Position numbers and translations under genes: made by a program
The notes under the pieces: generated by a model
The model's input: the letters and a program-made list of their open reading frames with translations, nothing else
Databases searched by the model: none
Told to the model about the DNA's origin: nothing
Part shown: positions 1 through 64,000 of the stretch, piece by piece
How the letters are laid out: each line of letters begins with the position of its first letter
Position numbering within the stretch: position 1 is the stretch's first letter
NCBI GenBank assembly: GCA_947495135.1
Contig: CANLXN010000001.1
Coordinates: 558,001-622,000, forward strand
Source: an uncultured Flavobacteriaceae bacterium
Lineage (GTDB): Bacteria; Bacteroidota; Bacteroidia; Flavobacteriales; Flavobacteriaceae
Length of the DNA: 64,000 nt
Direction of reading: 5' to 3'

Positions 1-739
1 TGCTTTTCCACTCATTTATATATATGAAAAGATATTTGGACTCGTCTCAGAAGTTTCGCTGTTAGAATTGAGTAACACCAACTCTTCGCTCTTAAAGGAG
101 TTGTCCAACAAGGCACCTGGAACTTTTCACCATTCTTTGAACGTGGCAAATCTTTCGGAAGCCGCTGCCAACGAGATTGGGGCAAATTCTATGTTAGTGC
201 GTGTGGCGGCGCTCTACCACGATATTGGAAAAATTGTAAATGCATCCAATTTCACAGAAAACCAATTAAATTCTGTGAATGTCCTCGATGAACTGGCTCC
301 TAAGGAAAGTGCTAAAATTATTATTGATCACGTTATAAAAGGAGTAGAAATAGCTCGAAAAAATAAGCTTCCAGAGCGGGTTATTGATTTTATTAGAACG
401 CATCATGGAACAAGTTTGGTCTACTATTTTTATAAAAAAGAGGAGCAATTGCACGGGGTCGCAAATGAAGATGACTTTAGGTATCCTGGGCCAAAACCAT
501 TTTCGAAAGAAACCGCGATTCTAATGATGGCAGATAGTGTGGAGGCTGCAAGTAAAAGCTTAAAGGAGCCAACTTCTACCAAAATCGATGCTTTTGTAGA
601 AAATATTATCAATAAGCAAATGGAGCAAGGTCAGTTTATAAATGCGAACGTCACCTTTAAAGAAATTGAAATTATCAAAAAAGTACTCAAGAAAAAATTA
701 AATAACATCTACCACTTAAGAGTAGAATATCCTGAATAG
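1..739 (+). CDS. 7TM-HD family phosphohydrolase (PgpH/YqfF-like), 3' end only
   Basis: The gene is cut by the window start. The reading frame is open from base 2, and the residues before the first possible start (AFPLIYIYEKIFGLVSEVSL) read like the end of the last membrane segment and linker of PgpH-type proteins, so the TTG at 68 is not the real start. The visible part is the cytoplasmic HD domain: His in GTFHHSLNVA, the HD pair in LYHDIGKI, a later HHG and a D in MMADSVEAA. In characterised relatives (Listeria PgpH) this domain hydrolyses cyclic di-AMP; here the substrate is inferred. The CDGSH gene follows 6 bp downstream, so the two are probably co-transcribed. Family assignment is good; the membrane half cannot be seen. 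Confidence 0.85.
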   Translation, partial: AFPLIYIYEKIFGLVSEVSLLELSNTNSSLLKELSNKAPGTFHHSLNVANLSEAAANEIGANSMLVRVAALYHDIGKIVNASNFTENQLNSVNVLDELAPKESAKIIIDHVIKGVEIARKNKLPERVIDFIRTHHGTSLVYYFYKKEEQLHGVANEDDFRYPGPKPFSKETAILMMADSVEAASKSLKEPTSTKIDAFVENIINKQMEQGQFINANVTFKEIEIIKKVLKKKLNNIYHLRVEYPE

Positions 740-745
740 ATTACT

Positions 746-985
746 ATGGAAAACAATAACAAAAGAGGAGGAGATGCTCCAATTGCATGCGAATTAGAGG
801 CTGGTAAAAAGTACTCATGGTGCACCTGCGGCCACAGCGAAAATCAGCCATTTTGTGATGGTGGTCATAGAGCGGCAGAAGCAACTCCCAACTTGCGTTT
901 TGAAGCTACAGAAACCAAAACGGCTTATTTGTGTACTTGTAAACTCACCAAAAACCCTCCTTACTGCGATGGGTCTCACAAGTAG
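746..985 (+). CDS. Tandem CDGSH iron-sulfur domain protein
   Basis: A 79-residue protein with two CDGSH-type 2Fe-2S motifs: CTCGHSENQPFCDGGH (about residues 27-42) and CTCKLTKNPPYCDGSH near the C-terminus. Each has the three-Cys-one-His ligand set of the mitoNEET/CISD family. No signal peptide or membrane anchor is visible, so it is a soluble redox or cluster-transfer protein; partner unknown. It starts 6 bp after the HD phosphohydrolase stop. The first motif has CDGGH instead of CDGSH; the ligands are unchanged. Confidence 0.9.
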   Translation: MENNNKRGGDAPIACELEAGKKYSWCTCGHSENQPFCDGGHRAAEATPNLRFEATETKTAYLCTCKLTKNPPYCDGSHK

Positions 986-993
986 TATTTCAT

Positions 994-1221
994 TTATTTT
1001 TTTATAATACGAACGGTTTTTATTATTTTTTCTTTGTTGGTGATATGTATAATGTATTGCCCCTTTTTGAGGTGGTCAATGCTCAGATAAATTTCAGGCA
1101 CAACATTACCCAACGTTCCAGTAAATACAATGGGGTTTTTTTTCATGCCAAATAGGTTCCATTTTGAAAGTGGAATAAAATTACCGGAATAAGTAAAAAG
1201 TGAATGGTTGAGTTGTAACAA
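994..1221 (-). CDS. Short protein resembling the end of a T9SS type A sorting domain; possibly a gene remnant
   Basis: A 75-codon frame whose last 30 residues (LKKGQYIIHITNKEKIIKTV...) match the usual ending of type A C-terminal sorting domains of the type IX secretion system: hydrophobic beta strand, then KKxxKK. The preceding LSKWNLFGMKK fits the strand before it. The YPNP-like beginning of the domain, any cargo domain and a signal peptide are all missing. The only start is TTG at 1221; the frame is open for 14 more codons upstream to a stop, with no ATG or GTG. It may be the surviving 3' end of a lost T9SS cargo gene rather than a working gene. It ends 8 bp from the convergent CDGSH gene. 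Confidence 0.35.
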   Translation of the reverse strand: MLQLNHSLFTYSGNFIPLSKWNLFGMKKNPIVFTGTLGNVVPEIYLSIDHLKKGQYIIHITNKEKIIKTVRIIKK

Positions 1222-1304
1222 ATAATGAAAGGATTGTAACTTTTTGACGTTACAAGTTGCAGTTTATGTCTGTTCGACTAAGGTTCGGCTTCGAGCACTG
1301 CGCT

Positions 1305-4300
1305 CTAATCTTTCTTCACATATTCGCTGGGCGTATTTCCATAAACTTCTTTGAAACACTTTATAAAATAGGACGGAGTATTAAAGCCTACGCTATACGC
1401 CACTTCGTTTATGGTAATATCTTTTTCTAATAAAGGTACCGCTGCTCTCAATCTTTGGATTCGTAGAAATTCTGAAGTGCTCAATCCAGTTAATGCTTTC
1501 ATTTTTCGGTGTAATTGCATTCTACTCATATGAAGTTCACCCGCGAACTTTTCTGCATTAAAAGTCGGATTGGTTAGATGAGTATCAAGAATAGTATCCA
1601 CATCCTCTAGAAAGGTCTCATCTACTGGTGTGATGGCAATATCTTTAGGCTTTAGAAATAAGTTCTGACTGTATCGCTCTCGTAATTTACGCCTTAAATT
1701 AATGATGTTAGTGGCCTTTTGCGCAAGTATTGCAGCGTTAAAAGGCTTTGTTATATAATCGTCTGCCTTGTTCTGAAGTCCCTCCAATTCGGATGTGTCG
1801 CCCGTTTTAGCAGTTAATAGAATAATAGGAATATGACTTGTTCGGGTATCAGTTTTAAGGGTATTACACAACTCGATACCGTCTTTTTTTGGCATCATAA
1901 TATCACTTATAATAAGATCTGGAATCGAATCAATGGCCATTTTGATTCCTTCTAGCCCGTCCTTGGCTTCGCTCACCATACAGTTCTCATTGAAGAGTGA
2001 GACAATGTAAGAGCGAATTTCAGCATTATCTTCTACAATTAGAATTTGTGGGGTGTTGTCTAATTCCGTTTCGAAAATGGGGGAGGCGGCTGGGGGTATT
2101 AGTTCTAAGCTCTTTAGTTCTTCTGAAATGTTATTAATATTATAATTGCTCTTCGCTATCGGAATTTCAACAATGAATGAGATGGTCTCTTTATTTTCCT
2201 TTACCACTTGCACCGAACCATTGCTTAAAGTAGCGAGCTCTTTAATAATTGCTAGTCCTACACCAACTCCTTGCGCATTCTTATCCACTTGATAGAAACG
2301 CTCAAATAAGTGGTCGATTTCCTTGGTGGTTAAAGTGTTGTTATCGTTAATGGTGGTCATTTTCAAAACGTTCCCGTCCAATTTAGCTTTAAAAATAACT
2401 TTGGAGTTTTCTGGAGCGTATTTTACAGCATTCGAAAGTAAATTAGATATAATTTTCTCCATTGCATCTCTATCATACCAAGTCTCTGTTATGGTAAAAT
2501 GCTTATCGTCAATTTCCGATTTAATATTGATGCCTTTTTCGTTGGCACGAAGCGAAAAGGCTTCTAAGAGCTGCAGTATCTGGGGTTTCAGGTCGTGCCT
2601 ACCCACCTTCAATTGGACCACTCCTTTTTCTAGCTTGGAAAGATCGAGCAATTGATTTACCAATCGGAGCATTCTTTGGGAGCTTCCTTCGATAATTTTT
2701 AACGACTTCTTGTCCTTTTCTTGCAAGGAAGAAGAGGCGATAAGTTGTTGTACCGGTGCCGAAATAAGTGTGAGCGGAGTTCTAAATTCGTGTGAAATAT
2801 TGGTGTATAATTTCGATTTTAATTCATCTAATTTTGTAAGACGCTCTGTTTCTTCGTGCTCTAACTGCAGTTGAAGCTGCATTTTCCACCGTGATTTCAG
2901 GTAATAGTAAATACCAAATAGTAAGAGAATAGAAAAGAGTGCATATCCTAGTTTGGCTACTGTTGTTAAATACCAAGGGGATTGTATATTAAAATTATAG
3001 GTCGCAGGACTATCGTCCCAAATCCCCTCATAATTGCTGGAAAGCACTTTAAACGTATAGTTTCCAGCGGGTAAATTAGGATAATGGGCAAAATTATTCG
3101 TGCTAGGGGCAGACCAGTTTGTCTCGTAATTTTGAAGCTGGTACTTATACAAATTACTTTGTGGCTGCGAAAAGTGGAGTCCAGCGAAGGTAAAGGAGAT
3201 GGTGTTTTGTCTTGCACTAAATTTCCTGTGATTTTCTAATGGAATCTCTTCCGCAAACAATTCAAGTTTATTGATTACCGTTTTTGGAGGAACAAGATTT
3301 CCACTCAAGAACTCAGGATTGAACCAGTTAATGCCATTTAAGCCGCCAAAATAGAGGTTTCCATCTTTTCCTTCATAGGATGCTCCTGTATTAAATTCCA
3401 TCGCCTGCAATCCGTCGTAAATATCATAATTAGTAATTTTCGGAATATCATCTGGATTAGTAAGATAAAATCGGGTAATCCCTCTATTGGAACTTAACCA
3501 TAAATTTCCTTTTGAATCGGGCAAAATCCCGTAAATAACGTTGTTTGGTAGAAGGTCTTTGGAGGTGTAGCTTGTTAATTGTTCGGTTTCAGTATTAAAT
3601 CGTTGAAGTCCATTTCCGTTGGTTCCAATCCACAGATACGGTGCTTCATAGTACAAGGATTTTATATTATAAACTTGGTTTAATTGAAATTTCACAAAGA
3701 TGCCTGTATTAGGGTCAAACTTCAATAAGCCGTCATTTTCGGTTCCTATCCATAGCATCTCCTTATCTCCTTCATATAGTACTCTAATATTATTTAGAAT
3801 AGGAGAGGAGTCACCATTATATTGATGAATCACCCCTTTTTCAGGATCGAACTGTATGAGCCCAGCTTCTCTAGTACCTAACCAAACTCGTTTGTTGGAA
3901 TCTTGTAACATACACCAAATAGTTTCCGCAGGTAAGGCTGGAGAACTATTGCTATTAAAATTTTTAAAACGACCTGCCTTGTCAAGTATAGAAAGGCCAT
4001 TGTTTTGAAAACCAATCCATACCGTATGATCTATTGTTAATAAACTCATGATGCGATTAGAGGGAATTCCATTAGGCCTATTGGGATCCAACTTGTAAGA
4101 CTTAAAAATGTTCTTTTTAGTGTTATAGCTTGTTAATCCTTTTCCAGAAGTACCAATCCATAGCGTATTTTTTGAGTCCTGAGCGATGGCTCGTGTAACA
4201 TCCACATTTACGTCGGTTGGGGTTTGAAAATTTGTTAGCTGGTTAAATTTTGAAAGATTCTCATCGTAATAGCTCAAACCACCGCCATCGGTTCCTAACC

Positions 4301-5252
4301 ATATTACGCCAGTGTAGTCTTCATATAAACAAAGTACATCGTTGTAATGTAGTGCTTGAGGATTGTACTGTTGAACTGTAAAATGCTCAACAACCTTATT
4401 ATCCAGATCTAATCTATAGGCCCCATCGCCATAGGTGCCAATCCAGAGTCTGTTTTTAGAATCGAATAATAGTGTCTGGATATTTAGATTTGTGGGTATG
4501 GTGTTTTTTAGATCAAAACCTTCGAACTTCTTAAGCGTTTTATTTTCATCGTTTTTGAAATACAATCCGTTACCAAAAGTCCCGGCCCAGAGTGTATTCT
4601 CGGTTCCAGTTGCCATGCTGCTAAAACTAATTTTGTAGGATGTATTAGCTGAAAGCTTTTCATAAGCCAACGTACTCCTATTTATCAGGTAAATTCCTCC
4701 ATCGGAAGCGATAGTGATGTCATTTTTAAAAGTGGAGATATGATAGCCAAATTTATTTGTATCCGCACCCCGAAGGACTTGAATGGTATCATTATTAGCT
4801 CGATTAACAACATAGGCGCCATTTCCGAAGGTAGCCACCCAAAGCTGGTCATGTGTATCGAGAATGGTACTCGGATTGCTGAATTTAGGAATTGGTTTGA
4901 ATTTATTGGTGATCGTTGAATACTGCTCAAGTCCATCATTGATGCTTATACTGTAGATAGATCCCGTAGCGGAACAGTAAATTTTACCTAATTTACTATA
5001 GTTTTCCCTTGTAATGTCTTCATAGAACTTTGAATAGTAGGTAAAAGTTCGACCATCGTATTTATTAAGACCATCTTGAGTCGCAAACCATAAATAGCCC
5101 GTGCTATCTTGAGCGATAGAAACAACGCTATTTTGAGAAAGACCTTCATTAACCGAGAGCTGACTAAAAGATACTTGCTTCTGCAGTTGGGCTACAACTA
5201 GAGAAGGAAACAAAAATAAAATGTAAATACATGTATTTTTCAAAATCTCCAT
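1305..5252 (-). CDS. Hybrid two-component system protein (propeller sensor, kinase, receiver, AraC-type regulator)
   Basis: A 1315-residue one-protein signalling system. In order: signal peptide (1-21); a long series of two-component propeller repeats (about 30-640) such as DSTGYLWFATQDGLNKYDG; a Y_Y_Y domain (about 690-760); one membrane helix (about 768-785); HisKA with phospho-acceptor His821 in SHEFRTPL; ATPase with N-box Asn937; receiver with phospho-Asp1117 in IISDIMMPKKDG; AraC-type DNA-binding end (about 1215-1315). Periplasmic ligand binding would drive transcription. Homologues often control polysaccharide-use loci, but no SusC/SusD or glycoside hydrolase lies in this window, so it looks like an orphan here. 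The usual D-x-G turn of the ATPase is NDNNT, an unusual change. Confidence 0.95.
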   Translation of the reverse strand: MEILKNTCIYILFLFPSLVVAQLQKQVSFSQLSVNEGLSQNSVVSIAQDSTGYLWFATQDGLNKYDGRTFTYYSKFYEDITRENYSKLGKIYCSATGSIYSISINDGLEQYSTITNKFKPIPKFSNPSTILDTHDQLWVATFGNGAYVVNRANNDTIQVLRGADTNKFGYHISTFKNDITIASDGGIYLINRSTLAYEKLSANTSYKISFSSMATGTENTLWAGTFGNGLYFKNDENKTLKKFEGFDLKNTIPTNLNIQTLLFDSKNRLWIGTYGDGAYRLDLDNKVVEHFTVQQYNPQALHYNDVLCLYEDYTGVIWLGTDGGGLSYYDENLSKFNQLTNFQTPTDVNVDVTRAIAQDSKNTLWIGTSGKGLTSYNTKKNIFKSYKLDPNRPNGIPSNRIMSLLTIDHTVWIGFQNNGLSILDKAGRFKNFNSNSSPALPAETIWCMLQDSNKRVWLGTREAGLIQFDPEKGVIHQYNGDSSPILNNIRVLYEGDKEMLWIGTENDGLLKFDPNTGIFVKFQLNQVYNIKSLYYEAPYLWIGTNGNGLQRFNTETEQLTSYTSKDLLPNNVIYGILPDSKGNLWLSSNRGITRFYLTNPDDIPKITNYDIYDGLQAMEFNTGASYEGKDGNLYFGGLNGINWFNPEFLSGNLVPPKTVINKLELFAEEIPLENHRKFSARQNTISFTFAGLHFSQPQSNLYKYQLQNYETNWSAPSTNNFAHYPNLPAGNYTFKVLSSNYEGIWDDSPATYNFNIQSPWYLTTVAKLGYALFSILLLFGIYYYLKSRWKMQLQLQLEHEETERLTKLDELKSKLYTNISHEFRTPLTLISAPVQQLIASSSLQEKDKKSLKIIEGSSQRMLRLVNQLLDLSKLEKGVVQLKVGRHDLKPQILQLLEAFSLRANEKGINIKSEIDDKHFTITETWYDRDAMEKIISNLLSNAVKYAPENSKVIFKAKLDGNVLKMTTINDNNTLTTKEIDHLFERFYQVDKNAQGVGVGLAIIKELATLSNGSVQVVKENKETISFIVEIPIAKSNYNINNISEELKSLELIPPAASPIFETELDNTPQILIVEDNAEIRSYIVSLFNENCMVSEAKDGLEGIKMAIDSIPDLIISDIMMPKKDGIELCNTLKTDTRTSHIPIILLTAKTGDTSELEGLQNKADDYITKPFNAAILAQKATNIINLRRKLRERYSQNLFLKPKDIAITPVDETFLEDVDTILDTHLTNPTFNAEKFAGELHMSRMQLHRKMKALTGLSTSEFLRIQRLRAAVPLLEKDITINEVAYSVGFNTPSYFIKCFKEVYGNTPSEYVKKD

Positions 5253-5309
5253 TTGACATTGTGAAATCTAAAATACAACTATTTGAGAAGTAGTAAGTGG
5301 AATAGAAAG

Positions 5310-6119
5310 CTATTCAATGAATTCCTTGATTGCAATTGCGACTCCATCCTCAATATTCTTTGCGGTTATTGCATTGGCTATCTCTAACACTTCTGGTTTT
5401 GCATTTTGTACTGCCACTCCCATTCCAACCGCTTTAAGCATTTGGATGTCGTTGTAATTATCACCAAAGGCAATTATATCTTTTGGTGTAATGTGCTGAT
5501 AATTTTGTGTCAGTAGTTCGTTGATTGCAGTTTCTTTTGAAATACTCTTGTGAGCAATTTCGATATAAGTTGTTTTAGATCTGTACAAATTAATCTCGGA
5601 AGAATATTGTTCTTCTAACGTATTGTAGAGAAGTTCAATTTCATTTTCATCACCCATCGCCATAATCTTATGAGCTCCTTTGTTTTTATGGTTCCACTGC
5701 GAGAGGGTTTTCGATACAGGTTGAACTAGGGGAGTGACTTGCGTATTATGAGCCTCTCGTTTTGCCCAGTAATCCATGCTTGGAACGTACCAGTGGTCAT
5801 TATTATAAAGGCTTAGGTGAATGGTGGTGTTCTCGCAAAGTTTGATTGCGTCCTCAAGCACATGGTTGGCTATTTCAGTAGAGCTCATCACCTTTTCGCC
5901 ATCTAATAATAATCCTCCGTTGTATGCAATTAATGGCGTGTCTAAAATACCTAGCTCTTCCTGAAGATGTCGCATCGCTTTTGGCATCCTTGAAGAAATT
6001 AATATTACGGGTATTCTGTCTTTAATTCTTTTTATTTCTGAAATGGTCAAGGGAGAAAGCCTGCGGTCTTTATCGAGCAGGGTTCCATCAATGTCTGTGC
6101 AGAGTAGGAGGTAATTCAT
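5310..6119 (-). CDS. Cof-type HAD-superfamily phosphatase
   Basis: A soluble HAD phosphatase of about 269 residues. Motif I is CTDIDGTLLD near the N-terminus; motif II is in VILISSRMP; motif IV is IIAFGDNYNDIQML; the C2-type cap lies between. Relatives dephosphorylate sugar phosphates or flavin precursors; the substrate here is unknown. The frame could start 20 codons earlier at 6179, but that extension would run through a strong terminator hairpin (6142-6164) belonging to the upstream gene. The ATG at 6119, which begins directly with MNYLLLCTDIDG, is therefore chosen. The hybrid two-component gene follows downstream on the same strand. Confidence 0.9.
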   Translation of the reverse strand: MNYLLLCTDIDGTLLDKDRRLSPLTISEIKRIKDRIPVILISSRMPKAMRHLQEELGILDTPLIAYNGGLLLDGEKVMSSTEIANHVLEDAIKLCENTTIHLSLYNNDHWYVPSMDYWAKREAHNTQVTPLVQPVSKTLSQWNHKNKGAHKIMAMGDENEIELLYNTLEEQYSSEINLYRSKTTYIEIAHKSISKETAINELLTQNYQHITPKDIIAFGDNYNDIQMLKAVGMGVAVQNAKPEVLEIANAITAKNIEDGVAIAIKEFIE

Positions 6120-6130
6120 TATGTAAATAT

Positions 6131-6164
6131 ATAAAACAAAAAACTCCCCGTTTGGAGGGGAGTT
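6131..6164 (-). terminator. Intrinsic terminator of the polyamine operon
   Basis: Read on the minus strand, an 8-bp perfect stem (AACTCCCC/GGGGAGTT, 6142-6164, 7-nt loop) is followed by a T-rich run TTTTTTGTTTTAT. It lies 40 bp after the stop of the acetyltransferase-nitrilase gene and before the ATG of the HAD gene. A nearly identical copy follows tRNA-Arg at 11931-11963. Confidence 0.85.
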
Positions 6165-6202
6165 ATAATGTGAGTGCATTTTTTGTGGAATAATCGTTTA
6201 AA

Positions 6203-7735
6203 TTAATCCATGAGCTTTTTCAGTTCAAATAAGTCTTTTCTGCGGTCTTTTAGGTTCTTTACGGCTCCAAATTGATTAAGCTCTCTCAATAAATCGATAT
6301 CTACATCGGCTATTAGAATCATTTCAGTATTGGGTGTGGCCTCTGCCTTTATTCCGTTTGAAGGAAACGAAAAGTCGCATGGAGTAAAGACCATCGATTG
6401 AGCAAACTGAATATCCATATTCTCCACGTTTGGTAAATTCCCTACACTTCCAGCTATAGCAACATAACATTCGTTTTCTATTGCTCGAGCCTGTGAGCAA
6501 TGGCGTACTCGTGAATATCCGTTTTGAGTGTCTGTTAAGAAAGGTACAAACAAAATATCCATTCCCTCATCGGCCAGTAATCTGCTCAATTCGGGAAATT
6601 CGGAATCATAACAAATAAGTACACCAATTTTACCGCAGTCGGTATCAAACGCTTTAATTTGATTACCCCCTTGCATACCCCATACTTTTGCTTCGTCTGG
6701 AGTAACATGTAGTTTTTCATAGCGCTCTACGGTTCCATCTCGTCTACATAAATAGCCCACATTGTAAAGACGTCCATCTTTCATTTCAGGCATACTTCCA
6801 GAAATGATATTAATGTTATAGGTAATAGAAAACTCTGAAAACTTTTCTACAATCGAAGAGGTATGTTTGGCTAATTCTCTTATCGCGTCGGGTGTTTTTA
6901 AATGGTTTACATCTGCCATGAGCGGTGCATTAAAAAACTCAGGGAACAGTGCAAAATCTGATCGATAGCCAGCGACCGCGTCTATAAAGTACTCAGCTTG
7001 TTTTAACAGCTCATCTAGGTCCTTATAGGGACGCATTTGCCATTGTATTAAGCCTAAACGCACTACACTTTTTTTGGTAGCTGCCTTTTTACTAGGCTTT
7101 TTATAGTAAATGTTATCCCATTCCATTAGAACGGCATACTCGTTAGAGGCCTCATCGCCTTCCAAATATCCTTTCATTACTTTTGAAGGATGAAAATCGT
7201 TAGAAATTTGAAAGTTTAAAACTGGGTCATTGATTTCTTTTCGCTTTACTTTTTCAATATACTCCTTAGGTGAAATCTTTTCTGAATACTTGTAGTAATT
7301 AGGCATTCTTCCTCCAAAAGCAATACCTCTTAAATTCATTTTTTCTGCAACTTCTTTTCTGTAGTCATAGAGCCTTCTTCCAAGTCGTAAGCCTCTAAAA
7401 GTAGGTTTGATAAATATATCAATACCGTAAAGAACATCACCAGTATTGGTATGAGTGCTAAAAGAATAATCACCTGTAATGTCTTTGTAAGTATGCCCCT
7501 CTTCTACGCTGTCATAGTCTACGAGGATAGATAAAGCACAACCAGCTAGTTCTCCATTAATCTTAATTACAACCTGTCCTTGAGGGAATTTATGAATCAG
7601 CGATTTTATATGGTTTTCTTTCCAATATGATTCTGGCATATTACTATATGCAGAAATCATAGCGGTTTTTAGCTGCTGGTAATCTTTGAGCTCTAAATAT
7701 TTTAACTCAATATTTTCAATGTCTTTAGTTTTCAT
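6203..7735 (-). CDS. GNAT acetyltransferase fused to a nitrilase-family amidohydrolase
   Basis: A 510-residue two-domain protein. Residues 1-210 are a GNAT domain with an acetyl-CoA-binding turn around FRGLRLGRRLYD (113-124). Residues 225-510 are a carbon-nitrogen hydrolase with the Glu-Lys-Cys triad visible as Glu266 (FPEFF), Lys341 (EKLHV) and Cys375 (LICYDSEFPE). Nitrilase-family enzymes hydrolyse amides or carbamoyl amines; N-carbamoylputrescine amidase belongs to this superfamily. It is the last gene of a run with speA, speB and a deoxyhypusine-synthase-like gene, so a polyamine-related substrate is likely but unproven. Because an agmatinase is present, the carbamoylputrescine route is not needed to make putrescine, which argues for another substrate. 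Confidence 0.9.
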   Translation of the reverse strand: MKTKDIENIELKYLELKDYQQLKTAMISAYSNMPESYWKENHIKSLIHKFPQGQVVIKINGELAGCALSILVDYDSVEEGHTYKDITGDYSFSTHTNTGDVLYGIDIFIKPTFRGLRLGRRLYDYRKEVAEKMNLRGIAFGGRMPNYYKYSEKISPKEYIEKVKRKEINDPVLNFQISNDFHPSKVMKGYLEGDEASNEYAVLMEWDNIYYKKPSKKAATKKSVVRLGLIQWQMRPYKDLDELLKQAEYFIDAVAGYRSDFALFPEFFNAPLMADVNHLKTPDAIRELAKHTSSIVEKFSEFSITYNINIISGSMPEMKDGRLYNVGYLCRRDGTVERYEKLHVTPDEAKVWGMQGGNQIKAFDTDCGKIGVLICYDSEFPELSRLLADEGMDILFVPFLTDTQNGYSRVRHCSQARAIENECYVAIAGSVGNLPNVENMDIQFAQSMVFTPCDFSFPSNGIKAEATPNTEMILIADVDIDLLRELNQFGAVKNLKDRRKDLFELKKLMD

Positions 7736-7785
7736 TCACGTTGATTGGTGTCATTTTCACCATTATATATACTCGTTATAACGAA

Positions 7786-8085
7786 TTAAATTAACTCATC
7801 GTTGATTTCAGGGTCTTGAATAGCTTCTGGATCATCCTCGTCATAGTCTACATAATCGTCTTCGTCATAATTTTCCATCGTTAACACTAATTTCCGGCTC
7901 ACTTTTACTAGATATTTAGTGTCATCAGTATCTACTTGTACCGCTTCAACCCATTCCTCTTTAGCATTTTTAAATCTAATAACATTGACATCATCATAAC
8001 CATCGGGGTAAGTTTCTACTAAAAGGGCTAGTACCTCAGGAGTCAATTTCTTAAAGTCGACTATAATGCGTTTTCTATTATCCAT
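7786..8085 (-). CDS. Small acidic protein of unknown function in the polyamine operon
   Basis: A 99-residue soluble protein with a compact first half (IIVDFKKLTPEVLALLVETYP) and a very acidic tail from about residue 72 (ENYDEDDYVDYDEDDPEAI). No family is recognised; no signal peptide or membrane helix is seen. Its start is 2 bp from the stop of the deoxyhypusine-synthase-like gene and 50 bp separate it from the GNAT-nitrilase gene, so it is almost surely co-transcribed. An acidic tail could bind polyamines or a basic partner; that is speculation. Confidence 0.75.
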   Translation of the reverse strand: MDNRKRIIVDFKKLTPEVLALLVETYPDGYDDVNVIRFKNAKEEWVEAVQVDTDDTKYLVKVSRKLVLTMENYDEDDYVDYDEDDPEAIQDPEINDELI

Positions 8086-8087
8086 AA

Positions 8088-9071
8088 TTACATATTTAAT
8101 AAGTAAGCAAAAATCAATGGTGCAACAATGGTAGCATCACTTTCAATAATATATTTAGGGGTATTTATGTCTAATTTTCCCCAAGTAATTTTCTCATTTG
8201 GTACTGCACCACTATAGGAACCATAACTTGTAGTGGAGTCACTTATCTGACAGAAATAACTCCAAAACGGAGTGCCAGGGAGTTCCATGTCTTGATAAAG
8301 CATAGGCACAACGCAAATAGGGAAATCTCCTGCAATACCCCCGCCTATTTGGAAGAAGCCAACCCCATTTGATGAATTTTTTGTATACCAATCTGCCAAG
8401 AAGGTCATATACTCAATACCAGATTTTACAGTACTTGCCTCAAGTTCTCCTTTCATTACGTAGCTTGCGAAAATATTACCCATAGTACTGTCTTCCCAGC
8501 CAGGGCAAACAATAGGCAAGTTCTTTTCGGCTGCTGCGTACATCCATGAGTTCTTTACATCGATTTCATAGTATTCCTCTAGAACACCAGACAGAAGCAT
8601 TTTGTACATATATTCATGTGGTAAAAAGCGCTCACCATTTGCTTGAGTGTCTTTCCAAATCTTCACAATATGTTTTTGTAATCTTCTAAATGCCTCCTCT
8701 TCTGGAATACAGGTATCCGTAACTCGGTTTAATCCTTTTTCTAATAAATCCCATTCGTCTTGTGGTGTAAGATCCCGGTAATTAGGCACCCGCTTGTAAT
8801 GAGAGTGAGCTACTAAGTTCATAATATCCTCCTCAAGGTTAGCACCAGTGCAAGAAATTATTTGAACCTTATCTTGTCTGATCATTTCTGCAAAACTTTT
8901 CCCAAGTTCTGCTGTACTCATGGCGCCAGCCAGTGAAACCAGCATTTTAGCACCTGCGTTTAATTGTTTTTCATACCCTTTTGCCGCGTCTACAAGTGCA
9001 GCAGCATTGAAATGTAAATAATGGGTTTCTATGAATTGCGAAATAGGGCCTTTAGTATTCATCGTCTTCAT
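8088..9071 (-). CDS. Deoxyhypusine synthase family protein (possible homospermidine synthase)
   Basis: A 327-residue member of the deoxyhypusine synthase family. The catalytic-lysine neighbourhood is visible as WGKLD (Lys299), followed by the family-typical ESDATIVAPLIFAYLL; the NAD-binding SNGVGFFQIGGG is also present. Bacteria lack eIF5A, so the enzyme cannot make hypusine. Transfer of an aminobutyl group from spermidine or putrescine to another polyamine, giving homospermidine, is the natural inference, and homospermidine is reported as a major polyamine in many flavobacteria. The start overlaps the end of speB by 20 bp (ATG at 9071, or 9062 three codons later), implying translational coupling. 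The next gene follows after 2 bp. Confidence 0.88.
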   Translation of the reverse strand: MKTMNTKGPISQFIETHYLHFNAAALVDAAKGYEKQLNAGAKMLVSLAGAMSTAELGKSFAEMIRQDKVQIISCTGANLEEDIMNLVAHSHYKRVPNYRDLTPQDEWDLLEKGLNRVTDTCIPEEEAFRRLQKHIVKIWKDTQANGERFLPHEYMYKMLLSGVLEEYYEIDVKNSWMYAAAEKNLPIVCPGWEDSTMGNIFASYVMKGELEASTVKSGIEYMTFLADWYTKNSSNGVGFFQIGGGIAGDFPICVVPMLYQDMELPGTPFWSYFCQISDSTTSYGSYSGAVPNEKITWGKLDINTPKYIIESDATIVAPLIFAYLLNM

Positions 9072-9987
9072 TGTATTTTATAGTTTCATTTTTGGAGGCT
9101 TTTGGTAGGTCGTTTTCGAAATAATCTTCGAAATCATTTTTATAAAATTTATAGCTCAACATTTTGTAATAGAGTTTAGCTGCAAGAAAGTCTGAGGATT
9201 TATCATTTTTGTTGGGACATAATTCAACAATATCAAACCCTACTACATTTTTTTCATCAAAAACTTGTTTTAAAAATTCTAGTGTTTCGTACCATAATAA
9301 ACCGCCAGGCTCAGGAGTTCCGGTGCTGGGCATAATAGATGGGTCGAATACGTCCAAATCTATAGTTATAAAAACGTTATCTGTCATTTGCTCAATTACA
9401 GTATCCATCCACACGTCGTCTGCTGTCATTTCATGTGCGAAATAAGTTTTCTCCTTGTCCATTACCTGAGTTTCAGAAACATCCATAGAGCGAATACCGA
9501 CTTGAAGTAAATTAGTGGTTTGGCTAGCTTCGTATACGGCGCAAGCATGATTGCAACTGGAGCCTTCATATTCCTTGCGAAGATCTGTATGCGCGTCTAG
9601 CTGCAGCACTGTTAAGTTATTGAAGCACTCATTAAATGCCCTAATGGTTCCAATTGAAATTGAATGTTCACCACCAAAAATGGTGACAAACTTGTTTTTC
9701 TTTATGTAGCTCTTTGTGATTGCATGTACGCTCTCGACCATTGCTTCAGGAGAGCTATTTTCTATAATTGGATCTGCTAAGTAAATCCCTTGCTTATATA
9801 CTTCTGTTTCAGTCTCAATATCGTACAATTCCATATTTTCTGAAGCGTTTAAAAAGGCTTCAGGCCCTTTGTTAGCACCTTTTTGCCAAGTACTAGTGCC
9901 GTCGTACGGAACTGGGATTAATACTGTTTTTGCATTTTCCAATTTGCCTAATTCCTGTGGAATACCGGCATATGTATTCGTTTTCAT
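9052..9987 (-). CDS. speB: Agmatinase / ureohydrolase
   Basis: A 311-residue ureohydrolase with the complete binuclear manganese motifs: FGGEHSISIG, LQLDAHTDLR and ITIDLDVFDPS, plus the GTPEPGG loop. In this setting it converts agmatine to putrescine and urea, taking the product of the arginine decarboxylase encoded 18 bp upstream. Arginase activity cannot be excluded by sequence alone, but the speA neighbour favours agmatine. The 3' end overlaps the deoxyhypusine-synthase-like start. Confidence 0.92.
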   Translation of the reverse strand: MKTNTYAGIPQELGKLENAKTVLIPVPYDGTSTWQKGANKGPEAFLNASENMELYDIETETEVYKQGIYLADPIIENSSPEAMVESVHAITKSYIKKNKFVTIFGGEHSISIGTIRAFNECFNNLTVLQLDAHTDLRKEYEGSSCNHACAVYEASQTTNLLQVGIRSMDVSETQVMDKEKTYFAHEMTADDVWMDTVIEQMTDNVFITIDLDVFDPSIMPSTGTPEPGGLLWYETLEFLKQVFDEKNVVGFDIVELCPNKNDKSSDFLAAKLYYKMLSYKFYKNDFEDYFENDLPKASKNETIKYNEDDEY

Positions 9988-10004
9988 TTTATTAAAAGGT
10001 TTTC

Positions 10005-11474
10005 TTAGTATGATACGTTTATGCTTTCGATGTGTTCATTAGCTGCACGGTTCTCTTTCGCGCAGGCGGTATTAACTCCGTAGTCATAGCCTAAAATTGT
10101 TAGTAATTGTTCTGAAGTTTGCTGTTCTGCAAATACCGAAGTGATAAGCTTTCCTTGAACATCTCTGTTAATAAGAATATGTTTTGGAGTAGGTATGAGG
10201 CAATGTTGTAGCCCTCCAAAACCACCAATTGTTTCTTGATAAGCACCTGTGTTAAAGAAACCAATGTATAATGGTTTGTCTTTATTATATCTGGGTAAAT
10301 AGATAGCATTCATATGCTGCTCACTGTTGTAGTAATCATCACTGTCACAAGTAAGTCCGCCCAAGAGAACTCGCTCATATTCCTTGTCCCAGCGATTAAT
10401 TGGTAGCATAATAAACCGTTTGTTGATAGCCCACGAGTCTGGAAGGGTAGTGATAAAAGAGGAATTAATCATGTTCCATTTCTCTCGATCATTTTGTTGT
10501 TTCTGATACAGTACTTCATAAATGGCACCGCCACTTTCTCCTACGGTAAAGCTTCCAAATTCAGTAAAAATATGCGGAACAGGAACTTTATATTCATCGC
10601 AGATTTGTTTTATTTGTCGAATGATTTCGTTAACCATGTATGCGTAGTCATAGTCATAGGCGAGCGAATTTTTTATAGGGAAGCCCCCACCAATGTTTAA
10701 ACTATCTAGGGCAGGACATTCTTTTTTAAGCTTGACATAAACTTTCATACATTTGAGGAGTTCGTTCCAATAGTAGGCGTTGTCACGTATTCCGGTATTG
10801 ATGAAAAAGTGGAGCATTTTAAGGGTAACCTTAGGATTGTTTTTTATTTCTCGATTGTAAAATGAAACTATATTTTTATAGCCTATTCCTAACCTTGACG
10901 TGTAAAATTCGAATTTAGGCTCCTCTTCTGAGGCAATTCGTATCCCGACATTGTAATTATCCTCAATTAGTTGATCGAAAAGATTGATTTCTTCGTAGTT
11001 GTCTAGAACTACGATACAGTTTTTATGACCATTATTAATAAGACGTGCTAGATTCTGCACATATTGATTGCGTTTGAAACCATTGCTAATTACATAAGTG
11101 TTATTTGTGATTTTGCCTTGAGCTTTTAGATTTTCTACAATGTCCACATCGAAAGCAGAAGAAGTTTCTATGTGGATGTCATTTTTCAATGCTTCGTCTA
11201 AAACATGTTTAAAATGTGAACTTTTGGTGCAATAGCAATAATTGTAATTGCCTGCATAATTATGTTCTGTTATAGCATCTCTAAACCAACCTTGTGCTCG
11301 TTTAATATTGTCTGAGATCTTAGGTAGGTATGTAAATTTAAGTGGAGCTCCGTATTGTTCTATTAGCGCCATTAAATCAATTCCGTGAAAGTTTAGTTCA
11401 TTTCTATTTAAGGTGAATTCTTCCTGCGGAAAATCAAAAGTCTGATCGACAAGATCAAAGTATTTAGTCTTCAT
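10005..11474 (-). CDS. speA: Arginine decarboxylase, PLP-dependent
   Basis: A 489-residue decarboxylase of the alanine-racemase fold, the shorter form found in Bacteroidota (the Escherichia enzyme is about 630). The PLP lysine is in NYCYCTKSSH; the glycine-rich phosphate site is SLNIGGGFPIKN; the second-subunit substrate motif LTCDSDDYY contains the catalytic-type Cys-Asp. It makes agmatine from arginine, the first step of the polyamine route, and is the first gene of the five-gene minus-strand operon. A weak -7-like box (TATATTTT, 11496-11503) lies just upstream of the ATG. Confidence 0.93.
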   Translation of the reverse strand: MKTKYFDLVDQTFDFPQEEFTLNRNELNFHGIDLMALIEQYGAPLKFTYLPKISDNIKRAQGWFRDAITEHNYAGNYNYCYCTKSSHFKHVLDEALKNDIHIETSSAFDVDIVENLKAQGKITNNTYVISNGFKRNQYVQNLARLINNGHKNCIVVLDNYEEINLFDQLIEDNYNVGIRIASEEEPKFEFYTSRLGIGYKNIVSFYNREIKNNPKVTLKMLHFFINTGIRDNAYYWNELLKCMKVYVKLKKECPALDSLNIGGGFPIKNSLAYDYDYAYMVNEIIRQIKQICDEYKVPVPHIFTEFGSFTVGESGGAIYEVLYQKQQNDREKWNMINSSFITTLPDSWAINKRFIMLPINRWDKEYERVLLGGLTCDSDDYYNSEQHMNAIYLPRYNKDKPLYIGFFNTGAYQETIGGFGGLQHCLIPTPKHILINRDVQGKLITSVFAEQQTSEQLLTILGYDYGVNTACAKENRAANEHIESINVSY

Positions 11475-11930
11475 TGTAAATATGTGAAAAATTAGAAAAT
11501 ATAGATTTAGTTCTAACGAACAAATAAATAAGAGTTTCTAAAATTCAAATACGAAAGATAAAAATAGTGGAAGGGTCAAAGCTATTTTGCTTTAACAATA
11601 GAAATGTAATATAAGTTTCAGAAGTCAGCCTGATAATCCGGTTCTCTATCCCTAGAGCAGCTTTTGAAGTAGACTTCTTTATTCTTCTAAGCCCGAATCT
11701 GAAAAAAGATTCCATTTGTTAATTGGCAATGCGTTCTATTTATGAACTCATTATGGAGCAATATTATTAAAAAAAACTATACGGTCGTCATTTTCGTATT
11801 TTTTTTAATGTATTTTAATTCGAGGAGAAATGGTAGACTTTCGTAGAATTTAATTGGCCAACCTTATAATAACAGAATTCGAACCTTGTGCCCTTTCCAA
11901 TTAGGATTGGGATACTCTATCGTGCTTTTA
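11475..11930. other. Intergenic region without a protein gene; contains decayed tRNA sequence
   Basis: Between the speA start and the tRNA-Arg terminator no convincing coding frame is seen. The part nearest speA presumably holds its promoter. The part from about 11612 to 11924 contains stretches that line up with tRNA D-, anticodon- and T-arms on the minus strand, best at 11870-11924 and more weakly at about 11612-11662. Confidence 0.6.
11870..11924 (-). pseudogene. Truncated tRNA pseudogene (Arg-like)
   Basis: Read on the minus strand, GATAGAG of a D-arm, an anticodon-arm-like hairpin around TCCTAATTGG and a T-arm AAGGTTCGAATTCTG follow at the spacing of the intact tRNA-Arg 45 bp upstream. 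The 5' acceptor strand, the first half of the D-arm and a pairing 3' acceptor strand are missing. The loop would read CCT at the anticodon position, also an arginine anticodon, but the molecule could not fold as a tRNA. Confidence 0.55.
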
Positions 11931-11963
11931 TAAAACAAAAAACTCCCCGTTAATAGGGGAGTT
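11931..11963 (-). terminator. Intrinsic terminator of the tRNA operon
   Basis: On the minus strand an 8-bp perfect stem (AACTCCCC/GGGGAGTT, 11941-11963) is followed by TTTTTTGTTTTATAA. It begins 6 bp after the 3' end of tRNA-Arg. Stem and tail are the same as in the terminator at 6131-6164; only the loop differs. Confidence 0.88.
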
Positions 11964-11968
11964 AAGTG

Positions 11969-12042
<74 letters not shown>

Positions 12043-12068
12043 GGATGTAATTTGTTCTTAAAAGTCTC

Positions 12069-12129
12069 TAGGCTGTTTCAACCGTCCCGCTCAAAAGAGG
12101 GATGCTCTATCCAGCTGAGCCATGCGACC
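12069..12129 (-). pseudogene. Decayed tRNA-Arg duplicate
   Basis: The first 27 bases on the minus strand copy the neighbouring tRNA-Arg with a single change (GGTCGCATGGCTCAGCTGGA...). The anticodon arm then carries an oversized loop and a mismatch, the T-arm is reduced to GGTTGAAAC (one base lost from GGTTCGAATC), and no 3' acceptor strand can pair. It lies between tRNA-Pro and tRNA-Arg and looks like a recent tandem duplicate that has lost function. Confidence 0.75.
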
Positions 12130-12137
12130 TTTAAAAT

Positions 12138-12163
12138 AAAAACCGAACTATTGTTCGGTTTTT
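12138..12163 (-). terminator. Hairpin with A- and T-runs after tRNA-Pro
   Basis: A perfect 11-bp inverted repeat (AAAAACCGAAC/GTTCGGTTTTT, 4-nt loop) sits 2 bp after the 3' end of tRNA-Pro. It can act in both directions. It would end or weaken transcription from tRNA-Pro, or serve as a processing signal, before the pseudo-tRNA and tRNA-Arg. Confidence 0.7.
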
Positions 12164-12164
12164 G

Positions 12165-12239
12165 TCGGGGTGGCAGGATTCGAACCTGCGACCTCCTGCT
12201 CCCAAAGCAGGCGCGATAACCGGGCTACGCTACACCCCG
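12165..12239 (-). tRNA. tRNA-Pro (anticodon TGG)
   Basis: A complete 75-nt cloverleaf: acceptor CGGGGTG/CACCCCG, anticodon loop TTTGGGA in the stem CCTGC/GCAGG giving TGG, T-arm GCAGGTTCGAATCCTGC, discriminator A. Its neighbours in the same direction are tRNA-Ser, 8 bp upstream, and tRNA-Arg. Confidence 0.97.
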
Positions 12240-12247
12240 TGCATTTG

Positions 12248-12331
12248 CGGAGAGACAGGGATTCGAACCCTGGCGACCGTTACCAGTCGACAGATTAGCA
12301 ATCTGCTCCATTACCACTCTGGCACCTCTCC
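12248..12331 (-). tRNA. tRNA-Ser (anticodon GCT)
   Basis: An 84-nt class II tRNA: acceptor GGAGAGG/TCTCTCC, anticodon loop TTGCTAA giving GCT, a long variable arm (CGACTGGTAACGGTCG), T-arm CAGGGTTCGAATCCCTG, discriminator G as expected for serine. First gene of the tRNA operon. Confidence 0.97.
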
Positions 12332-12365
12332 GGTTTGAGATAATTACTATCTCGTAATGCGGATG

Positions 12366-12397
12366 CAAATGTAGCTTTTAGTCTCGTTACTCACAAA
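12366..12397 (-). promoter_or_regulatory. Promoter of the tRNA-Ser/Pro/Arg operon
   Basis: On the minus strand TTTG (12394-12397) and TACATTTG (12366-12373) are separated by exactly 20 bases. This is the Bacteroidota primary-sigma consensus TTTG-N19-21-TAnnTTTG without a mismatch. The tRNA-Ser 5' end is about 35 bases downstream of the -7 box. Confidence 0.8.
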
Positions 12398-12442
12398 AAA
12401 AAAATCGCTTTTTTCAAACTTTTTTAGAAGTTTTTGGATCTG

Positions 12443-13612
12443 CTAATTTAACTTACTACAAACCAACACTATCTTCTCATCATTTAAATTGGTGGTAAAG
12501 AACAAATAGTTATCTCCTCCGTCTTTAATTTTCCATTTTTTTCTCAATTCGTTCACCGATCCAGGAAAATTTCTGGTAGTAATATTGGCTTTAGTTCCCA
12601 ATAAATGGTTGCGCAGCTCTTTCTTGTTGTATGGAATAACTTTTTCAACCTTAAAGATACGACCAGGGAATTCAATTGGATGATTATTGGTGTATAAATG
12701 ACTGTTGGTATGAAGCTTACTCAGCTCGTATTTTTCGGAAATATGACCGAAACCACCAGATTTCATAATGGCAGCATTGGGCTCGTACAAATAATCTTTG
12801 GGAAGAGATACGACCGGATTACTTTCAGCATTGGCGTCGAAGGAAAATGTCTGGATCCCATTCTTTGAAAAATTAATGGTCTTAATAATTACAGGCTGGA
12901 CCGTTGCTTCTTTCAAGATCCAAAGTAACTCTTTTACTTCGTTTTCTACTGCTACTACGTGGATTTCAGTCACATATTGAAGTTCAGACAATCCCACCGA
13001 AATGTCCAGCATGGGTGATGTCTTAAGAAGTAATGTCTTAGAACGTTCCATCAAATAATTAAGATGTAAAGGCACGTTTGGTTCGCAGTCTTTTAAAAAG
13101 AACACTTTCCCTTTTTCAGCATTTCTTCGCGCTGGATCTACATAAATAACATCGAATTTTCGATTTTCTATTGTTTTTAATCCATCCTTAGCGATGCATT
13201 CTATATGTTCAGCTTGAAGAATTCCTAAGTTATAGTTTGTTATGTTTGATAACAGTTTATTTAATTCAAAATGTAAAACAGTTTCAAATCGTTTTGAGAA
13301 ATAAAAGCTGTCAACACCAAATCCGCCGGTTAAGTCGGCTAAACTCTTTCCCATAACCAGAGATGCTTTGTATTGAGCAGTAATTTCTGAGGAAGTTTGT
13401 TCTACATTAATTTTTGGGGGGTAATAAATTTGAAAAGTATGGTGCCAAGTAGGTAGCTTTTTTTGTGTTCTTCTGAAACCGTCAATTTGTTGAATGAGCT
13501 CTTGTACCGTAATATGGTCAAACGGGCTTCCTTTAAGTGCCAGAGCTGCGATATCCCCGTGGTATGAACGAATGAATCCCTGAACTTCTTCTTTCAGTAA
13601 TTCTAAATTCAT
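12443..13612 (-). CDS. Class I SAM-dependent methyltransferase with THUMP-like end
   Basis: A 389-residue protein. The SAM-binding motif I is LADLTGGFGVDSFYFS (about 92-107), the acidic motif II follows in VLHFELNKLL, and the catalytic-region motif VIYVDPARR is typical of the family often annotated with a THUMP-like domain. The C-terminal third (KANITTRNFPGSVNELRKK) would bind RNA. The target RNA is unknown. The start overlaps the stop of the TrmH-family gene by 4 bp, so two putative RNA methyltransferases are translationally coupled. Confidence 0.85.
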   Translation of the reverse strand: MNLELLKEEVQGFIRSYHGDIAALALKGSPFDHITVQELIQQIDGFRRTQKKLPTWHHTFQIYYPPKINVEQTSSEITAQYKASLVMGKSLADLTGGFGVDSFYFSKRFETVLHFELNKLLSNITNYNLGILQAEHIECIAKDGLKTIENRKFDVIYVDPARRNAEKGKVFFLKDCEPNVPLHLNYLMERSKTLLLKTSPMLDISVGLSELQYVTEIHVVAVENEVKELLWILKEATVQPVIIKTINFSKNGIQTFSFDANAESNPVVSLPKDYLYEPNAAIMKSGGFGHISEKYELSKLHTNSHLYTNNHPIEFPGRIFKVEKVIPYNKKELRNHLLGTKANITTRNFPGSVNELRKKWKIKDGGDNYLFFTTNLNDEKIVLVCSKLN

Positions 13613-14118
13613 ATCGATTTTCTAGTTAATTCGTAAAGTGCTATTCCTGTTGCTTGTGTTACGTTCATACTACTGTTTTCACCAAACATTTCAATATGAA
13701 CTAATGCATCTAAGGTTTTAATGAGGTCATTTGAGATTCCAGTTCGCTCATTTCCTATAACTAACACTATTTTATTAGGTTCTGAAATTTTCATTTTATT
13801 TATTGGTAGGCTATTGCTGGTAATTTCAAGACCGATGCTTTGGTAGCCTTCAGATTGCAGTTGTTTTAAAGTTTCATGTATGTTTTCAGATATAAGGTGT
13901 GGAACCTTAGTTTCGGTAGCTCTCGCTGTTCGACGCAGTCGGGTAGAGGTGAGATCAATTTCAGAATTAAAAAAAATAAGCTTACTAATTCCAAAGGCAT
14001 CACATATTCGAAAGAGACCACCAATGTTGGCAGGACCAGTTACACCGTCACATAAGACGATAATTTCATGTCCTTTCTTTTCAAAAGGTGTGCTGTGGTG
14101 ACTATGTTGGAAGCCCAT
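13609..14118 (-). CDS. TrmH/SpoU family RNA 2'-O-methyltransferase
   Basis: A 169-residue SPOUT protein with the three family motifs: motif 1 NIGGLFRICDAFG with the catalytic-type Asn and Arg, motif 2 IVLVIGNERTGIS, motif 3 MFGENSSMNVTQATGIALYE. It lacks the extra N-terminal RNA-binding domain of RlmB-type proteins and so resembles the minimal tRNA-modifying members. Whether it acts on tRNA or rRNA cannot be told. It overlaps the following methyltransferase gene by 4 bp. Confidence 0.9.
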   Translation of the reverse strand: MGFQHSHHSTPFEKKGHEIIVLCDGVTGPANIGGLFRICDAFGISKLIFFNSEIDLTSTRLRRTARATETKVPHLISENIHETLKQLQSEGYQSIGLEITSNSLPINKMKISEPNKIVLVIGNERTGISNDLIKTLDALVHIEMFGENSSMNVTQATGIALYELTRKSI

Positions 14119-14129
14119 AGAGAGAGGAG

Positions 14130-14774
14130 CTAGTGTTCAAATGCGTATTTCACAATATTAGCACCCATACGGAGTGCTTTTAATCTAACTTCGGCAGGAT
14201 CATTATGAATTTCCGGATTCTCCCAACCATCTCCTAGGTCGCTTTCATACGTATAGAGTAATACTAATCTACCCTCGTGAACTACCCCAAATGCTTGTGG
14301 ACGCGAGTTGTCGTGTTCGTGTATTTTTGGTAAACCATCTGGAAATTTAAAATGATAGGAAAATAGGGGATGATCCACTGGAAGCTCTGTTAATTCTTCA
14401 TTTGGGAATATTTTCACGATTTCCTTTCTAAGGTATTCGTCCATGCCGTAGTTATCGTCTATATGAAGAAAACCACCACTTAGGAGGTAATCTCGCAGAT
14501 TTTTAGCGTCTTCATTCGAAAAGAACACATTTCCATGTCCCGTCATATGCACAAATGGATAGTCGAATAATTCTACATCGTCTGGTTTAACTGTTTCGGG
14601 ATCTTTGCGTATGGTCGTGTTTACTTGGTCGTTGCAAAAATTTATAAGATTTGATAACGCAGTAGGATTACTGTACCAATCACCACCACCACCATATTGA
14701 AGTACAGCCACTGCTTGCGCGTGAATGTTCATAGAAAGTAATAAAAGAGGGAGTAAAAAAAGAATCCTAGGCAT
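14130..14774 (-). CDS. DUF4159 domain protein, exported
   Basis: A 214-residue protein with a signal peptide (1-19, LLPLLLLSMNIHAQA) and one DUF4159 domain with the marks FVHMTGHGNVFFS, LLSGGFLHIDDNYGMD and a late GDGWENPE. The fold resembles a glutamine-amidotransferase-like flavodoxin fold; no function is established. In Bacteroidota it is often found near rRNA and tRNA modification genes, as here. It begins 11 bp before the TrmH-family gene in the same direction. Confidence 0.88.
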   Translation of the reverse strand: MPRILFLLPLLLLSMNIHAQAVAVLQYGGGGDWYSNPTALSNLINFCNDQVNTTIRKDPETVKPDDVELFDYPFVHMTGHGNVFFSNEDAKNLRDYLLSGGFLHIDDNYGMDEYLRKEIVKIFPNEELTELPVDHPLFSYHFKFPDGLPKIHEHDNSRPQAFGVVHEGRLVLLYTYESDLGDGWENPEIHNDPAEVRLKALRMGANIVKYAFEH

Positions 14775-14819
14775 AAGTTCAAAAGTAGCAAATTTTGAAC
14801 TGCAGTAGAATTATTTAAC

Positions 14820-14987
14820 CTATAATTTACTAAACATGCCTAAATGGACATCGTCTGTAAAGGTCATCCAATCTTCCGTGATAGTGTTTACTTGTTGACG
14901 TTGGTTTTTCGAAAGTACTCTTAAATGAGTTTCCGGTTTTTGCCTGCGTGTTTTAGCCGATTTGGCTTTTGTTTTTTGTGCGTTCAT
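14820..14987 (-). CDS. Small basic protein of unknown function (55 residues)
   Basis: An ATG-initiated 55-codon frame (14987 to TAG at 14820). The first 20 residues are rich in Lys and Arg (MNAQKTKAKSAKTRRQK), then HLRVLSKNQRQQVNTITEDW, ending GMFSKL. It fills most of an otherwise empty gap between rsmE and the DUF4159 gene, all on the same strand. The amphipathic, natural-looking second half suggests a real gene. A basic N-terminus suggests nucleic-acid or ribosome contact, but no family is recognised. Confidence 0.5.
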   Translation of the reverse strand: MNAQKTKAKSAKTRRQKPETHLRVLSKNQRQQVNTITEDWMTFTDDVHLGMFSKL

Positions 14988-15147
14988 AAGAATTCTTTGA
15001 GGGGGTCAAAGCAAATAATATAGCTGTAAGCGAGCGTAAGGTACTGAAAATCGACGAAATACCAAAAATTTCGATGAAAAACAAGTGTGTGTTTTCGCTC
15101 AAACGAGCGTTTGTTCGATCAAAAACTTATCAGAAATGTTTGGGCTG

Positions 15148-15861
15148 TTATTCTTGGTGAATAAAAGAAACGCTATGGCAGGCGGCAATGGCAGCGGTTT
15201 CTGTTCTAAGTCTACTCTCTCCTAAACTAATGGGAATGAATTGATTAATGAGGGCTAAATTTATTTCTTTGGACGAAAAATCTCCTTCTGGACCAATTAA
15301 AATAAGAGTGTTTTTTGACGGAAGAAGCATGTTTTTTAGACTTTTCCTATCGGTTTCTTCACAATGGGCAATGAATTTCTGAATGTTTATCTCCGTGCGA
15401 TTCGTAAGAAAAGACTGAAGGTCTATCGCCGGGTTAAGTTTCGGGAGATAGGCTTTTAAAGACTGCTTCATAGCACTCTGAATAATCTTTTCATAACGTT
15501 CCGGTTTAATTACTTTTCGTTCACTATGGTCGCAGATAATTGGAGTGATTTCCGAAACGCCTATTTCGGTAGCCTTTTCTAAAAACCACTCATACCGGTC
15601 ATTTAACTTTGTTGGAGCAACGGCCAAATGGAGATGATACGGAAGGGGTGGTTGTTTTTTAGCAGATAGAATAGTTCCAATACATTCTTTTGGAGTTACA
15701 CTTATCAATTCAGCTTGAAAAAAATAGCCTTGTCCGTTAGTTATATCTAGAATATCCCCGTTCTGTTTCCGAAGTACTTTACCAATATGACGACTTTCTT
15801 CCTTATTGAAAACAATCTCTTGCGTTTCTGTAGTAATATGTTGGTTGTAGAATAAATTCAA
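15148..15861 (-). CDS. rsmE: 16S rRNA (uracil1498-N3)-methyltransferase
   Basis: A 237-residue SPOUT methyltransferase. An N-terminal PUA-like barrel (about 1-70) is followed by the methyltransferase domain with LILIGPEGDFSSKEI (about 185-199) and the knot motif SLGESRLRTETAAIAA, both diagnostic of RsmE. It methylates U1498 of 16S rRNA in the decoding region. Flanked by tsaD and the 55-residue gene. Confidence 0.95.
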   Translation of the reverse strand: MNLFYNQHITTETQEIVFNKEESRHIGKVLRKQNGDILDITNGQGYFFQAELISVTPKECIGTILSAKKQPPLPYHLHLAVAPTKLNDRYEWFLEKATEIGVSEITPIICDHSERKVIKPERYEKIIQSAMKQSLKAYLPKLNPAIDLQSFLTNRTEINIQKFIAHCEETDRKSLKNMLLPSKNTLILIGPEGDFSSKEINLALINQFIPISLGESRLRTETAAIAACHSVSFIHQE

Positions 15862-15923
15862 AATAAGTGGATCATAAGTGGTAAATATTCAATTTCGCAA
15901 AGTTGTCTGTCTTATTAAAAGTA

Positions 15924-16943
15924 TTAGAATTTCATTCTGGCCGATGCCACTACATCATTTTTAGCGAACATACCATTTTTATATTTCAATTCTCCTACCA
16001 TTGCGATCATTGCAGCGTTGTCTGTACAATATTCGAAATTTGGAATATGTGTTTTCCAACCAAATTTAGCTTCAGCTTCCTTTAATACTTTTCTAATGCC
16101 ACTATTCGCGCTTACGCCTCCTCCAATAGCTATTGTAGTGATTCCGGTTGTTTTTACTGCATTCTTCAGCTTATCCATTAAATAAGAAACGATGGTGTAT
16201 TGGAGACTGGCGCAGATATCGTTTATATTCTTCGTTACAAAATCGGGATCTTTTTTTGTTTCTTTTTCAACAAAATATAACACCGCTGTTTTTAAACCGC
16301 TAAAACTAAAATCCATTGGACTCACTTTGGGTTTCGTGAATGGATAGGCTTTAGGATTTCCGTTTTGGGCATGTTTATCAATTAATGGTCCGCCCGGATA
16401 TGGGAGTCCGAGAATTTTCGCGCTTTTATCAAAAGCTTCTCCTACCGCATCGTCAATGGTTTGACCTATTACGTCCATTTCAAAGTAATTGTTGACCTTT
16501 ACTATTTGGGTATGACCACCACTAATTGTTAAGGCCAGAAATGGAAAGTTGGGAGCCGTTTGCCCTTCGGCTTTTATAAAATGAGCTAATATATGCGCTT
16601 GCATATGGTTAACTTCTATCAGCGGGATGCCTAATCCCATGGCCAAAGACTTTGAAAATGAGGTTCCTACAAGTAGCGATCCCATTAATCCTGGACCTCG
16701 TGTAAAAGCTATGGCGCTTAACTGTTTTTTGTCGATATTTGCTTTGCGCAACGCCTGATGAACAACGGGGACAATGTTTTGTTGATGTGCACGAGATGCA
16801 AGCTCAGGGACGACCCCTCCATAGGCCTCATGTATCTTTTGCGTAGCAACAACATTAGACAAAATAACACCGTTATTAATCACAGCCGCCGCCGTGTCGT
16901 CGCAGGAAGATTCTATCGCTAGTATAAAACAATTTGAATTCAT
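15924..16943 (-). CDS. tsaD: tRNA N6-threonylcarbamoyladenosine transferase subunit TsaD
   Basis: A 339-residue TsaD/Kae1 protein starting ILAIESSCDDTAAAV. The metal-binding motif NHMQAHILAH, the FPFLALTISGGHTQIV segment, and GGGVSANSGIRK with the late CTDNAAMIA are all present. With TsaB, TsaC and TsaE it makes the t6A37 modification of tRNAs reading ANN codons. The ATG at 16943 is chosen; four extra codons (MPIS) at 16955 are possible. Divergent from the TamB gene, with barely 100 bp for both promoters. Confidence 0.95.
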   Translation of the reverse strand: MNSNCFILAIESSCDDTAAAVINNGVILSNVVATQKIHEAYGGVVPELASRAHQQNIVPVVHQALRKANIDKKQLSAIAFTRGPGLMGSLLVGTSFSKSLAMGLGIPLIEVNHMQAHILAHFIKAEGQTAPNFPFLALTISGGHTQIVKVNNYFEMDVIGQTIDDAVGEAFDKSAKILGLPYPGGPLIDKHAQNGNPKAYPFTKPKVSPMDFSFSGLKTAVLYFVEKETKKDPDFVTKNINDICASLQYTIVSYLMDKLKNAVKTTGITTIAIGGGVSANSGIRKVLKEAEAKFGWKTHIPNFEYCTDNAAMIAMVGELKYKNGMFAKNDVVASARMKF

Positions 16944-17038
16944 TGAAATAGGCACGTTTATTGGTTGTAAAATTAAAACTTTAAAAGCGTATCAAAAAAC
17001 TTCGCAAAATAATACTTCGTACCATTGCGGTAATTCTG

Positions 17039-20000
17039 TTGTTAATGGTATTGCTAGTGATTACCTTGTCGATACCTTCGGTTCAAACTCGAATTGCGAA
17101 AAAAGTAACAACCCATCTAAATGAAAGTTACGGAACCGATATAAATATCCATCGAATGGGTCTTAATTGGAAAGGTGAAGCCGATTTAAGAGGAGTCTAT
17201 ATCGCAGATCATCATGGAGATACGCTCATCTTTTCAGAAGAAATTCAGACCAATATTTTAAGCATTAAAAAATTAATTGATGGTAATCTGGATTTTGGAT
17301 ACGTAGATTTAACAAATGCGAAACTCTACGTAAAAACTTATAAAGGAGAGGATTTAGATAATTTATTGATTTTTTCTGAAAAGTTCGAGACCGGAAAGCC
17401 GAGCACAGAAGAATTTAAACTTTTTAGTGAAAACGTAGCTTTGATCAATTCGCATGTGAAGATCACGGATGAGAACCTAGAAGTTTCTCAGCTTATCGAC
17501 TATCAGAATGTGAACCTGAATGCCAGCGACTTTTCGGTTATTGGCCCAAATGTAAAAGGAACTATCGAATCCTTATCCCTTGATGCAGGAAGGGGATATA
17601 ATATTCAAAATTTATCGGCAGAGTTCTCTTATTCGTTAGAACAAATTAAGATTGAAGAGATGCTACTTGAAACAAATAACTCTTTTATTAAAGGAGCAGT
17701 TATTCTCAACTATGGAGAAAATGGGTTGGCTAATTTTGTGAACGACGTTGTTATTGACGCTCAATTCGATGAAGCCATCATTTCTACCAACGATCTCAAT
17801 ACTGTTTTTGATGAATTTGGTAGTAACATTAATATCAATCTCCAAGGTAAATTAGATGGGACGCTGAATAATTTTCGTTTTAATAATGCACGTTTGAGTT
17901 ACAGCAATACTAGTCTTCGAGGTAATTTCAGATTCAAAAATATACTAGACAGCGAACAAACCTATAAGATTACAGCTTTACAACATAGCATTTCCTCTAA
18001 TTATTTCGACCTGCGTAGACTCATGCCGCAAATGTTGGGTACTCAGCTGCCAGAGCAGTTGAGAACTTTTGGGAATTTTACCATTAGAGGCGATACAGAA
18101 CTTTTCGGGGATCTATTGGTAACAGATACAAATATTACAACGGCCGTTGGGAACGCGGTAGCAACCTTCGAGATGGGAAATATACATGACTTTAGTAATG
18201 CATTTTATCGTGGAGAGGCCGTTTTGACCAAATTTGATCTCGGTAAAATTTCGGGTTCTACCTCACTCGGCAACGTGGACGCCGATATCTCCTTTGACGG
18301 ACGGGGGTTTACCGCTAAAACTGTCAATACAAGATTGAAAGGAACCATCAATTCTATTAATTTTGAAGGATATACCTATAAAAATATTGCTGTATCCGGG
18401 GACTTAAAAGATCCCATATTTGATGGTAAACTTAGTATAGACGATCCAAATTTAAAATTAGACTTTAGTGGATTAATCGATATTTCGAAGGAGTTTAATC
18501 AATACGATTTTGAAGCTAGTATCGAATATGCGGAGTTGAATAAACTCAATTTATTTAAAAGAGATAGTATTTCAGTATTTGCAGGAAGAGTGGTCATGGA
18601 TATGGAAGGTACTAATATCAACGATGCGGTAGGGAATATTGAGTTTTTAGAAACCTTTTATCAAACCGAATATGACGATTATTACTTCGATGATTTCTTG
18701 ATTTCTTCTTTTTTCACGGAAGATGAAAGAACCATTGAAATTAAATCCCCAGATATTATTGATGGCAAGATTAGCGGAAAATTTCTCGTGGAGGACATTC
18801 CTAATTTGTTTCAAAATTCTGTTGGGAGTATTTATACCAATTATATTGCCAATGAAGTAACAACAGATCAATACATCGACTACGAATTTGAAGTCTATAA
18901 TAAAATAGTCGAATTATTTGTACCGCAACTTCAGCTAGGGGAAAACACCCGTGTGAAAGGTTCTGTTTTTTCAGATGAATCAAAATTTAAACTGGATTTT
19001 CGTTCTCCAGAGCTTCTGCTGTATGAAAACTATCTAGGGAAAGTCAACATTCAACTAGATAATGATAACCCATTATACAACGCCTATATCTCGGTAGATT
19101 CTCTATATACGGGCGCATACAATCTTTCAGAAATTAATATTATCAACAAAACATTGAACGATACTTTGTATATGCAATCCAGCTTTGTGGGTGGAAAACA
19201 ACAGGATGATTTGTTCGACATGTCTTTTTATCACACCATTAACCCAGAAGGTAAATCGGTTGTAGGAATTAAAAAATCGAAAATTACTTATAAAGACAAC
19301 GATTGGTATTTAAACAGAGACAATGATTCCTATAATAAGATTACGTTCGATAATAGTTTTAACCAGATTAAGCTAGATTCGCTTAGTTTGCGGCATAACA
19401 ATGAATTGATCAGGATGGCGGGTATTCTTCGCGATTCTACCTATACAAATCTGAAAATGGATTTTACCAATGTTGATATTGGTAAGATAGCTCCAGAAAT
19501 AGATAGTCTTAAACTAAAAGGAAACATTAATGGGCGACTTAATTTTTTAAAGAAGCAAAATGCTTTTTATCCTAGCTCCGAAATAGTAATTGAAGATGTT
19601 GCCATGAACGAAATTCCTTTTGGTGACCTCAATCTGAGGATAGGAGGTAATACCGATCTCTCTAAATTCACGATCAATTCGAGCCTTGTAAATGATAATT
19701 TAAATTCGTTTACTGCCAAAGGAAGCTTAGGAATAGATGACGAACGTACCACTATCGATTTGGATGTAGATTTGGATAGTTTTAATGTGGCCGCCTTTAG
19801 TCCCTTTGGAGGTGATGTGATAACAAACATGCGAGGGCTGGTTTCGGGAGATGCCAAAATCTCTGGAAACGTTAAATCTCCCGATATAAACGGAAAGTTA
19901 TCATTGGATAAATCTGGTCTTAAAATTCCTTATCTCAACTTAGATATAGATCTCGCAAATTCTACTGAAATTGGGCTTAGCAAAAATACCTTCAAAATAA

Positions 20001-21418
20001 AACCGACCTTTATAACAGACACCAAGTACAACACAACTGGTGTATTAGCTGGAAACTTTACACACGATAATTTTGGCGATTGGGCGATGGATCTTTCTAT
20101 TGAAACAGATAGAATGCTCGTTCTGGATACTCCGCCCGATGAAGACGCCCTCTATTATGGAACTGCCTTTATTAGCGGACAATCCTATATCAAGGGCCCC
20201 ATAGACGAATTGGTGATTGATGTTTTTGCCACTACTGAGGAAGGAACGAGTTTTAAAATCCCAATTAGCGATGCAACGAGCATTGGGGACGACTCCTTTA
20301 TTCATTTTCTTTCTCCAGAAGAAAAACAGGCGCGCATTAGTGGAGAAACAGTCGTAAATGAAGAAGTGAAAGGATTGTCCCTAAACTTCGAACTTGATAT
20401 AAACGAAAAGGCCGAAGTGGAAGTGGTAGTAGACAAAGTAAACAACTCTACGCTCAAAGGAAGGGGAGCTGGGATTCTTCTTATTGAGATCAATACTCTT
20501 GGTAAGTTCAAGATGTGGGGAGATTTCTTAGTAATTGAAGGAAAATATGATTTTAGATATGGTGGTTTGGTGGACAAAACAATTGATGTGTTAGGAGGAG
20601 GAAACATTACATGGGATGGAAATCCAACAAGAGCGCGTCTAGACCTTACTGCCAAGTATGTAACCGAGGCCAATCCAGCAGTTTTATTGGATAACCCATC
20701 GTTTAATAGAAAGATCGACGTAGAAGTGCTCGTAGATCTCACAGGCGAAATTTTACAACCCGAATTGGATTTTAGAATTCAATTTCCTAGGGTTAGTTCT
20801 ACCGTAAAGAGTGAATTGGAGTACAAATTACAAGACAAAGAACAGCGGCAAACTCAGGCGCTATTTTTAGTTTCAACAGGATCATTCCAAAGTGACGCAG
20901 CAGCTGGTCAGAATGCACTTAGTACCACCCTGGCCGAACGAGTAAATAGCTTGGTTAGGGATATATTTTCTAGTAACGATAAGAAATTTGTGTTCCTGCC
21001 TAGTGTGAGTACTAGCACAAATAATGAAAGCGCACAAACAGAATATCAGATTGGGGTAGAACTTTCCACGCGTATTTCAGAAAGAATTCTAATAAACGGT
21101 AAAGTAGGAGTTCCAGTGGGAGGAGCGAACGAATCTGCCGTAGCAGGAGATATTGAAGTTCAGTGGTTGGTGAATGAAGACGGGAGCCTACGTATCAATT
21201 TCTTTAACCGTCAAGCCGATCTTCAATTTATCGGAGAAGATCAAATTTTTGAGCAGGGCGGAGGTATTGAATATTCGGTAGACTTCGATACCTTTAAAGA
21301 GCTTATGCTCAAACTGTTTAACAAAAAACTTACTGTAGACGAAGAACTTCCAGTAGTTCCTGATGACAATACTTTTGACGAAAATTTAAACGGTAGCGGA
21401 ACCAAAGAAGAAGATTAA
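17039..21418 (+). CDS. Translocation/assembly module TamB-like protein
   Basis: A very long (1459 or more residues) protein of repeated beta strands after an N-terminal membrane anchor, ending in the TamB/DUF490 domain (about 1090-1440: LKGRGAGILLIEINTLGKFKMWGDF, then FLVSTGSF). TamB-family proteins bridge the inner and outer membrane and help outer-membrane protein or lipid transport. The start is unclear: TTG at 17039 cuts into the anchor, while the frame stays open 18 codons upstream (KRIKKLRKIILRTIAV...) with a perfect Lys/Arg-rich N-flank but no ATG, GTG or TTG. The LptD-like gene and the amidase lie next, forming an envelope neighbourhood. Confidence 0.9.
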   Translation: MLMVLLVITLSIPSVQTRIAKKVTTHLNESYGTDINIHRMGLNWKGEADLRGVYIADHHGDTLIFSEEIQTNILSIKKLIDGNLDFGYVDLTNAKLYVKTYKGEDLDNLLIFSEKFETGKPSTEEFKLFSENVALINSHVKITDENLEVSQLIDYQNVNLNASDFSVIGPNVKGTIESLSLDAGRGYNIQNLSAEFSYSLEQIKIEEMLLETNNSFIKGAVILNYGENGLANFVNDVVIDAQFDEAIISTNDLNTVFDEFGSNININLQGKLDGTLNNFRFNNARLSYSNTSLRGNFRFKNILDSEQTYKITALQHSISSNYFDLRRLMPQMLGTQLPEQLRTFGNFTIRGDTELFGDLLVTDTNITTAVGNAVATFEMGNIHDFSNAFYRGEAVLTKFDLGKISGSTSLGNVDADISFDGRGFTAKTVNTRLKGTINSINFEGYTYKNIAVSGDLKDPIFDGKLSIDDPNLKLDFSGLIDISKEFNQYDFEASIEYAELNKLNLFKRDSISVFAGRVVMDMEGTNINDAVGNIEFLETFYQTEYDDYYFDDFLISSFFTEDERTIEIKSPDIIDGKISGKFLVEDIPNLFQNSVGSIYTNYIANEVTTDQYIDYEFEVYNKIVELFVPQLQLGENTRVKGSVFSDESKFKLDFRSPELLLYENYLGKVNIQLDNDNPLYNAYISVDSLYTGAYNLSEINIINKTLNDTLYMQSSFVGGKQQDDLFDMSFYHTINPEGKSVVGIKKSKITYKDNDWYLNRDNDSYNKITFDNSFNQIKLDSLSLRHNNELIRMAGILRDSTYTNLKMDFTNVDIGKIAPEIDSLKLKGNINGRLNFLKKQNAFYPSSEIVIEDVAMNEIPFGDLNLRIGGNTDLSKFTINSSLVNDNLNSFTAKGSLGIDDERTTIDLDVDLDSFNVAAFSPFGGDVITNMRGLVSGDAKISGNVKSPDINGKLSLDKSGLKIPYLNLDIDLANSTEIGLSKNTFKIKPTFITDTKYNTTGVLAGNFTHDNFGDWAMDLSIETDRMLVLDTPPDEDALYYGTAFISGQSYIKGPIDELVIDVFATTEEGTSFKIPISDATSIGDDSFIHFLSPEEKQARISGETVVNEEVKGLSLNFELDINEKAEVEVVVDKVNNSTLKGRGAGILLIEINTLGKFKMWGDFLVIEGKYDFRYGGLVDKTIDVLGGGNITWDGNPTRARLDLTAKYVTEANPAVLLDNPSFNRKIDVEVLVDLTGEILQPELDFRIQFPRVSSTVKSELEYKLQDKEQRQTQALFLVSTGSFQSDAAAGQNALSTTLAERVNSLVRDIFSSNDKKFVFLPSVSTSTNNESAQTEYQIGVELSTRISERILINGKVGVPVGGANESAVAGDIEVQWLVNEDGSLRINFFNRQADLQFIGEDQIFEQGGGIEYSVDFDTFKELMLKLFNKKLTVDEELPVVPDDNTFDENLNGSGTKEED

Positions 21419-21477
21419 GGTAAATTGCAGCGGTTAAATAACTCAAATCTAGGAATCAGAATCACTTCATTTTAAAA

Positions 21478-21858
21478 CTAAAAAGAAGCAATTGCAGAAA
21501 TTTCTACGTTTACGTACTTAGGCAGATTAGCCACTTCCACAGTTTCTCTGGCAGGAGCCGTTGCTTCATCGAAATAACGGGCATAGACTTCGTTAATCTT
21601 TCCGAAGTTTTTCATATCACTAATAAAGATGGATGTTTTAATAATATGACTAAAATCCATCCCAGCGGCCTCTAAAACCGCCTTTAGATTCTTCATTACT
21701 TGTTCTGTCTCTATCGTTATGTTCTCCATAACTAGTTCACCTGTCGCAGGATCTATTGCAATTTGGCCAGAAGTGTAAAGCATATCTCCGTTTAAAATCG
21801 CTTGGCTGTACGGTCCAATAGGAGCAGGAGCGTTTGATGTATTAATTATTTTTTTCAT
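21478..21858 (-). CDS. ridA: RidA family reactive-intermediate deaminase
   Basis: A 126-residue YjgF/YER057c/UK114 protein. It has the SQAILNGDMLYTSGQI start, the YFDEATAPARETVEVANLP stretch with the substrate-binding Arg, and the late VEISAIA. RidA hydrolyses 2-aminoacrylate and other enamine/imine intermediates released by PLP enzymes. Downstream of the LptD-like gene on the same strand with a 66-bp gap. Confidence 0.95.
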   Translation of the reverse strand: MKKIINTSNAPAPIGPYSQAILNGDMLYTSGQIAIDPATGELVMENITIETEQVMKNLKAVLEAAGMDFSHIIKTSIFISDMKNFGKINEVYARYFDEATAPARETVEVANLPKYVNVEISAIASF

Positions 21859-21924
21859 GATTTTATTTTTTCTGAAAGTTTAAATAAAATGATATTTCAA
21901 AATTCTACGTTGCGCTATTAAAAT

Positions 21925-24654
21925 CTAAAGCTGTCTATCCGATTCTCTTCGTTTATCGTATTTAATATCACTCAAACTACCTCTAATCCCGATAAAGAAG
22001 TTCCAGGAAGTGTTGGTGGCTCCAATAGGAGTCCAACTAAGCCAGCTGTACCAACTATCAAGGTCGCGTTCAAATCTTATCTGAGTTAACGTTACTCCCT
22101 TTCGTGTGAAATCGTATCCAGAAGAGAGACGAATATTCCATTTAGGCGATAGCTCTACTCCAGAACTAAACATGATGGATTGGGAGCTAATTTCATTTTG
22201 TCGCTGCGCATTGCTATAATTAAAGGTATACGCCAAGCGCAAATCCCAGGGCATATCGTATTGATACCAAGATTGTTCTTTATCCTTATCCCTTTTGTTA
22301 TTTCGTGCATTAGAATCTTGATTGGCGAGATCGGTACTGGTTCCAAAAAGGTCGTCGGGTCGACCACCATTTCTAAAGGTTTCATTTTCAAATTCCTCTC
22401 CAGTTTCTTCATCCCCATTGCTTTGAAAATCCTTACTAGAGAACGAATAATTAAAACTCACATTGGCATTGGTAAGTCGGAAAAGGCTACCTCCATTATC
22501 AATATTAAACTGGTCAATTTTCTGATTATCATTATTAAGAGCGTAGGGGTCTAGTCCGCCATTAATATTTAAATCTAGCTTTTTAACAATTGGAATTCCC
22601 ATAGAAAAACGCAAAGGATCCCAGTTGAGTGAATCTCGTGTAATGCTATAGCCTCCAGAAAAATTTAAGTTGTTCAATAAAGAAACCTTTTTTGGTACAA
22701 GTGCAGTGGTGTCTCGGTCCCTAACTTTGGCTTCTAATGTATTGCTTAGGGAATAGCTTATTGCGCTAGAAAATTGATTTCCAGGAGCCCCGTATAAGGT
22801 GTTTTCAAATCTAGAATAAGAAACAATTTCTTCATTTAGATCTGGGTCTGCTGTAGCCGGAATGACGTACTCATCATAGAATTGATCAAAACCTGGCGTT
22901 ATATTATAGCTTACAGAAGGTCTTACCACATGTCTAATAGATTGGACTTTCTTTTCTTTTCCAAAATCGAACAAACCATAGATTGTAGTTCCAACTCCCG
23001 TGGAGAAACCATAAGTTCTATAACTATCAAATCCCGAAACGGTATCTCTCACAACGCCACCGGCACCATTATTTAGGGTGGTATCATACGATTGTCGTGT
23101 AGTTTTTCCAACCCATACTTCTTGGTAGTTAGTTCCAGCTGTAAAACTTAAATAGTCTAGCACCTTAAAGTTTGTACTTATTGGAATACTGTGTCGAGCT
23201 CCAATTTGCGCAGCATCGAACATTTCAGGCTTAAAAAATAACTCGTCTGTGGTTAAAATTCTGTTTTCTGCAGTTACATTATACTGAAGGTTGATATTCT
23301 GGATAATTCCTTTTTTGACACCACTTTTAGGAGCGAAAGGAAAAACACGAGATATACTACCATTAAAATTAGGTAGCGACATGGTTATTTCTTCTGTTTG
23401 TGTATTCTGAGTGTGCGTAGCTGCTACCGTAAAGTTAACTTGTGGCTCTGTGTCAAAACTCTTTGAATAAGATACAGACGAGCTTAATGTGTTCACTAAA
23501 GTACTACCATTGTTTGTCTGGTTAATTGACCTTGATAAATACTGACTACTTCCTAAGTTTACCGAAGCAGTAAACCGGGAACTAGGATTTGCTTTTGCAT
23601 CTTGGCTGTGTCTCCAACGAATATTGTACAATGCGCTTTGGGAGAAATCGTCGAAACCACGTTCACTATTAATCAGGTTTTCATAACGCACGCTTACGTT
23701 TCCATTAAATTTGTAACGCACAGCGTAGTCACTATCTCCCCTCAAAGCATAACTCCCGTTGGTGTAATAATCACCCACCAATGTGAGGTCTACGTAATCA
23801 TTGAGTGCAAAGTAATATCCTCCATTCTGGAAAAAGAATCCACGGTTGTTGTTTTCACCAATACTTGGTAAAAGAAAACCAGAGGTTCGATCCTCTGTCA
23901 AAGGAAAAAATGCAAATGGGAGCCCGATAGGTGTAGGGACATCCGCGATGTACATATTTACCAGTCCGGTAACAATCTTTTTCTTTGGCACAAATTTGGC
24001 TTTCTGAGCTAGAAAGTAATACTCGGGATTCACGGGGTCATCGGAAGTGGTGAACTTTACTTTGCTAAAGAAATAAACAGAGTCGTTTTCCTTTTTCGTT
24101 ATTTCAGGAATTACGTTAATGTCTCCACTTTTGGTACGCGAATTATAGGAAATTGCCTTCTTGGTATCCATGTTAAATTTTAGCGAATCCGGCTCAATTT
24201 TATTCGCTCCTTGTTCAAATATAGGTGCTTGAGTATAGACACCAGCACTGTCAATTCCTTTGGCATATACTTCATTCTTTTTATAATCTAGGATAATAAG
24301 TCCAGCATCGATCCGGTTACTCTCATAAATAATGAATGCTTTATTGTACATATATATTTTACCAGACTTGCGGTCTATATATACATAGTCCTCCCCATAA
24401 TATTCTACAACATCGGTAAGAAGTTCGGGTTCTTTAGATTTAACAGTATCTGTCTTAACGGTATCAACCACCTCCTCATCTAATTCCCGAAGTTCGTTTA
24501 GATCAATTATATCGGTAGGGTTTACAGTGAGGGTATCCCGTTTTGCGGGAAGATCCAACGAGTCCTTATTAGGAAGGTCCTGAGCATATACCAGATTACT
24601 GCAGCACAGCAGAAGTAGTAGAGGGAAGAATATTAAATGCCTTTTATTTTGCAA
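21925..24654 (-). CDS. lptD: LptD-like outer-membrane LPS assembly protein
   Basis: A protein of about 909 residues: signal peptide (MQNKRHLIFFPLLLLLCCSNLVYAQ from the TTG at 24654), an OstA/LptA-like periplasmic part (VEYYGEDYVYIDRKSGKIYMYNKA to MYIADVPTP) and a large C-terminal beta barrel ending with SLSDIKYDKRRESDRQL. It would receive LPS from the periplasmic bridge and insert it in the outer leaflet; LptE was not seen. The frame could begin at a GTG at 24756, but that adds 34 atypical residues before the signal peptide, and a TAGATTTG box lies within that extension, so the later start is preferred with moderate certainty. Confidence 0.85.
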   Translation of the reverse strand: MQNKRHLIFFPLLLLLCCSNLVYAQDLPNKDSLDLPAKRDTLTVNPTDIIDLNELRELDEEVVDTVKTDTVKSKEPELLTDVVEYYGEDYVYIDRKSGKIYMYNKAFIIYESNRIDAGLIILDYKKNEVYAKGIDSAGVYTQAPIFEQGANKIEPDSLKFNMDTKKAISYNSRTKSGDINVIPEITKKENDSVYFFSKVKFTTSDDPVNPEYYFLAQKAKFVPKKKIVTGLVNMYIADVPTPIGLPFAFFPLTEDRTSGFLLPSIGENNNRGFFFQNGGYYFALNDYVDLTLVGDYYTNGSYALRGDSDYAVRYKFNGNVSVRYENLINSERGFDDFSQSALYNIRWRHSQDAKANPSSRFTASVNLGSSQYLSRSINQTNNGSTLVNTLSSSVSYSKSFDTEPQVNFTVAATHTQNTQTEEITMSLPNFNGSISRVFPFAPKSGVKKGIIQNINLQYNVTAENRILTTDELFFKPEMFDAAQIGARHSIPISTNFKVLDYLSFTAGTNYQEVWVGKTTRQSYDTTLNNGAGGVVRDTVSGFDSYRTYGFSTGVGTTIYGLFDFGKEKKVQSIRHVVRPSVSYNITPGFDQFYDEYVIPATADPDLNEEIVSYSRFENTLYGAPGNQFSSAISYSLSNTLEAKVRDRDTTALVPKKVSLLNNLNFSGGYSITRDSLNWDPLRFSMGIPIVKKLDLNINGGLDPYALNNDNQKIDQFNIDNGGSLFRLTNANVSFNYSFSSKDFQSNGDEETGEEFENETFRNGGRPDDLFGTSTDLANQDSNARNNKRDKDKEQSWYQYDMPWDLRLAYTFNYSNAQRQNEISSQSIMFSSGVELSPKWNIRLSSGYDFTRKGVTLTQIRFERDLDSWYSWLSWTPIGATNTSWNFFIGIRGSLSDIKYDKRRESDRQL

Positions 24655-24710
24655 TGCTAATGGTCTTTGTGTTGTAGATATCTTTGGTGATAAATTATTT
24701 TTTAAAACTT

Positions 24711-24718
24711 CAAATCTA
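24711..24718 (-). promoter_or_regulatory. Candidate -7 box for the LptD-like gene
   Basis: TAGATTTG on the minus strand matches TAnnTTTG and lies about 57 bases upstream of the preferred TTG start at 24654. No good -33 box is seen at the expected distance, so it is only a candidate. Confidence 0.35.
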
Positions 24719-24837
24719 CTCACACAATTTATATATTGGCTTAGTTTTTGAAACACTAAAATTAAGTCTTTTTTTTGGGCTGCAATTTGTTATAACAAAA
24801 TTTTAAAATATCGCCATTTATCTTGCGTTACACCTAT

Positions 24838-25959
24838 ATGAAAACGAACCTTTTACGTCTCTTATTTCTTTCTCTTGCGCTAGTAGCTTTTTTTGCCTTT
24901 GCTAACCGCAATAATAGTACCACAGACCCATTTATTGTAGTTTTAGATGCTGGACATGGCGGTCACGATAGTGGAAAAGCCTTTAATGGCTATAAAGAAA
25001 GCCAAATTGCACTGAAAATAACTCTGATGGTAGGAGCTCAATTAGCAAAGGATCCTAATTTCAAAGTTATTTATACCAGAAATACGGATAAATTTATTGA
25101 TCTACACGAGCGCGGAGCTATTGCGAACAGGGCAGATGCAGACCTTTTTGTTTCTATTCATTGCAATGCTCATAACTCTCAAGCGTTTGGTGCGGAGACT
25201 TGGGTACTAGGAAGTAGAGCTAATAAACAAAACATGGATGTAGCTAAAAAAGAAAATGAGGTTATATTCTTGGAAGAGAACTACGAGGAAAACTATGCGG
25301 GATACGACCCAAATTCGCCTGAATCGTTTATTGGTTTAAGCCTTTTGCAGGAAGAATATTTAGACCAGAGTATCATGTTAGCTGGTTTGGTACAAAACAA
25401 TTTTGTAAATAGATTAAAACGTAAGGATAGAAGTGTAAAACAGGCAGGCTTTATTGTTCTACATCAAAGCTACATGCCAAGTGTTTTAATTGAAACAGGT
25501 TTCATCACTAATAAAAAGGAAGGAGCTTACCTCAATTCTAAAAAAGGACAAAATGAAATGGCAACCTCTATTGCTGATGCCATAAAAAGTTATAGAAAGA
25601 ACCTTTCATTAGGTACTTCCGACGCTCAAAACCCAGTTATTACGGTAGATGAAATTGAAGAGGCAATAGAAGCTACAGAAGAGCGATTGTATGAAGGAAT
25701 TGAATTTAAAGTGCAATTGGCTGCGAGTAGTCAGAAATTAGAATTAAAACCTTATAATTTTAAAGGTCTCACGGAGATTAGCACTAATACCGAAGATGGA
25801 TTGAATAAATATTATTATGGTTCGACTTCAGATTATAACAAGATTCAATTAATGAAGACCTTTGCTCGGGAAAAAGGATATCCTTCTAGTTATGTAGTTG
25901 CCTTTAAAGATGGAGAGAAGGTAAAACTTGCTGATGTCTTAGAGACCGAGGATCGCTAG
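24838..25959 (+). CDS. N-acetylmuramoyl-L-alanine amidase (Amidase_3) with SPOR-like tail
   Basis: A 373-residue exported zinc amidase. Signal peptide (MKTNLLRLLFLSLALVAFFAFA); catalytic domain about 30-260 with VVLDAGHGGHDSG (first zinc His), YKESQIALK (Glu), FVSIHCNAH (second zinc His) and LIETGFITNKKE (catalytic Glu). The last 90 residues (FKVQLAASSQ ... YPSSYVVAFKDGEK) resemble a SPOR domain that binds denuded glycan at the septum. It splits daughter-cell peptidoglycan. The ATG at 24838 is chosen over a TTG five codons upstream because it begins the signal peptide. Divergent from the LptD-like gene. Confidence 0.93.
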   Translation: MKTNLLRLLFLSLALVAFFAFANRNNSTTDPFIVVLDAGHGGHDSGKAFNGYKESQIALKITLMVGAQLAKDPNFKVIYTRNTDKFIDLHERGAIANRADADLFVSIHCNAHNSQAFGAETWVLGSRANKQNMDVAKKENEVIFLEENYEENYAGYDPNSPESFIGLSLLQEEYLDQSIMLAGLVQNNFVNRLKRKDRSVKQAGFIVLHQSYMPSVLIETGFITNKKEGAYLNSKKGQNEMATSIADAIKSYRKNLSLGTSDAQNPVITVDEIEEAIEATEERLYEGIEFKVQLAASSQKLELKPYNFKGLTEISTNTEDGLNKYYYGSTSDYNKIQLMKTFAREKGYPSSYVVAFKDGEKVKLADVLETEDR

Positions 25960-26089
25960 AAAAGGTATTTCGGCGTGTGCCACTTCGATTATCGACAGAC
26001 CTGTGCAGGGTTTTGAACTCTTTAAATCGTTCCAAGGTGAATCACAAACGCTCACTCCTAACTAAATCAATAATTGATTCATTAAATAT

Positions 26090-26566
26090 CTACCAAATAG
26101 AATTGATAAACCCTCTGGTTCTTCTGGCCGCTCTTGTTGTTGGAACCGCTCCAGATGCTGGGCAGAAAAATATACTTCTCATTTCCTTGTACGCAATGTT
26201 TCTGATCCCTTGGGCATTTGTCCCATCGATAGAATTAGGTCCGTTTAGCGACACCGAAAATCCACTTTCTTCCGCATCTGCTTTTCTGTAGATAATTTGT
26301 GGCACATCAATGTAAGTCGATTCTTCTTGCGCCAGTACTTGCGCCATGTCAACAGGCTGCCAATAATTTTCGGAAGTTACTTTAAGGAAATCGGATAAGG
26401 ATTTTTTCTGAAAAGGAGCATTGGTGTCAAATTTCAGATCGAATGAACTCACCTCTGGAATTGCAGTTAAAGAAGTTGCGTCAATCTTAAAATGTCTAGT
26501 CTCAAAATCATGTTGCCCAAATGCAATAACTGGTACAATTAATAAGAGAAAACTCCACTTTTTCAT
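26090..26566 (-). CDS. Exported protein of unknown function (158 residues)
   Basis: A signal peptide (MKKWSFLLLIVPVIAFGQ) is followed by HDFETRHFKIDATSLTAIPE and a mixed beta-rich body (GFSVSLNGPNSIDG ... GIRNIAYKEMRSIFFCP). No known family is recognised. The last 25 residues (ASGAVPTTRAARRTRGFINSIW) are Arg/Thr-rich and look unlike the rest, so a frameshift near the end is possible. It starts 44 bp after the stop of the C1 peptidase gene on the same strand and may be its partner, for example a propeptide-like or inhibitor protein; that is conjecture. Confidence 0.7.
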   Translation of the reverse strand: MKKWSFLLLIVPVIAFGQHDFETRHFKIDATSLTAIPEVSSFDLKFDTNAPFQKKSLSDFLKVTSENYWQPVDMAQVLAQEESTYIDVPQIIYRKADAEESGFSVSLNGPNSIDGTNAQGIRNIAYKEMRSIFFCPASGAVPTTRAARRTRGFINSIW

Positions 26567-26609
26567 ACTATCAAATATATCAAATTTCGAGCCACAACGG
26601 TTATGGTTG

Positions 26610-27761
26610 TTATAAATTTAACTTTTTTGAGGTAGTCTTTGGTACCGCATCTTTGTGCACTGTAATACTAATGGCTTTTAATCGCATATACGATTCACTA
26701 AAATAAACGTAGCCTCCATTTGCGTTTCTAGCCTCATTATCTCCCCAGCTATTCTTCACCTTATAGTAGGTCGTGCCATTTTGATCGCGGAGCGTTCCAG
26801 TGATATGCATAAGGTGGTCGTCTGTGGTTGTAAAGTTTTCAAATTCATCTTGACGGTATTCCTGCGTTATCGTTTTTTCTGGATATACCCCTTGTAACGC
26901 TAGCTTATTTTGATCTGCGTTTAAAGGAATTACTGCCACTCCGTCTTTAGAAGAGAAGGTACGCTCACTTACGTCACAATCCAATTCTACCGTAAACCCA
27001 TTACCCAAAGCGTTATCGATGGTTGCCATCATTTCATCTAGCGATACATTATAAAAACTTCCATAACTCCAATTGTCTGGAATATTAAGAATAAATTCTG
27101 AATAATACGGAGCATGAGAAAAGGAGGTGATGTTTATATAATCTTCTGGAACAATTTTCATTGCTTCACGAAATGATACAGGTGTATACGATTTTCCTTC
27201 GAATGTGAAATTTGAAATATTCTTTCCCAAGTAAATGTCTAAAACGCTTTCAATTGCTGGTTTCCAGTTTTTACTCAATTTTCTTCCAGGATTATCTACA
27301 TAAGTCTCACACATGGCTTTTAAAACAGCCTCTAATTCTGCATGACTGTGTCTGGTCTCTGTTCCAAATAAGCCACTAAAAGCTTCATTGGGAACAATTC
27401 CGTATTGCTGAACAGCGTTCATCACATCATGAGCTAATCCTCCTTGAGAGAATTGTGCCTTTCCTTGACGCATGACAAAGTTCTCCGCTTTTTTGGGGTA
27501 CGTATTCCTAACGGTAAACATTTCAGATAAATCAACCTGTCTTCCTGTGAGCCTAATAATTTCAGACTCTAGAAATGATGTACTCGAAAAACTCCAACAA
27601 GTTCCAGTATTTCCTTGGCTGATGACAGGGGTTGCTTCCAAATCTAAAACCTCTTTAAATTTGTAGGGTTCTTGCGCAAGAAGCGATGAAGAGATGAGCG
27701 CAATTCCGAAGAATATGATGGTAACACGAAACGGCGAATACAGTTGGTTTAATTTATTCAT
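26610..27761 (-). CDS. Exported C1-family cysteine peptidase (bleomycin-hydrolase-like)
   Basis: A 383-residue protein with a signal peptide (to about residue 29, SSSLLAQ). The papain-fold sites are visible: oxyanion Gln49 and nucleophile Cys55 in SQGNTGTCWSFSS, His316 in DDHLMHITG, and Asn337 in KVKNSWGDN. Insertions such as LTGRQVDLSEMFTVRNTY match the C1B (aminopeptidase C/bleomycin hydrolase) branch, but those enzymes are usually cytoplasmic and this one is exported. Located 11 bp from the lipoprotein gene upstream. Confidence 0.92.
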   Translation of the reverse strand: MNKLNQLYSPFRVTIIFFGIALISSSLLAQEPYKFKEVLDLEATPVISQGNTGTCWSFSSTSFLESEIIRLTGRQVDLSEMFTVRNTYPKKAENFVMRQGKAQFSQGGLAHDVMNAVQQYGIVPNEAFSGLFGTETRHSHAELEAVLKAMCETYVDNPGRKLSKNWKPAIESVLDIYLGKNISNFTFEGKSYTPVSFREAMKIVPEDYINITSFSHAPYYSEFILNIPDNWSYGSFYNVSLDEMMATIDNALGNGFTVELDCDVSERTFSSKDGVAVIPLNADQNKLALQGVYPEKTITQEYRQDEFENFTTTDDHLMHITGTLRDQNGTTYYKVKNSWGDNEARNANGGYVYFSESYMRLKAISITVHKDAVPKTTSKKLNL

Positions 27762-27772
27762 TTTCTGAAATT

Positions 27773-28771
27773 TTAATTGTCGTTAAAAAAGAACAAGGGA
27801 GACCAAATGAATCCAGTCTCACCTGTTATACTTGTCAATTCCAAAACGCCACTTGTAGGATTTAATTTCCCAGTTTGTCTTCTCACATCTTCCCGAGCCA
27901 GATATTCAAACTGGTTTTTTTCTGTATTAAACCCAATCGCTACGTTTCTACTTATAAAATCGTCCACTTCTGTTACAAAGGTCCCGTCTTCTGTGTATAT
28001 AGATTCTACGGTTTCTCCGTTACTAGTTCCTCTACCAATTAAATACCCCTGATTCCCATAAGAAAAGGAACCAAATAAGGTACTGGTAAAAGCTCCCTCG
28101 TATTTAGTGAGGGACCAGTTATTTATATCAATTACATTAATGGATTCCGTAGAAGCATTGAAATCTTCCTGTAAAATAATGATTTTTCCTTGATCCTGAA
28201 AAAAGGCATAACCTCCATTACCAACATTTCCAACATTGAACTCCTGACTAAGATCTCTGGATTCGATTAACTGATTACCAGAATATTCTCTATAAAGAAT
28301 TCCATCAGCATCACTGCTTTCGGTAAGTACAAAGGGATTATTAGGTTCTTTAAAGCCAGAAAGAAATATTCCATCTCCTTGGTCTTGAGTATATAATTTG
28401 ACTTCTGAAGCTTGTAGGCTTGAATTCGTATCTCCCAAAAACTCCCTAAGATCAATCGTGTAAAGATTTACATCACTAGCAGAGTTTCTTCCAACAAACT
28501 GTAATTCGGAGCTATTCGGAATTTGAAAATAGGATGATACAAAGGATATGGAGTTTAAGAAATTAATTTGTTGTAGCACTTTATTGGTATTGTCCCCGAT
28601 GATGGCCCCCGATCCGTCGTTGTCGAAAACAACTTTAAAGCGAGTATCTATTTCTTCCACAGGCGTACTGTCGTCATCTGAAGAGCAACTAAGGAGGCTA
28701 AACGTGCTGACCGTAAGAACTAGAAAGACTAATTGAATGATTCTTTTTTTTGGGGCTGTGCTATTTTTCAT
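27773..28771 (-). CDS. Lipoprotein of unknown function, probably beta-propeller
   Basis: A 332-residue protein with lipoprotein signal LVLTVSTFSLLSCSSDDDS: lipidation Cys followed by S-S-D-D-D, the acidic tract linked to surface export of lipoproteins in Bacteroidota. The body is made of short repeated strands (LYTIDLREFLGD, INVIDINNWSLTKYEG, FEYLAREDVRRQTGKLNPTSGVLE) like a propeller. No known enzyme motif. It is 11 bp upstream of the secreted C1 peptidase gene, so the two are probably one transcript. Confidence 0.8.
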   Translation of the reverse strand: MKNSTAPKKRIIQLVFLVLTVSTFSLLSCSSDDDSTPVEEIDTRFKVVFDNDGSGAIIGDNTNKVLQQINFLNSISFVSSYFQIPNSSELQFVGRNSASDVNLYTIDLREFLGDTNSSLQASEVKLYTQDQGDGIFLSGFKEPNNPFVLTESSDADGILYREYSGNQLIESRDLSQEFNVGNVGNGGYAFFQDQGKIIILQEDFNASTESINVIDINNWSLTKYEGAFTSTLFGSFSYGNQGYLIGRGTSNGETVESIYTEDGTFVTEVDDFISRNVAIGFNTEKNQFEYLAREDVRRQTGKLNPTSGVLELTSITGETGFIWSPLFFFNDN

Positions 28772-28952
28772 TGATTATTTGATCCATTTTTTATCCCGCT
28801 AAAATAACAAAGACCTGCTTAACCTATTCTTAAAAAACAAAATAATATTTGGGTTCTACGCCAATGGATGTGCAATTTTCTTAAGGTTATTTACAAATAT
28901 GAATTGCCTTGACATCGGATTAGTTTAAAAACAACAAATCGCAAACTATTTA

Positions 28953-28960
28953 TATCTTTG
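28953..28960 (+). promoter_or_regulatory. -7 box of the menB promoter
   Basis: TATCTTTG is an exact TAnnTTTG match 18 bases before the menB ATG, in the gap between divergent genes. No clear TTTG is found 19-21 bases upstream. Confidence 0.55.
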
Positions 28961-28977
28961 AAAAAAACTTAAAAGAG

Positions 28978-29814
28978 ATGAAACCCAACTGGAAAACGGT
29001 CAAAGAGTATAGTGATATTACCTACAAAAAGAGTGATGGAGTCGCACGGGTGGCTTTTAATAGGCCGGATGTTCGTAATGCTTTCCGACCTAAGACTACT
29101 AGCGAATTGTTGGATGCCTTTCACGATGCCCAAGAAGACACTAACATTGGAGTTGTTTTACTTTCTGCTGAAGGACCTTCTTCCAAAGATGGAGTTTATA
29201 GTTTTTGCAGCGGAGGTGATCAAAAAGCCAGAGGGCATCAGGGATATGTGGGAGAAGATGGTTATCACCGATTGAATATCTTAGATCTTCAACGAATGAT
29301 TCGTTTTATGCCGAAAGCAGTAATCTGCGTAGTTCCCGGCTGGGCCGTAGGAGGTGGACATAGCTTACATGTGGTATGCGATATGACACTAGCGAGCAAA
29401 GAGCATGCGATTTTTAAACAAACAGATGCGGATGTAACCAGTTTTGATGGGGGTTATGGGAGTGCTTATTTGGCAAAAATGGTAGGGCAAAAAAGAGCCC
29501 GCGAGATATTTTTTCTTGGTAGAAATTACAGTGCTCAGGAAGCATATGAAATGGGGATGGTAAACGCCGTGGTTCCACATAATGAATTAGAACAGACAGC
29601 CTACGAATGGGCACATGAAATACTGGCGAAGTCACCAACTTCTATTAAAATGTTGAAGTTCGCTATGAACCTAACAGATGATGGAATGGTAGGACAGCAA
29701 GTTTTTGCAGGTGAAGCAACTCGTTTAGCATATATGACCGAAGAGGCAAAGGAGGGAAGGGATGCATTTTTAGAAAAGCGCAAGCCTAACTTCGATAAAA
29801 AATGGTTGCCATAA
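28978..29814 (+). CDS. menB: 1,4-dihydroxy-2-naphthoyl-CoA synthase
   Basis: A 278-residue crotonase-fold enzyme. Diagnostic MenB stretches are FNRPDVRNAFRPKT, FCSGGDQKARGHQGYVG, the oxyanion-hole VPGWAVGGGHSLHVVCDMT and FKQTDADVTSFDGGYGSAYLA with the catalytic Asp and Tyr region. It closes the second ring of menaquinone from o-succinylbenzoyl-CoA. The other men genes are not in this window. It faces the T9SS cargo gene convergently with 6 bp between stops. Confidence 0.97.
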   Translation: MKPNWKTVKEYSDITYKKSDGVARVAFNRPDVRNAFRPKTTSELLDAFHDAQEDTNIGVVLLSAEGPSSKDGVYSFCSGGDQKARGHQGYVGEDGYHRLNILDLQRMIRFMPKAVICVVPGWAVGGGHSLHVVCDMTLASKEHAIFKQTDADVTSFDGGYGSAYLAKMVGQKRAREIFFLGRNYSAQEAYEMGMVNAVVPHNELEQTAYEWAHEILAKSPTSIKMLKFAMNLTDDGMVGQQVFAGEATRLAYMTEEAKEGRDAFLEKRKPNFDKKWLP

Positions 29815-29820
29815 ACCTAA

Positions 29821-31242
29821 CTACTCTTTTAGTATTTTTTTAGTAACTATACCTTGGTCTGTGTCTATTTCTATCAAAAAGATTCCGCTTTGTAGGTTAG
29901 ACAAATCTATGGTGTCGTAACTTTGTACTTCTTTAACCAGCCTTCCTGTGATATCGTAAAAATTAACGGAAGACAGAATCAGGTTTTCGTCTAGTTCGAG
30001 ATTCAAATAATGGGTGGTCGGATTGGGATAAATAGACACCAAATTATTCAATTCGTTTTGGTCGACGCTCAAATCACTTTCCTTCACCAAAAAGAATCCA
30101 CCTCCACCTCCTAAGGAAGAGATAACGATATTTCCACTTTCAAAATAAGGATAAACAGTCCAAGCTCCATTGAAACCGGATGTATTATTCGACGGAAACA
30201 CATCAAAGTAACCTGTTTCGGTCATATTGCCATTTTCAATATCTGAAATATCCATCACACGCATACCTGCGGCGTAATTCGCTAAGTAAAACGTATCTCC
30301 AAGGGTATAGCCATTATGATCTGATGCGCTGGTGTTTCCGAAGAATTGAAATGATTCGATGGGGTTGTCCAAATCTGTTAGATCGAATATAATTGTTCTA
30401 GTATTGAAGCCAAAACTCAATTCGTCTGCTTCATCTCCCATAATTAAATACCGTTGATCGTCTGTAAACCAACCTTGATGTGCATGCTCGTTACTTGAAT
30501 AGTTAAAATTGGTGATTGCTTGCGGATTTGACTTGTCGGTCACGTCAACAATCCAGACATCTTGATCGTATCCATTGAAACTGAGTAAGATTTCACGGCC
30601 GGCATAATCTGAATCGGGTCCGTTATAATTCACTATTTGGGCATCGTGAGTGTAGACACCGCTAAATCCGCCAGCGGCAACAGGATTTAATGGATCTTGA
30701 AGGTCTATGAAATGAATTCCTCCACCAAAAGTATCGGTTCTAAGAGCATATGCAAATCCAGTTTCTTCATTGATAGCAAGGTTATGTGCATTTTGAAAAT
30801 TGGTATAATGCGCGTCCATAGTGAAGATCTCTGGAGGATTAGTGACATTGCGTAAACGAGTTAAATCGAATACTTGCATGCCATGGCTTCCGTTGTTATC
30901 GCTTACTACATAGGCAGTATTGCTGTAAGTTTTAATATCTCTGGCAACTGAAGACCCGGTTGCTGTAGGAAGTTTCCCAAGATAAATTGGACTGGTTGGT
31001 TCTGAAATATCTATAAATCCAGTTCCATTATCTAATCCAACAAGGACATATTCCTTTCCATCCAACGGATCGGTCCATCCCCAAGAATCATTTGTGTTCG
31101 AAGCCCCCATGTCTGTAAACGGAATCATGGATTGCAGGTCGTATCCCTGACACGGATATCCCGCAGCCGAGCCGTTTACGCACGGCGTTTGCCCATACGA
31201 ATAAGTTGTTAAGAGGATCAGTAATAGTACAGTATATCTCAT
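29821..31242 (-). CDS. Choice-of-anchor B family protein with T9SS sorting domain
   Basis: A 473-residue secreted protein: signal peptide (MRYTVLLLILLTTYSYGQ); LVIVD-type propeller repeats (DNGTGFIDISEPTSPIYLGK, MQVFDLTRLRNVTNPPE, IHFIDLQDPLNPVAAGG, VWIVDVTDKSNPQAI); and a type A C-terminal sorting domain from about residue 402 (VSIYPNPTTHYLNLE ... GIVTKKILKE). It is therefore exported through the outer membrane by the type IX system and probably anchored at the surface; its activity is unknown. The start at 31242 is chosen since it begins the signal peptide; a start 16 codons upstream would bury it. Confidence 0.88.
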   Translation of the reverse strand: MRYTVLLLILLTTYSYGQTPCVNGSAAGYPCQGYDLQSMIPFTDMGASNTNDSWGWTDPLDGKEYVLVGLDNGTGFIDISEPTSPIYLGKLPTATGSSVARDIKTYSNTAYVVSDNNGSHGMQVFDLTRLRNVTNPPEIFTMDAHYTNFQNAHNLAINEETGFAYALRTDTFGGGIHFIDLQDPLNPVAAGGFSGVYTHDAQIVNYNGPDSDYAGREILLSFNGYDQDVWIVDVTDKSNPQAITNFNYSSNEHAHQGWFTDDQRYLIMGDEADELSFGFNTRTIIFDLTDLDNPIESFQFFGNTSASDHNGYTLGDTFYLANYAAGMRVMDISDIENGNMTETGYFDVFPSNNTSGFNGAWTVYPYFESGNIVISSLGGGGGFFLVKESDLSVDQNELNNLVSIYPNPTTHYLNLELDENLILSSVNFYDITGRLVKEVQSYDTIDLSNLQSGIFLIEIDTDQGIVTKKILKE

Positions 31243-31358
31243 GCCAAATGTTTTTCCACGCAGAAAGTTAAGATAAAATAAGCGATCCAAAGCAAAGAGC
31301 TGTCAATTCTTTATAGTTACCAGATCTATGATCTTAAAATACAAGCTGAAATCATCAC

Positions 31359-32468
31359 TTATTGCTGAATAACCAATTCTGAAACCAATTCGTTAAGATC
31401 AATAATTTTAAGAATGGTTCCATCGAAATTAGTAACTACTATTCCATGACTTTCCTCATCCCCGAAATTTGCAAATCCAGCAACGATTATTCCTTTTTCC
31501 AAGTCGGCGTCGTATGCGCCAATGCTAGCTCCTTCGTATCCTTCCTGTTCTCTTAGATTACCTTGAATACTAAATAAAACGGAATAAGGCGATATAAACT
31601 CACTAGTGGCTAAATCAACAATTGCAGGGCCTTGACCAATAAGACTAGGCTGGGCATAAGGGACATCAAGAAGCATGGTGCCATCCTTAAAAGAAGAATA
31701 AAAGAAACCTGGGGTGGATTGAGAGACAAGGGTGAAATTAACTGTGTTTATTAGCTGAAAGCTTGTTAGGCTATAAGTTGAGTAGGTATTGTCAAGATTA
31801 AAAACGTGGAGTGTATCTTGATCAGCGGTAATTCGAGCTCCAGTATTTACCGCGATATCTCCTTCTATCTGCCCCGTTGTGGTATTAATTTTAATCACTT
31901 TTATATCCTCACTATCAAAAATGTTGAGTGCTTCAATTAACACAGTGCTGGCATACGTATGAATCCCGATAATACTTCTACCTTCAAAAGCTAGGTACTT
32001 ACATTCTTGGCCTTCAGAATAAATTCGAAGTCTGCTTTCAGAAGGAAAATTAGAAGTTCCAAAGAACCGAGTAAAGTAGATAATTTCGCTTTCTGTATTG
32101 GCAACTGTTTGAAGATTTTCGTCTATTATTTCGCAAGGGGCTTCGATTAATTTGGTTGCATTGGATACGGTGTTTTTCTGCCAAACATTAAAGTTGCCAT
32201 TTTCAGTTTCATACCAGCTTAGCTCATTATTGCGGGCAATCGCTCTAAAGGCAGTCGATGGCAATCCAATTTGGTCGGTTAAATTTGAGGTGACGACTTC
32301 TTCTGTTTCTACATTTATATCTATTGTAGTAAGCTTTTGTGCTTGAGGGTTTACAGAAACAACCGTTAACTCCAAAGAGTCTAATTGATTGGAATCATTT
32401 TGTATACCTTCATCATTAGTGTCACAACCTAGCATAAGGAAGGGTAATAGTAAAAGTAGTTTTTTCAT
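31359..32468 (-). CDS. Lipoprotein of unknown function, probably beta-propeller
   Basis: A 369-residue lipoprotein: MKKLLLLLPFLMLGCDTNDEG has a lipobox with Cys15 followed by D-T-N-D. The body shows repeated four-stranded units (LTTIDINVETEEVVTSN, VIKINTTTGQIEGDIAV, LHVFNLDNTYSTYSL, GIVVTNFDGTILKIIDLN), suggesting a propeller. No catalytic motif is seen and the family is not recognised. The gene stands alone after the asnB terminator. Confidence 0.78.
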   Translation of the reverse strand: MKKLLLLLPFLMLGCDTNDEGIQNDSNQLDSLELTVVSVNPQAQKLTTIDINVETEEVVTSNLTDQIGLPSTAFRAIARNNELSWYETENGNFNVWQKNTVSNATKLIEAPCEIIDENLQTVANTESEIIYFTRFFGTSNFPSESRLRIYSEGQECKYLAFEGRSIIGIHTYASTVLIEALNIFDSEDIKVIKINTTTGQIEGDIAVNTGARITADQDTLHVFNLDNTYSTYSLTSFQLINTVNFTLVSQSTPGFFYSSFKDGTMLLDVPYAQPSLIGQGPAIVDLATSEFISPYSVLFSIQGNLREQEGYEGASIGAYDADLEKGIIVAGFANFGDEESHGIVVTNFDGTILKIIDLNELVSELVIQQ

Positions 32469-32476
32469 AGCGGTAA

Positions 32477-32484
32477 TAAAGATA
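32477..32484 (-). promoter_or_regulatory. Candidate -7 box of the lipoprotein gene
   Basis: TATCTTTA (one mismatch to TAnnTTTG) lies 8-15 bases before the ATG at 32468 on the minus strand, which would give a very short leader. No -33 box is seen. Confidence 0.3.
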
Positions 32485-32540
32485 CTTAAAAATTACGCTA
32501 GTTCTATAAACTTTAGTTTTGCGATCGTCTCTGTTATACC

Positions 32541-32576
32541 AACAAAAAAGGGAGAGGTGTTTCCACCTCTCCCTTT
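32541..32576 (-). terminator. Intrinsic terminator of asnB
   Basis: A perfect 13-bp inverted repeat (AAAGGGAGAGGTG/CACCTCTCCCTTT, 4-nt loop, 32547-32576) is followed on the minus strand by TTTGTTGG. It lies about 70 bp after the asnB stop. Confidence 0.88.
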
Positions 32577-32643
32577 AAATATAGTAACCAACAAATTAAA
32601 TTAACTGTACTTCACTCAGTTATAAAATGGTTATAAAAATTTC

Positions 32644-34332
32644 TTAATACGCATCGTCATGTACGTTCGCAACGGCGCGTCCACTTGGATCGTTCATATT
32701 TTTGAAACTTTCATCCCAAGCAAGGGCAACAGGACTGCTACAAGCAACACTTGGTACCGATGGTACACTTAATGCTGCTGCATCGCTAGGGAAGTGTTCT
32801 TCAAAGATAGAACGATAGAAGAATTCCTCTTTACTCGTTGGAGGTTGAATTGGGAATCGGTATGCAGCGTTCGCTAATTGATCGTCTGTTACTTCGCTAT
32901 TTACCATCTCTTTTAAAGTATCTATCCAGTTGTAGCCAACGCCGTCACTAAATTGTTCTTTTTGTCTCCATGCAACGCTTTCAGGTAACATATCGCCCAA
33001 AGCTTCTCGAAGCACCCATTTTTCCATTGCTTGTTTGTCTTGCGGAATGCTTTGTCCAGCAATGATCATTTTATCTTTAGGGTTGAGACGCATTGCCACA
33101 TCCATAAATTCTTTGTCTAAAAAGGGTACTCGGCCTTCAATTCCCCAAGAGGCTAAAGATTTATTCGCTCTTAGGCAATCGTACATGTGCAATTTATCCA
33201 GTTTTCGTACATTTTCCTCATGGAAATCTTTCGCAGTTGGTGCTTTATGGAAGTAGAGATAACCTCCAAAGATCTCGTCAGCTCCTTCTCCAGATAGCAC
33301 CATTTTAATTCCCATTGCCTTAATCGCACGCGCTAATAAAAACATTGGAGTTGAAGCTCTAATGGTTGTTATGTCGTAGGTTTCAACATGATAAATAACA
33401 TCTCTCAATGCGTCAATTCCCTCTTGAATCGTAAAATGAATTTCGTGATGAACAGTATCTAAATGGTCTGCTACTACTTGCGCTGCTGCCAGATCTGGAG
33501 AACCTTCTAGACCAATGGCAAACGAATGTAAGCGTGGGTACCATGCGCTGTCTTTTCCTCCACTTTCAACTCGTTTATCTGCATACTTTTTGGCTAGGGC
33601 AGAAGTTAAAGAAGAGTCTAAACCTCCAGATAGTAATACTCCGTAAGGTACATCACTCATAAGCTGTCTGTTTACAGCTGCGTCTAAGGCATTTCTTAAG
33701 TCCTCAAGGCTAGTAACATTATCTTTTATGTTTTCGTATTCCATCCAATCTCTGGTCCACCAGCGCTTTAACTCACCATCGCTACTATGCATATAGTGAC
33801 CAGGAGGGAAGAGCTCTATTTTAGTGCAAACACCTTCCAATGCTTTCAATTCGGATGCCACGTAAAACGTACCATTTTTATCCCAGCCCATGTATAAAGG
33901 AATAATTCCCATGTGGTCGCGAGCAATAAGGTATTCGTCTTTTTCAACATCATAAACTGCGAATCCGAAGATTCCGTTTAGTTCGTCTAAGAATGAAGCA
34001 CCTTTTTCCTTGAATAGAGGAAGAATTACTTCACAATCGGACGCCGTTTGAAAGTTATACGACCCTTCAAATTGTTTACGAAGTTCTTTGTGATTGTAGA
34101 TCTCTCCGTTTGCAGCCAGCACCAAATTCTTGTCGGCAGAGAATAAAGGCTGCTTTCCTGAAGTTGGATCCACAATGGCCAAGCGTTCATGTGCCATAAT
34201 TGTTTTGTCGTTGTCAAAGATTCCACTCCAATCCGGACCGCGATGCCTTATACATTTAGACATTTCTAATAGTTGAGGGCGCAAAGTCTCAGCAGACTGT
34301 TTTAGATCGAACGCGCATACAATTCCACACAT
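32644..34332 (-). CDS. asnB: Asparagine synthase B (glutamine-hydrolysing)
   Basis: A 562-residue two-domain enzyme. The class II glutaminase domain begins at Cys2 (MCGIVCAFD) with RHRGPDWSG and HERLAIVD. The synthetase domain has the ATP-pyrophosphatase loop LLSGGLDSSLTSALA and SGEGADEIFGGY. It makes asparagine from aspartate, glutamine and ATP. The leader upstream of the ATG carries an Asn-rich leader peptide gene (34458-34508) and a terminator (34400-34433), so expression is almost certainly attenuated by asparaginyl-tRNA supply. A strong terminator closes the transcript. Confidence 0.97.
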   Translation of the reverse strand: MCGIVCAFDLKQSAETLRPQLLEMSKCIRHRGPDWSGIFDNDKTIMAHERLAIVDPTSGKQPLFSADKNLVLAANGEIYNHKELRKQFEGSYNFQTASDCEVILPLFKEKGASFLDELNGIFGFAVYDVEKDEYLIARDHMGIIPLYMGWDKNGTFYVASELKALEGVCTKIELFPPGHYMHSSDGELKRWWTRDWMEYENIKDNVTSLEDLRNALDAAVNRQLMSDVPYGVLLSGGLDSSLTSALAKKYADKRVESGGKDSAWYPRLHSFAIGLEGSPDLAAAQVVADHLDTVHHEIHFTIQEGIDALRDVIYHVETYDITTIRASTPMFLLARAIKAMGIKMVLSGEGADEIFGGYLYFHKAPTAKDFHEENVRKLDKLHMYDCLRANKSLASWGIEGRVPFLDKEFMDVAMRLNPKDKMIIAGQSIPQDKQAMEKWVLREALGDMLPESVAWRQKEQFSDGVGYNWIDTLKEMVNSEVTDDQLANAAYRFPIQPPTSKEEFFYRSIFEEHFPSDAAALSVPSVPSVACSSPVALAWDESFKNMNDPSGRAVANVHDDAY

Positions 34333-34399
34333 AATTTTAATTTTTTAATTGATTAGTTAATGTTTTTCAGTTTAGCGCCTACCTTAGAAAGGATAAGGC

Positions 34400-34433
34400 A
34401 AAAAAAAACCCGTCAAGTTGAAAACCTGACGGG
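34400..34433 (-). terminator. Attenuator terminator in the asnB leader
   Basis: On the minus strand an 11-bp stem (CCCGTCAGGTT pairing with AACTTGACGGG, one G-U, loop TTC; 34409-34433) is followed by nine T residues (34400-34408). It lies 25 bp after the leader-peptide stop and about 68 bp before the asnB ATG, so it sits inside the transcript. The 5' arm segment AGGTTTT (34421-34427) can instead pair with GAAACCT (34450-34456), giving a possible antiterminator just after the Asn codons. Confidence 0.88.
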
Positions 34434-34457
34434 CAATAATATTGCGACAAGGTTTCG

Positions 34458-34508
34458 TTACGGAATCCGATTATTATTGTTATTATTATTTAAAATGAAA
34501 TGTAACAT
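34458..34508 (-). CDS. asnB leader peptide with seven consecutive Asn codons
   Basis: ATG at 34508 opens a 16-codon frame, MLHFILNNNNNNNRIP, ending with TAA at 34458. Codons 7-13 are AAT AAT AAT AAC AAT AAT AAT. It precedes the terminator hairpin of the asnB leader on the same strand. In established attenuation systems (trp, his, leu leaders), a ribosome stalled at codons of the scarce amino acid prevents terminator formation; a ribosome that reads through allows it. The amino acid read here is the product of the downstream enzyme, which makes chance unlikely. It is far too short for routine gene callers. Confidence 0.85.
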   Translation of the reverse strand: MLHFILNNNNNNNRIP

Positions 34509-34690
34509 GACCTTTGTTTTATCTTTATTGAAGTTCAATATTCCATAAAATTTTTAAGGAATCCAAATTTTTGAATATAAAAATTAATTTGCAAGGCAAT
34601 CATATTTCATGTAAGGCCAATAAAATGAGGCTTTTACGAGCCCTCTATTTTTTTTAATACTAAGCAAATGAAGAAGAGGTATAAAAGTTC
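34509..34690. other. Intergenic region upstream of the asnB leader
   Basis: No coding frame of note. It should hold the asnB promoter, but no exact TAnnTTTG box is seen at a suitable place on the minus strand. A short hairpin lies at 34627-34645 (listed separately). Confidence 0.5.
34627..34645 (-). terminator. Weak hairpin after the PepSY-like gene
   Basis: GAGGCT/AGCC(C)TC with one bulged base, preceded by a run of A and followed by ATTTTATT on the minus strand. It lies about 45 bp after the stop of the gene ending at 34691, and could end that transcript. Confidence 0.4.
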
Positions 34691-35212
34691 TTAGATAAAG
34701 GCAAAAATTTCAGTTGGCAATTTGTGTTTTTCAATTACGTTCCCGTTGTTGTCGAAATAAATGTATCGCAGCATTCCATCGTTGTTCAGTCGGACCCGAT
34801 AGACAAATCGCTTGGGGTTTTCAATATCGATTAATTCTGCAGACTTAATTTTCTTTTGTTGAAAATGAGTATTGCAATAGTCTTGTATTCCTTCCGGAAG
34901 ATCGAACGAATTAACATATACAGAGTAGGCGAGTAGTGTTCCAATTTCAGAATAATAGGCATAGTTACCTACTCTTCCATTTTTCTTAAAATTAGCCATG
35001 TAATAAGTTAAATCATCCTGAATCAATTTATTTTTCACGTGTAGCTTCCATCCAATAACGAATCCATCATTGAATTGCATGTTTTGTGCTCTTATAACCT
35101 CGCTTGGAACAGACGATTCGTTAATAGTTTGACGGTCTACATCTTTGTATTGACCAATGCCGTTAGTTATAAAACACAATAAAAGTACAGAGGAAAGTAA
35201 TGTAGTCTTCAT
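34691..35212 (-). CDS. Exported protein, possibly PepSY-like
   Basis: A 173-residue protein with a signal peptide (MKTTLLSSVLLLCFITNGIG). The body has the pattern of PepSY-like periplasmic proteins: VPSEVIRAQNMQF, then a WKL ... YYMANFKKNGRVGNYAYYSEIG strand pair, and a second FVYRVRLNNDGMLRYIYFDNNGNVI unit. PepSY-type domains are often periplasmic ligand- or protease-binding modules; assignment is tentative. It stands alone between the E1 fusion gene and asnB, all on the minus strand. Confidence 0.75.
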   Translation of the reverse strand: MKTTLLSSVLLLCFITNGIGQYKDVDRQTINESSVPSEVIRAQNMQFNDGFVIGWKLHVKNKLIQDDLTYYMANFKKNGRVGNYAYYSEIGTLLAYSVYVNSFDLPEGIQDYCNTHFQQKKIKSAELIDIENPKRFVYRVRLNNDGMLRYIYFDNNGNVIEKHKLPTEIFAFI

Positions 35213-35321
35213 AGGCTAAACTTTACCTAAAAATACGACCCAAAAAAGGATTCAACTCGCTAGTTAAGAAAAGATTAACGGGAAAAAGCTCGACGATTTT
35301 AATGTTCTATGTAAAGTGTTT

Positions 35322-37736
35322 CTAACGAAGCTTAGGGAAGTCACTAGGACTTACTTCATGCATCATTTCGTATACTTTTTCGAACACATCTTCTGTAGAT
35401 GGCTTTGAGAAATAATCTCCATCTGTTCCGTAGGCAGGACGGTGAGGTTTAGCGGCCAACACTTGAGGCTTGCTATCGAGATGTTCGTATCCATTCTGTT
35501 TGTCTAATATTTCGGTTAAAATATAAGAAGAAGCACCACCAGGAACATCTTCATCTACTACAAGCAACCTATTAGTCTTGGATAAGCTTTTAACTAGGTC
35601 GTGATTAATATCAAGTGGTAAAAGTGTTTGTACGTCCACAACTTCTGCATCAATTCCTACTTGTTGTAGTTCTTTCGCAGCTTCCATTACGATGCGAAGC
35701 GTGCTTCCATAGGATACGAGTGTGATATCGGTTCCTTCTTTAATAGTTTCTACTACGCCTATTGGAGTTCTTAGTTCGCCAAGGTTATTTGGCATTTTTT
35801 CTTTTAAACGATAACCGTTTAAACACTCAACTATAACAGCGGGTTCATCGCTTTGTAATAAGGTATTGTAAAATCCAGCGGCTTTCGTCATATCACGAGG
35901 AACTAGGATATACATTCCTTGCAGAAGGCTGATTAGTCCACCCATTTGAGAGCCACTATGCCAAATTCCTTCAAGTCTGTGACCACGAGTTCGAACTATA
36001 AGTGGCGCTTTTTGCATCCCATTTGTTCTGTATCGAACTGTTGCAAGGTCGTCACTCATAATTTGAATGGCATACAAAATATAGTCCAAATATTGAATTT
36101 CTGCGATTGGACGAAGTCCTCTCATTGCCATACCAATTCCTTGCCCTAGAATGGTGGCCTCTCTAATTCCGACATCGCTAACTCTCATTTCTCCATACTT
36201 CTCCTGCATTCCTTCGAGTCCTTGATTCACGTCACCAATAGCTCCGCTATCTTCCCCAAATATGAGGACTTCAGGATTAGTTTCGAAGATGGCGTCAAAA
36301 TTATCTCTTAGAACTACTCGGCCGTCCACTTCTTCTGCATTGGTGGAATAGGATGGAAGTACTTCTGAAATATTCGTAGCTTTTGAAGCGGTTTCAGAAT
36401 GTAGATGAGCGCTATACTTTGGTTGTATGATTTCAAAATAATTATCTACCCAATCCTGCAATTGTCTCTTCTCTGAAGAACTTTCTCCAATTACATAACG
36501 CAACGCTTTTCTAGCTGCTCCAATCGTATCTCGACGCATTGGCTCGGTTTCAGCCTTTAAGTCGTTTTTTATTTTTTCAATGAAACTCTTGTTCGGGCTA
36601 CTTTCAGCCAAATTTGAAAGAAGTGTAATTGCTTCTTGCTGCTCTTGCTTCTGCGGCGCTAAAAATGCCGTCCAGGCCGCTTTCTTTCCTTCTCTAACCT
36701 GCTTTTTTAAATCCTTTTCAATTTCCGATAATTGCTCTTCTGTGGCAATATTGTTGGTAAGCATCCACTCCCGCATTTTAACCAAGCAATCGTTTTCTCT
36801 TTCCCACTGTAATCTTTCAGTACTTTTGTAACGTTCATGAGAACCACTGGTCGAATGACCTTGTGGTTGGGTAAGCTCATTTACGTGTATTAGAACTGGG
36901 ATATGTTGTTCTCTAGCAAGCTGTCCTGCTTTTTGATATACTTCGATCAATTCGGCATAATCCCAACCTTTGGCTCGGAATATCTCGTAACCGGCTCCAT
37001 TTGCATCGCGTTGAAATCCTTTTAGAATTTCACTAATATTTTCTTTGGTGGTTTGATGTTTGGCATGTACCGATATACCGTACTCATCGTCCCAAACGCT
37101 CATAACCATAGGTACCTGTAGAACCCCAGCGGCATTTATTGTTTCCCAGAAAAGCCCTTCACTGGTACTTGCATTTCCAATGGTTCCCCATGCTACTTCA
37201 TTCCCTTTGTTAGATAACTGCGTGTGGTTTTCTAATCCGTCCACATTTCTAAAAACTTTCGAAGCCTGAGCTAGGCCGAGTAATCGAGGCATTTGTCCTG
37301 CAGTAGGAGAGATGTCTGCACTACTGTTTTTTTGTTCGGTGAGGTTTTTCCAACTTCCGTCTTCATTTAAGCTATGCGTCGTAAAGTGTCCACCCATTTG
37401 GCGACCTGCACTCATAGGATCCGCTTTTATATCGGTATGCGCGTATAAACCAGCGAAAAATTGTTCAATCGTTAGTTTTCCGATTGCCATCATAAAGGTT
37501 TGATCGCGGTAATATCCACTTCGCCAATCACCGTTTTTGAATGCTTTTGCCCATGCCAATTGAGGGATCTCTTTTCCATCGCCAAATATTCCAAACTTAG
37601 CTTTTCCAGTAAGTACTTCTCTACGCCCCAGCAAACTACATTCTCTGCTCATTACAGCAATTCGATAATCATTTAAAACCTCGGTCTTAAAATCTTCAAA
37701 AGATAACTCGCTATTCGCTTGTGGGTTTGATTGCAT
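35322..37736 (-). CDS. 2-oxoacid dehydrogenase E1, fused alpha and beta subunits
   Basis: An 804-residue fusion of the E1 alpha (about 1-440) and E1 beta (about 460-804) subunits of a branched-chain-type 2-oxoacid dehydrogenase. Alpha: RQMGGHFTTHS and the cofactor segment GNASTSEGLFWETINAAG to WDDEYGIS. Beta: LRDNFDAIFETNPEVLIFGED, GLRPIAEIQYLDYI and LLVVDEDVPGGASSY. It decarboxylates a 2-oxoacid with thiamine diphosphate and loads E2 lipoate; E2 is not in this window. The thiamine motif GDG...NN appears as GNA...DD. The ATG at 37736 is chosen over 37787 because a promoter (37757-37787) lies between them. Confidence 0.93.
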   Translation of the reverse strand: MQSNPQANSELSFEDFKTEVLNDYRIAVMSRECSLLGRREVLTGKAKFGIFGDGKEIPQLAWAKAFKNGDWRSGYYRDQTFMMAIGKLTIEQFFAGLYAHTDIKADPMSAGRQMGGHFTTHSLNEDGSWKNLTEQKNSSADISPTAGQMPRLLGLAQASKVFRNVDGLENHTQLSNKGNEVAWGTIGNASTSEGLFWETINAAGVLQVPMVMSVWDDEYGISVHAKHQTTKENISEILKGFQRDANGAGYEIFRAKGWDYAELIEVYQKAGQLAREQHIPVLIHVNELTQPQGHSTSGSHERYKSTERLQWERENDCLVKMREWMLTNNIATEEQLSEIEKDLKKQVREGKKAAWTAFLAPQKQEQQEAITLLSNLAESSPNKSFIEKIKNDLKAETEPMRRDTIGAARKALRYVIGESSSEKRQLQDWVDNYFEIIQPKYSAHLHSETASKATNISEVLPSYSTNAEEVDGRVVLRDNFDAIFETNPEVLIFGEDSGAIGDVNQGLEGMQEKYGEMRVSDVGIREATILGQGIGMAMRGLRPIAEIQYLDYILYAIQIMSDDLATVRYRTNGMQKAPLIVRTRGHRLEGIWHSGSQMGGLISLLQGMYILVPRDMTKAAGFYNTLLQSDEPAVIVECLNGYRLKEKMPNNLGELRTPIGVVETIKEGTDITLVSYGSTLRIVMEAAKELQQVGIDAEVVDVQTLLPLDINHDLVKSLSKTNRLLVVDEDVPGGASSYILTEILDKQNGYEHLDSKPQVLAAKPHRPAYGTDGDYFSKPSTEDVFEKVYEMMHEVSPSDFPKLR

Positions 37737-37756
37737 AGTCCATTTTTTAGGCACCA

Positions 37757-37787
37757 CAAAAGTAGTGAATATACCCGACTTTAGCAA
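37757..37787 (-). promoter_or_regulatory. Promoter of the E1 fusion gene
   Basis: On the minus strand TTG (37785-37787) and TACTTTTG (37757-37764) are 20 bases apart, matching the Bacteroidota consensus. The predicted transcript start, near 37750, leaves only the ATG at 37736 as start. Confidence 0.65.
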
Positions 37788-37831
37788 TGGGTGGAAAAGT
37801 TAAAAAATTACGAATAATTTAAAATCACCCC

Positions 37832-38050
37832 TTATTTCTTAACTCTATTTGAAAGATTAATAACTATTACCCGAATGAGCAGAATAAATGGCAAGCCATG
37901 TAGCAATAAGTCAAACCAATCTGAAAATCCCATTCCGTTCGCTCCTCCGGCCACCCATTTTATCTTTCCCCACAAATGAGGTTCTGGTCTGAACGGAGCT
38001 AAACCCAATGCAAGACAGAGTAAAATTATGATTCGCCAGTTGTTTAGCAT
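37832..38050 (-). CDS. Small membrane protein of unknown function (72 residues)
   Basis: Two hydrophobic helices (about 5-20 and 48-65) are joined by a conserved-looking loop, PEPHLWGKIKWVAGGANGMGFSDWFD. The dense Trp/Gly/Pro loop suggests a real, constrained protein of the inner membrane; similar small flavobacterial proteins have no assigned function. It precedes the E1 fusion gene by about 95 bp in the same direction. Confidence 0.8.
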   Translation of the reverse strand: MLNNWRIIILLCLALGLAPFRPEPHLWGKIKWVAGGANGMGFSDWFDLLLHGLPFILLIRVIVINLSNRVKK

Positions 38051-38137
38051 AGTTCGATTAAATAACTAATACTCGGTGTTTATGGAGCAATTAGTGGTTG
38101 TTAATGAGATGGTCTATAATTTGGATATTTATGACTA

Positions 38138-40954
38138 TTAGTACCACTCACGCGTAAATAGTCCAAGCATTGTTTTTATATCTAAAGTAACAATAAATCT
38201 TATTTTTTGATCGTAGTTAGGTAAACCTGGTTCCCAGCCAAGGTTGGAATAGAGTGGTAGATAGATCTCAAAGTAATCTGCCACTAAATTTGCTCGTATT
38301 CCAGTGTCGAAAACACCTTTCATAGATGCTCCTTTATTTTTTACAACTCCAATATCTCCATAGGCATAAATCCATTTCCAGATATTGGTACTTCCGTTTA
38401 GCGTGGCAATAAACTGGTTAGCAAAAGCGGGCTCCAATTGTGATTTAAATCCTCCTTCAGCAATCACCAATTGCTGGCTAAATAGTCCAGTATCTTCACT
38501 TCTTCCATAGTAGTTGTAGTCAAAAAGATAATCGGTTGGCCTGTCCAAAGCAAAACTGAAGAAGTTACTATCGCTGCCGGTGTCGTTAAATATAAAAGCA
38601 CCTGCATAAAACCTTAAATCGAGTTGACGATTACTATTAAACAGTTTTCGGTATTCGAATTGGGTAGAGACCTTGCTGAACTTCTGTGATATTTGATAAT
38701 CGAAAAAGCCTCTATAATAATTGATTAAGTTCTTATCCGAATAAACATATTTAAAATCGAATACACTGTAATTGGGTTCTTGATCGGGGTCATTTGGATC
38801 TTCATCTCTGAAAACATTAACGTTTCTGATGTTGATGAATTCCTTTTTATTTTTTCGCAGATCGTTATTGTCTCTAAAAGCAAAGGTCATATACGGGGTT
38901 ACTTTTCTGTAAAACAACCCTCTATTATAAGAGAAGAGACTACCAGAAATTCCATAGCGCATGGAGTATAGATTATCGATATCTACACGTTGAGTATATG
39001 AAATAGAGCCTTTCCCAATAATTTTTTTAGATCGAAAACCATATTGTGGTTCCACTTTATAATGAACACCCTTAGGTAAAAAGGTTTTATTATATAGTTT
39101 CGGCCCCATTGTAAACCCGTCGTATAAGTTGTATTCAAAGATGGGCATAAAGAACAACTGATTGTATTTGGGATCTTCTACATCCTTAAACAATCTAAAT
39201 TGAATAGGACGGTTTAAGAGTCCGTCAACCGTTTTCGTATTATTTCTTTGATTAAACTCAGGAATTACTCCCTCATAATTCAGCACTAGTTTTCGGACAT
39301 TAGCTCTAGGAAGCGTTACAATTGCCGTTGTATCAATAGGATCGAGCCATTTCTTGAATAGTATTTCATCTTTATTTAGCCCATAAATTGAGACAGGCAT
39401 TTTGTTATCCCTTTTGTTAAGAATGGTTACTTCTAGAGAATCTTTCGTTTTCTTCAACTTCTTTATTTTGAAGTCAATAGTGGTTCGCTTACCAACATAA
39501 TCCTCGAAGAACCAGTCTATTGGTAAATCTGTATTCTTTGACAGCGTTTCTTTAAAATCTAGTGGCGAAACGGGCTTTAAAATATGTGTTTGGTAAAATT
39601 CTTTAATACTTTTTTCTAATGATTGGTCTCCTAAATAATCTTTCAAATAATGTAAACCGTCTCCAGCGTAATAATCGCTTGCAATGTTCTTATTAAATTT
39701 TAGCAGCGAATCTCGTGGCTTGGACAAGGATTGATGTAAGTTATTCCTTGCCATATTAAAATAAAGAAACGGATATTGATCATTGAATTTGACCTCAGAT
39801 GCATGAGACATACTTAAAATGGGGAAGTTGCTCACGGTCCCCATAATTTTCATATTGGGATAGTAAGTGTCCACATAATCGGTTAGGAAGTATATTTGAA
39901 ACGCACCAATAAGCCAATGGTCTTCTCTAGGATTTACATTTAAAGTTGTAGAAAGATATTTTCGTGAAATAGTTTTAAGCAATTCCATGTCGAATTCGAA
40001 ACCATTGGGAAATGGACTAACAAAATCGGGTAACTGATTTAAACCATAAACAGGGCTTAAACGATAGTCTGTTTCAGAAACTAGGAGCTTTTCATGTGGG
40101 TAATTCCCTAATCTATTTTGTAAGTAGCCAAGGATTCGGTCCACAATAATCGCTCTACTTGTGGCACTTACTTTTTTGTCACTAAGGTTAGTTACCACTT
40201 CTAACTTATCTGTTTGAATGCTCTGAAATGTTGGATTCTTTTCGAAATAGAAAGCGTTGCTTATTCGATTTTCCCCTTGTAGGTGTATTACTTTTTTATT
40301 CTGAAGGGTGGTTTCATAAACTACATTCAGGTCTGTAAAAAGCTCATATTCATCTGGATAGTTAAGTGTAATTTCAAAATTGGTAGGGAGTTGAAAGTAA
40401 TCGTCTGTATTCTTATTGCTATAGAACTTCCATCCTTCTTTGTAAACTGAAGGGGTAATGAGCCAGTGTTTGAGTTTGTAATTTCCTTCAGAAGTCACTC
40501 CAAAACGAGTAAATCTATCGTCTGGCAGTTTTACGGTATATTTTAGTTGAAATGTTTGAGACTCTCCAGGAGCTAGAGGAGTAGCCAATTCTAGTTTTAG
40601 GATGTCCAATTCATCTCCTCGCGTCCATTTAAGCAGACTTCCAGTTGTGTTGTTTATTTCTGAAATATCCGTTCTTCCACGATTCTCGTCTAGTTCAAAG
40701 TGAAAAGCGCTTTTAAAGTTTTCCGAAAATCTTTGGGCAAGGGGAGTGGTTTTGCTAGAAAAGCTATTGGCCCAATCGTTTAGATAAATCTCAGTTAAAT
40801 AGTCATTTGAGGCATTATGATATACAATTTGCTGAGTAATCTCAATGCTATGATTTTCAGAATTAATCTTAGCGTCTACAACAATAGTATGCTGCGCACT
40901 CAAGGAGAACGATGCGATAATAAGTAACGCTATGAAAAATGCTATCCGGCTCAA
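38138..40954 (-). CDS. M1-peptidase-like domain without zinc ligands, fused to an outer-membrane barrel
   Basis: A 938-residue exported protein: signal peptide (SRIAFFIALLIIASFSLSAQ); an aminopeptidase-M1-like part (about 25-560); and a C-terminal beta barrel (about 600-938) ending in an aromatic residue (TREWY). At the positions where active M1 enzymes have GMEN-, HExxH- and WLxEG-type motifs, this protein has GLNQLP, ISRKYL and WLIGAF, so no zinc site is visible and it is probably not a peptidase. The start is TTG, placed directly after the stop of the upstream nuclease gene (TAATTG); no ATG could retain the signal peptide. Confidence 0.85.
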   Translation of the reverse strand: MSRIAFFIALLIIASFSLSAQHTIVVDAKINSENHSIEITQQIVYHNASNDYLTEIYLNDWANSFSSKTTPLAQRFSENFKSAFHFELDENRGRTDISEINNTTGSLLKWTRGDELDILKLELATPLAPGESQTFQLKYTVKLPDDRFTRFGVTSEGNYKLKHWLITPSVYKEGWKFYSNKNTDDYFQLPTNFEITLNYPDEYELFTDLNVVYETTLQNKKVIHLQGENRISNAFYFEKNPTFQSIQTDKLEVVTNLSDKKVSATSRAIIVDRILGYLQNRLGNYPHEKLLVSETDYRLSPVYGLNQLPDFVSPFPNGFEFDMELLKTISRKYLSTTLNVNPREDHWLIGAFQIYFLTDYVDTYYPNMKIMGTVSNFPILSMSHASEVKFNDQYPFLYFNMARNNLHQSLSKPRDSLLKFNKNIASDYYAGDGLHYLKDYLGDQSLEKSIKEFYQTHILKPVSPLDFKETLSKNTDLPIDWFFEDYVGKRTTIDFKIKKLKKTKDSLEVTILNKRDNKMPVSIYGLNKDEILFKKWLDPIDTTAIVTLPRANVRKLVLNYEGVIPEFNQRNNTKTVDGLLNRPIQFRLFKDVEDPKYNQLFFMPIFEYNLYDGFTMGPKLYNKTFLPKGVHYKVEPQYGFRSKKIIGKGSISYTQRVDIDNLYSMRYGISGSLFSYNRGLFYRKVTPYMTFAFRDNNDLRKNKKEFINIRNVNVFRDEDPNDPDQEPNYSVFDFKYVYSDKNLINYYRGFFDYQISQKFSKVSTQFEYRKLFNSNRQLDLRFYAGAFIFNDTGSDSNFFSFALDRPTDYLFDYNYYGRSEDTGLFSQQLVIAEGGFKSQLEPAFANQFIATLNGSTNIWKWIYAYGDIGVVKNKGASMKGVFDTGIRANLVADYFEIYLPLYSNLGWEPGLPNYDQKIRFIVTLDIKTMLGLFTREWY

Positions 40955-42205
40955 TTAGTTCTTTAGAAATTTTAGAGGTGAGGCCGTTCTGTTAGTTGAT
41001 AAATAGTAGAACCCAGATGATAAACTAGATACATCAAGAACAAGATTTTTATCGGATGAGTTATGCATAGAGTTCATTACTTTTTGTCCCAAGGAGTTAT
41101 AAATTGCAATTTCCATGGCATTCTGATTTACATACGGCAAAATCAACTCCAAGGTTTGGCTTACAACGTTATTTTTTAATTTGATATTTTCCTTTTCTGC
41201 ATCAAAATCTGTACCGCTTAAAATAACGAGCTCCTGATCGGTTTCAAAATCCATCACTACAGGTAGGTGGTCGCTCATTAACCAAAGATTTTGTCTCAAG
41301 TCGCTACCAAACTCTCCAGCACAGGTGGCATCATTTACGCTACCGTTATAACAATTTCCATTATTACCATATGCCTTGTAAGTATTTGGAATATATCTAA
41401 GTTTAGGACTGGTCTGCATGTTTTGAGACATTAGGATAAAATCGAAACGATCGTCCATCCCGCCCCCAGCTCCTGTGCCAAATGGACCTGAGCTTGTTCT
41501 TGTACTTTGTGTATGTACTGCAGCAAAATCTTCATTGTTGTTCCATGCGCCTGGAGTATCGATTGGATCGACCATAACAACAGCATTTGTTTCATCCAAT
41601 AATTCGATATAAGCAGGCTCTGTAGAAGTGTAAATATTGAGATCTCCAGCGAATAATACGTTGGAATTGGGATCAATGGTTTCTAGGTAATTGGTAAATT
41701 CGGTCACCATGTCGAAACGTAATGCTTCATTTGCACCACCCTGACTAGATTTTAAGTGAGTTACATAGACATCGAATATCACAGGGTCTAAATCACCATT
41801 TTCCGTACTCAGTTTAAGTACGTATCGATTGATATCTCGAACTTCAGTTTCAATTACATCTGTTGCTTCTAGGGTAAACTTATCTTTTCTGTAGTACACT
41901 AAGTTTTGGAGATCTGCTCCGCTGGACTGATTATCTAGGTATGGTGCAGCGGCGTATAAATCTTGGTCTGCGTTCAAAGAGAGGTTTAAGATTTGGTCAG
42001 CTCCCTCTTCGCTTTGCAATTCACAAATCATAAAAATATCTGGTTGATATTCATCCAGAATGTTTTTTAGAATTGTGGGTCTATCAAATGCCGTCTGCTC
42101 TTCTGGAAACATAAGAATGTTGTAGAACATCGTCTTTACATTGGTTTGTCCAAAAGCAGTAACATTCAGTAATAAAAATCCGAAAATGAAAAGTTTCTTT
42201 AGCAT
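40955..42205 (-). CDS. Secreted endonuclease/exonuclease/phosphatase-fold protein with T9SS tail
   Basis: A 416-residue protein with signal peptide (MLKKLFIFGFLLLNVTAFGQ), an EEP domain (VKTMFYNILMFP, DIFMICELQSEEG with the metal Glu, YVTHLKSSQ, LFAGDLNIY with the catalytic-type Asp-Asn, DRFDFILMS, LMSDHLPVVMDF) and a type A sorting domain (about 345-416, ending SGFYYLSTNRTASPLKFLKN). The metal and catalytic residues are all present, so it should be active on nucleic acids or phosphoesters outside the cell. Translation is coupled to the barrel protein gene that follows without a gap. Confidence 0.9.
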   Translation of the reverse strand: MLKKLFIFGFLLLNVTAFGQTNVKTMFYNILMFPEEQTAFDRPTILKNILDEYQPDIFMICELQSEEGADQILNLSLNADQDLYAAAPYLDNQSSGADLQNLVYYRKDKFTLEATDVIETEVRDINRYVLKLSTENGDLDPVIFDVYVTHLKSSQGGANEALRFDMVTEFTNYLETIDPNSNVLFAGDLNIYTSTEPAYIELLDETNAVVMVDPIDTPGAWNNNEDFAAVHTQSTRTSSGPFGTGAGGGMDDRFDFILMSQNMQTSPKLRYIPNTYKAYGNNGNCYNGSVNDATCAGEFGSDLRQNLWLMSDHLPVVMDFETDQELVILSGTDFDAEKENIKLKNNVVSQTLELILPYVNQNAMEIAIYNSLGQKVMNSMHNSSDKNLVLDVSSLSSGFYYLSTNRTASPLKFLKN

Positions 42206-42236
42206 AGCACTGGGGAGTTCTATATTTTAGTTTTTT

Positions 42237-42923
42237 TTAGAAATTTGGACTCAAATTAAATTCGTTATAGAAATTATCCAAGATATCTAGAACTTCATCT
42301 GCAGTATCTACCAAATGCACTAGATCTAAATCGCCGGGACTTATATTTCCATATCCAAGTAAGGTGCTTTTAATCCATTCAAATAAACCACCCCAAAAGT
42401 CGGTTCCCACTAATATAATTGGAAATTTGGCGATTTTATGTGTTTGGATAAGCGTAATAGCTTCAAATAATTCGTCTAAGGTCCCGAATCCTCCTGGCAT
42501 TACAACAAAGCCTTGTGAATATTTAACGAACATAACTTTGCGTACAAAAAAGTAATCAAAATCTAGGCTTTTGTCACCATCAATATATGGATTGTCATGC
42601 TGTTCGAATGGAAGATCAATATTAAGACCTACAGACGTTCCGCCTGCTAAATGAGCTCCTTTGTTTCCCGCTTCCATAATTCCTGGACCACCACCAGTAA
42701 TGACGCCGTAACCGTGTTCTGTTATTTTTTTTGCGACATTTACAGCCAGCTCATAGTATTTTTCTTCGGGCTTGGTTCTAGCCGAACCGAATATGGAGAC
42801 ACATGGACCAATACTACTCATTTTCTCAAATCCGTTTACAAACTCTCCCATTATTTTGAAGAGTGCCCACGAGTCGTTGGTTTTAATTTGATTCCAGTTT
42901 TTTTGATGTTTTTCTGTTCTCAT
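42237..42923 (-). CDS. LOG family (TIGR00730) protein
   Basis: A 228-residue Rossmann-fold protein with both LOG signatures: GVITGGGPGIMEAGNKGA (about 72-89) and VVMPGGFGTLDELFEAIT (about 140-157). Family members (LOG, YvdD, Rv1205) release cytokinin-type bases or hydrolyse nucleotide 5'-monophosphates to base and ribose phosphate. In bacteria of this kind nucleotide turnover is more likely than hormone production. Cytoplasmic. It lies between uvrA and the secreted nuclease gene. Confidence 0.92.
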   Translation of the reverse strand: MRTEKHQKNWNQIKTNDSWALFKIMGEFVNGFEKMSSIGPCVSIFGSARTKPEEKYYELAVNVAKKITEHGYGVITGGGPGIMEAGNKGAHLAGGTSVGLNIDLPFEQHDNPYIDGDKSLDFDYFFVRKVMFVKYSQGFVVMPGGFGTLDELFEAITLIQTHKIAKFPIILVGTDFWGGLFEWIKSTLLGYGNISPGDLDLVHLVDTADEVLDILDNFYNEFNLSPNF

Positions 42924-42990
42924 AAAATTCTTTCAATAGTTTAAATTGAAGGTTCAAATTCTAACCACTACGGATAAAATTTTGCAACTT

Positions 42991-45852
42991 CTAAAGTAGT
43001 TCTTTTTTAAGGAATTGCGCGGTGTAACTCTTTTTATCGGTGATCAATTCCTCCGGAGTTCCTTTGGCAATTACCTCCCCACCTTTTTTGCCTCCTTCGG
43101 GGCCAATGTCTATAATATAATCAACGGTCTTTATGACGTCCAAATTATGTTCAATAATCAAAACAGTGTTTCCTTTGTCTACCAGTTTGTTTAATACAAT
43201 AAGTAGTACCCGAATATCTTCGAAGTGAAGCCCTGTGGTTGGTTCATCAAGTATGTAAAAGGTATTACCTGTATCTCTTTTCGATAGTTCCGTTGCTAGT
43301 TTAATTCGCTGCGCTTCTCCTCCAGAAAGTGTGGTAGACTGCTGCCCCAGCGTAATGTAGCCCAAACCAACATCCCTAATTGTTTTAAGCTTTCTAAAAA
43401 TCTTCGGTATGTTCTCAAAAAACGGACAGGCCTCTTCAATGGTCATTTCTAAGATGTCGTAAATAGATTTTCCTTTATACCTAATTTCAAGTGTTTCTCG
43501 ATTAAAACGTTTTCCTTGGCACGTTTCACATTCGACATATACATCTGGTAAAAAGTTCATTTCAATTACTTTCAAACCACCTCCTTGGCAAGTTTCACAG
43601 CGTCCACCTTTCACATTAAAACTGAAACGACCTGGTTTATAACCACGGATCATAGCTTCCGGTACTTTGGCGAACAAATTTCTTATTTCAGAAAACACAC
43701 CTGTGTACGTGGCAGGGTTAGATCGAGGAGTTCGTCCTATGGGAGACTGGTTAATATCAATCACCTTATCAATATGCTTTAGGCCGTTGATCTTTTTATA
43801 AGGCATGGGCTTCTTAACTCCATTAAAAAAGTAAGCGTTTAAGATAGGGTAGAGGGTTTCATTAATAAGAGTCGATTTTCCACTTCCTGAAACACCTGTA
43901 ACACCAATCATTTTACCTAGAGGAAGGTCAATACTTACGTTTTTCAAATTATTGCCTGTTGCTCCGGTAAGTGAAAGCTTTTTCCCGTTTCCTTTTCTTC
44001 TTTTCTTCGGAATTGCGATTTCTAGCGTTTGGTTTAGGTAGTCTGCGGTTAAGGTGTGATGCTTTAAGATTTCATTGGGTGTGCCTTCTGAAACTATTTC
44101 CCCTCCATACTTACCTGCGGCTGGACCAATGTCAATCACATAGTCTGCCTTTTCAATCATATCCTTATCGTGCTCTACTACAATTACACTATTTCCAATT
44201 TCTTTAAGTTTCAATAAGGAATCAATTAGTTTTTCATTGTCTCGCTGGTGCAGTCCAATACTAGGTTCATCTAAAATGTAGAGTACCCCAACAAGTTGCG
44301 ATCCTATTTGCGTTGCCAAACGAATGCGCTGGGCCTCTCCACCTGAAAGAGATTTCGAGCTACGATTAAGGGAGAGGTAGGTGAGTCCAACATCCACCAA
44401 AAAGCTAAGTCGAGTTCGTACTTCCTTTATAATTTCGGAAGCAATCTTTAATTGTTTTCCACTTAAATTTTTTTCAACGTGAGCGAACCAATCGGTTAGT
44501 TCTATCACATCCATAGTGGCTAGGTCTGCTATATTCTTTCCGTTTAACTTGAAATTAAGTGATTCTTTTCGCAATCTAGAACCTTCGCAAACACGACATG
44601 GAATTTTGTCCATAAACTCCTTTGCCCATCTTTGCAGTGATTTGGATTCATTTGCCTCAAACGTATTCTGAATAAAAGTAACGACTCCTTCAAAATCTAT
44701 TTTATAATTGCGAGTAATTCCAAGTGTTTTTGAGGCTACTTCGAAAGTAGAGTTTCCTCCGTTAAATATAACTTCCTTGGCCTCCTGTGGGATACTCTCA
44801 AAAGGGTCACTAAGACTGAAATCGTACTTGGTGGCAATAAGTTCTAATTGTTTAAAAATCCAATTACTTTTCTGCGGGCCTTGAGGAGCTAGGGCCCCCT
44901 GTTTAATCGACATGGTTGGATCTGGTACAATTTTATCGAGATTTACCTCAAACAACTCTCCTAGTCCCTTGCAATTTGGACACATGCCTTTTGGGGAATT
45001 AAACGAGAAGTTGTTCGGTTCTGGATTTGGATAAGAGACTCCAGAGGTTGGACACATGAGAGATCTACTAAAATAGCGGGCCGCATTGGTTTCATTATCT
45101 AAAACCATTAAAACGTCATCGCCATGATACATAGCTGTTAAAATAGTCTCAGTTAAACGGTTGTCTTGAGCATTTTCGTCTCCGTTTAACAAATCGGTTG
45201 GAGATGAATCTGTTATTTTTAAACGATCGATTACGATTTCAATATCGTGTGTTTTGTAGCGATCTACCCTCATTCCTTTGGTAATATCTACTACTTCTCC
45301 ATCTACCCGAACTTTTATGAATCCTTGTTTTGCAATTTGTTCAAAAAGCTCTCGGTAGTGCCCTTTTCTAGACCGAACTACGGGGGCGAGAATACTCACT
45401 TTTTTTCCGCTAAAATCTTTAATGATGAGTTGTTTTATCTGCTCGTCACTATAACTAACCATTTTCTCCCCAGTCTCGTAACTAAAAGCATCACTGGCTC
45501 TGGCAAAAAGCAGTCGTAAAAAGTCATAGATTTCGGTAATGGTACCTACGGTAGAACGCGGACTTTTACTCGTAGTTTTTTGCTCGATGGCAATAACAGG
45601 TGATAGTCCTTCTATTTTATCTACATCTGGGCGTTCTAAACTGCCTAGAAATTGCCTGGCATATGCGGAGAAGGTTTCGATATAACGTCGCTGGCCTTCA
45701 GCATAAATAGTATCAAAGGCCAAGGAGGATTTTCCGCTCCCAGAAAGTCCAGTGATCACAACTAGTTGCTCTCTTGGTATAGTAACATCTATGTTCTTCA
45801 AATTGTGAACACGAGCCCCTAATACTTCAATTACATCTTCATTTTTAGCCAT
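42991..45852 (-). CDS. uvrA: Excinuclease ABC subunit A
   Basis: A 953-residue UvrA with two ABC ATPase modules. Walker [15 protein letters not shown] (near residue 35) and [15 protein letters not shown] (about 640). Signature motifs: LSGGEAQRI twice. Zinc-finger Cys pairs: [49 protein letters not shown]. It detects bulky DNA lesions with UvrB. A start three codons upstream (TTG at 45861) would overlap the TACCTTTG promoter box, so the ATG at 45852 is chosen. Confidence 0.97.
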
Positions 45853-45858
45853 AGTTTG

Positions 45859-45866
45859 CAAAGGTA
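45859..45866 (-). promoter_or_regulatory. -7 box of the uvrA promoter
   Basis: TACCTTTG is an exact TAnnTTTG match ending 6 bases before the uvrA ATG at 45852. The transcript would be nearly leaderless. No -33 box is evident. Confidence 0.45.
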
Positions 45867-45931
45867 CTCAATTGGTTTGAAATTTTTATTCGGCGGCACT
45901 CTTACAAATCATAAATATTTCAGAATAAATA

Positions 45932-46948
45932 CTAACTATTCACTTCTTTTATCATGAACTGGTAAAAGCTGATGGTAAGAAAGAATAACACACTAATAAC
46001 AAACGAAAAACTAAGGATTAGAATAATTATTGGAAGACTTAGTAGCAGATATGAAAGAGGTAAAATGACTCCGCAAATAATTAGAGATAGAAACACTAGG
46101 TATAGATACCTCAAAAGGACTGGCATCTTTTTGTCTGTTTGATCTTGGTAATGCAGGAGTCTTGGCATCACTTCATTACTCATATGTTCACCAAGTTTGG
46201 CGAGGAATACTTCATTGAACGTAGAATCGTCGAAAAGTTGACTATCTATGGAGAGTGCTAAGGCAATAATTTTTTCCTGATGCCTTTCAAAAACGGCCTC
46301 GTATTTTAAGTTCTCTTTGTAATGACCATACTTATAACCAAAAAAATACCATAGACCCGACCCGCACTTGTGTTCAATCCACTTGCTCACTATTTCCTTG
46401 TTGTACATTTTTGGAAAGCTAATGGTATCGGGCAGGTGTTTTTGTTTTAGGTTGAGAAGCATGAGCGATTTAAGCTCCAGATATAAGTTTTCGGTATCTT
46501 GAAAGGGATGGTTTTCTTGCAAGAATTCAATTGCCAGTTTAGACCTTCCTTTGTAGAATTCTTTTACATCAAAGAAGTTGAGGCCTGCAAATTCTTCGTC
46601 TATGTATTCTGTCAATCCAGGCATCCACATTTTGGAGTTCATCAATAAATCGATGATTCTTCTAAAATCGTGCATTTTTTTGGTTACACTACTCAGTGTA
46701 TCGATTGCAGTTGCTCTGCTCTTTTTCATATTAGCCGCAGTAAACGCGAGATACATAACGATAATACCCGCCAAAAAACCACTTATCGATAAGAAAACAG
46801 GTAGAATTTCTTCTAGTTTTAAGATAAAATCTGGACTCTTAACTACTCGCTGTTTCAATAAGAATGCTACACCAATAAAAAGAAGTCCGCTAATTACTAA
46901 CGGAATTATGGCATAAACATCTTTGAATAGAGATTTGTTCTCCTTCAT
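45932..46948 (-). CDS. Membrane protein of unknown function, two helix pairs
   Basis: A 338-residue inner-membrane protein: helices at about 15-32 and 50-70, a large soluble region (about 75-280) rich in charged and aromatic residues (WMPGLTEYIDEEFAGLNFFDVKEF), and two C-terminal helices (LVFLSLIICGVILPLSYLLL and IIILILSFSFVISVLFFL). No family is recognised. The ATG at 46948 is preferred to 46999 because the first 17 residues (MCLKKYLKQLLRRPVSI) add nothing typical. It is alone between uvrA and ggt. Confidence 0.75.
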   Translation of the reverse strand: MKENKSLFKDVYAIIPLVISGLLFIGVAFLLKQRVVKSPDFILKLEEILPVFLSISGFLAGIIVMYLAFTAANMKKSRATAIDTLSSVTKKMHDFRRIIDLLMNSKMWMPGLTEYIDEEFAGLNFFDVKEFYKGRSKLAIEFLQENHPFQDTENLYLELKSLMLLNLKQKHLPDTISFPKMYNKEIVSKWIEHKCGSGLWYFFGYKYGHYKENLKYEAVFERHQEKIIALALSIDSQLFDDSTFNEVFLAKLGEHMSNEVMPRLLHYQDQTDKKMPVLLRYLYLVFLSLIICGVILPLSYLLLSLPIIILILSFSFVISVLFFLTISFYQFMIKEVNS

Positions 46949-47162
46949 AATTGAAACTGGTCTCCTCAAAAGTTGCTTTAGATATTTTTTCAGGCACAAA
47001 AGAGTTGAAATTTTGCGTCTGGTAATGGCAATGTGAGGTGAATGACTTAATTAGTTGAATTATCAAAAATAGGGGAATTACCGAGATATTGTAGTAAATT
47101 CCTTACAATTCGATGTTTTGTAAGGTTTTTCCGATGAAGAACTATTTAATCCTCAGTTCCTT

Positions 47163-48878
47163 TTAAAATCCGATCGCAGTATCGTCACCACGTTTGTCTG
47201 CACCGCCTTCTAAAGTTCCATCGGGGAGTACTAAAATGGCATCAACTTTTCCAATAACTGGAGCATTTTCTTCATCTGTATTATATCCAATACCTCTTAG
47301 TTGCTCTAGTACTTCTGAATCGAACGAGTCTGGTTCGAACATCACCACATCTGGCAACCATTGATGGTGAAAGCGTGGGGCGTTCACTGCCGACTGCATT
47401 GGCATATCAAATTCGTATACATTTAGTATAGTTTGAAGTACTGAAGTAATGATGGTCGAACCTCCAGGTGTACCAACGCTCATCCATAATTTCCCGTCTT
47501 TTTCGACCAGGGTGGGAGTCATAGAGCTTAACATTCGTTTTTGAGGGGCTATTGCATTTGCTTCTCCACCAATAAGGCCAAACATATTTGGTTCTCCTGG
47601 CTTAGCGCTGAAATCGTCCATTTCATTATTCAGAAAGAAACCGAGCTCTTTGCTATATAACTTCGAACCGAAGTAGGCATTGAGGGTGGTTGTCACGGCA
47701 ATTGCGTTACCGTCTTGATCAATAATAGAGTAGTGTGTTGTCTCTGTGCTTTCATAACCTGGAACAGCTCCATGTGATATATCCGACGATAAAGTGGCTT
47801 TATCGAAACTAAAATTAGACATCCTACCTTTTAAATAGCCATTAGATATAAGAGAGTCTGCCGGAATGTCGACAAAATCGGGGTCGCCTAGAAAATGACT
47901 TCTGTCTGCGTATGCGCGTCGTTCCGCTTCTGTAATTACTTGTATAGCCTTAAGACTATTGTGACCGTATTCTTTTAAATTAAAGGGTTCGATAGATTTC
48001 ATGATTTGGGCCAGACATATTCCTCCACTCGAAGGTGGTGACATGGAGATCACCTTTAAATCTTTATATTCAAAAACGATCGGTTCGCGCAGCTCGGCTT
48101 CATATGCGTTTAGATCTTCCATAGTAAAGATGCCTCCTTTCGACTGCATAAAATCTACCAATTTTTTTGCCGTTTCACCATCGTAAAATTCGGACCGGCC
48201 ATTTTCAGAAATTCTAGTGAGGGTATTGGCCAAAGCTTCATTTTTAAATACATCTCCTGCTTTATATTCTTGCGTAAAAATGGAAGTTTCTCCATTTACT
48301 TCTTTAAAAACAGGAATGAAGTGCTTCCAGCGCTCTGCTTGCATTTCCGTAATTACAAAACCGTTCCTGGCCAGGTTAATTACGGGGTCTAATATTTCTT
48401 CCATAGGCAATGAACCTAGCTTCTGATGAACTGCAAAAACTCCCGCAATGGTTCCGGGAACACCTACTGCCATACCTCCAACTTTGCTCTTGTCTTGAAT
48501 AAAATTTCCTTCCTCGTCCAAAAACATGTCTCGGGTAGACGCCATCGGTGCTTTTTCTCTATAATCAAAAGCTCCCAATTCTCCATGTTTAGTGCGATAA
48601 ACCATAAATCCTCCGCCTCCTAAATTTCCAGCTACAGGAAAAGTAACCGCTAACGCCAACTCTGTTGCAACCATTGCATCGAATGCATTACCTCCTTTTT
48701 TCAGGATCTCAATGCCAATCTGAGAGGCTTCCTCTCTTGCCGAAACTACCATGGCGTTTTCTGCAATTAGTCCAACTTCTGGAACTACTTTTTCAACTAC
48801 AGTAGTATCATTTAATGGCTTCTCATTTTTACAGGATAGAACAAATAAGACTATTAAGGGAAGTAGTTTCCATTTCAT
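47163..48878 (-). CDS. ggt: Gamma-glutamyltransferase, lipoprotein-type
   Basis: A 571-residue self-processing enzyme. Lipoprotein signal LIVLFVLSCKN; substrate-binding GNLGGGGFMVYR with the Arg typical for gamma-glutamyl binding in FDYREKAP; autocleavage before Thr380 (ESTE/TTHYSIIDQDGNAIAVTTT), and the late GGSTIITSVLQ. It removes gamma-glutamyl groups from glutathione or other peptides in the periplasm or at the outer membrane. Its ATG overlaps the stop of the AcpH-like gene (ATGA), so the two are coupled. Confidence 0.96.
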   Translation of the reverse strand: MKWKLLPLIVLFVLSCKNEKPLNDTTVVEKVVPEVGLIAENAMVVSAREEASQIGIEILKKGGNAFDAMVATELALAVTFPVAGNLGGGGFMVYRTKHGELGAFDYREKAPMASTRDMFLDEEGNFIQDKSKVGGMAVGVPGTIAGVFAVHQKLGSLPMEEILDPVINLARNGFVITEMQAERWKHFIPVFKEVNGETSIFTQEYKAGDVFKNEALANTLTRISENGRSEFYDGETAKKLVDFMQSKGGIFTMEDLNAYEAELREPIVFEYKDLKVISMSPPSSGGICLAQIMKSIEPFNLKEYGHNSLKAIQVITEAERRAYADRSHFLGDPDFVDIPADSLISNGYLKGRMSNFSFDKATLSSDISHGAVPGYESTETTHYSIIDQDGNAIAVTTTLNAYFGSKLYSKELGFFLNNEMDDFSAKPGEPNMFGLIGGEANAIAPQKRMLSSMTPTLVEKDGKLWMSVGTPGGSTIITSVLQTILNVYEFDMPMQSAVNAPRFHHQWLPDVVMFEPDSFDSEVLEQLRGIGYNTDEENAPVIGKVDAILVLPDGTLEGGADKRGDDTAIGF

Positions 48879-49459
48879 AATTCTGAAAGTTTATTTTTTG
48901 AATAAGTTATTAATTCGTCGAAGAAGGAGGTGAATTCATTTTCAAATTCGGTGTAAAATTCTTCCAGTTCTAAAACCGCAAAGTTCATGTTAGAGACTCC
49001 TTTGGTTCTCACATTCATCTGATTTAGTATCTTACTAATTCCCGGTATGGTGGCATAACTTAATAACCAGTTATCACTAATCATATATGGCATCATGCGT
49101 TGTATTCTAGTTGGAAGAACCTCATAATTACTTCTAAGCATATTGTAAAAATTCTGCACATATAGATCTAAGGGAACATCGTGGTAATTTGCCCAGTTTT
49201 TCGCTAAAAAATGATCGTATAAAATATCTACGATCACACCGCTATAGTGACTGTAATTGGCGTGTAGTCTTTTCGTGCTCTGCCGTACCGTAGGATGATT
49301 ATCTGTGTAAGAATCGATATTTCGATGAAGTAGGATTCCTTTTTGAATAGATGGAGGATATTTGAGGTATTGTTTGCCTTTAATTCCGTCTGCGATAAAA
49401 TTGCCAATTATGACACCTTCATCAACACCAGATAAATAGATATGTGCGAGGAAATTCAT
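48875..49459 (-). CDS. Acyl-carrier-protein phosphodiesterase-like (AcpH, DUF479)
   Basis: A 194-residue cytoplasmic protein starting MNFLAHIYLSGVDEGVIIGNFIADGIKG, the typical AcpH opening, with the metal-site HRNIDSYTDNHP and DILYDHFLAKNW. AcpH removes the phosphopantetheine arm from ACP. The ATG at 49459 begins the conserved sequence; an ATG three codons upstream (49468) is an alternative. The last four bases overlap ggt, an unusual partner. Confidence 0.88.
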   Translation of the reverse strand: MNFLAHIYLSGVDEGVIIGNFIADGIKGKQYLKYPPSIQKGILLHRNIDSYTDNHPTVRQSTKRLHANYSHYSGVIVDILYDHFLAKNWANYHDVPLDLYVQNFYNMLRSNYEVLPTRIQRMMPYMISDNWLLSYATIPGISKILNQMNVRTKGVSNMNFAVLELEEFYTEFENEFTSFFDELITYSKNKLSEL

Positions 49460-49747
49460 TTGGTACAATTTACAAAAAGGAGCGGAAGTATGAAGCGATG
49501 TGTCAATTTATTTAAACTGTTCGAGCATGCCGCTACTCTTTGTTATTTGGAGAACGAGAGAAGCATTAGTTTGAATTAAATTCTATTACTGTATTATTTT
49601 ATACAAGTCACAAACCACAAATACGCGGCGTGTGCTTTTTTTAATGTTTTAAGGCTAAATTAGTTGAAAATGAGAAGGTTAAATTAATTGTAGATTCACT
49701 GTAAACTCATGTGTTTAGAACCTTTAATCATTCTCACATCTAATAAG
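49460..49747. other. Intergenic region between divergent acpH-like and glmM genes
   Basis: About 290 bp without a convincing gene. It holds the glmM promoter at its right end (-33-like TTTA at 49723-49726) and presumably the acpH/ggt promoter at its left end. No repeat or RNA gene is recognised. Confidence 0.5.
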
Positions 49748-49755
49748 TATCTTTG
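49723..49755 (+). promoter_or_regulatory. glmM promoter
   Basis: TATCTTTG (49748-49755) matches TAnnTTTG exactly; TTTA (49723-49726) lies 21 bases upstream as a one-mismatch -33 box. The ATG is 15 bases downstream of the -7 box. Confidence 0.6.
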
Positions 49756-49769
49756 CAAAAAATCGAACA

Positions 49770-51158
49770 ATGACATTAATTAAATCCATTTCAGGAATTC
49801 GTGGTACCATTGGAGGTAACCAAGGAGATAATTTAACGCCAATAGATGCTGTAAAATATGCAGCGGCATATGGAAGTTGGGTAAAACAACAACGCGACAA
49901 AGATAATTACCGAGTAGTGGTAGGACGTGATGCCAGAATTTCTGGAAGCATGATGCAGCAGTTGGTAATGAATACGCTTATTGGAATGGGGATTGATGTG
50001 GTGGATCTTGACTTGTCAACAACACCAACAGTCGAAGTTGCGGTTGTTTTAGAGCATGCAGACGGAGGGATTATTCTCACTGCAAGTCATAATCCTAAAC
50101 AATGGAATGCTCTCAAATTATTAAATCACGAAGGAGAATTTTTGAACGCCGCTGCAGGGCAAGAGATATTGGACATAGCAGATGCGGAGAATGTAAGTTT
50201 TGCCGAGGTAGATGATCTGGGAACCATTCTGCGGAACGATGCATATATCGATCTTCACATAGATGAGATCTTGGAATTGGAACTTGTGAATGTTAATGCC
50301 GTAAAAGCTGCAGGATTTAAGGTAGTAGTAGACGGTGTAAATTCTACTGGTGGAATTGCCGTACCACTACTTTTAGAAGCAATGGGAGTGCATCCTGTAA
50401 AGTTGTTTTGCACGCCAAACGGCGAATTTCCGCATAACCCTGAACCTTTAAAAGAGCATCTAACAGACTTGATGGAAGCTGTTGTAAAGGAGAATGCCGA
50501 CTTCGGATTAGTTGTAGATCCAGATGTTGACCGTCTTGCCTTTGTGGATGAAAATGGAGAAATGTTTGGAGAAGAATACACATTAGTTGCTGTTGCAGAT
50601 TACGTTTTACGACATACACCTGGAAATACGGTGTCTAATATGTCTTCATCGCGAGCCTTGAGAGATATTACCGAAAAACATGAAGGAAACTATACAGCCA
50701 GTGCAGTAGGAGAGGTGAATGTGGTGACCGAAATGAAAGCGACCAAAGCAGTTATTGGTGGAGAAGGAAATGGAGGTATTATTTATCCTGAGTTACATTA
50801 TGGAAGAGATAGTCTCGTAGGGATCGCATTATTTTTGAGCCATTTAGCAGAAGAAAAAATTGCAGTGAGTAAATTGCGAGCTACTTACACTTCTTATTTT
50901 ATGAGTAAAAAGAAGATACAGTTAACTCCAGGCTTGGATGTCGATGGTATTTTAAAAGCAATGACAGAGAAATACAATAATGAAGAAATTAACACCATCG
51001 ATGGTGTCAAAATCGATTTTGCCGAGAATTGGGTTCATTTAAGAAAGTCTAATACCGAACCAATTATTCGAATTTATACTGAAGCCAAATCACAGAAAAT
51101 AGCAGATGAATTAGCAGATCGTTTTATTGCGGAAATTAAGAGCATCGCAAATCTATAA
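49770..51158 (+). CDS. glmM: Phosphoglucosamine mutase
   Basis: A 462-residue alpha-phosphohexomutase. Phosphoserine loop ILTASHNPKQWNALKL (about 108-123), metal loop LVVDPDVDRLAFVDENG (about 248-264), sugar-binding GGEGNGGIIYPELHYGRDS (about 328) and phosphate-binding RKSNTEPIIRIYTEA near the end. It converts glucosamine 6-phosphate to the 1-phosphate for UDP-GlcNAc, peptidoglycan and LPS. The VDPDVDR loop lacks the more common D-G-D-A-D order but keeps three Asp. A phosphomannomutase activity is the alternative. Confidence 0.88.
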   Translation: MTLIKSISGIRGTIGGNQGDNLTPIDAVKYAAAYGSWVKQQRDKDNYRVVVGRDARISGSMMQQLVMNTLIGMGIDVVDLDLSTTPTVEVAVVLEHADGGIILTASHNPKQWNALKLLNHEGEFLNAAAGQEILDIADAENVSFAEVDDLGTILRNDAYIDLHIDEILELELVNVNAVKAAGFKVVVDGVNSTGGIAVPLLLEAMGVHPVKLFCTPNGEFPHNPEPLKEHLTDLMEAVVKENADFGLVVDPDVDRLAFVDENGEMFGEEYTLVAVADYVLRHTPGNTVSNMSSSRALRDITEKHEGNYTASAVGEVNVVTEMKATKAVIGGEGNGGIIYPELHYGRDSLVGIALFLSHLAEEKIAVSKLRATYTSYFMSKKKIQLTPGLDVDGILKAMTEKYNNEEINTIDGVKIDFAENWVHLRKSNTEPIIRIYTEAKSQKIADELADRFIAEIKSIANL

Positions 51159-51164
51159 TTTTCT

Positions 51165-51172
51165 TACTTTTG
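51165..51172 (+). promoter_or_regulatory. -7 box of the aminotransferase gene
   Basis: TACTTTTG matches TAnnTTTG exactly, 23 bases before the ATG of the class V aminotransferase. Its -33 region falls within the end of glmM and shows no clear match. Confidence 0.5.
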
Positions 51173-51194
51173 CGTAGACCTAAAAACGCTCGCA

Positions 51195-52688
51195 ATGCTA
51201 ATAAACTCTATAGATAAGGTAGGCTATTTGGAAGCTTACTTTGAAGAATTTCGTAAGAATATCCTTGGTATAGACCAGACTTTTCAATCTCCTTTTGGTG
51301 AGAAAAAAATGGTGTATACAGACTGGACTGCAAGTGGAAGATTGTACGCGCCAATCGAAGATAAATTGCGAAATCAGTTTGGTCCGTTCGTGGCGAACAC
51401 CCATACCGAAACTACTGCAAGTGGCACTGCCATGACTTTAGCATATCACAAGGCGAGAACCATTATCAAGAAACATGTAAATGCAAGTTCAGACGATGTG
51501 CTTATAACTACGGGATCTGGGATGACTGGAGCAGTTAATAAATTCCAACGCATTTTAGGTTTAAAAGTTCCAGAACAACTAAAAGATTTTATCGAAATTA
51601 AAGAGGAAGATAGACCTGTCGTTTTTGTTTCTCACATGGAACATCATAGTAATCAGACTTCATGGTTGGAGACCATTGCTAAGGTAGTAGTGGTGCCCTG
51701 TAACACCGAAGGACTGTTTTGTCTAGATAATTTTCAAAAGATATTAGAAGAATATAAAGATTCCACCGCGCTCAAAATTGCAAGTATTACAAGTTGCTCA
51801 AATGTAACTGGAATTAAAACGCCTTATTATGAAGTAGCAAAGTTAATGCACCAAAACGACGGTCTTTGCTTTGTCGATTTTGCTTGTTCTGCTCCTTATA
51901 TCGATATAGATATGCATCCACAAGATCCTGAAGCGTATTTGGACGCTGTTTTTCTGTCTCCACATAAGTTTTTAGGAGGCCCCGGTACGAGCGGTGTTCT
52001 TGTTTTTAATAAAAAATTGTATAGAAATTTAGTTCCGGATTGTCCTGGAGGAGGAACGGTGAATTGGACTACACCTTGGGGAACACATAGTTATATTGAC
52101 GATATTGAGGAACGTGAAGATGGTGGGACACCAGGATTTTTGCAAGTTATTAGAACTTCATTAGCCATGGTTTTAAAGGATAAGATGGGAGTTCAAAATA
52201 TCTTGGCACGAGAAAAAGAACTGTTAGACTATTTTTTTGAAAGAATTTCTTCTGAAAGTGGAATATCTATTTTGGCGGCAGAGCATAAAAATCGTCTAGG
52301 TGTTCTTTCCCTGAATATCGGAGAATTACATTTCGATTTAGCGGTTAAAATACTGAATGACCGATTCGGAATCCAGTCCCGAGGCGGCTGCAGTTGCGCT
52401 GGAACTTATGGACATTATTTACTAGAAATTGATCAGATTAATTCGGATCATATTATTAATGAAGTCAAAGCTGGGCAGTGCTTATTGAAGCCAGGATGGG
52501 TTCGTGTTTCAATACATCCAACCACTACGAATGCGGAAATGGAATTTGTATGCGATAGTTTAATAAGTCTCGCCAATAACTGGAAAGAATGGTCGGCAGA
52601 ATATGTTCATGAGAACGGCAAGTTCAGACATAAAACGGAGCATGTGGATGCATCGAAAGAACTGTCGAAGGATTGGTTTAACCTGTAG
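51195..52688 (+). CDS. Class V aminotransferase / cysteine-desulfurase-like PLP enzyme
   Basis: A 497-residue PLP enzyme of the class V fold. PLP-binding TGSGMTGAVNKFQ, HMEHHSNQTSW, the Asp228 pair in CFVDFACSAP, and Schiff-base Lys258 in FLSPHKFLGGPG are all present. A Cys-rich active-site loop SRGGCSCAGTYGH (Cys399, Cys401) resembles the sulfur-accepting Cys of cysteine desulfurases, so sulfur transfer or a selenocysteine-lyase-like reaction is possible; the exact reaction is unknown. It is longer than SufS/IscS by about 90 residues. Cytoplasmic. Confidence 0.88.
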   Translation: MLINSIDKVGYLEAYFEEFRKNILGIDQTFQSPFGEKKMVYTDWTASGRLYAPIEDKLRNQFGPFVANTHTETTASGTAMTLAYHKARTIIKKHVNASSDDVLITTGSGMTGAVNKFQRILGLKVPEQLKDFIEIKEEDRPVVFVSHMEHHSNQTSWLETIAKVVVVPCNTEGLFCLDNFQKILEEYKDSTALKIASITSCSNVTGIKTPYYEVAKLMHQNDGLCFVDFACSAPYIDIDMHPQDPEAYLDAVFLSPHKFLGGPGTSGVLVFNKKLYRNLVPDCPGGGTVNWTTPWGTHSYIDDIEEREDGGTPGFLQVIRTSLAMVLKDKMGVQNILAREKELLDYFFERISSESGISILAAEHKNRLGVLSLNIGELHFDLAVKILNDRFGIQSRGGCSCAGTYGHYLLEIDQINSDHIINEVKAGQCLLKPGWVRVSIHPTTTNAEMEFVCDSLISLANNWKEWSAEYVHENGKFRHKTEHVDASKELSKDWFNL

Positions 52689-52696
52689 TACTAACT

Positions 52697-53587
52697 TTAT
52701 TGGAATTCTGGTGGTACAATATCTTTGTGTTTCCAGCGCTTATGTGTCCATAGGTAGTAGGCAGGGTCTTCTTTTATCTGATCTTCTACATACTTGATGA
52801 AAAGATCTGAAATCTCATAATCTTTGTATTCGTTCGGATGCAGGGTGATCGTTTTAAATGTAGTTTCGTAAAAGCCGCGCTTTATTCTTTTTACCGAAAA
52901 GAAAACCACAGCCATATCTAGTTTTTTTGCTAACATTTCAGCTCCAGTGATGATAGGAACCTTGATCCCCATAAATTCATTCCAGTGAAAAGCTTTCCAA
53001 GGCTTTGGAGACTGATCTGCAACAAACCCATTAATCGTCAATTCACCTCTTTTCTTAGCAGCACCGAGCTTAAAAACAGTTTCTTTAGTAGTAATTAATT
53101 GGGTATCGTACTTGGCTCTAATTCTTTTAATTAAGGCATCAAAATATTTATTCTCTAAGCGCTTGTAGACAGCATAACCTTTGTGGTTTACATATTTCTG
53201 TAAAATAAATATCCACTCCCAACTTCCGTAGTGCGCGCACATTAGAACAATGCTTTTGTTTTGCTTTTCTATTTTATGAATCTCTTCAACATTGGTAAAC
53301 ACATATCTCTTTTTGAGTTCTTTTTCAGATATTGATAGCGATTTAATCGATTCCACCATCATATCGCAGAGGTGGTGATAGAACTTTTTGGTAATGTCTT
53401 TAATTTCTTGTTCAGATTTTTCAGGAAATACCAAGTTTAAATTACTCTTTACTACTTTTTTACGATAGCCTATAATTCGGAAGACCAGCACATAGATTAC
53501 ATCAGATGTAAAATAGAGCAATGGCATTGGTAGTATTGAAATAAACCAAATAATAGGGTAGACTAAAATATAAACTAAGAGTTGCAT
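52697..53587 (-). CDS. Lysophospholipid / lipid A-type acyltransferase (LpxL/HtrB-like)
   Basis: A 296-residue inner-membrane acyltransferase. One N-terminal membrane helix (PIIWFISILPMPLLYFTSDVIYVL), the catalytic HxxxxE motif in MCAHYGSWEWIF, and the downstream GFVADQSPKPWKAFHWNEFMG that is typical for the LpxL/LpxM group. It transfers a secondary acyl chain to lipid A or a related lipid, matching the LPS genes elsewhere in the window. Convergent with the aminotransferase gene. Confidence 0.9.
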   Translation of the reverse strand: MQLLVYILVYPIIWFISILPMPLLYFTSDVIYVLVFRIIGYRKKVVKSNLNLVFPEKSEQEIKDITKKFYHHLCDMMVESIKSLSISEKELKKRYVFTNVEEIHKIEKQNKSIVLMCAHYGSWEWIFILQKYVNHKGYAVYKRLENKYFDALIKRIRAKYDTQLITTKETVFKLGAAKKRGELTINGFVADQSPKPWKAFHWNEFMGIKVPIITGAEMLAKKLDMAVVFFSVKRIKRGFYETTFKTITLHPNEYKDYEISDLFIKYVEDQIKEDPAYYLWTHKRWKHKDIVPPEFQ

Positions 53588-53654
53588 AGCGAAAGTTAGC
53601 GCAAAACTAACTAAATTTATTCCAATATAATTTCCAAAAACAGAAAATTACCAC

Positions 53655-54287
53655 ATGCAAAACCTTCATATCGCTACGATCGTTATTATAGCGGCAAATA
53701 CACTCATTTCCATGATTGCATTTAAGGATTTTTCGTTCTTCGAAAAATACAAATTCAATATCGCAGGGATCCGCAGAGGTGAGCAAATAAGAATGTTTAC
53801 CTCGGGATTTTTACACGCAGACTATCCCCACTTGATTTTTAATATGGTTACCCTATACTTTTTTGCAGATACGGTGGTCTTAAGGTTGGGAATGGGTAAG
53901 TTCTTCATTATTTATGCTTTGAGTCTTATCGCTGGAAATCTTTTATCATTTTATTTTCATAAAGATGAATACCACTATAGTGCAGTGGGAGCGAGTGGTG
54001 CTGTGATGGGGATTTTATATTCGGCAATTTTATTTGAGCCTATGCAAACAATTTACTTTATGCCGGCATTTGTATTCGGAATACTGTACCTTTTATACAC
54101 TATTTACGGGATGAAGAATAGGACCGGAAATATTGGTCATGACGCCCATTTTGGGGGTGCAATTGCCGGTTACGCACTAACTTTAATATTTGCTCCAGGC
54201 CTTTTCGACACAAGTCTGTTGGTGGTAATTAGCATGGCAGTACCAATCTTGGTATTATTTGTGCTTTACAAAACAGGAAAACTATAA
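53655..54287 (+). CDS. Rhomboid family intramembrane serine protease
   Basis: A 210-residue protein with six predicted membrane helices. The catalytic dyad is visible as Ser114 in VGASGAVMG and His165 in GHDAHFGGAIAG; Asn63 in HLIFNMVTLYFF serves the oxyanion hole. It cleaves membrane protein substrates within or next to the inner membrane; none is known. The SIMPL-domain gene follows 12 bp downstream in the same direction. Confidence 0.93.
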   Translation: MQNLHIATIVIIAANTLISMIAFKDFSFFEKYKFNIAGIRRGEQIRMFTSGFLHADYPHLIFNMVTLYFFADTVVLRLGMGKFFIIYALSLIAGNLLSFYFHKDEYHYSAVGASGAVMGILYSAILFEPMQTIYFMPAFVFGILYLLYTIYGMKNRTGNIGHDAHFGGAIAGYALTLIFAPGLFDTSLLVVISMAVPILVLFVLYKTGKL

Positions 54288-54299
54288 AATTTAGAAAAA

Positions 54300-54983
54300 A
54301 TGAAAAATATAACCGTAATACTATTACTATTAATTTCAAGCATAATGACCGCACAAACTCAACCTAAACCTTCTGTAGATGTAACAGGTGTTGGAACTGT
54401 TTCCATAGTCCCTGACGAAGTAACTATCAATGTTCGCGTAGAGCATACCGGAAATAACGCAATTGAGGTTAAAAAATTGACAGACAACAGTATTAGTGAG
54501 GTACTTCAGTTTGTAAAACGTGCTGGAGTTGATGACAAGTATGTAAAAACTGAATACGTGAGGCTTAGCAAGAATTACGAATACAATACAAAGACCTATA
54601 ATTTTGTGGCTAACCAGGCGATCACAATTAAGTTGGTGGATTTAAGTAAATACGAGTCGGTGGTGAATGGTCTTTTAGATACAGGAATTAATCGAATTGA
54701 TGGAGTAAGTTTTTCTTCTTCCGAAATGGAAACACTACAATCTCAGGCTAGAAAAAAGGCTATAGCGAATGCAAAGATGAAGGCGCAAGAATACACCTCA
54801 GTGCTTAATCAAAATATTGGTAAAGCCATTCATATTAGCGAATTTAGAAACGTGAGCAATCCACAACCAATGCTGAGAAGTGCCATGATGTCTATGGATT
54901 CGGAAGCAAGCGGTAAAACTCTTGCTCCTGGTGAAATGCAAATTAAAGTAAAGGTGAATGTTAGTTTCGAGCTAATCGATTAG
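54300..54983 (+). CDS. SIMPL domain (DUF541) protein, exported
   Basis: A 227-residue protein with a signal peptide (MKNITVILLLLISSIMTAQT) and one SIMPL/DUF541 domain (VDVTGVGTVSIVPDEVTINVRVEHTG ... ISEVLQFVKRAGVDDKYVKTEYVRL). Relatives (BP26 of Brucella, YggE) form periplasmic channel-like oligomers and are linked to stress. Cotranscribed with the rhomboid gene. Its stop overlaps the stop of the convergent TlpA-like gene by 4 bp. Confidence 0.9.
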   Translation: MKNITVILLLLISSIMTAQTQPKPSVDVTGVGTVSIVPDEVTINVRVEHTGNNAIEVKKLTDNSISEVLQFVKRAGVDDKYVKTEYVRLSKNYEYNTKTYNFVANQAITIKLVDLSKYESVVNGLLDTGINRIDGVSFSSSEMETLQSQARKKAIANAKMKAQEYTSVLNQNIGKAIHISEFRNVSNPQPMLRSAMMSMDSEASGKTLAPGEMQIKVKVNVSFELID

Positions 54984-56095
54984 TCCAATAAAGAAGCAAT
55001 CTTATTTTCAAGAGCCTGTCCGCGCAGGTTCTTGTCGATAATGTTTCCATTCTTGTCTAATAAAAATGTAGCTGGAATACTCCTAACATTGTATTGTCTA
55101 GCTATCGGATCCTGCCAAAACTGTAGGTTGGATACGTGGTACCAATCCATATTATCATCCTCAATTGCCTTGATCCATCGTTCTTTTTGACCTGCCTTAT
55201 CTAAAGAGACGCTTATAATATTGAGTCCTTTATCGTGGTATTTATTGTAGACCTTTACTACATTGGGGTTTTCCATTCTACACGGTCTGCACCAAGAAGC
55301 CCAAAAGTCGATAATTGTATATTCTCCAAGCGATTCTTGCAGTGACAACATTTCTCCTGTTGGAGTAGGAGCACTAAAAGCTGGAGCTAATCCACCAATA
55401 GAAGCCTTCTTCTTGGCTTCGATCATCTTTTTTAAGTCGGTCGTAGTTTTGTGCACAGCCATTTTTGGTCCTAGACCTGCAATAAGGTCTGTTACTTCAT
55501 TTGCCTCAATTTCTTGTTTAGAGAACATTTCAGAAAGTAACATCATCCCAAAAACAGAATTACTGTGTTCTTTTACAAATTGGCGCTTATAAGATTTTTC
55601 TTGAATGTTTAATTCAGTGCTCTCACCCCGTAGTTCCTCCATGACAATTCCATCTTGCTCTAGCTGCGCAACTTTATATTCTTCCATAATTGCCATTTGT
55701 CGCTTGGCAAATTTAGAAGTGGCCTTCGTATATTCGTAAAAGAGATCGTTCTGGCGTCCTCCCGAAACAGTAGAAGCAGTAATGCTATCTTTATAGATAT
55801 TCGCCTTTAAATTTTCGTTTTCAGCGAAAAAGAGTACATTATTCGGCGCGCCATTTATTTTTAAGAAATGTAGATCGACCGACTCACTTTTTGGGAACGT
55901 TTTGGAGAACTTGCCTTGAACAACTTCTAAAGTATCCTGCAATTTTGATTGATTATTTTCATCAATACCGTATAACAGCACTTGGGTGCCATCTTCGAAG
56001 CCAAATGCATTTCCTTCTAACTTAAAGGTGTTGCTGTCTTGGTTATTACAAGAAACTAGAATTATTGTAACTAAAAGGGCAAAAATGCGTCTCAT
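54980..56095 (-). CDS. TlpA-like thioredoxin lipoprotein with N-terminal DUF4369
   Basis: A 371-residue lipoprotein (LLVTIILVSCNNQ, Cys16). An N-terminal DUF4369-type beta domain (about 25-120) precedes a helical linker and a thioredoxin fold (about 235-371). The active site WASWCRPCR has Cys269 and Cys272, with the cis-Pro loop RSIPATFLLDKNG. It probably reduces disulfides of exported proteins or cytochrome c apoproteins in the periplasm. Such proteins are common in Bacteroidota and often multi-copy. Confidence 0.92.
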   Translation of the reverse strand: MRRIFALLVTIILVSCNNQDSNTFKLEGNAFGFEDGTQVLLYGIDENNQSKLQDTLEVVQGKFSKTFPKSESVDLHFLKINGAPNNVLFFAENENLKANIYKDSITASTVSGGRQNDLFYEYTKATSKFAKRQMAIMEEYKVAQLEQDGIVMEELRGESTELNIQEKSYKRQFVKEHSNSVFGMMLLSEMFSKQEIEANEVTDLIAGLGPKMAVHKTTTDLKKMIEAKKKASIGGLAPAFSAPTPTGEMLSLQESLGEYTIIDFWASWCRPCRMENPNVVKVYNKYHDKGLNIISVSLDKAGQKERWIKAIEDDNMDWYHVSNLQFWQDPIARQYNVRSIPATFLLDKNGNIIDKNLRGQALENKIASLLD

Positions 56096-56114
56096 ATTTT
56101 CAGAATTTATACCG

Positions 56115-56122
56115 CAAAAATA
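56115..56122 (-). promoter_or_regulatory. -7 box of the TlpA-like gene
   Basis: TATTTTTG on the minus strand matches TAnnTTTG exactly and ends about 20 bases before the ATG at 56095. No -33 box is evident. Confidence 0.45.
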
Positions 56123-56233
56123 AGGGTATTTTAGTCTGAAAAAAACTGAGAAGTATCAAAATATTGTTAATCCCCTTCTGAAGATACTATTCTTGAGGGA
56201 TTATCATTACTTTTAAAGGTTAATTGATTTGTT

Positions 56234-58609
56234 ATGGACACAAAAATTACATTGAGTGAATACCCCTTAGATATTGAGATTAGTTTTATGAAACTTTTCG
56301 AAACCTATAAGGAGCAGCTCAATTCAGACAGCGCGCTTGTAGTTGCTAGAGCTAAGGAGGTGCTAAAGGTGGCAAAGGAATTTCCAATGCTTTCCAACGG
56401 CTTGAGGTCTATGGACGACATAATGGAATATGAAGAGCAAATTAACTTAATCACGGAAGATTTGTTTGCATCGGTTTTACAGGGTAATGAAATTAAGATA
56501 GCTACTTTACCTTTTTCAGAATATATATTTAGATCTACAGACAGGTATAAGAATATAATGAAGGTTGCAGGGCCAGACTACGATCTAAAACTGACAGATT
56601 TTGGAGACGATCAGTTCTATATTATGGGTTGTAGTGTTATACTGAATGCTTATTATGGGTTTAGTGTAGATTTTAGAAGGCCTTTTTTTTACAGCATTCC
56701 CGATAACAGGGGCATTATAAGGCACTATAGAGTGTTATATAATGGAGATTTTATTCATATTGAAAAAGGGGAGAATGCAATAGAAATTACGCAGGACGAC
56801 GTAAATGAGTTATTGGATAACTTCGACAATATTGCGATATGGAAGGAAAAATTCCCTCCCGGAAGCTGGATTTTCAAGGGGTTTGTAGTTGCCAATCTGT
56901 ACGATGCAACCACAGATGTTTCTCTGTCAGATTTCAAGGCGAGTCTTCTTACACTAGATCAGAAGGACGAAAATTTTGCAATGCAGTTTCAGACGATCGT
57001 ACAAGCGATCTTTAATTTACCACATTTGGAAGTAGGTTATTCTATCTACAATGATGAAGAAGATACATTTGAGCATCCGCCAGAGCTCGTCAAGGTGAAG
57101 AGTTATATTCTTAATGGAAAGAGTGAAGAATCTTGTAAAATGGCCCTTTGTACACATTCATATTCGGAGCTTTTTGAGATGAACCATACTTATTGCATAT
57201 CCGATGTGGAGCGTTACCATAAATTGTATCCGGACAATATTCTGTATACAAAGCTGCACAAACAAGATGTTAAAAGTGCAATTATTACACCTATAAGAAC
57301 CGAAGATGAAGTGTTTGGAATGTTAGAAATTGTTTCTCCCAACTCACAGGAGCTCAATTCTATAAATGCTAATAAATTACAGGATATAATGCCCTTTCTC
57401 ACAGATTCTATCAAAAGGAGTAAGGAAAAAAGTGAAAATGATTTGGAGCTACTGATACAACAGGAATGTACCTCCATTCATTCAAGTGTGCATTGGAAAT
57501 TTAAAAAGGAAGCGAAAAGAGTATTAAAACGAGAAGCAATGGGAGAGGACGCTTCCTTCAAAGAGATTGTTTTTGAGGATGTATACCCTCTATTTGGTCA
57601 AATTGATATTAAAGGATCTTCTGAAGCGAGAAATGTGGCTACTAAAGACGATCTTATCCTTCAGCTTGAGCACGTGAAAAAAATTATAGACAAAGTTCAT
57701 TCGTTAGATCCACTGCCTATTTACGAACAAATAAATTTTAGAATTGATAATTTCCTAAATGATTTGGAAAAGAATCTACAAGTGGATAGTGAGCGCCGTG
57801 TTCTTAATTTTCTGCGGAAGGAAATAGTTCCGTTGTATGACCATTTAGCAAAAAAGAACAAGAAATTGCGTTCCCTTATAAAAGAGTATTACCAACTTCT
57901 TGATCGGGATAAAGGGTTTATTTATAAGCATAGAAAGGATTATGATGAGTCTGTGATGCTTATTAACAAGACTATGGCTCATATTTTAGATAAGAAACAG
58001 GAGCAAGCTCAAAAAATGTATCCTCATTATTATGAGCGTTTTAAGACCGATGGGGTAGAGCACAACCTGTACATAGGTGAATCTATTACGAAGAAAAATA
58101 GTTTCAATAAAATATACCTTTACAATTTACGCCTTTGGCAACTCCAAGCAATGTGCGAAATGGAGAACAGCTTTTATCAGCTCAAAGCGGAGCTTTTAAT
58201 GCCTTTAGATGCAGCTTCAATGATTCTTGCTTTTAATAGCTCCTTATCACTACGGTTTAGAATGGATGAAAAGAGGTTCGATGTAGACGGGACCTACAAC
58301 GCTCGCTATGAAGTTGTTAAAAAGCGAGTCGACAAAGCACACATTAAGGGGACGGAAGAGCGTATCACTCAGCCAGGAAAAATTGCGATCGTTTATTCCC
58401 AAAAATCTGATGAGCAAGAGTATATAAAATATATCAACTTCTTACAGTCCAAAAAGCAATTGGGAGGAAATGTTGAAATTCTGGAATTAGAAGAACTTCA
58501 AGGAGTGACAGGTTTGAAGGCAATAAGAGTGAATGTATTGTATAACAAAGGTGAACAGGATAAAGAATATTATACGTACGAGGATTTAATGACGGAAATT
58601 AATAGTTAA
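56234..58609 (+). CDS. GAF domain protein of unknown function (791 residues)
   Basis: A large soluble protein without signal peptide or membrane helix. A GAF-like sensor segment is visible at about 260-395, with CISDVERYHKLYPDNILYTKLHKQDVKSAIITPIRTEDEVFGMLEIVSP. The N-terminal 230 residues (LPFSEYIFRSTDRYKNIMKVAG, FRRPFFYSIPDNRGIIRHYR) and the helical C-terminal half (about 480-680) match no domain that I recognise, and no kinase, cyclase or DNA-binding motif is seen. It would sense a small ligand or redox state in the cytoplasm. It ends 4 bp inside the convergent HD-PycTM gene. Confidence 0.8.
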   Translation: MDTKITLSEYPLDIEISFMKLFETYKEQLNSDSALVVARAKEVLKVAKEFPMLSNGLRSMDDIMEYEEQINLITEDLFASVLQGNEIKIATLPFSEYIFRSTDRYKNIMKVAGPDYDLKLTDFGDDQFYIMGCSVILNAYYGFSVDFRRPFFYSIPDNRGIIRHYRVLYNGDFIHIEKGENAIEITQDDVNELLDNFDNIAIWKEKFPPGSWIFKGFVVANLYDATTDVSLSDFKASLLTLDQKDENFAMQFQTIVQAIFNLPHLEVGYSIYNDEEDTFEHPPELVKVKSYILNGKSEESCKMALCTHSYSELFEMNHTYCISDVERYHKLYPDNILYTKLHKQDVKSAIITPIRTEDEVFGMLEIVSPNSQELNSINANKLQDIMPFLTDSIKRSKEKSENDLELLIQQECTSIHSSVHWKFKKEAKRVLKREAMGEDASFKEIVFEDVYPLFGQIDIKGSSEARNVATKDDLILQLEHVKKIIDKVHSLDPLPIYEQINFRIDNFLNDLEKNLQVDSERRVLNFLRKEIVPLYDHLAKKNKKLRSLIKEYYQLLDRDKGFIYKHRKDYDESVMLINKTMAHILDKKQEQAQKMYPHYYERFKTDGVEHNLYIGESITKKNSFNKIYLYNLRLWQLQAMCEMENSFYQLKAELLMPLDAASMILAFNSSLSLRFRMDEKRFDVDGTYNARYEVVKKRVDKAHIKGTEERITQPGKIAIVYSQKSDEQEYIKYINFLQSKKQLGGNVEILELEELQGVTGLKAIRVNVLYNKGEQDKEYYTYEDLMTEINS

Positions 58610-59808
58610 ACACCAGTCGATAAAAACGCAATCAAAAATGCAATTACCGAGATAATGATACCGGCCATAAAGACGGTATAGGTAAGTCTTAGAATTGCAT
58701 ATTTTCGCTGTAAAACTAATCCTAGAAAATATAAATCTTTGGTAAGAGATGAATAAATGTACTCTTTATCGTTCAGGAGTTCGTTCATAGCCCATTCGAA
58801 TTCGCTTAGACTCATTTTGTGAAAATTTCCGAAGAACAACAAATTAACTTGCTTGTTGTTGACATCATCTTTGGTGAATTTACCACTTGTAACATTTGGA
58901 CGCGTAGCAAGTACAGACATAATAATAGCCGTTACCGTAAAGAACACAAAAATGGCCGTAGGTATAACCAAATAGCTATTAGAAGGATTGTCCAGTTTTG
59001 GAATTAAATTAGAAAGTGCAATGGAAATAATAATTGCATTTACAGATAGCAGTATATTGGCTTTCGTATCTGCAATATCACTTAATTTGATGTGATTTTT
59101 TAAAGTGACTCTAAATACACTTTGAATGGCCTTTTCTGGATCTTGCGCTTTTAACTTGTTTTTGATTTTCTTGGCCTTTTTCTTCTTGCTGTCTTTATCT
59201 GCCTTTTTTTGTTCTAAGATGTCTTTCTCGATGATCATGGTCTGAATGTTTTCTTCTTTTTTAGAATTCCAGTTGGCTTTGGCGTATTCTGTATAAAAAT
59301 GATGTTCATTTTTAAGTAAATCTATATTACCCTTGAGCCATTTGCGTTTGCCGATTGTTTCTTTGCCTTGCATTTTCCATTCGAGTCTTAACAATTCGCT
59401 GGCTTCCTGAAAATAGCCTTTGGCGAAATGAGAAGCGTCGGCATCCCTAATGATCTTGTCAAGCTCGGTTTTAGGCTCCGCATCGAATTTGGTTGCTAAA
59501 ATACAATCCGAAACCTTTCTTAAAAGGGCTTCTTCTATCTGTTGTTCTCTAAGAAACTCTTGCCCTAGTTCCACACTTTTTTCTTCGTGATTTTCTGGGC
59601 CGTTGATATATCCAATATCATGAAGAAGAGCGGCTAAGATCACGGCAGTCGTATCTTCCTCAGAAATTGAGCTATTTGCAACAATTTCTTTCGTACTTTT
59701 AACTACTCTTTGGGTGTGCTTCAAGTTGTGATATAAACAATCTCCGGGAAGTTTTTCCGAAAGCAGTTTTTCAACAAATTGAGTCGTTTTTTCTATCAAA
59801 GGCGGCAT
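58606..59808 (-). CDS. HD phosphohydrolase fused to a Pycsar-effector-type membrane domain (PycTM, DUF5706)
   Basis: A 400-residue two-part protein. Residues 1-180 are an HD domain: YHNLKHTQRV (His27, His31), LAALLHDIGYI (His63, Asp64), NHEEKS, and RDADASHFAKG (Asp122). A Lys-rich charged linker (about 195-222: KKADKDSKKKKAKK) leads to PycTM: LKNHIKLSDIADTKANILLSVNAIIISIALS, then helices at about 279-300 and 375-397. In Pycsar phage defence such membrane domains disrupt the inner membrane when they bind cCMP or cUMP. No cyclase gene is adjacent. It may instead be a housekeeping nucleotide-responsive membrane protein whose HD domain degrades the signal. Confidence 0.85.
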   Translation of the reverse strand: MPPLIEKTTQFVEKLLSEKLPGDCLYHNLKHTQRVVKSTKEIVANSSISEEDTTAVILAALLHDIGYINGPENHEEKSVELGQEFLREQQIEEALLRKVSDCILATKFDAEPKTELDKIIRDADASHFAKGYFQEASELLRLEWKMQGKETIGKRKWLKGNIDLLKNEHHFYTEYAKANWNSKKEENIQTMIIEKDILEQKKADKDSKKKKAKKIKNKLKAQDPEKAIQSVFRVTLKNHIKLSDIADTKANILLSVNAIIISIALSNLIPKLDNPSNSYLVIPTAIFVFFTVTAIIMSVLATRPNVTSGKFTKDDVNNKQVNLLFFGNFHKMSLSEFEWAMNELLNDKEYIYSSLTKDLYFLGLVLQRKYAILRLTYTVFMAGIIISVIAFLIAFLSTGV

Positions 59809-59855
59809 ACCATAATTTATTTGAATACCAAATTACTAAATTTTAGCTTTAGTCT

Positions 59856-62800
59856 ATGCGCTCTTTCCAACTTAAAACTATTCTAGTCGTTATTTCGATT
59901 TTTTTATTCCAGTCATGCGGTACGTTTGATCCAAAATATGCAAACGAAGAACGAATATTTGAGCCAACAGTTCCTGTTGATGAAATCGATCAGCGTTTTT
60001 ATTTAATAGGAGACGCTGGGGGTGCCAAAGATGAAAGCACAAGCGAAGCACTAACGGCGTTCAGAAGTTTTACTGCTACCAAGAATACTGAAAACGATTA
60101 TGTCATCTACTTGGGAGATAATATTTATCCTGCGGGTTTACCCAAGAAAGGAGAAGATGGAAGAGAGAATGCGGAGAAAATGCTGAAAAAGCAGCTTGAG
60201 GCAATTTCCGAATTTAAAGGTAAAAAGCTATTTATCCCTGGAAATCATGACTGGTACAGCGACGGCTTGAAGGGTTTAAAAAGACAGGAAGAGTATATCG
60301 AAGAAGCTTTAGGCGATTCGGACGCTTTTCAACCTGAAAAAGGGTGTCCTATTGAGAAAATAGAAATTTCCGACAATATAGAGTTGCTGGTGTTAGATTC
60401 ACAGTGGTATATATCAGATTGGGACAAGCACCCAACCATCAATGATGAGTGTGATATTAAATCTCGAGAAGCATTTTTCTTGGAGATTGAAGGAGAGTTG
60501 AAGAAAAATAATGAGAAGACGATTCTTATCACCATGCACCATCCAGCTTTTACTTATGGTCTGCACGGGGGATATTATAATTTTGAGAAACATATTTTTG
60601 CCTCCGGTAATAAAATTCCGGTACCTGGATTGGCTAGTTTAGTGACGGTTTTAAGGTCGCAAGGTGGGGTTTCTCCTCAGGATCGTTATAACAATCGCTA
60701 TAATGAGTTGATGAAAAGGTTGATCACCCTTGCTGCCGATAGCGATCGGGTGATATTCGCATCTGGTCATGAGCATACGTTGCAGTATATAGAGAATCAA
60801 AATATTAAGCAAATTGTTTCGGGGTCTGGAGCAAAGGAGGCCCCAGTTTCTCTTGGTAAGGGGGCAGAATTTGTATACGGCGGAAGAGGTTTTGCCGTGC
60901 TCGATGTCTATAAAAACGGGTCGTCAGTGGTGTCTTTCTACAGCGCTATAAATGGACAGGCGGAGCTCATCTTTAGTACAGAAGTTCATGACACTCCTAA
61001 AGACTACGATACTAGTGGACTTCCAACACAATTTGACGCCACTATCGAGGCTTCGGCTTATCCAGTTGAAGAAACACAAAAATCGAAGCGATATAAATGG
61101 TTTTGGGGAGACCACTACCGTTATGTATATGGTAAAAACATTAAAGTCCCAGTTCTTACATTAGATAAACTGAACGGAGGAATGGTTGTTGAACGAAAAG
61201 GAGGGGGACATCAAACTCGATCTCTGAGACTCAATAATCTAAATGGAAAAAACTTTGCTTTAAGGGCGGTAAGAAAAAGCGCTGTACAATTTCTGCAGAG
61301 CGTGGCATTTACAGACACTTATATTCAAGATGATTTTAGAGAAACGTTAACAGAAGATGTTATTCGCGATTTTTATACCTCTAGTCATCCATATGGAGCA
61401 TTTGTAGTTGGAGGGTTAAGTGATGCCATTGGTCTTTACCATACTAATCCGCAGTTACTTTACATGCCTAAACACAGGGCGCTTGGAAAATATAATGATG
61501 AGTTTGGGGGCGAGTTATACATTATGGAGGAACGACCAGATGATGGTTTTTTAGATGTAGCATCCTTTGGAAACCCAGATGGAATTGAAAGCACTAGTGA
61601 TCTTTTGGAAAACCTCAGAAAGGATGAAAAATATCAAATTGATGAATCTTCCTATATCAAAGCACGTTTATTTGATATGTTATTAGGAGATTGGGACCGC
61701 CATCAAGATCAGTGGCGCTGGTCTCGTTTTGATATTTCGGATGATAAAAGTGTATACAAACCTATTCCAAGAGACCGGGATCAAGTATTTTCGAATTACG
61801 ACGGTGCTCTTTTATCCATATTGAATACGATAATGCCCTCCACCAAACAGTTTCAGGTCTATGACGACGAATTGAAGAACATAAAATGGATCAACCTAGC
61901 GGGGATCAAATTGGATAGAACCCTCACACAAACTTCAGGTCTGGATGTATGGGTGGAACAAGCAAAATATATTCAGGAAAACCTCACAGATGAAAAAATT
62001 GATTTAGCTTTTGCAAACCTGCCTCCAGAGGTTCAGGATGAAACCTCTAATAGTATAAAAGAAAAACTAAAGGGGAGAAGGGATTATTTGATTTCTATTG
62101 CCGAGCGTTATTTTAAGCACATAAATAATCTGGTAATAATTACAGCAACAGATAAAGATGATTTCATAGAAATTGTCAGAGAGAGAGATCGAACAACAGT
62201 ATCCATTTCTCGTATTAAAGATGGTGAAATTAAAGCTCCATTTAAAACCCGAATAGTGAATCACAATGAAACCGATGAAATTTGGGTTTATGCGCTAGAT
62301 GACAAGGATCAGATTTCGGTTAAGGGAAAAGGTAAAAACCCACCCATGCTGCGCGTTGTTGGAGGGCAGGAAAACGACACCTACGATGTGTCTGTATCCA
62401 GAAAAATTAAAGTGTATGATCACGGTTCTAAGCCTAATAAAGTAGTCAATGGACGTGCCAATATTTTTAAATTTAAGGATAATTACAGGTATAACGTTTA
62501 TAGGTTTAATAAATACATCGACAAGGTTTCCACTATTTTACCCGCTGTGGGTTTTAATCCAGATGACGGAATGCAAATAGGTCTTAAATACAGTAGCTCA
62601 AAAAAAGGATTCAAGAATGACCCTTTTCAAGTAAAACATAGCTTTGGAGGAGGGTATTATTTTGCAACCGAAGGTTTTGACTTAAGTTATGAAGGGGAGT
62701 TTTCTACATTTTTTGATACATGGAACGTCATGGTAGGTGGTAGATTTACTTCTGAAAATTTCACTCAAAACTTTTTTGGATTCGGAAATGAAACCGAAAA

Positions 62801-63563
62801 TAATGATGATGAACTTGGTTTGGATTTTAATAGAGTAAAAACTTCTGAACGGAGCGTAAAATTTGGAACTGTCAAAGATGGACACTACGGTAGCAGAATT
62901 GAATTTGTGGTTGGAGCCGAAAGTTTTGAAATTCAAGAAACTCAGGATCGATTTATCGCCGATGTGTTTTCACCTAGTTTCTTTGACGATCTTCAAATCT
63001 TTGGCGCGTTCGATTTTAATTATAGTTATTCTGGATACGATAATAAAGCTAATCCAACCAGAGGAATGTTTTTTAATTTACAATCTGGAGTTAAAACCAA
63101 TCTAGAAGAAGCCAAAAGAACATATGGATTCATCAAACCATCATTGGAATTTTACAATGCTTTGAGTAAGAACAGGCGTTTGGTTTTAAATACAAAAGTA
63201 AGCGGACATTTTAATATTGGAGATGACTTTGAGTTTTATCAGGCAGCAACACTTGGAGCCACCAATGGATTGAGAGGTTTCCGGGAACAGCGGTTTTCTG
63301 GAGAGAGTGCTCTTGCGTTTAAAGCGGACTTACGATATCATTTAGCCAAATTTAAAACCGGCTTGCTTCCTTTAAAATTAGGACTCTATGGAGGTTACGA
63401 CTTTGGACGTGTTTGGCTAGACGGTGAAGACAGCAACGTTTGGCACGATAGCTATGGAGGAGGGTTTTTGATTAACGCCGTAGATTCTATATCTGGTACA
63501 TTCGGACTTTTTAATAGTGACGATGGGATACGGTTTTCATTTGGGTTTGGATTTAGCCTTTAA
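59856..63563 (+). CDS. Lipoprotein: metallophosphoesterase, kinase-like segment and Omp85-type barrel
   Basis: A 1235-residue outer-membrane lipoprotein (VVISIFLFQSCGTF, Cys21). Residues 50-370: calcineurin-like phosphoesterase with FYLIGDAGG, IYLGDNIYPAG, FIPGNHDWYSDG, TMHHPAF and ASGHEHTLQY. Residues about 430-650: GGGHQTRSLRL, NGKNFALRAVRKSA, MLLGDWDRHQDQWRW (Asp612-His616) and PIPRDRDQVF, an order that recalls atypical kinases. From about 880: a surface-antigen/BamA-like barrel ending SFGFGFSL. Function unknown; the first domain should be active. A paralogue starts 116 bp downstream. Divergent from the HD-PycTM gene. Confidence 0.85.
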   Translation: MRSFQLKTILVVISIFLFQSCGTFDPKYANEERIFEPTVPVDEIDQRFYLIGDAGGAKDESTSEALTAFRSFTATKNTENDYVIYLGDNIYPAGLPKKGEDGRENAEKMLKKQLEAISEFKGKKLFIPGNHDWYSDGLKGLKRQEEYIEEALGDSDAFQPEKGCPIEKIEISDNIELLVLDSQWYISDWDKHPTINDECDIKSREAFFLEIEGELKKNNEKTILITMHHPAFTYGLHGGYYNFEKHIFASGNKIPVPGLASLVTVLRSQGGVSPQDRYNNRYNELMKRLITLAADSDRVIFASGHEHTLQYIENQNIKQIVSGSGAKEAPVSLGKGAEFVYGGRGFAVLDVYKNGSSVVSFYSAINGQAELIFSTEVHDTPKDYDTSGLPTQFDATIEASAYPVEETQKSKRYKWFWGDHYRYVYGKNIKVPVLTLDKLNGGMVVERKGGGHQTRSLRLNNLNGKNFALRAVRKSAVQFLQSVAFTDTYIQDDFRETLTEDVIRDFYTSSHPYGAFVVGGLSDAIGLYHTNPQLLYMPKHRALGKYNDEFGGELYIMEERPDDGFLDVASFGNPDGIESTSDLLENLRKDEKYQIDESSYIKARLFDMLLGDWDRHQDQWRWSRFDISDDKSVYKPIPRDRDQVFSNYDGALLSILNTIMPSTKQFQVYDDELKNIKWINLAGIKLDRTLTQTSGLDVWVEQAKYIQENLTDEKIDLAFANLPPEVQDETSNSIKEKLKGRRDYLISIAERYFKHINNLVIITATDKDDFIEIVRERDRTTVSISRIKDGEIKAPFKTRIVNHNETDEIWVYALDDKDQISVKGKGKNPPMLRVVGGQENDTYDVSVSRKIKVYDHGSKPNKVVNGRANIFKFKDNYRYNVYRFNKYIDKVSTILPAVGFNPDDGMQIGLKYSSSKKGFKNDPFQVKHSFGGGYYFATEGFDLSYEGEFSTFFDTWNVMVGGRFTSENFTQNFFGFGNETENNDDELGLDFNRVKTSERSVKFGTVKDGHYGSRIEFVVGAESFEIQETQDRFIADVFSPSFFDDLQIFGAFDFNYSYSGYDNKANPTRGMFFNLQSGVKTNLEEAKRTYGFIKPSLEFYNALSKNRRLVLNTKVSGHFNIGDDFEFYQAATLGATNGLRGFREQRFSGESALAFKADLRYHLAKFKTGLLPLKLGLYGGYDFGRVWLDGEDSNVWHDSYGGGFLINAVDSISGTFGLFNSDDGIRFSFGFGFSL

Positions 63564-63679
63564 TGCGATCAACCATGCTGTGTAAGCATTTATATTTATT
63601 TCAATGGATATACTTCATTTAAATAAAATCAACACAATTAATCTTATCTTCGAATTTCATATCTATAGCTCATCTTTTT

Positions 63680-64000
63680 ATGAAGAATTATGTTTTCCTG
63701 TTTGGCCTTATACTTTTTATTTCATTAACTAGCTGTGCTACTTTGCAGAAACAGTATAATGAAGACTGGAATAATCTGCCTGAAGCGCAGGAAAAAGAGG
63801 TTGAAAAGACTTTTTATCTTATTGGTGGGGCAGGCGAAACAAAGGAGGGAAGCGGTTCAGAGGTTCTTGAGGCATTCAACAAGTATACTCAAAATAAAGA
63901 TACGAGTGACGATTATTTACTATTTCTTGGAGACCAGCTATACGATGAAGAATTATCAAAACAGGTAATTGGAAAAAGCGAAGTATCGGATCTTTTAGAA
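63680..64000 (+). CDS. Metallophosphoesterase-like lipoprotein paralogue, 5' end only
   Basis: Starts at ATG 63680 and runs off the window after 107 codons. Lipoprotein signal: MKNYVFLFGLILFISLTSCA. The following residues match the neighbouring upstream gene: FYLIGGAGETKEGSGSEVLEAFNKYT against FYLIGDAGGAKDESTSEALTAFRSFT, then DDYLLFLGDQLYD against NDYVIYLGDNIYP. The first metal-binding Asp (GDAG) is replaced by Gly and GDN by GDQ. If the rest is like the upstream gene, it would be an inactive or altered phosphoesterase. Tandem duplication is the likely origin. Confidence 0.75.
   Translation, partial: MKNYVFLFGLILFISLTSCATLQKQYNEDWNNLPEAQEKEVEKTFYLIGGAGETKEGSGSEVLEAFNKYTQNKDTSDDYLLFLGDQLYDEELSKQVIGKSEVSDLLE

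Follow-up and report, generated by a model that had tools for sequence, protein, structure and literature searches.

Sequence comparison indicates that the leader of asnB in an uncultured Flavobacteriaceae bacterium very probably attenuates transcription by a ribosome-mediated mechanism that would sense charged tRNA-Asn and let the gene respond to asparagine. We found the leader in a stretch of 64,000 nt (GenBank assembly GCA_947495135.1, contig CANLXN010000001.1, positions 558,001 to 622,000), referred to here as the window. A short open reading frame (ORF) with a run of Asn codons is followed by two mutually exclusive RNA pairings, the second of which is an intrinsic terminator upstream of asnB. 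This layout recurs before asnB in related genomes and, with unrelated sequence, in another genus of the family.

An Asn-rich short ORF and an intrinsic terminator precede asnB

The features of the locus are collected in Table 1. The product of asnB matches NCBIfam NF006949, asparagine synthase B, with 903 bits (cut-off, 499). The original prediction placed an ATG frame of 16 codons, seven of them Asn, upstream of this gene, and direct reading of the sequence bore this out: the codons are ATG TTA CAT TTC ATT TTA AAT AAT AAT AAC AAT AAT AAT CGG ATT CCG TAA. A run of seven AAY codons occurs once in the whole 4.29-Mb genome, in the asnB leader, and in each of the other five frames of the window the longest Asn run is 2 or 3.

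Table 1. Features of the asnB locus, in window positions
Feature	Position	Strand	Evidence
asnB, glutamine-hydrolysing asparagine synthase, 562 aa (predicted regulated gene)	32644..34332	minus	ORF list and NCBIfam
Leader peptide ORF MLHFILNNNNNNNRIP and stop codon	34458..34508	minus	Sequence; 62 distinct leaders agree in position and composition
Putative control codons, 7 consecutive Asn (AAT AAT AAT AAC AAT AAT AAT)	34470..34490	minus	AAY run of seven, unique in genome
Region 1 (ACAAAGGT), 1 nt 5' of leader start codon; possible pairing partner of region 2	34510..34517	minus	Duplex and swap tests
Region 2 (GAAACCTTGTCGC), putative antiterminator 5' strand, 1 nt past leader stop codon	34444..34456	minus	Pairing P = 0.050 in window
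Region 3 (GCCCGTCAGGTTTTC), terminator 5' arm and loop edge; also putative antiterminator 3' strand	34420..34434	minus	Pairing tests, pattern scan
Region 4 (AACTTGACGGGT), terminator 3' arm	34408..34419	minus	Folding, covariation, pattern scan
Nine T ending the intrinsic terminator	34400..34408	minus	Sequence
Possible promoter, TTG-N20-GAATATTG	34536..34566	minus	Inspection by eye; weak, 6/8 in -7 element
Stem-loop with T-rich tail	34628..34643	minus	Pattern scan only

The terminator stem-loop (34434-34408) has 12 pairs, with G-U allowed, and a loop of 3, and the first of its nine T residues (34408) doubles as the last base of the stem. A stem with nine T residues about 70 bp before asnB had been predicted and is present, with 67 nt between the T run and the asnB ATG (34332), but its predicted distance of 25 bp from the leader had to be corrected to 23 nt after the stop codon. 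Similarly, 34456-34450 (GAAACCT) can pair with 34427-34421 (AGGTTTT), as foreseen, but the former segment does not directly follow the Asn codons; it lies past the stop codon, 13 nt from the last of them. None of 200 shuffled sequences matched the stability of the real fold (leader, z = -3.4; 3' part of the leader, z = -4.2), and four terminator-like sites were found within 34300-34700, against 0.2 expected. When the pairings were scored in the window itself, regions 2 and 3 gave the P value in Table 1, and the pairing of regions 1 and 2 was not significant (P = 0.36 and 0.21). We concluded that the Asn leader and the terminator before asnB are confirmed as real.

Bacteroidota promoters follow the consensus TTG/TAnnTTTG, and the candidate promoter of the window is a poor match to this type. 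A scan for E. coli-type promoters found none, against 1.9 expected. The stem-loop farther upstream, which lies downstream of the gene at 34691-35212, probably terminates that gene, and the leader and asnB would then form a unit separate from that gene. Elsewhere in the window, three tRNA genes (Rfam RF00005) are clustered at 11969-12331 on the minus strand.

Leaders of the window's type are confined to one clade of asnB

We surveyed Flavobacteriaceae for leaders like that of the window, which we call type I. In a draw of one genome per genus (149 genomes), 131 had an asnB match at E <= 0.001. Upstream DNA was inspected for 109 matches (30 + 79 loci), made up of 103 close orthologues and six paralogues (47-51% identity); one match at a contig edge (G082), one partial gene (G048) and small fragments were left out. 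Among the 103 close orthologues, 17 had a type I leader with a strong terminator, 84 had no such leader of any kind, and one each had a terminator-bearing leader of another sequence (L103) or an Asn-rich ORF lacking a terminator (L092). The 15 best asnB matches of this survey, the window included, all carry a type I leader. In named genomes, the best 80 of 584 loci yielded 77 with usable upstream DNA, 28 of which carry a type I leader. Carriers include Aequorivita, Altibacter, Patiriisocius, Cochleicola, Marixanthomonas, Luteirhabdus, Pukyongia, Gilvibacter, Thermobacterium and Planktosalinus. Since six of these 28 leaders lie on the same contigs as members of the first set, the pooled total was 39 distinct leaders.

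A covariance model built from the 39 leaders was then searched in 397 Flavobacteriaceae genomes. It gave 41 matches of at least 52.6 bits, 40 of which (five of them in G101, G073, G105, G128 and G042) stand before asnB with an Asn ORF. The remaining match (G036; 53.8 bits) proved to be a plain terminator with no Asn run and no asnB within 300 nt. The same was true of eight weaker matches of 34-49 bits (G260 twice, G044, G348, G112, G209, G402 and G398), which are the ones inspected among many weak matches, so that an instance before another gene is possible. With 23 further leaders from the covariance-model searches, the collection came to 62 distinct type I leaders. In the window's own genus, eight of nine genomes have a model match of at least 66 bits; the asnB match of the ninth (G398) begins at residue 36, and the gene is perhaps truncated by the contig end.

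In a tree of 128 asnB rows built by a quick method, type I occurs only in a single clade of 41 rows, at a fork with a support of only 81. The leader is carried by 40 of these rows, and the other (L169) has only 2 nt of upstream sequence.

Several loci fell outside this picture. Closely similar terminators built on GACCTGTCAGGT/ACCTGACAGGTC occur at L227-L230 and L238 (genomes G036, G260, G044, G348 and G209); they may be a shared or mobile element, and each of these genomes has 6 to 12 covariance-model matches. An Asn-rich short ORF, MIFTFNNNNSNCLFAS, precedes asnB at L092/L246 (G131), but a terminator was not found there, and we therefore did not count it as an attenuator. The asnB match of G131 contains two stops. 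A search of the window's own genome for a His leader (four His codons in a row) gave 64 matches, 12 of which were inspected; the sole candidate short ORF, L317, had no his gene in the adjoining stretch inspected.

The antiterminator and terminator pairings of type I leaders are conserved

Region 2 typically reads AAACTTGTCG shortly past the stop codon, and its partner, region 3, reads CGTCARGTTT in the terminator 5' arm. Pairing of the two regions, which would form the antiterminator, was better than in shuffled sequences in all 39 leaders (P <= 0.05; median, 0.005). In the alignment, 99% of cells are paired, and G-C replaces A-U at columns 23/61 in eight rows. Swapping partners between species weakened the pairing, and none of 2,000 permutations was as good, in controls that, for shuffles and swaps alike, leave the relatedness of the rows in place. 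Only one of the eight antiterminator pairs changes on both sides, which by that measure is no more than in shuffles. We concluded that conservation of the antiterminator helix is stronger than its covariation. In the type I terminator, 7 of 11 pairs have compensatory changes. The aligned leaders of relatives thus keep the Asn run, the hairpins and the spacing, with compensatory changes, which agrees with the original prediction.

Region 1, which was not part of that prediction, often reads ACAAGTTT at the leader start codon and resembles region 3. Six leaders (L006, L087, L206, L220, L221 and L234) have matched changes in regions 1 and 2, as does the window when inspected by eye (ACAAAGGT opposite ACCTTGT), and only 1 of 2,000 permutations was as good in the swap test. 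The pairing was significant in 15 or 22 of the 39 leaders, depending on which strand was shuffled, and is absent in some (e.g., L007 and L129). Twelve leaders have an unusual region 2; the leader's own pair beat at least 90% of swaps in five of these (L087, L206, L221, L222 and L234) and did not in seven. Region 1 is possibly an anti-antiterminator, with weaker support than regions 2 to 4 have for their roles.

Unrelated Asn leaders precede asnB in other lineages

In another Flavobacteriaceae genus (g11; 23 genomes, 22 with asnB), we found an Asn attenuator-like leader whose sequence is unrelated to type I before asnB in 21 of the 22 genomes (L247-L249 and L286-L304, except L302). This type II leader has the layout of type I. 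Its peptide is typically MxxNNNxxxNNNxxx, with two Asn blocks. The terminator, typically GGTCTACTT...AAGTAGACC, is unlike that of type I and covaries. A GTAG core near the stop codon matches CTAC in the terminator 5' arm; pairing of regions 2 and 3 reached P <= 0.05 in 6 of 21 leaders, and covariation of the antiterminator in the type II set was not above that of shuffles. L249 differs from L248 by one matched change across regions 2, 3 and 4, a single event. All 21 leaders have a -7-like TAnnTTTR box 12-16 nt before the leader start codon (4 expected), at about 130-150 nt from asnB, and so the RNA that encodes the type II leader peptide is probably nearly leaderless. Before type I leaders, the strict form of this box occurs in 17 of 60 cases against 10 expected, a modest excess. 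L302 (G707), the only one of the 22 genomes with neither leader nor terminator before asnB, probably represents a loss of the leader.

We also drew 295 genomes across the class, which gave 34 full-length asnB matches besides the window's own. Upstream DNA was taken for 30 loci, 29 of which could be scanned (in L254, no start was found); G127, G131 and G320 were covered in other surveys, and G317 was left out. One of the 29, in G528, a member of another family, has the short ORF MKTQTHNNNRFFALASR, ended by a stop codon, together with a terminator, a hairpin of regions 1 and 2 and strong pairing of regions 2 and 3 (P = 0.003). No such leader was found in G461, the only other asnB holder of that genus. 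We regard G528 as a candidate third independent Asn attenuator (type III), known from a single genome. In the asnB tree, types I and II lie on separate branches amid many rows without a leader, and the Asn attenuator layout seems to have arisen more than once.

Leader composition and spacing argue for Asn as the signal

In the 62 type I leaders, Asn accounts for 419 of the 883 codons after the start codon (303 AAT and 116 AAC), followed by Leu with 98; Lys codons (AAA and AAG) number 15. The leaders have 11-19 codons, including 3-10 Asn each. The last Asn lies 3 codons before the stop in 48 leaders, 1 in nine, 2 in three and 5 in two. From the stop codon it is 6 nt to the CTTGT core in 55 of the 62 and 22-27 nt to the terminator in all 62, while the distance from terminator to asnB varies from 50 to 192 nt. 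This composition and near-fixed spacing indicate that the identity of the amino acid and the register between leader and RNA have been kept and the DNA letters have not.

Any halt of a ribosome in the leader would free region 2, and the frequent xxP or xxT end before the stop codon could slow termination; the leader might in that case sense general translation speed, as under antibiotic or cold stress, rather than asparagine. We consider this very unlikely, since Asn is by far the commonest residue and asnB makes asparagine, whereas a general sensor would need no Asn in two or three unrelated leaders.

A T-box binds its tRNA directly, lacks a leader peptide and requires one specifier codon. 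If the asnB leader were T-box-like, tRNA-Asn would bind the leader RNA and the ORF would be incidental, and there is a precedent in a few Firmicutes, where asnS is under T-box control (PMC2494555). Against this, type I leaders hold several in-frame Asn codons, with free exchange of AAT and AAC, instead of a single one. In the window, no T-box reached the Rfam gathering score, which only three tRNAs did, and none was among the 13 matches of a permissive Rfam scan of 34300-34650. Neither the window scan nor the low-threshold scan of the leader gave an RNA family for the asnB leader. Direct tRNA binding is still less probable than a sensor of translation speed.

AAT is commoner than AAC and the number of Asn codons varies, as might be expected if the run were a drifting AAT repeat in an AT-rich genome and the terminator belonged elsewhere. 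This explanation is scarcely credible, given that the runs mix AAT and AAC in frame with the start codon, that AAR codons are few in whole leaders, that the run ends at a near-fixed distance before the stop and is unique in the genome, that nearly all strong model matches stand before asnB, and that type II is an unrelated sequence with two Asn blocks. It is just as hard to credit that the conserved ORF, with its strong composition, encodes a functional small Asn-rich protein whose dose alone is set by the terminator, because distant members share little peptide outside the Asn run, lengths vary and the RNA pairings are conserved or covary.

A model of attenuation by translation of the leader

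Attenuation keyed to charged tRNA-Asn is the reading we prefer. From the parts, their order and their spacing, we infer translation of the leader, ribosome stalling, RNA switching, readthrough and a response to asparagine. As RNA polymerase moves through the leader, a ribosome would translate the 16 codons of the peptide. With Asn-tRNA plentiful, the ribosome would reach the stop codon and its footprint would cover region 2, a few nucleotides farther on; region 3 would then pair with region 4, and the terminator would stop transcription before asnB. With Asn-tRNA scarce, the ribosome would halt in the Asn run and leave region 2 free to pair with region 3, so that the terminator would not form and asnB would be transcribed. 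In type I, pairing of region 1 with region 2 would favor termination when the leader is untranslated. The genome encodes an asparaginyl-tRNA synthetase (AsnRS; 582 bits), and charging of tRNA-Asn can therefore depend on free asparagine.

To model the switch, we masked the bases under a ribosome, whose footprint was assumed to reach from 15 nt before the A-site base to 12 nt after it, and folded the RNA as far as the terminator loop. In this equilibrium calculation, the antiterminator counted as formed when it had more than 4 expected pairs. The antiterminator was predicted to form in 98% of the 62 leaders when the ribosome stood at the first Asn codon, in 87% at the middle one and in 97% at the last; with the ribosome at the stop codon, it formed in none. 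With no ribosome, it formed in 71%, which indicates that, by energies alone, region 1 does not keep the switch fully off by default. The modelled switching is what classical attenuation would give, except that its default-off state is imperfect.

The original prediction had likened the leader to classic attenuators. That reading is supported by the kept Asn run, spacing, antiterminator and terminator, by the position of 40 of the 41 strongest model matches before asnB and by the presence of type II in another genus.

Discussion

In a mostly marine group of bacteria, an asnB attenuator would put the synthesis of asparagine under a concrete and testable control circuit, and asparagine would join the amino acids known to be sensed by leader-peptide attenuation. 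It would also imply that transcription and translation in Bacteroidota are coupled closely enough for leader-peptide control. Its repeated origin before asnB would be a natural experiment in how attenuators arise, and the 62 type I leaders provide a basis for annotating asnB leaders.

In the openly accessible literature searched, we found no Asn-specific leader-peptide attenuator. A survey of attenuation in bacteria by Lopatovskaya et al. (2010; Mol Biol 44:128) may hold Asn cases. The original prediction had regarded an Asn leader of this type as one not known to be described in Bacteroidota; leader-peptide attenuation itself had already been reported in Flavobacterium (PMC9723704), and the mechanism class is thus not new to Flavobacteriaceae. 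We lean towards the view that Asn is an undescribed attenuation specificity, invented at least twice and perhaps three times in Bacteroidota for asnB, with unrelated sequences. In type I, the leader start region would act as an anti-antiterminator and make initiation part of the switch; in type II, in the other Flavobacteriaceae genus, the closeness of the -7-like box to the leader ATG (12-16 nt) would make the RNA nearly leaderless; and in type III, in one genome of another family, trp-like segments would lie inside and after the leader ORF.

The trp, his, thr, leu and ilv operons of enterobacteria are controlled by leader-peptide transcription attenuators. The asnB leaders share with these a short ORF rich in codons of the pathway's amino acid, a fixed spacing between codons and RNA, an antiterminator and an intrinsic terminator that exclude each other, and the placing of the terminator before the first gene; they differ in that the codons are for Asn and the target is asnB. 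In trp, the competing segment lies inside the leader ORF, whereas in type I the segment that may compete for region 2 is found where the leader itself starts, at its start codon. T-box control of asnS differs from the proposed mechanism in its direct binding of tRNA without a leader peptide and is found in another phylum, Firmicutes. The Bacteroid-trp RNA motif (RF01692) lies before trp genes, and thus before a different gene, and had no covariance-model match in the window or in the permissive leader scan. This motif is described as a Bacteroidetes motif that is probably cis-regulatory (PMC2864571), and the T-box of asnS shares with the asnB leader a control keyed to tRNA-Asn charging (PMC2494555).

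In Bacteroides thetaiotaomicron, a member of the same phylum, short ORFs in long 5' untranslated regions have been called reminiscent of leader peptides (PMC7366714), and like the asnB ORF they are suspected leader peptides; the main text of that paper mentions neither asnB nor asparagine. In Flavobacterium psychrophilum, leader-peptide attenuation has been reported for amino-acid operons, and 5' elements, those of pheA and hisG included, are named as present in other genera (PMC9723704). Asparagine and asnB are absent from the main text of this report, and the attenuators that it describes share with those proposed here both the family of bacteria and the proposed class of mechanism.
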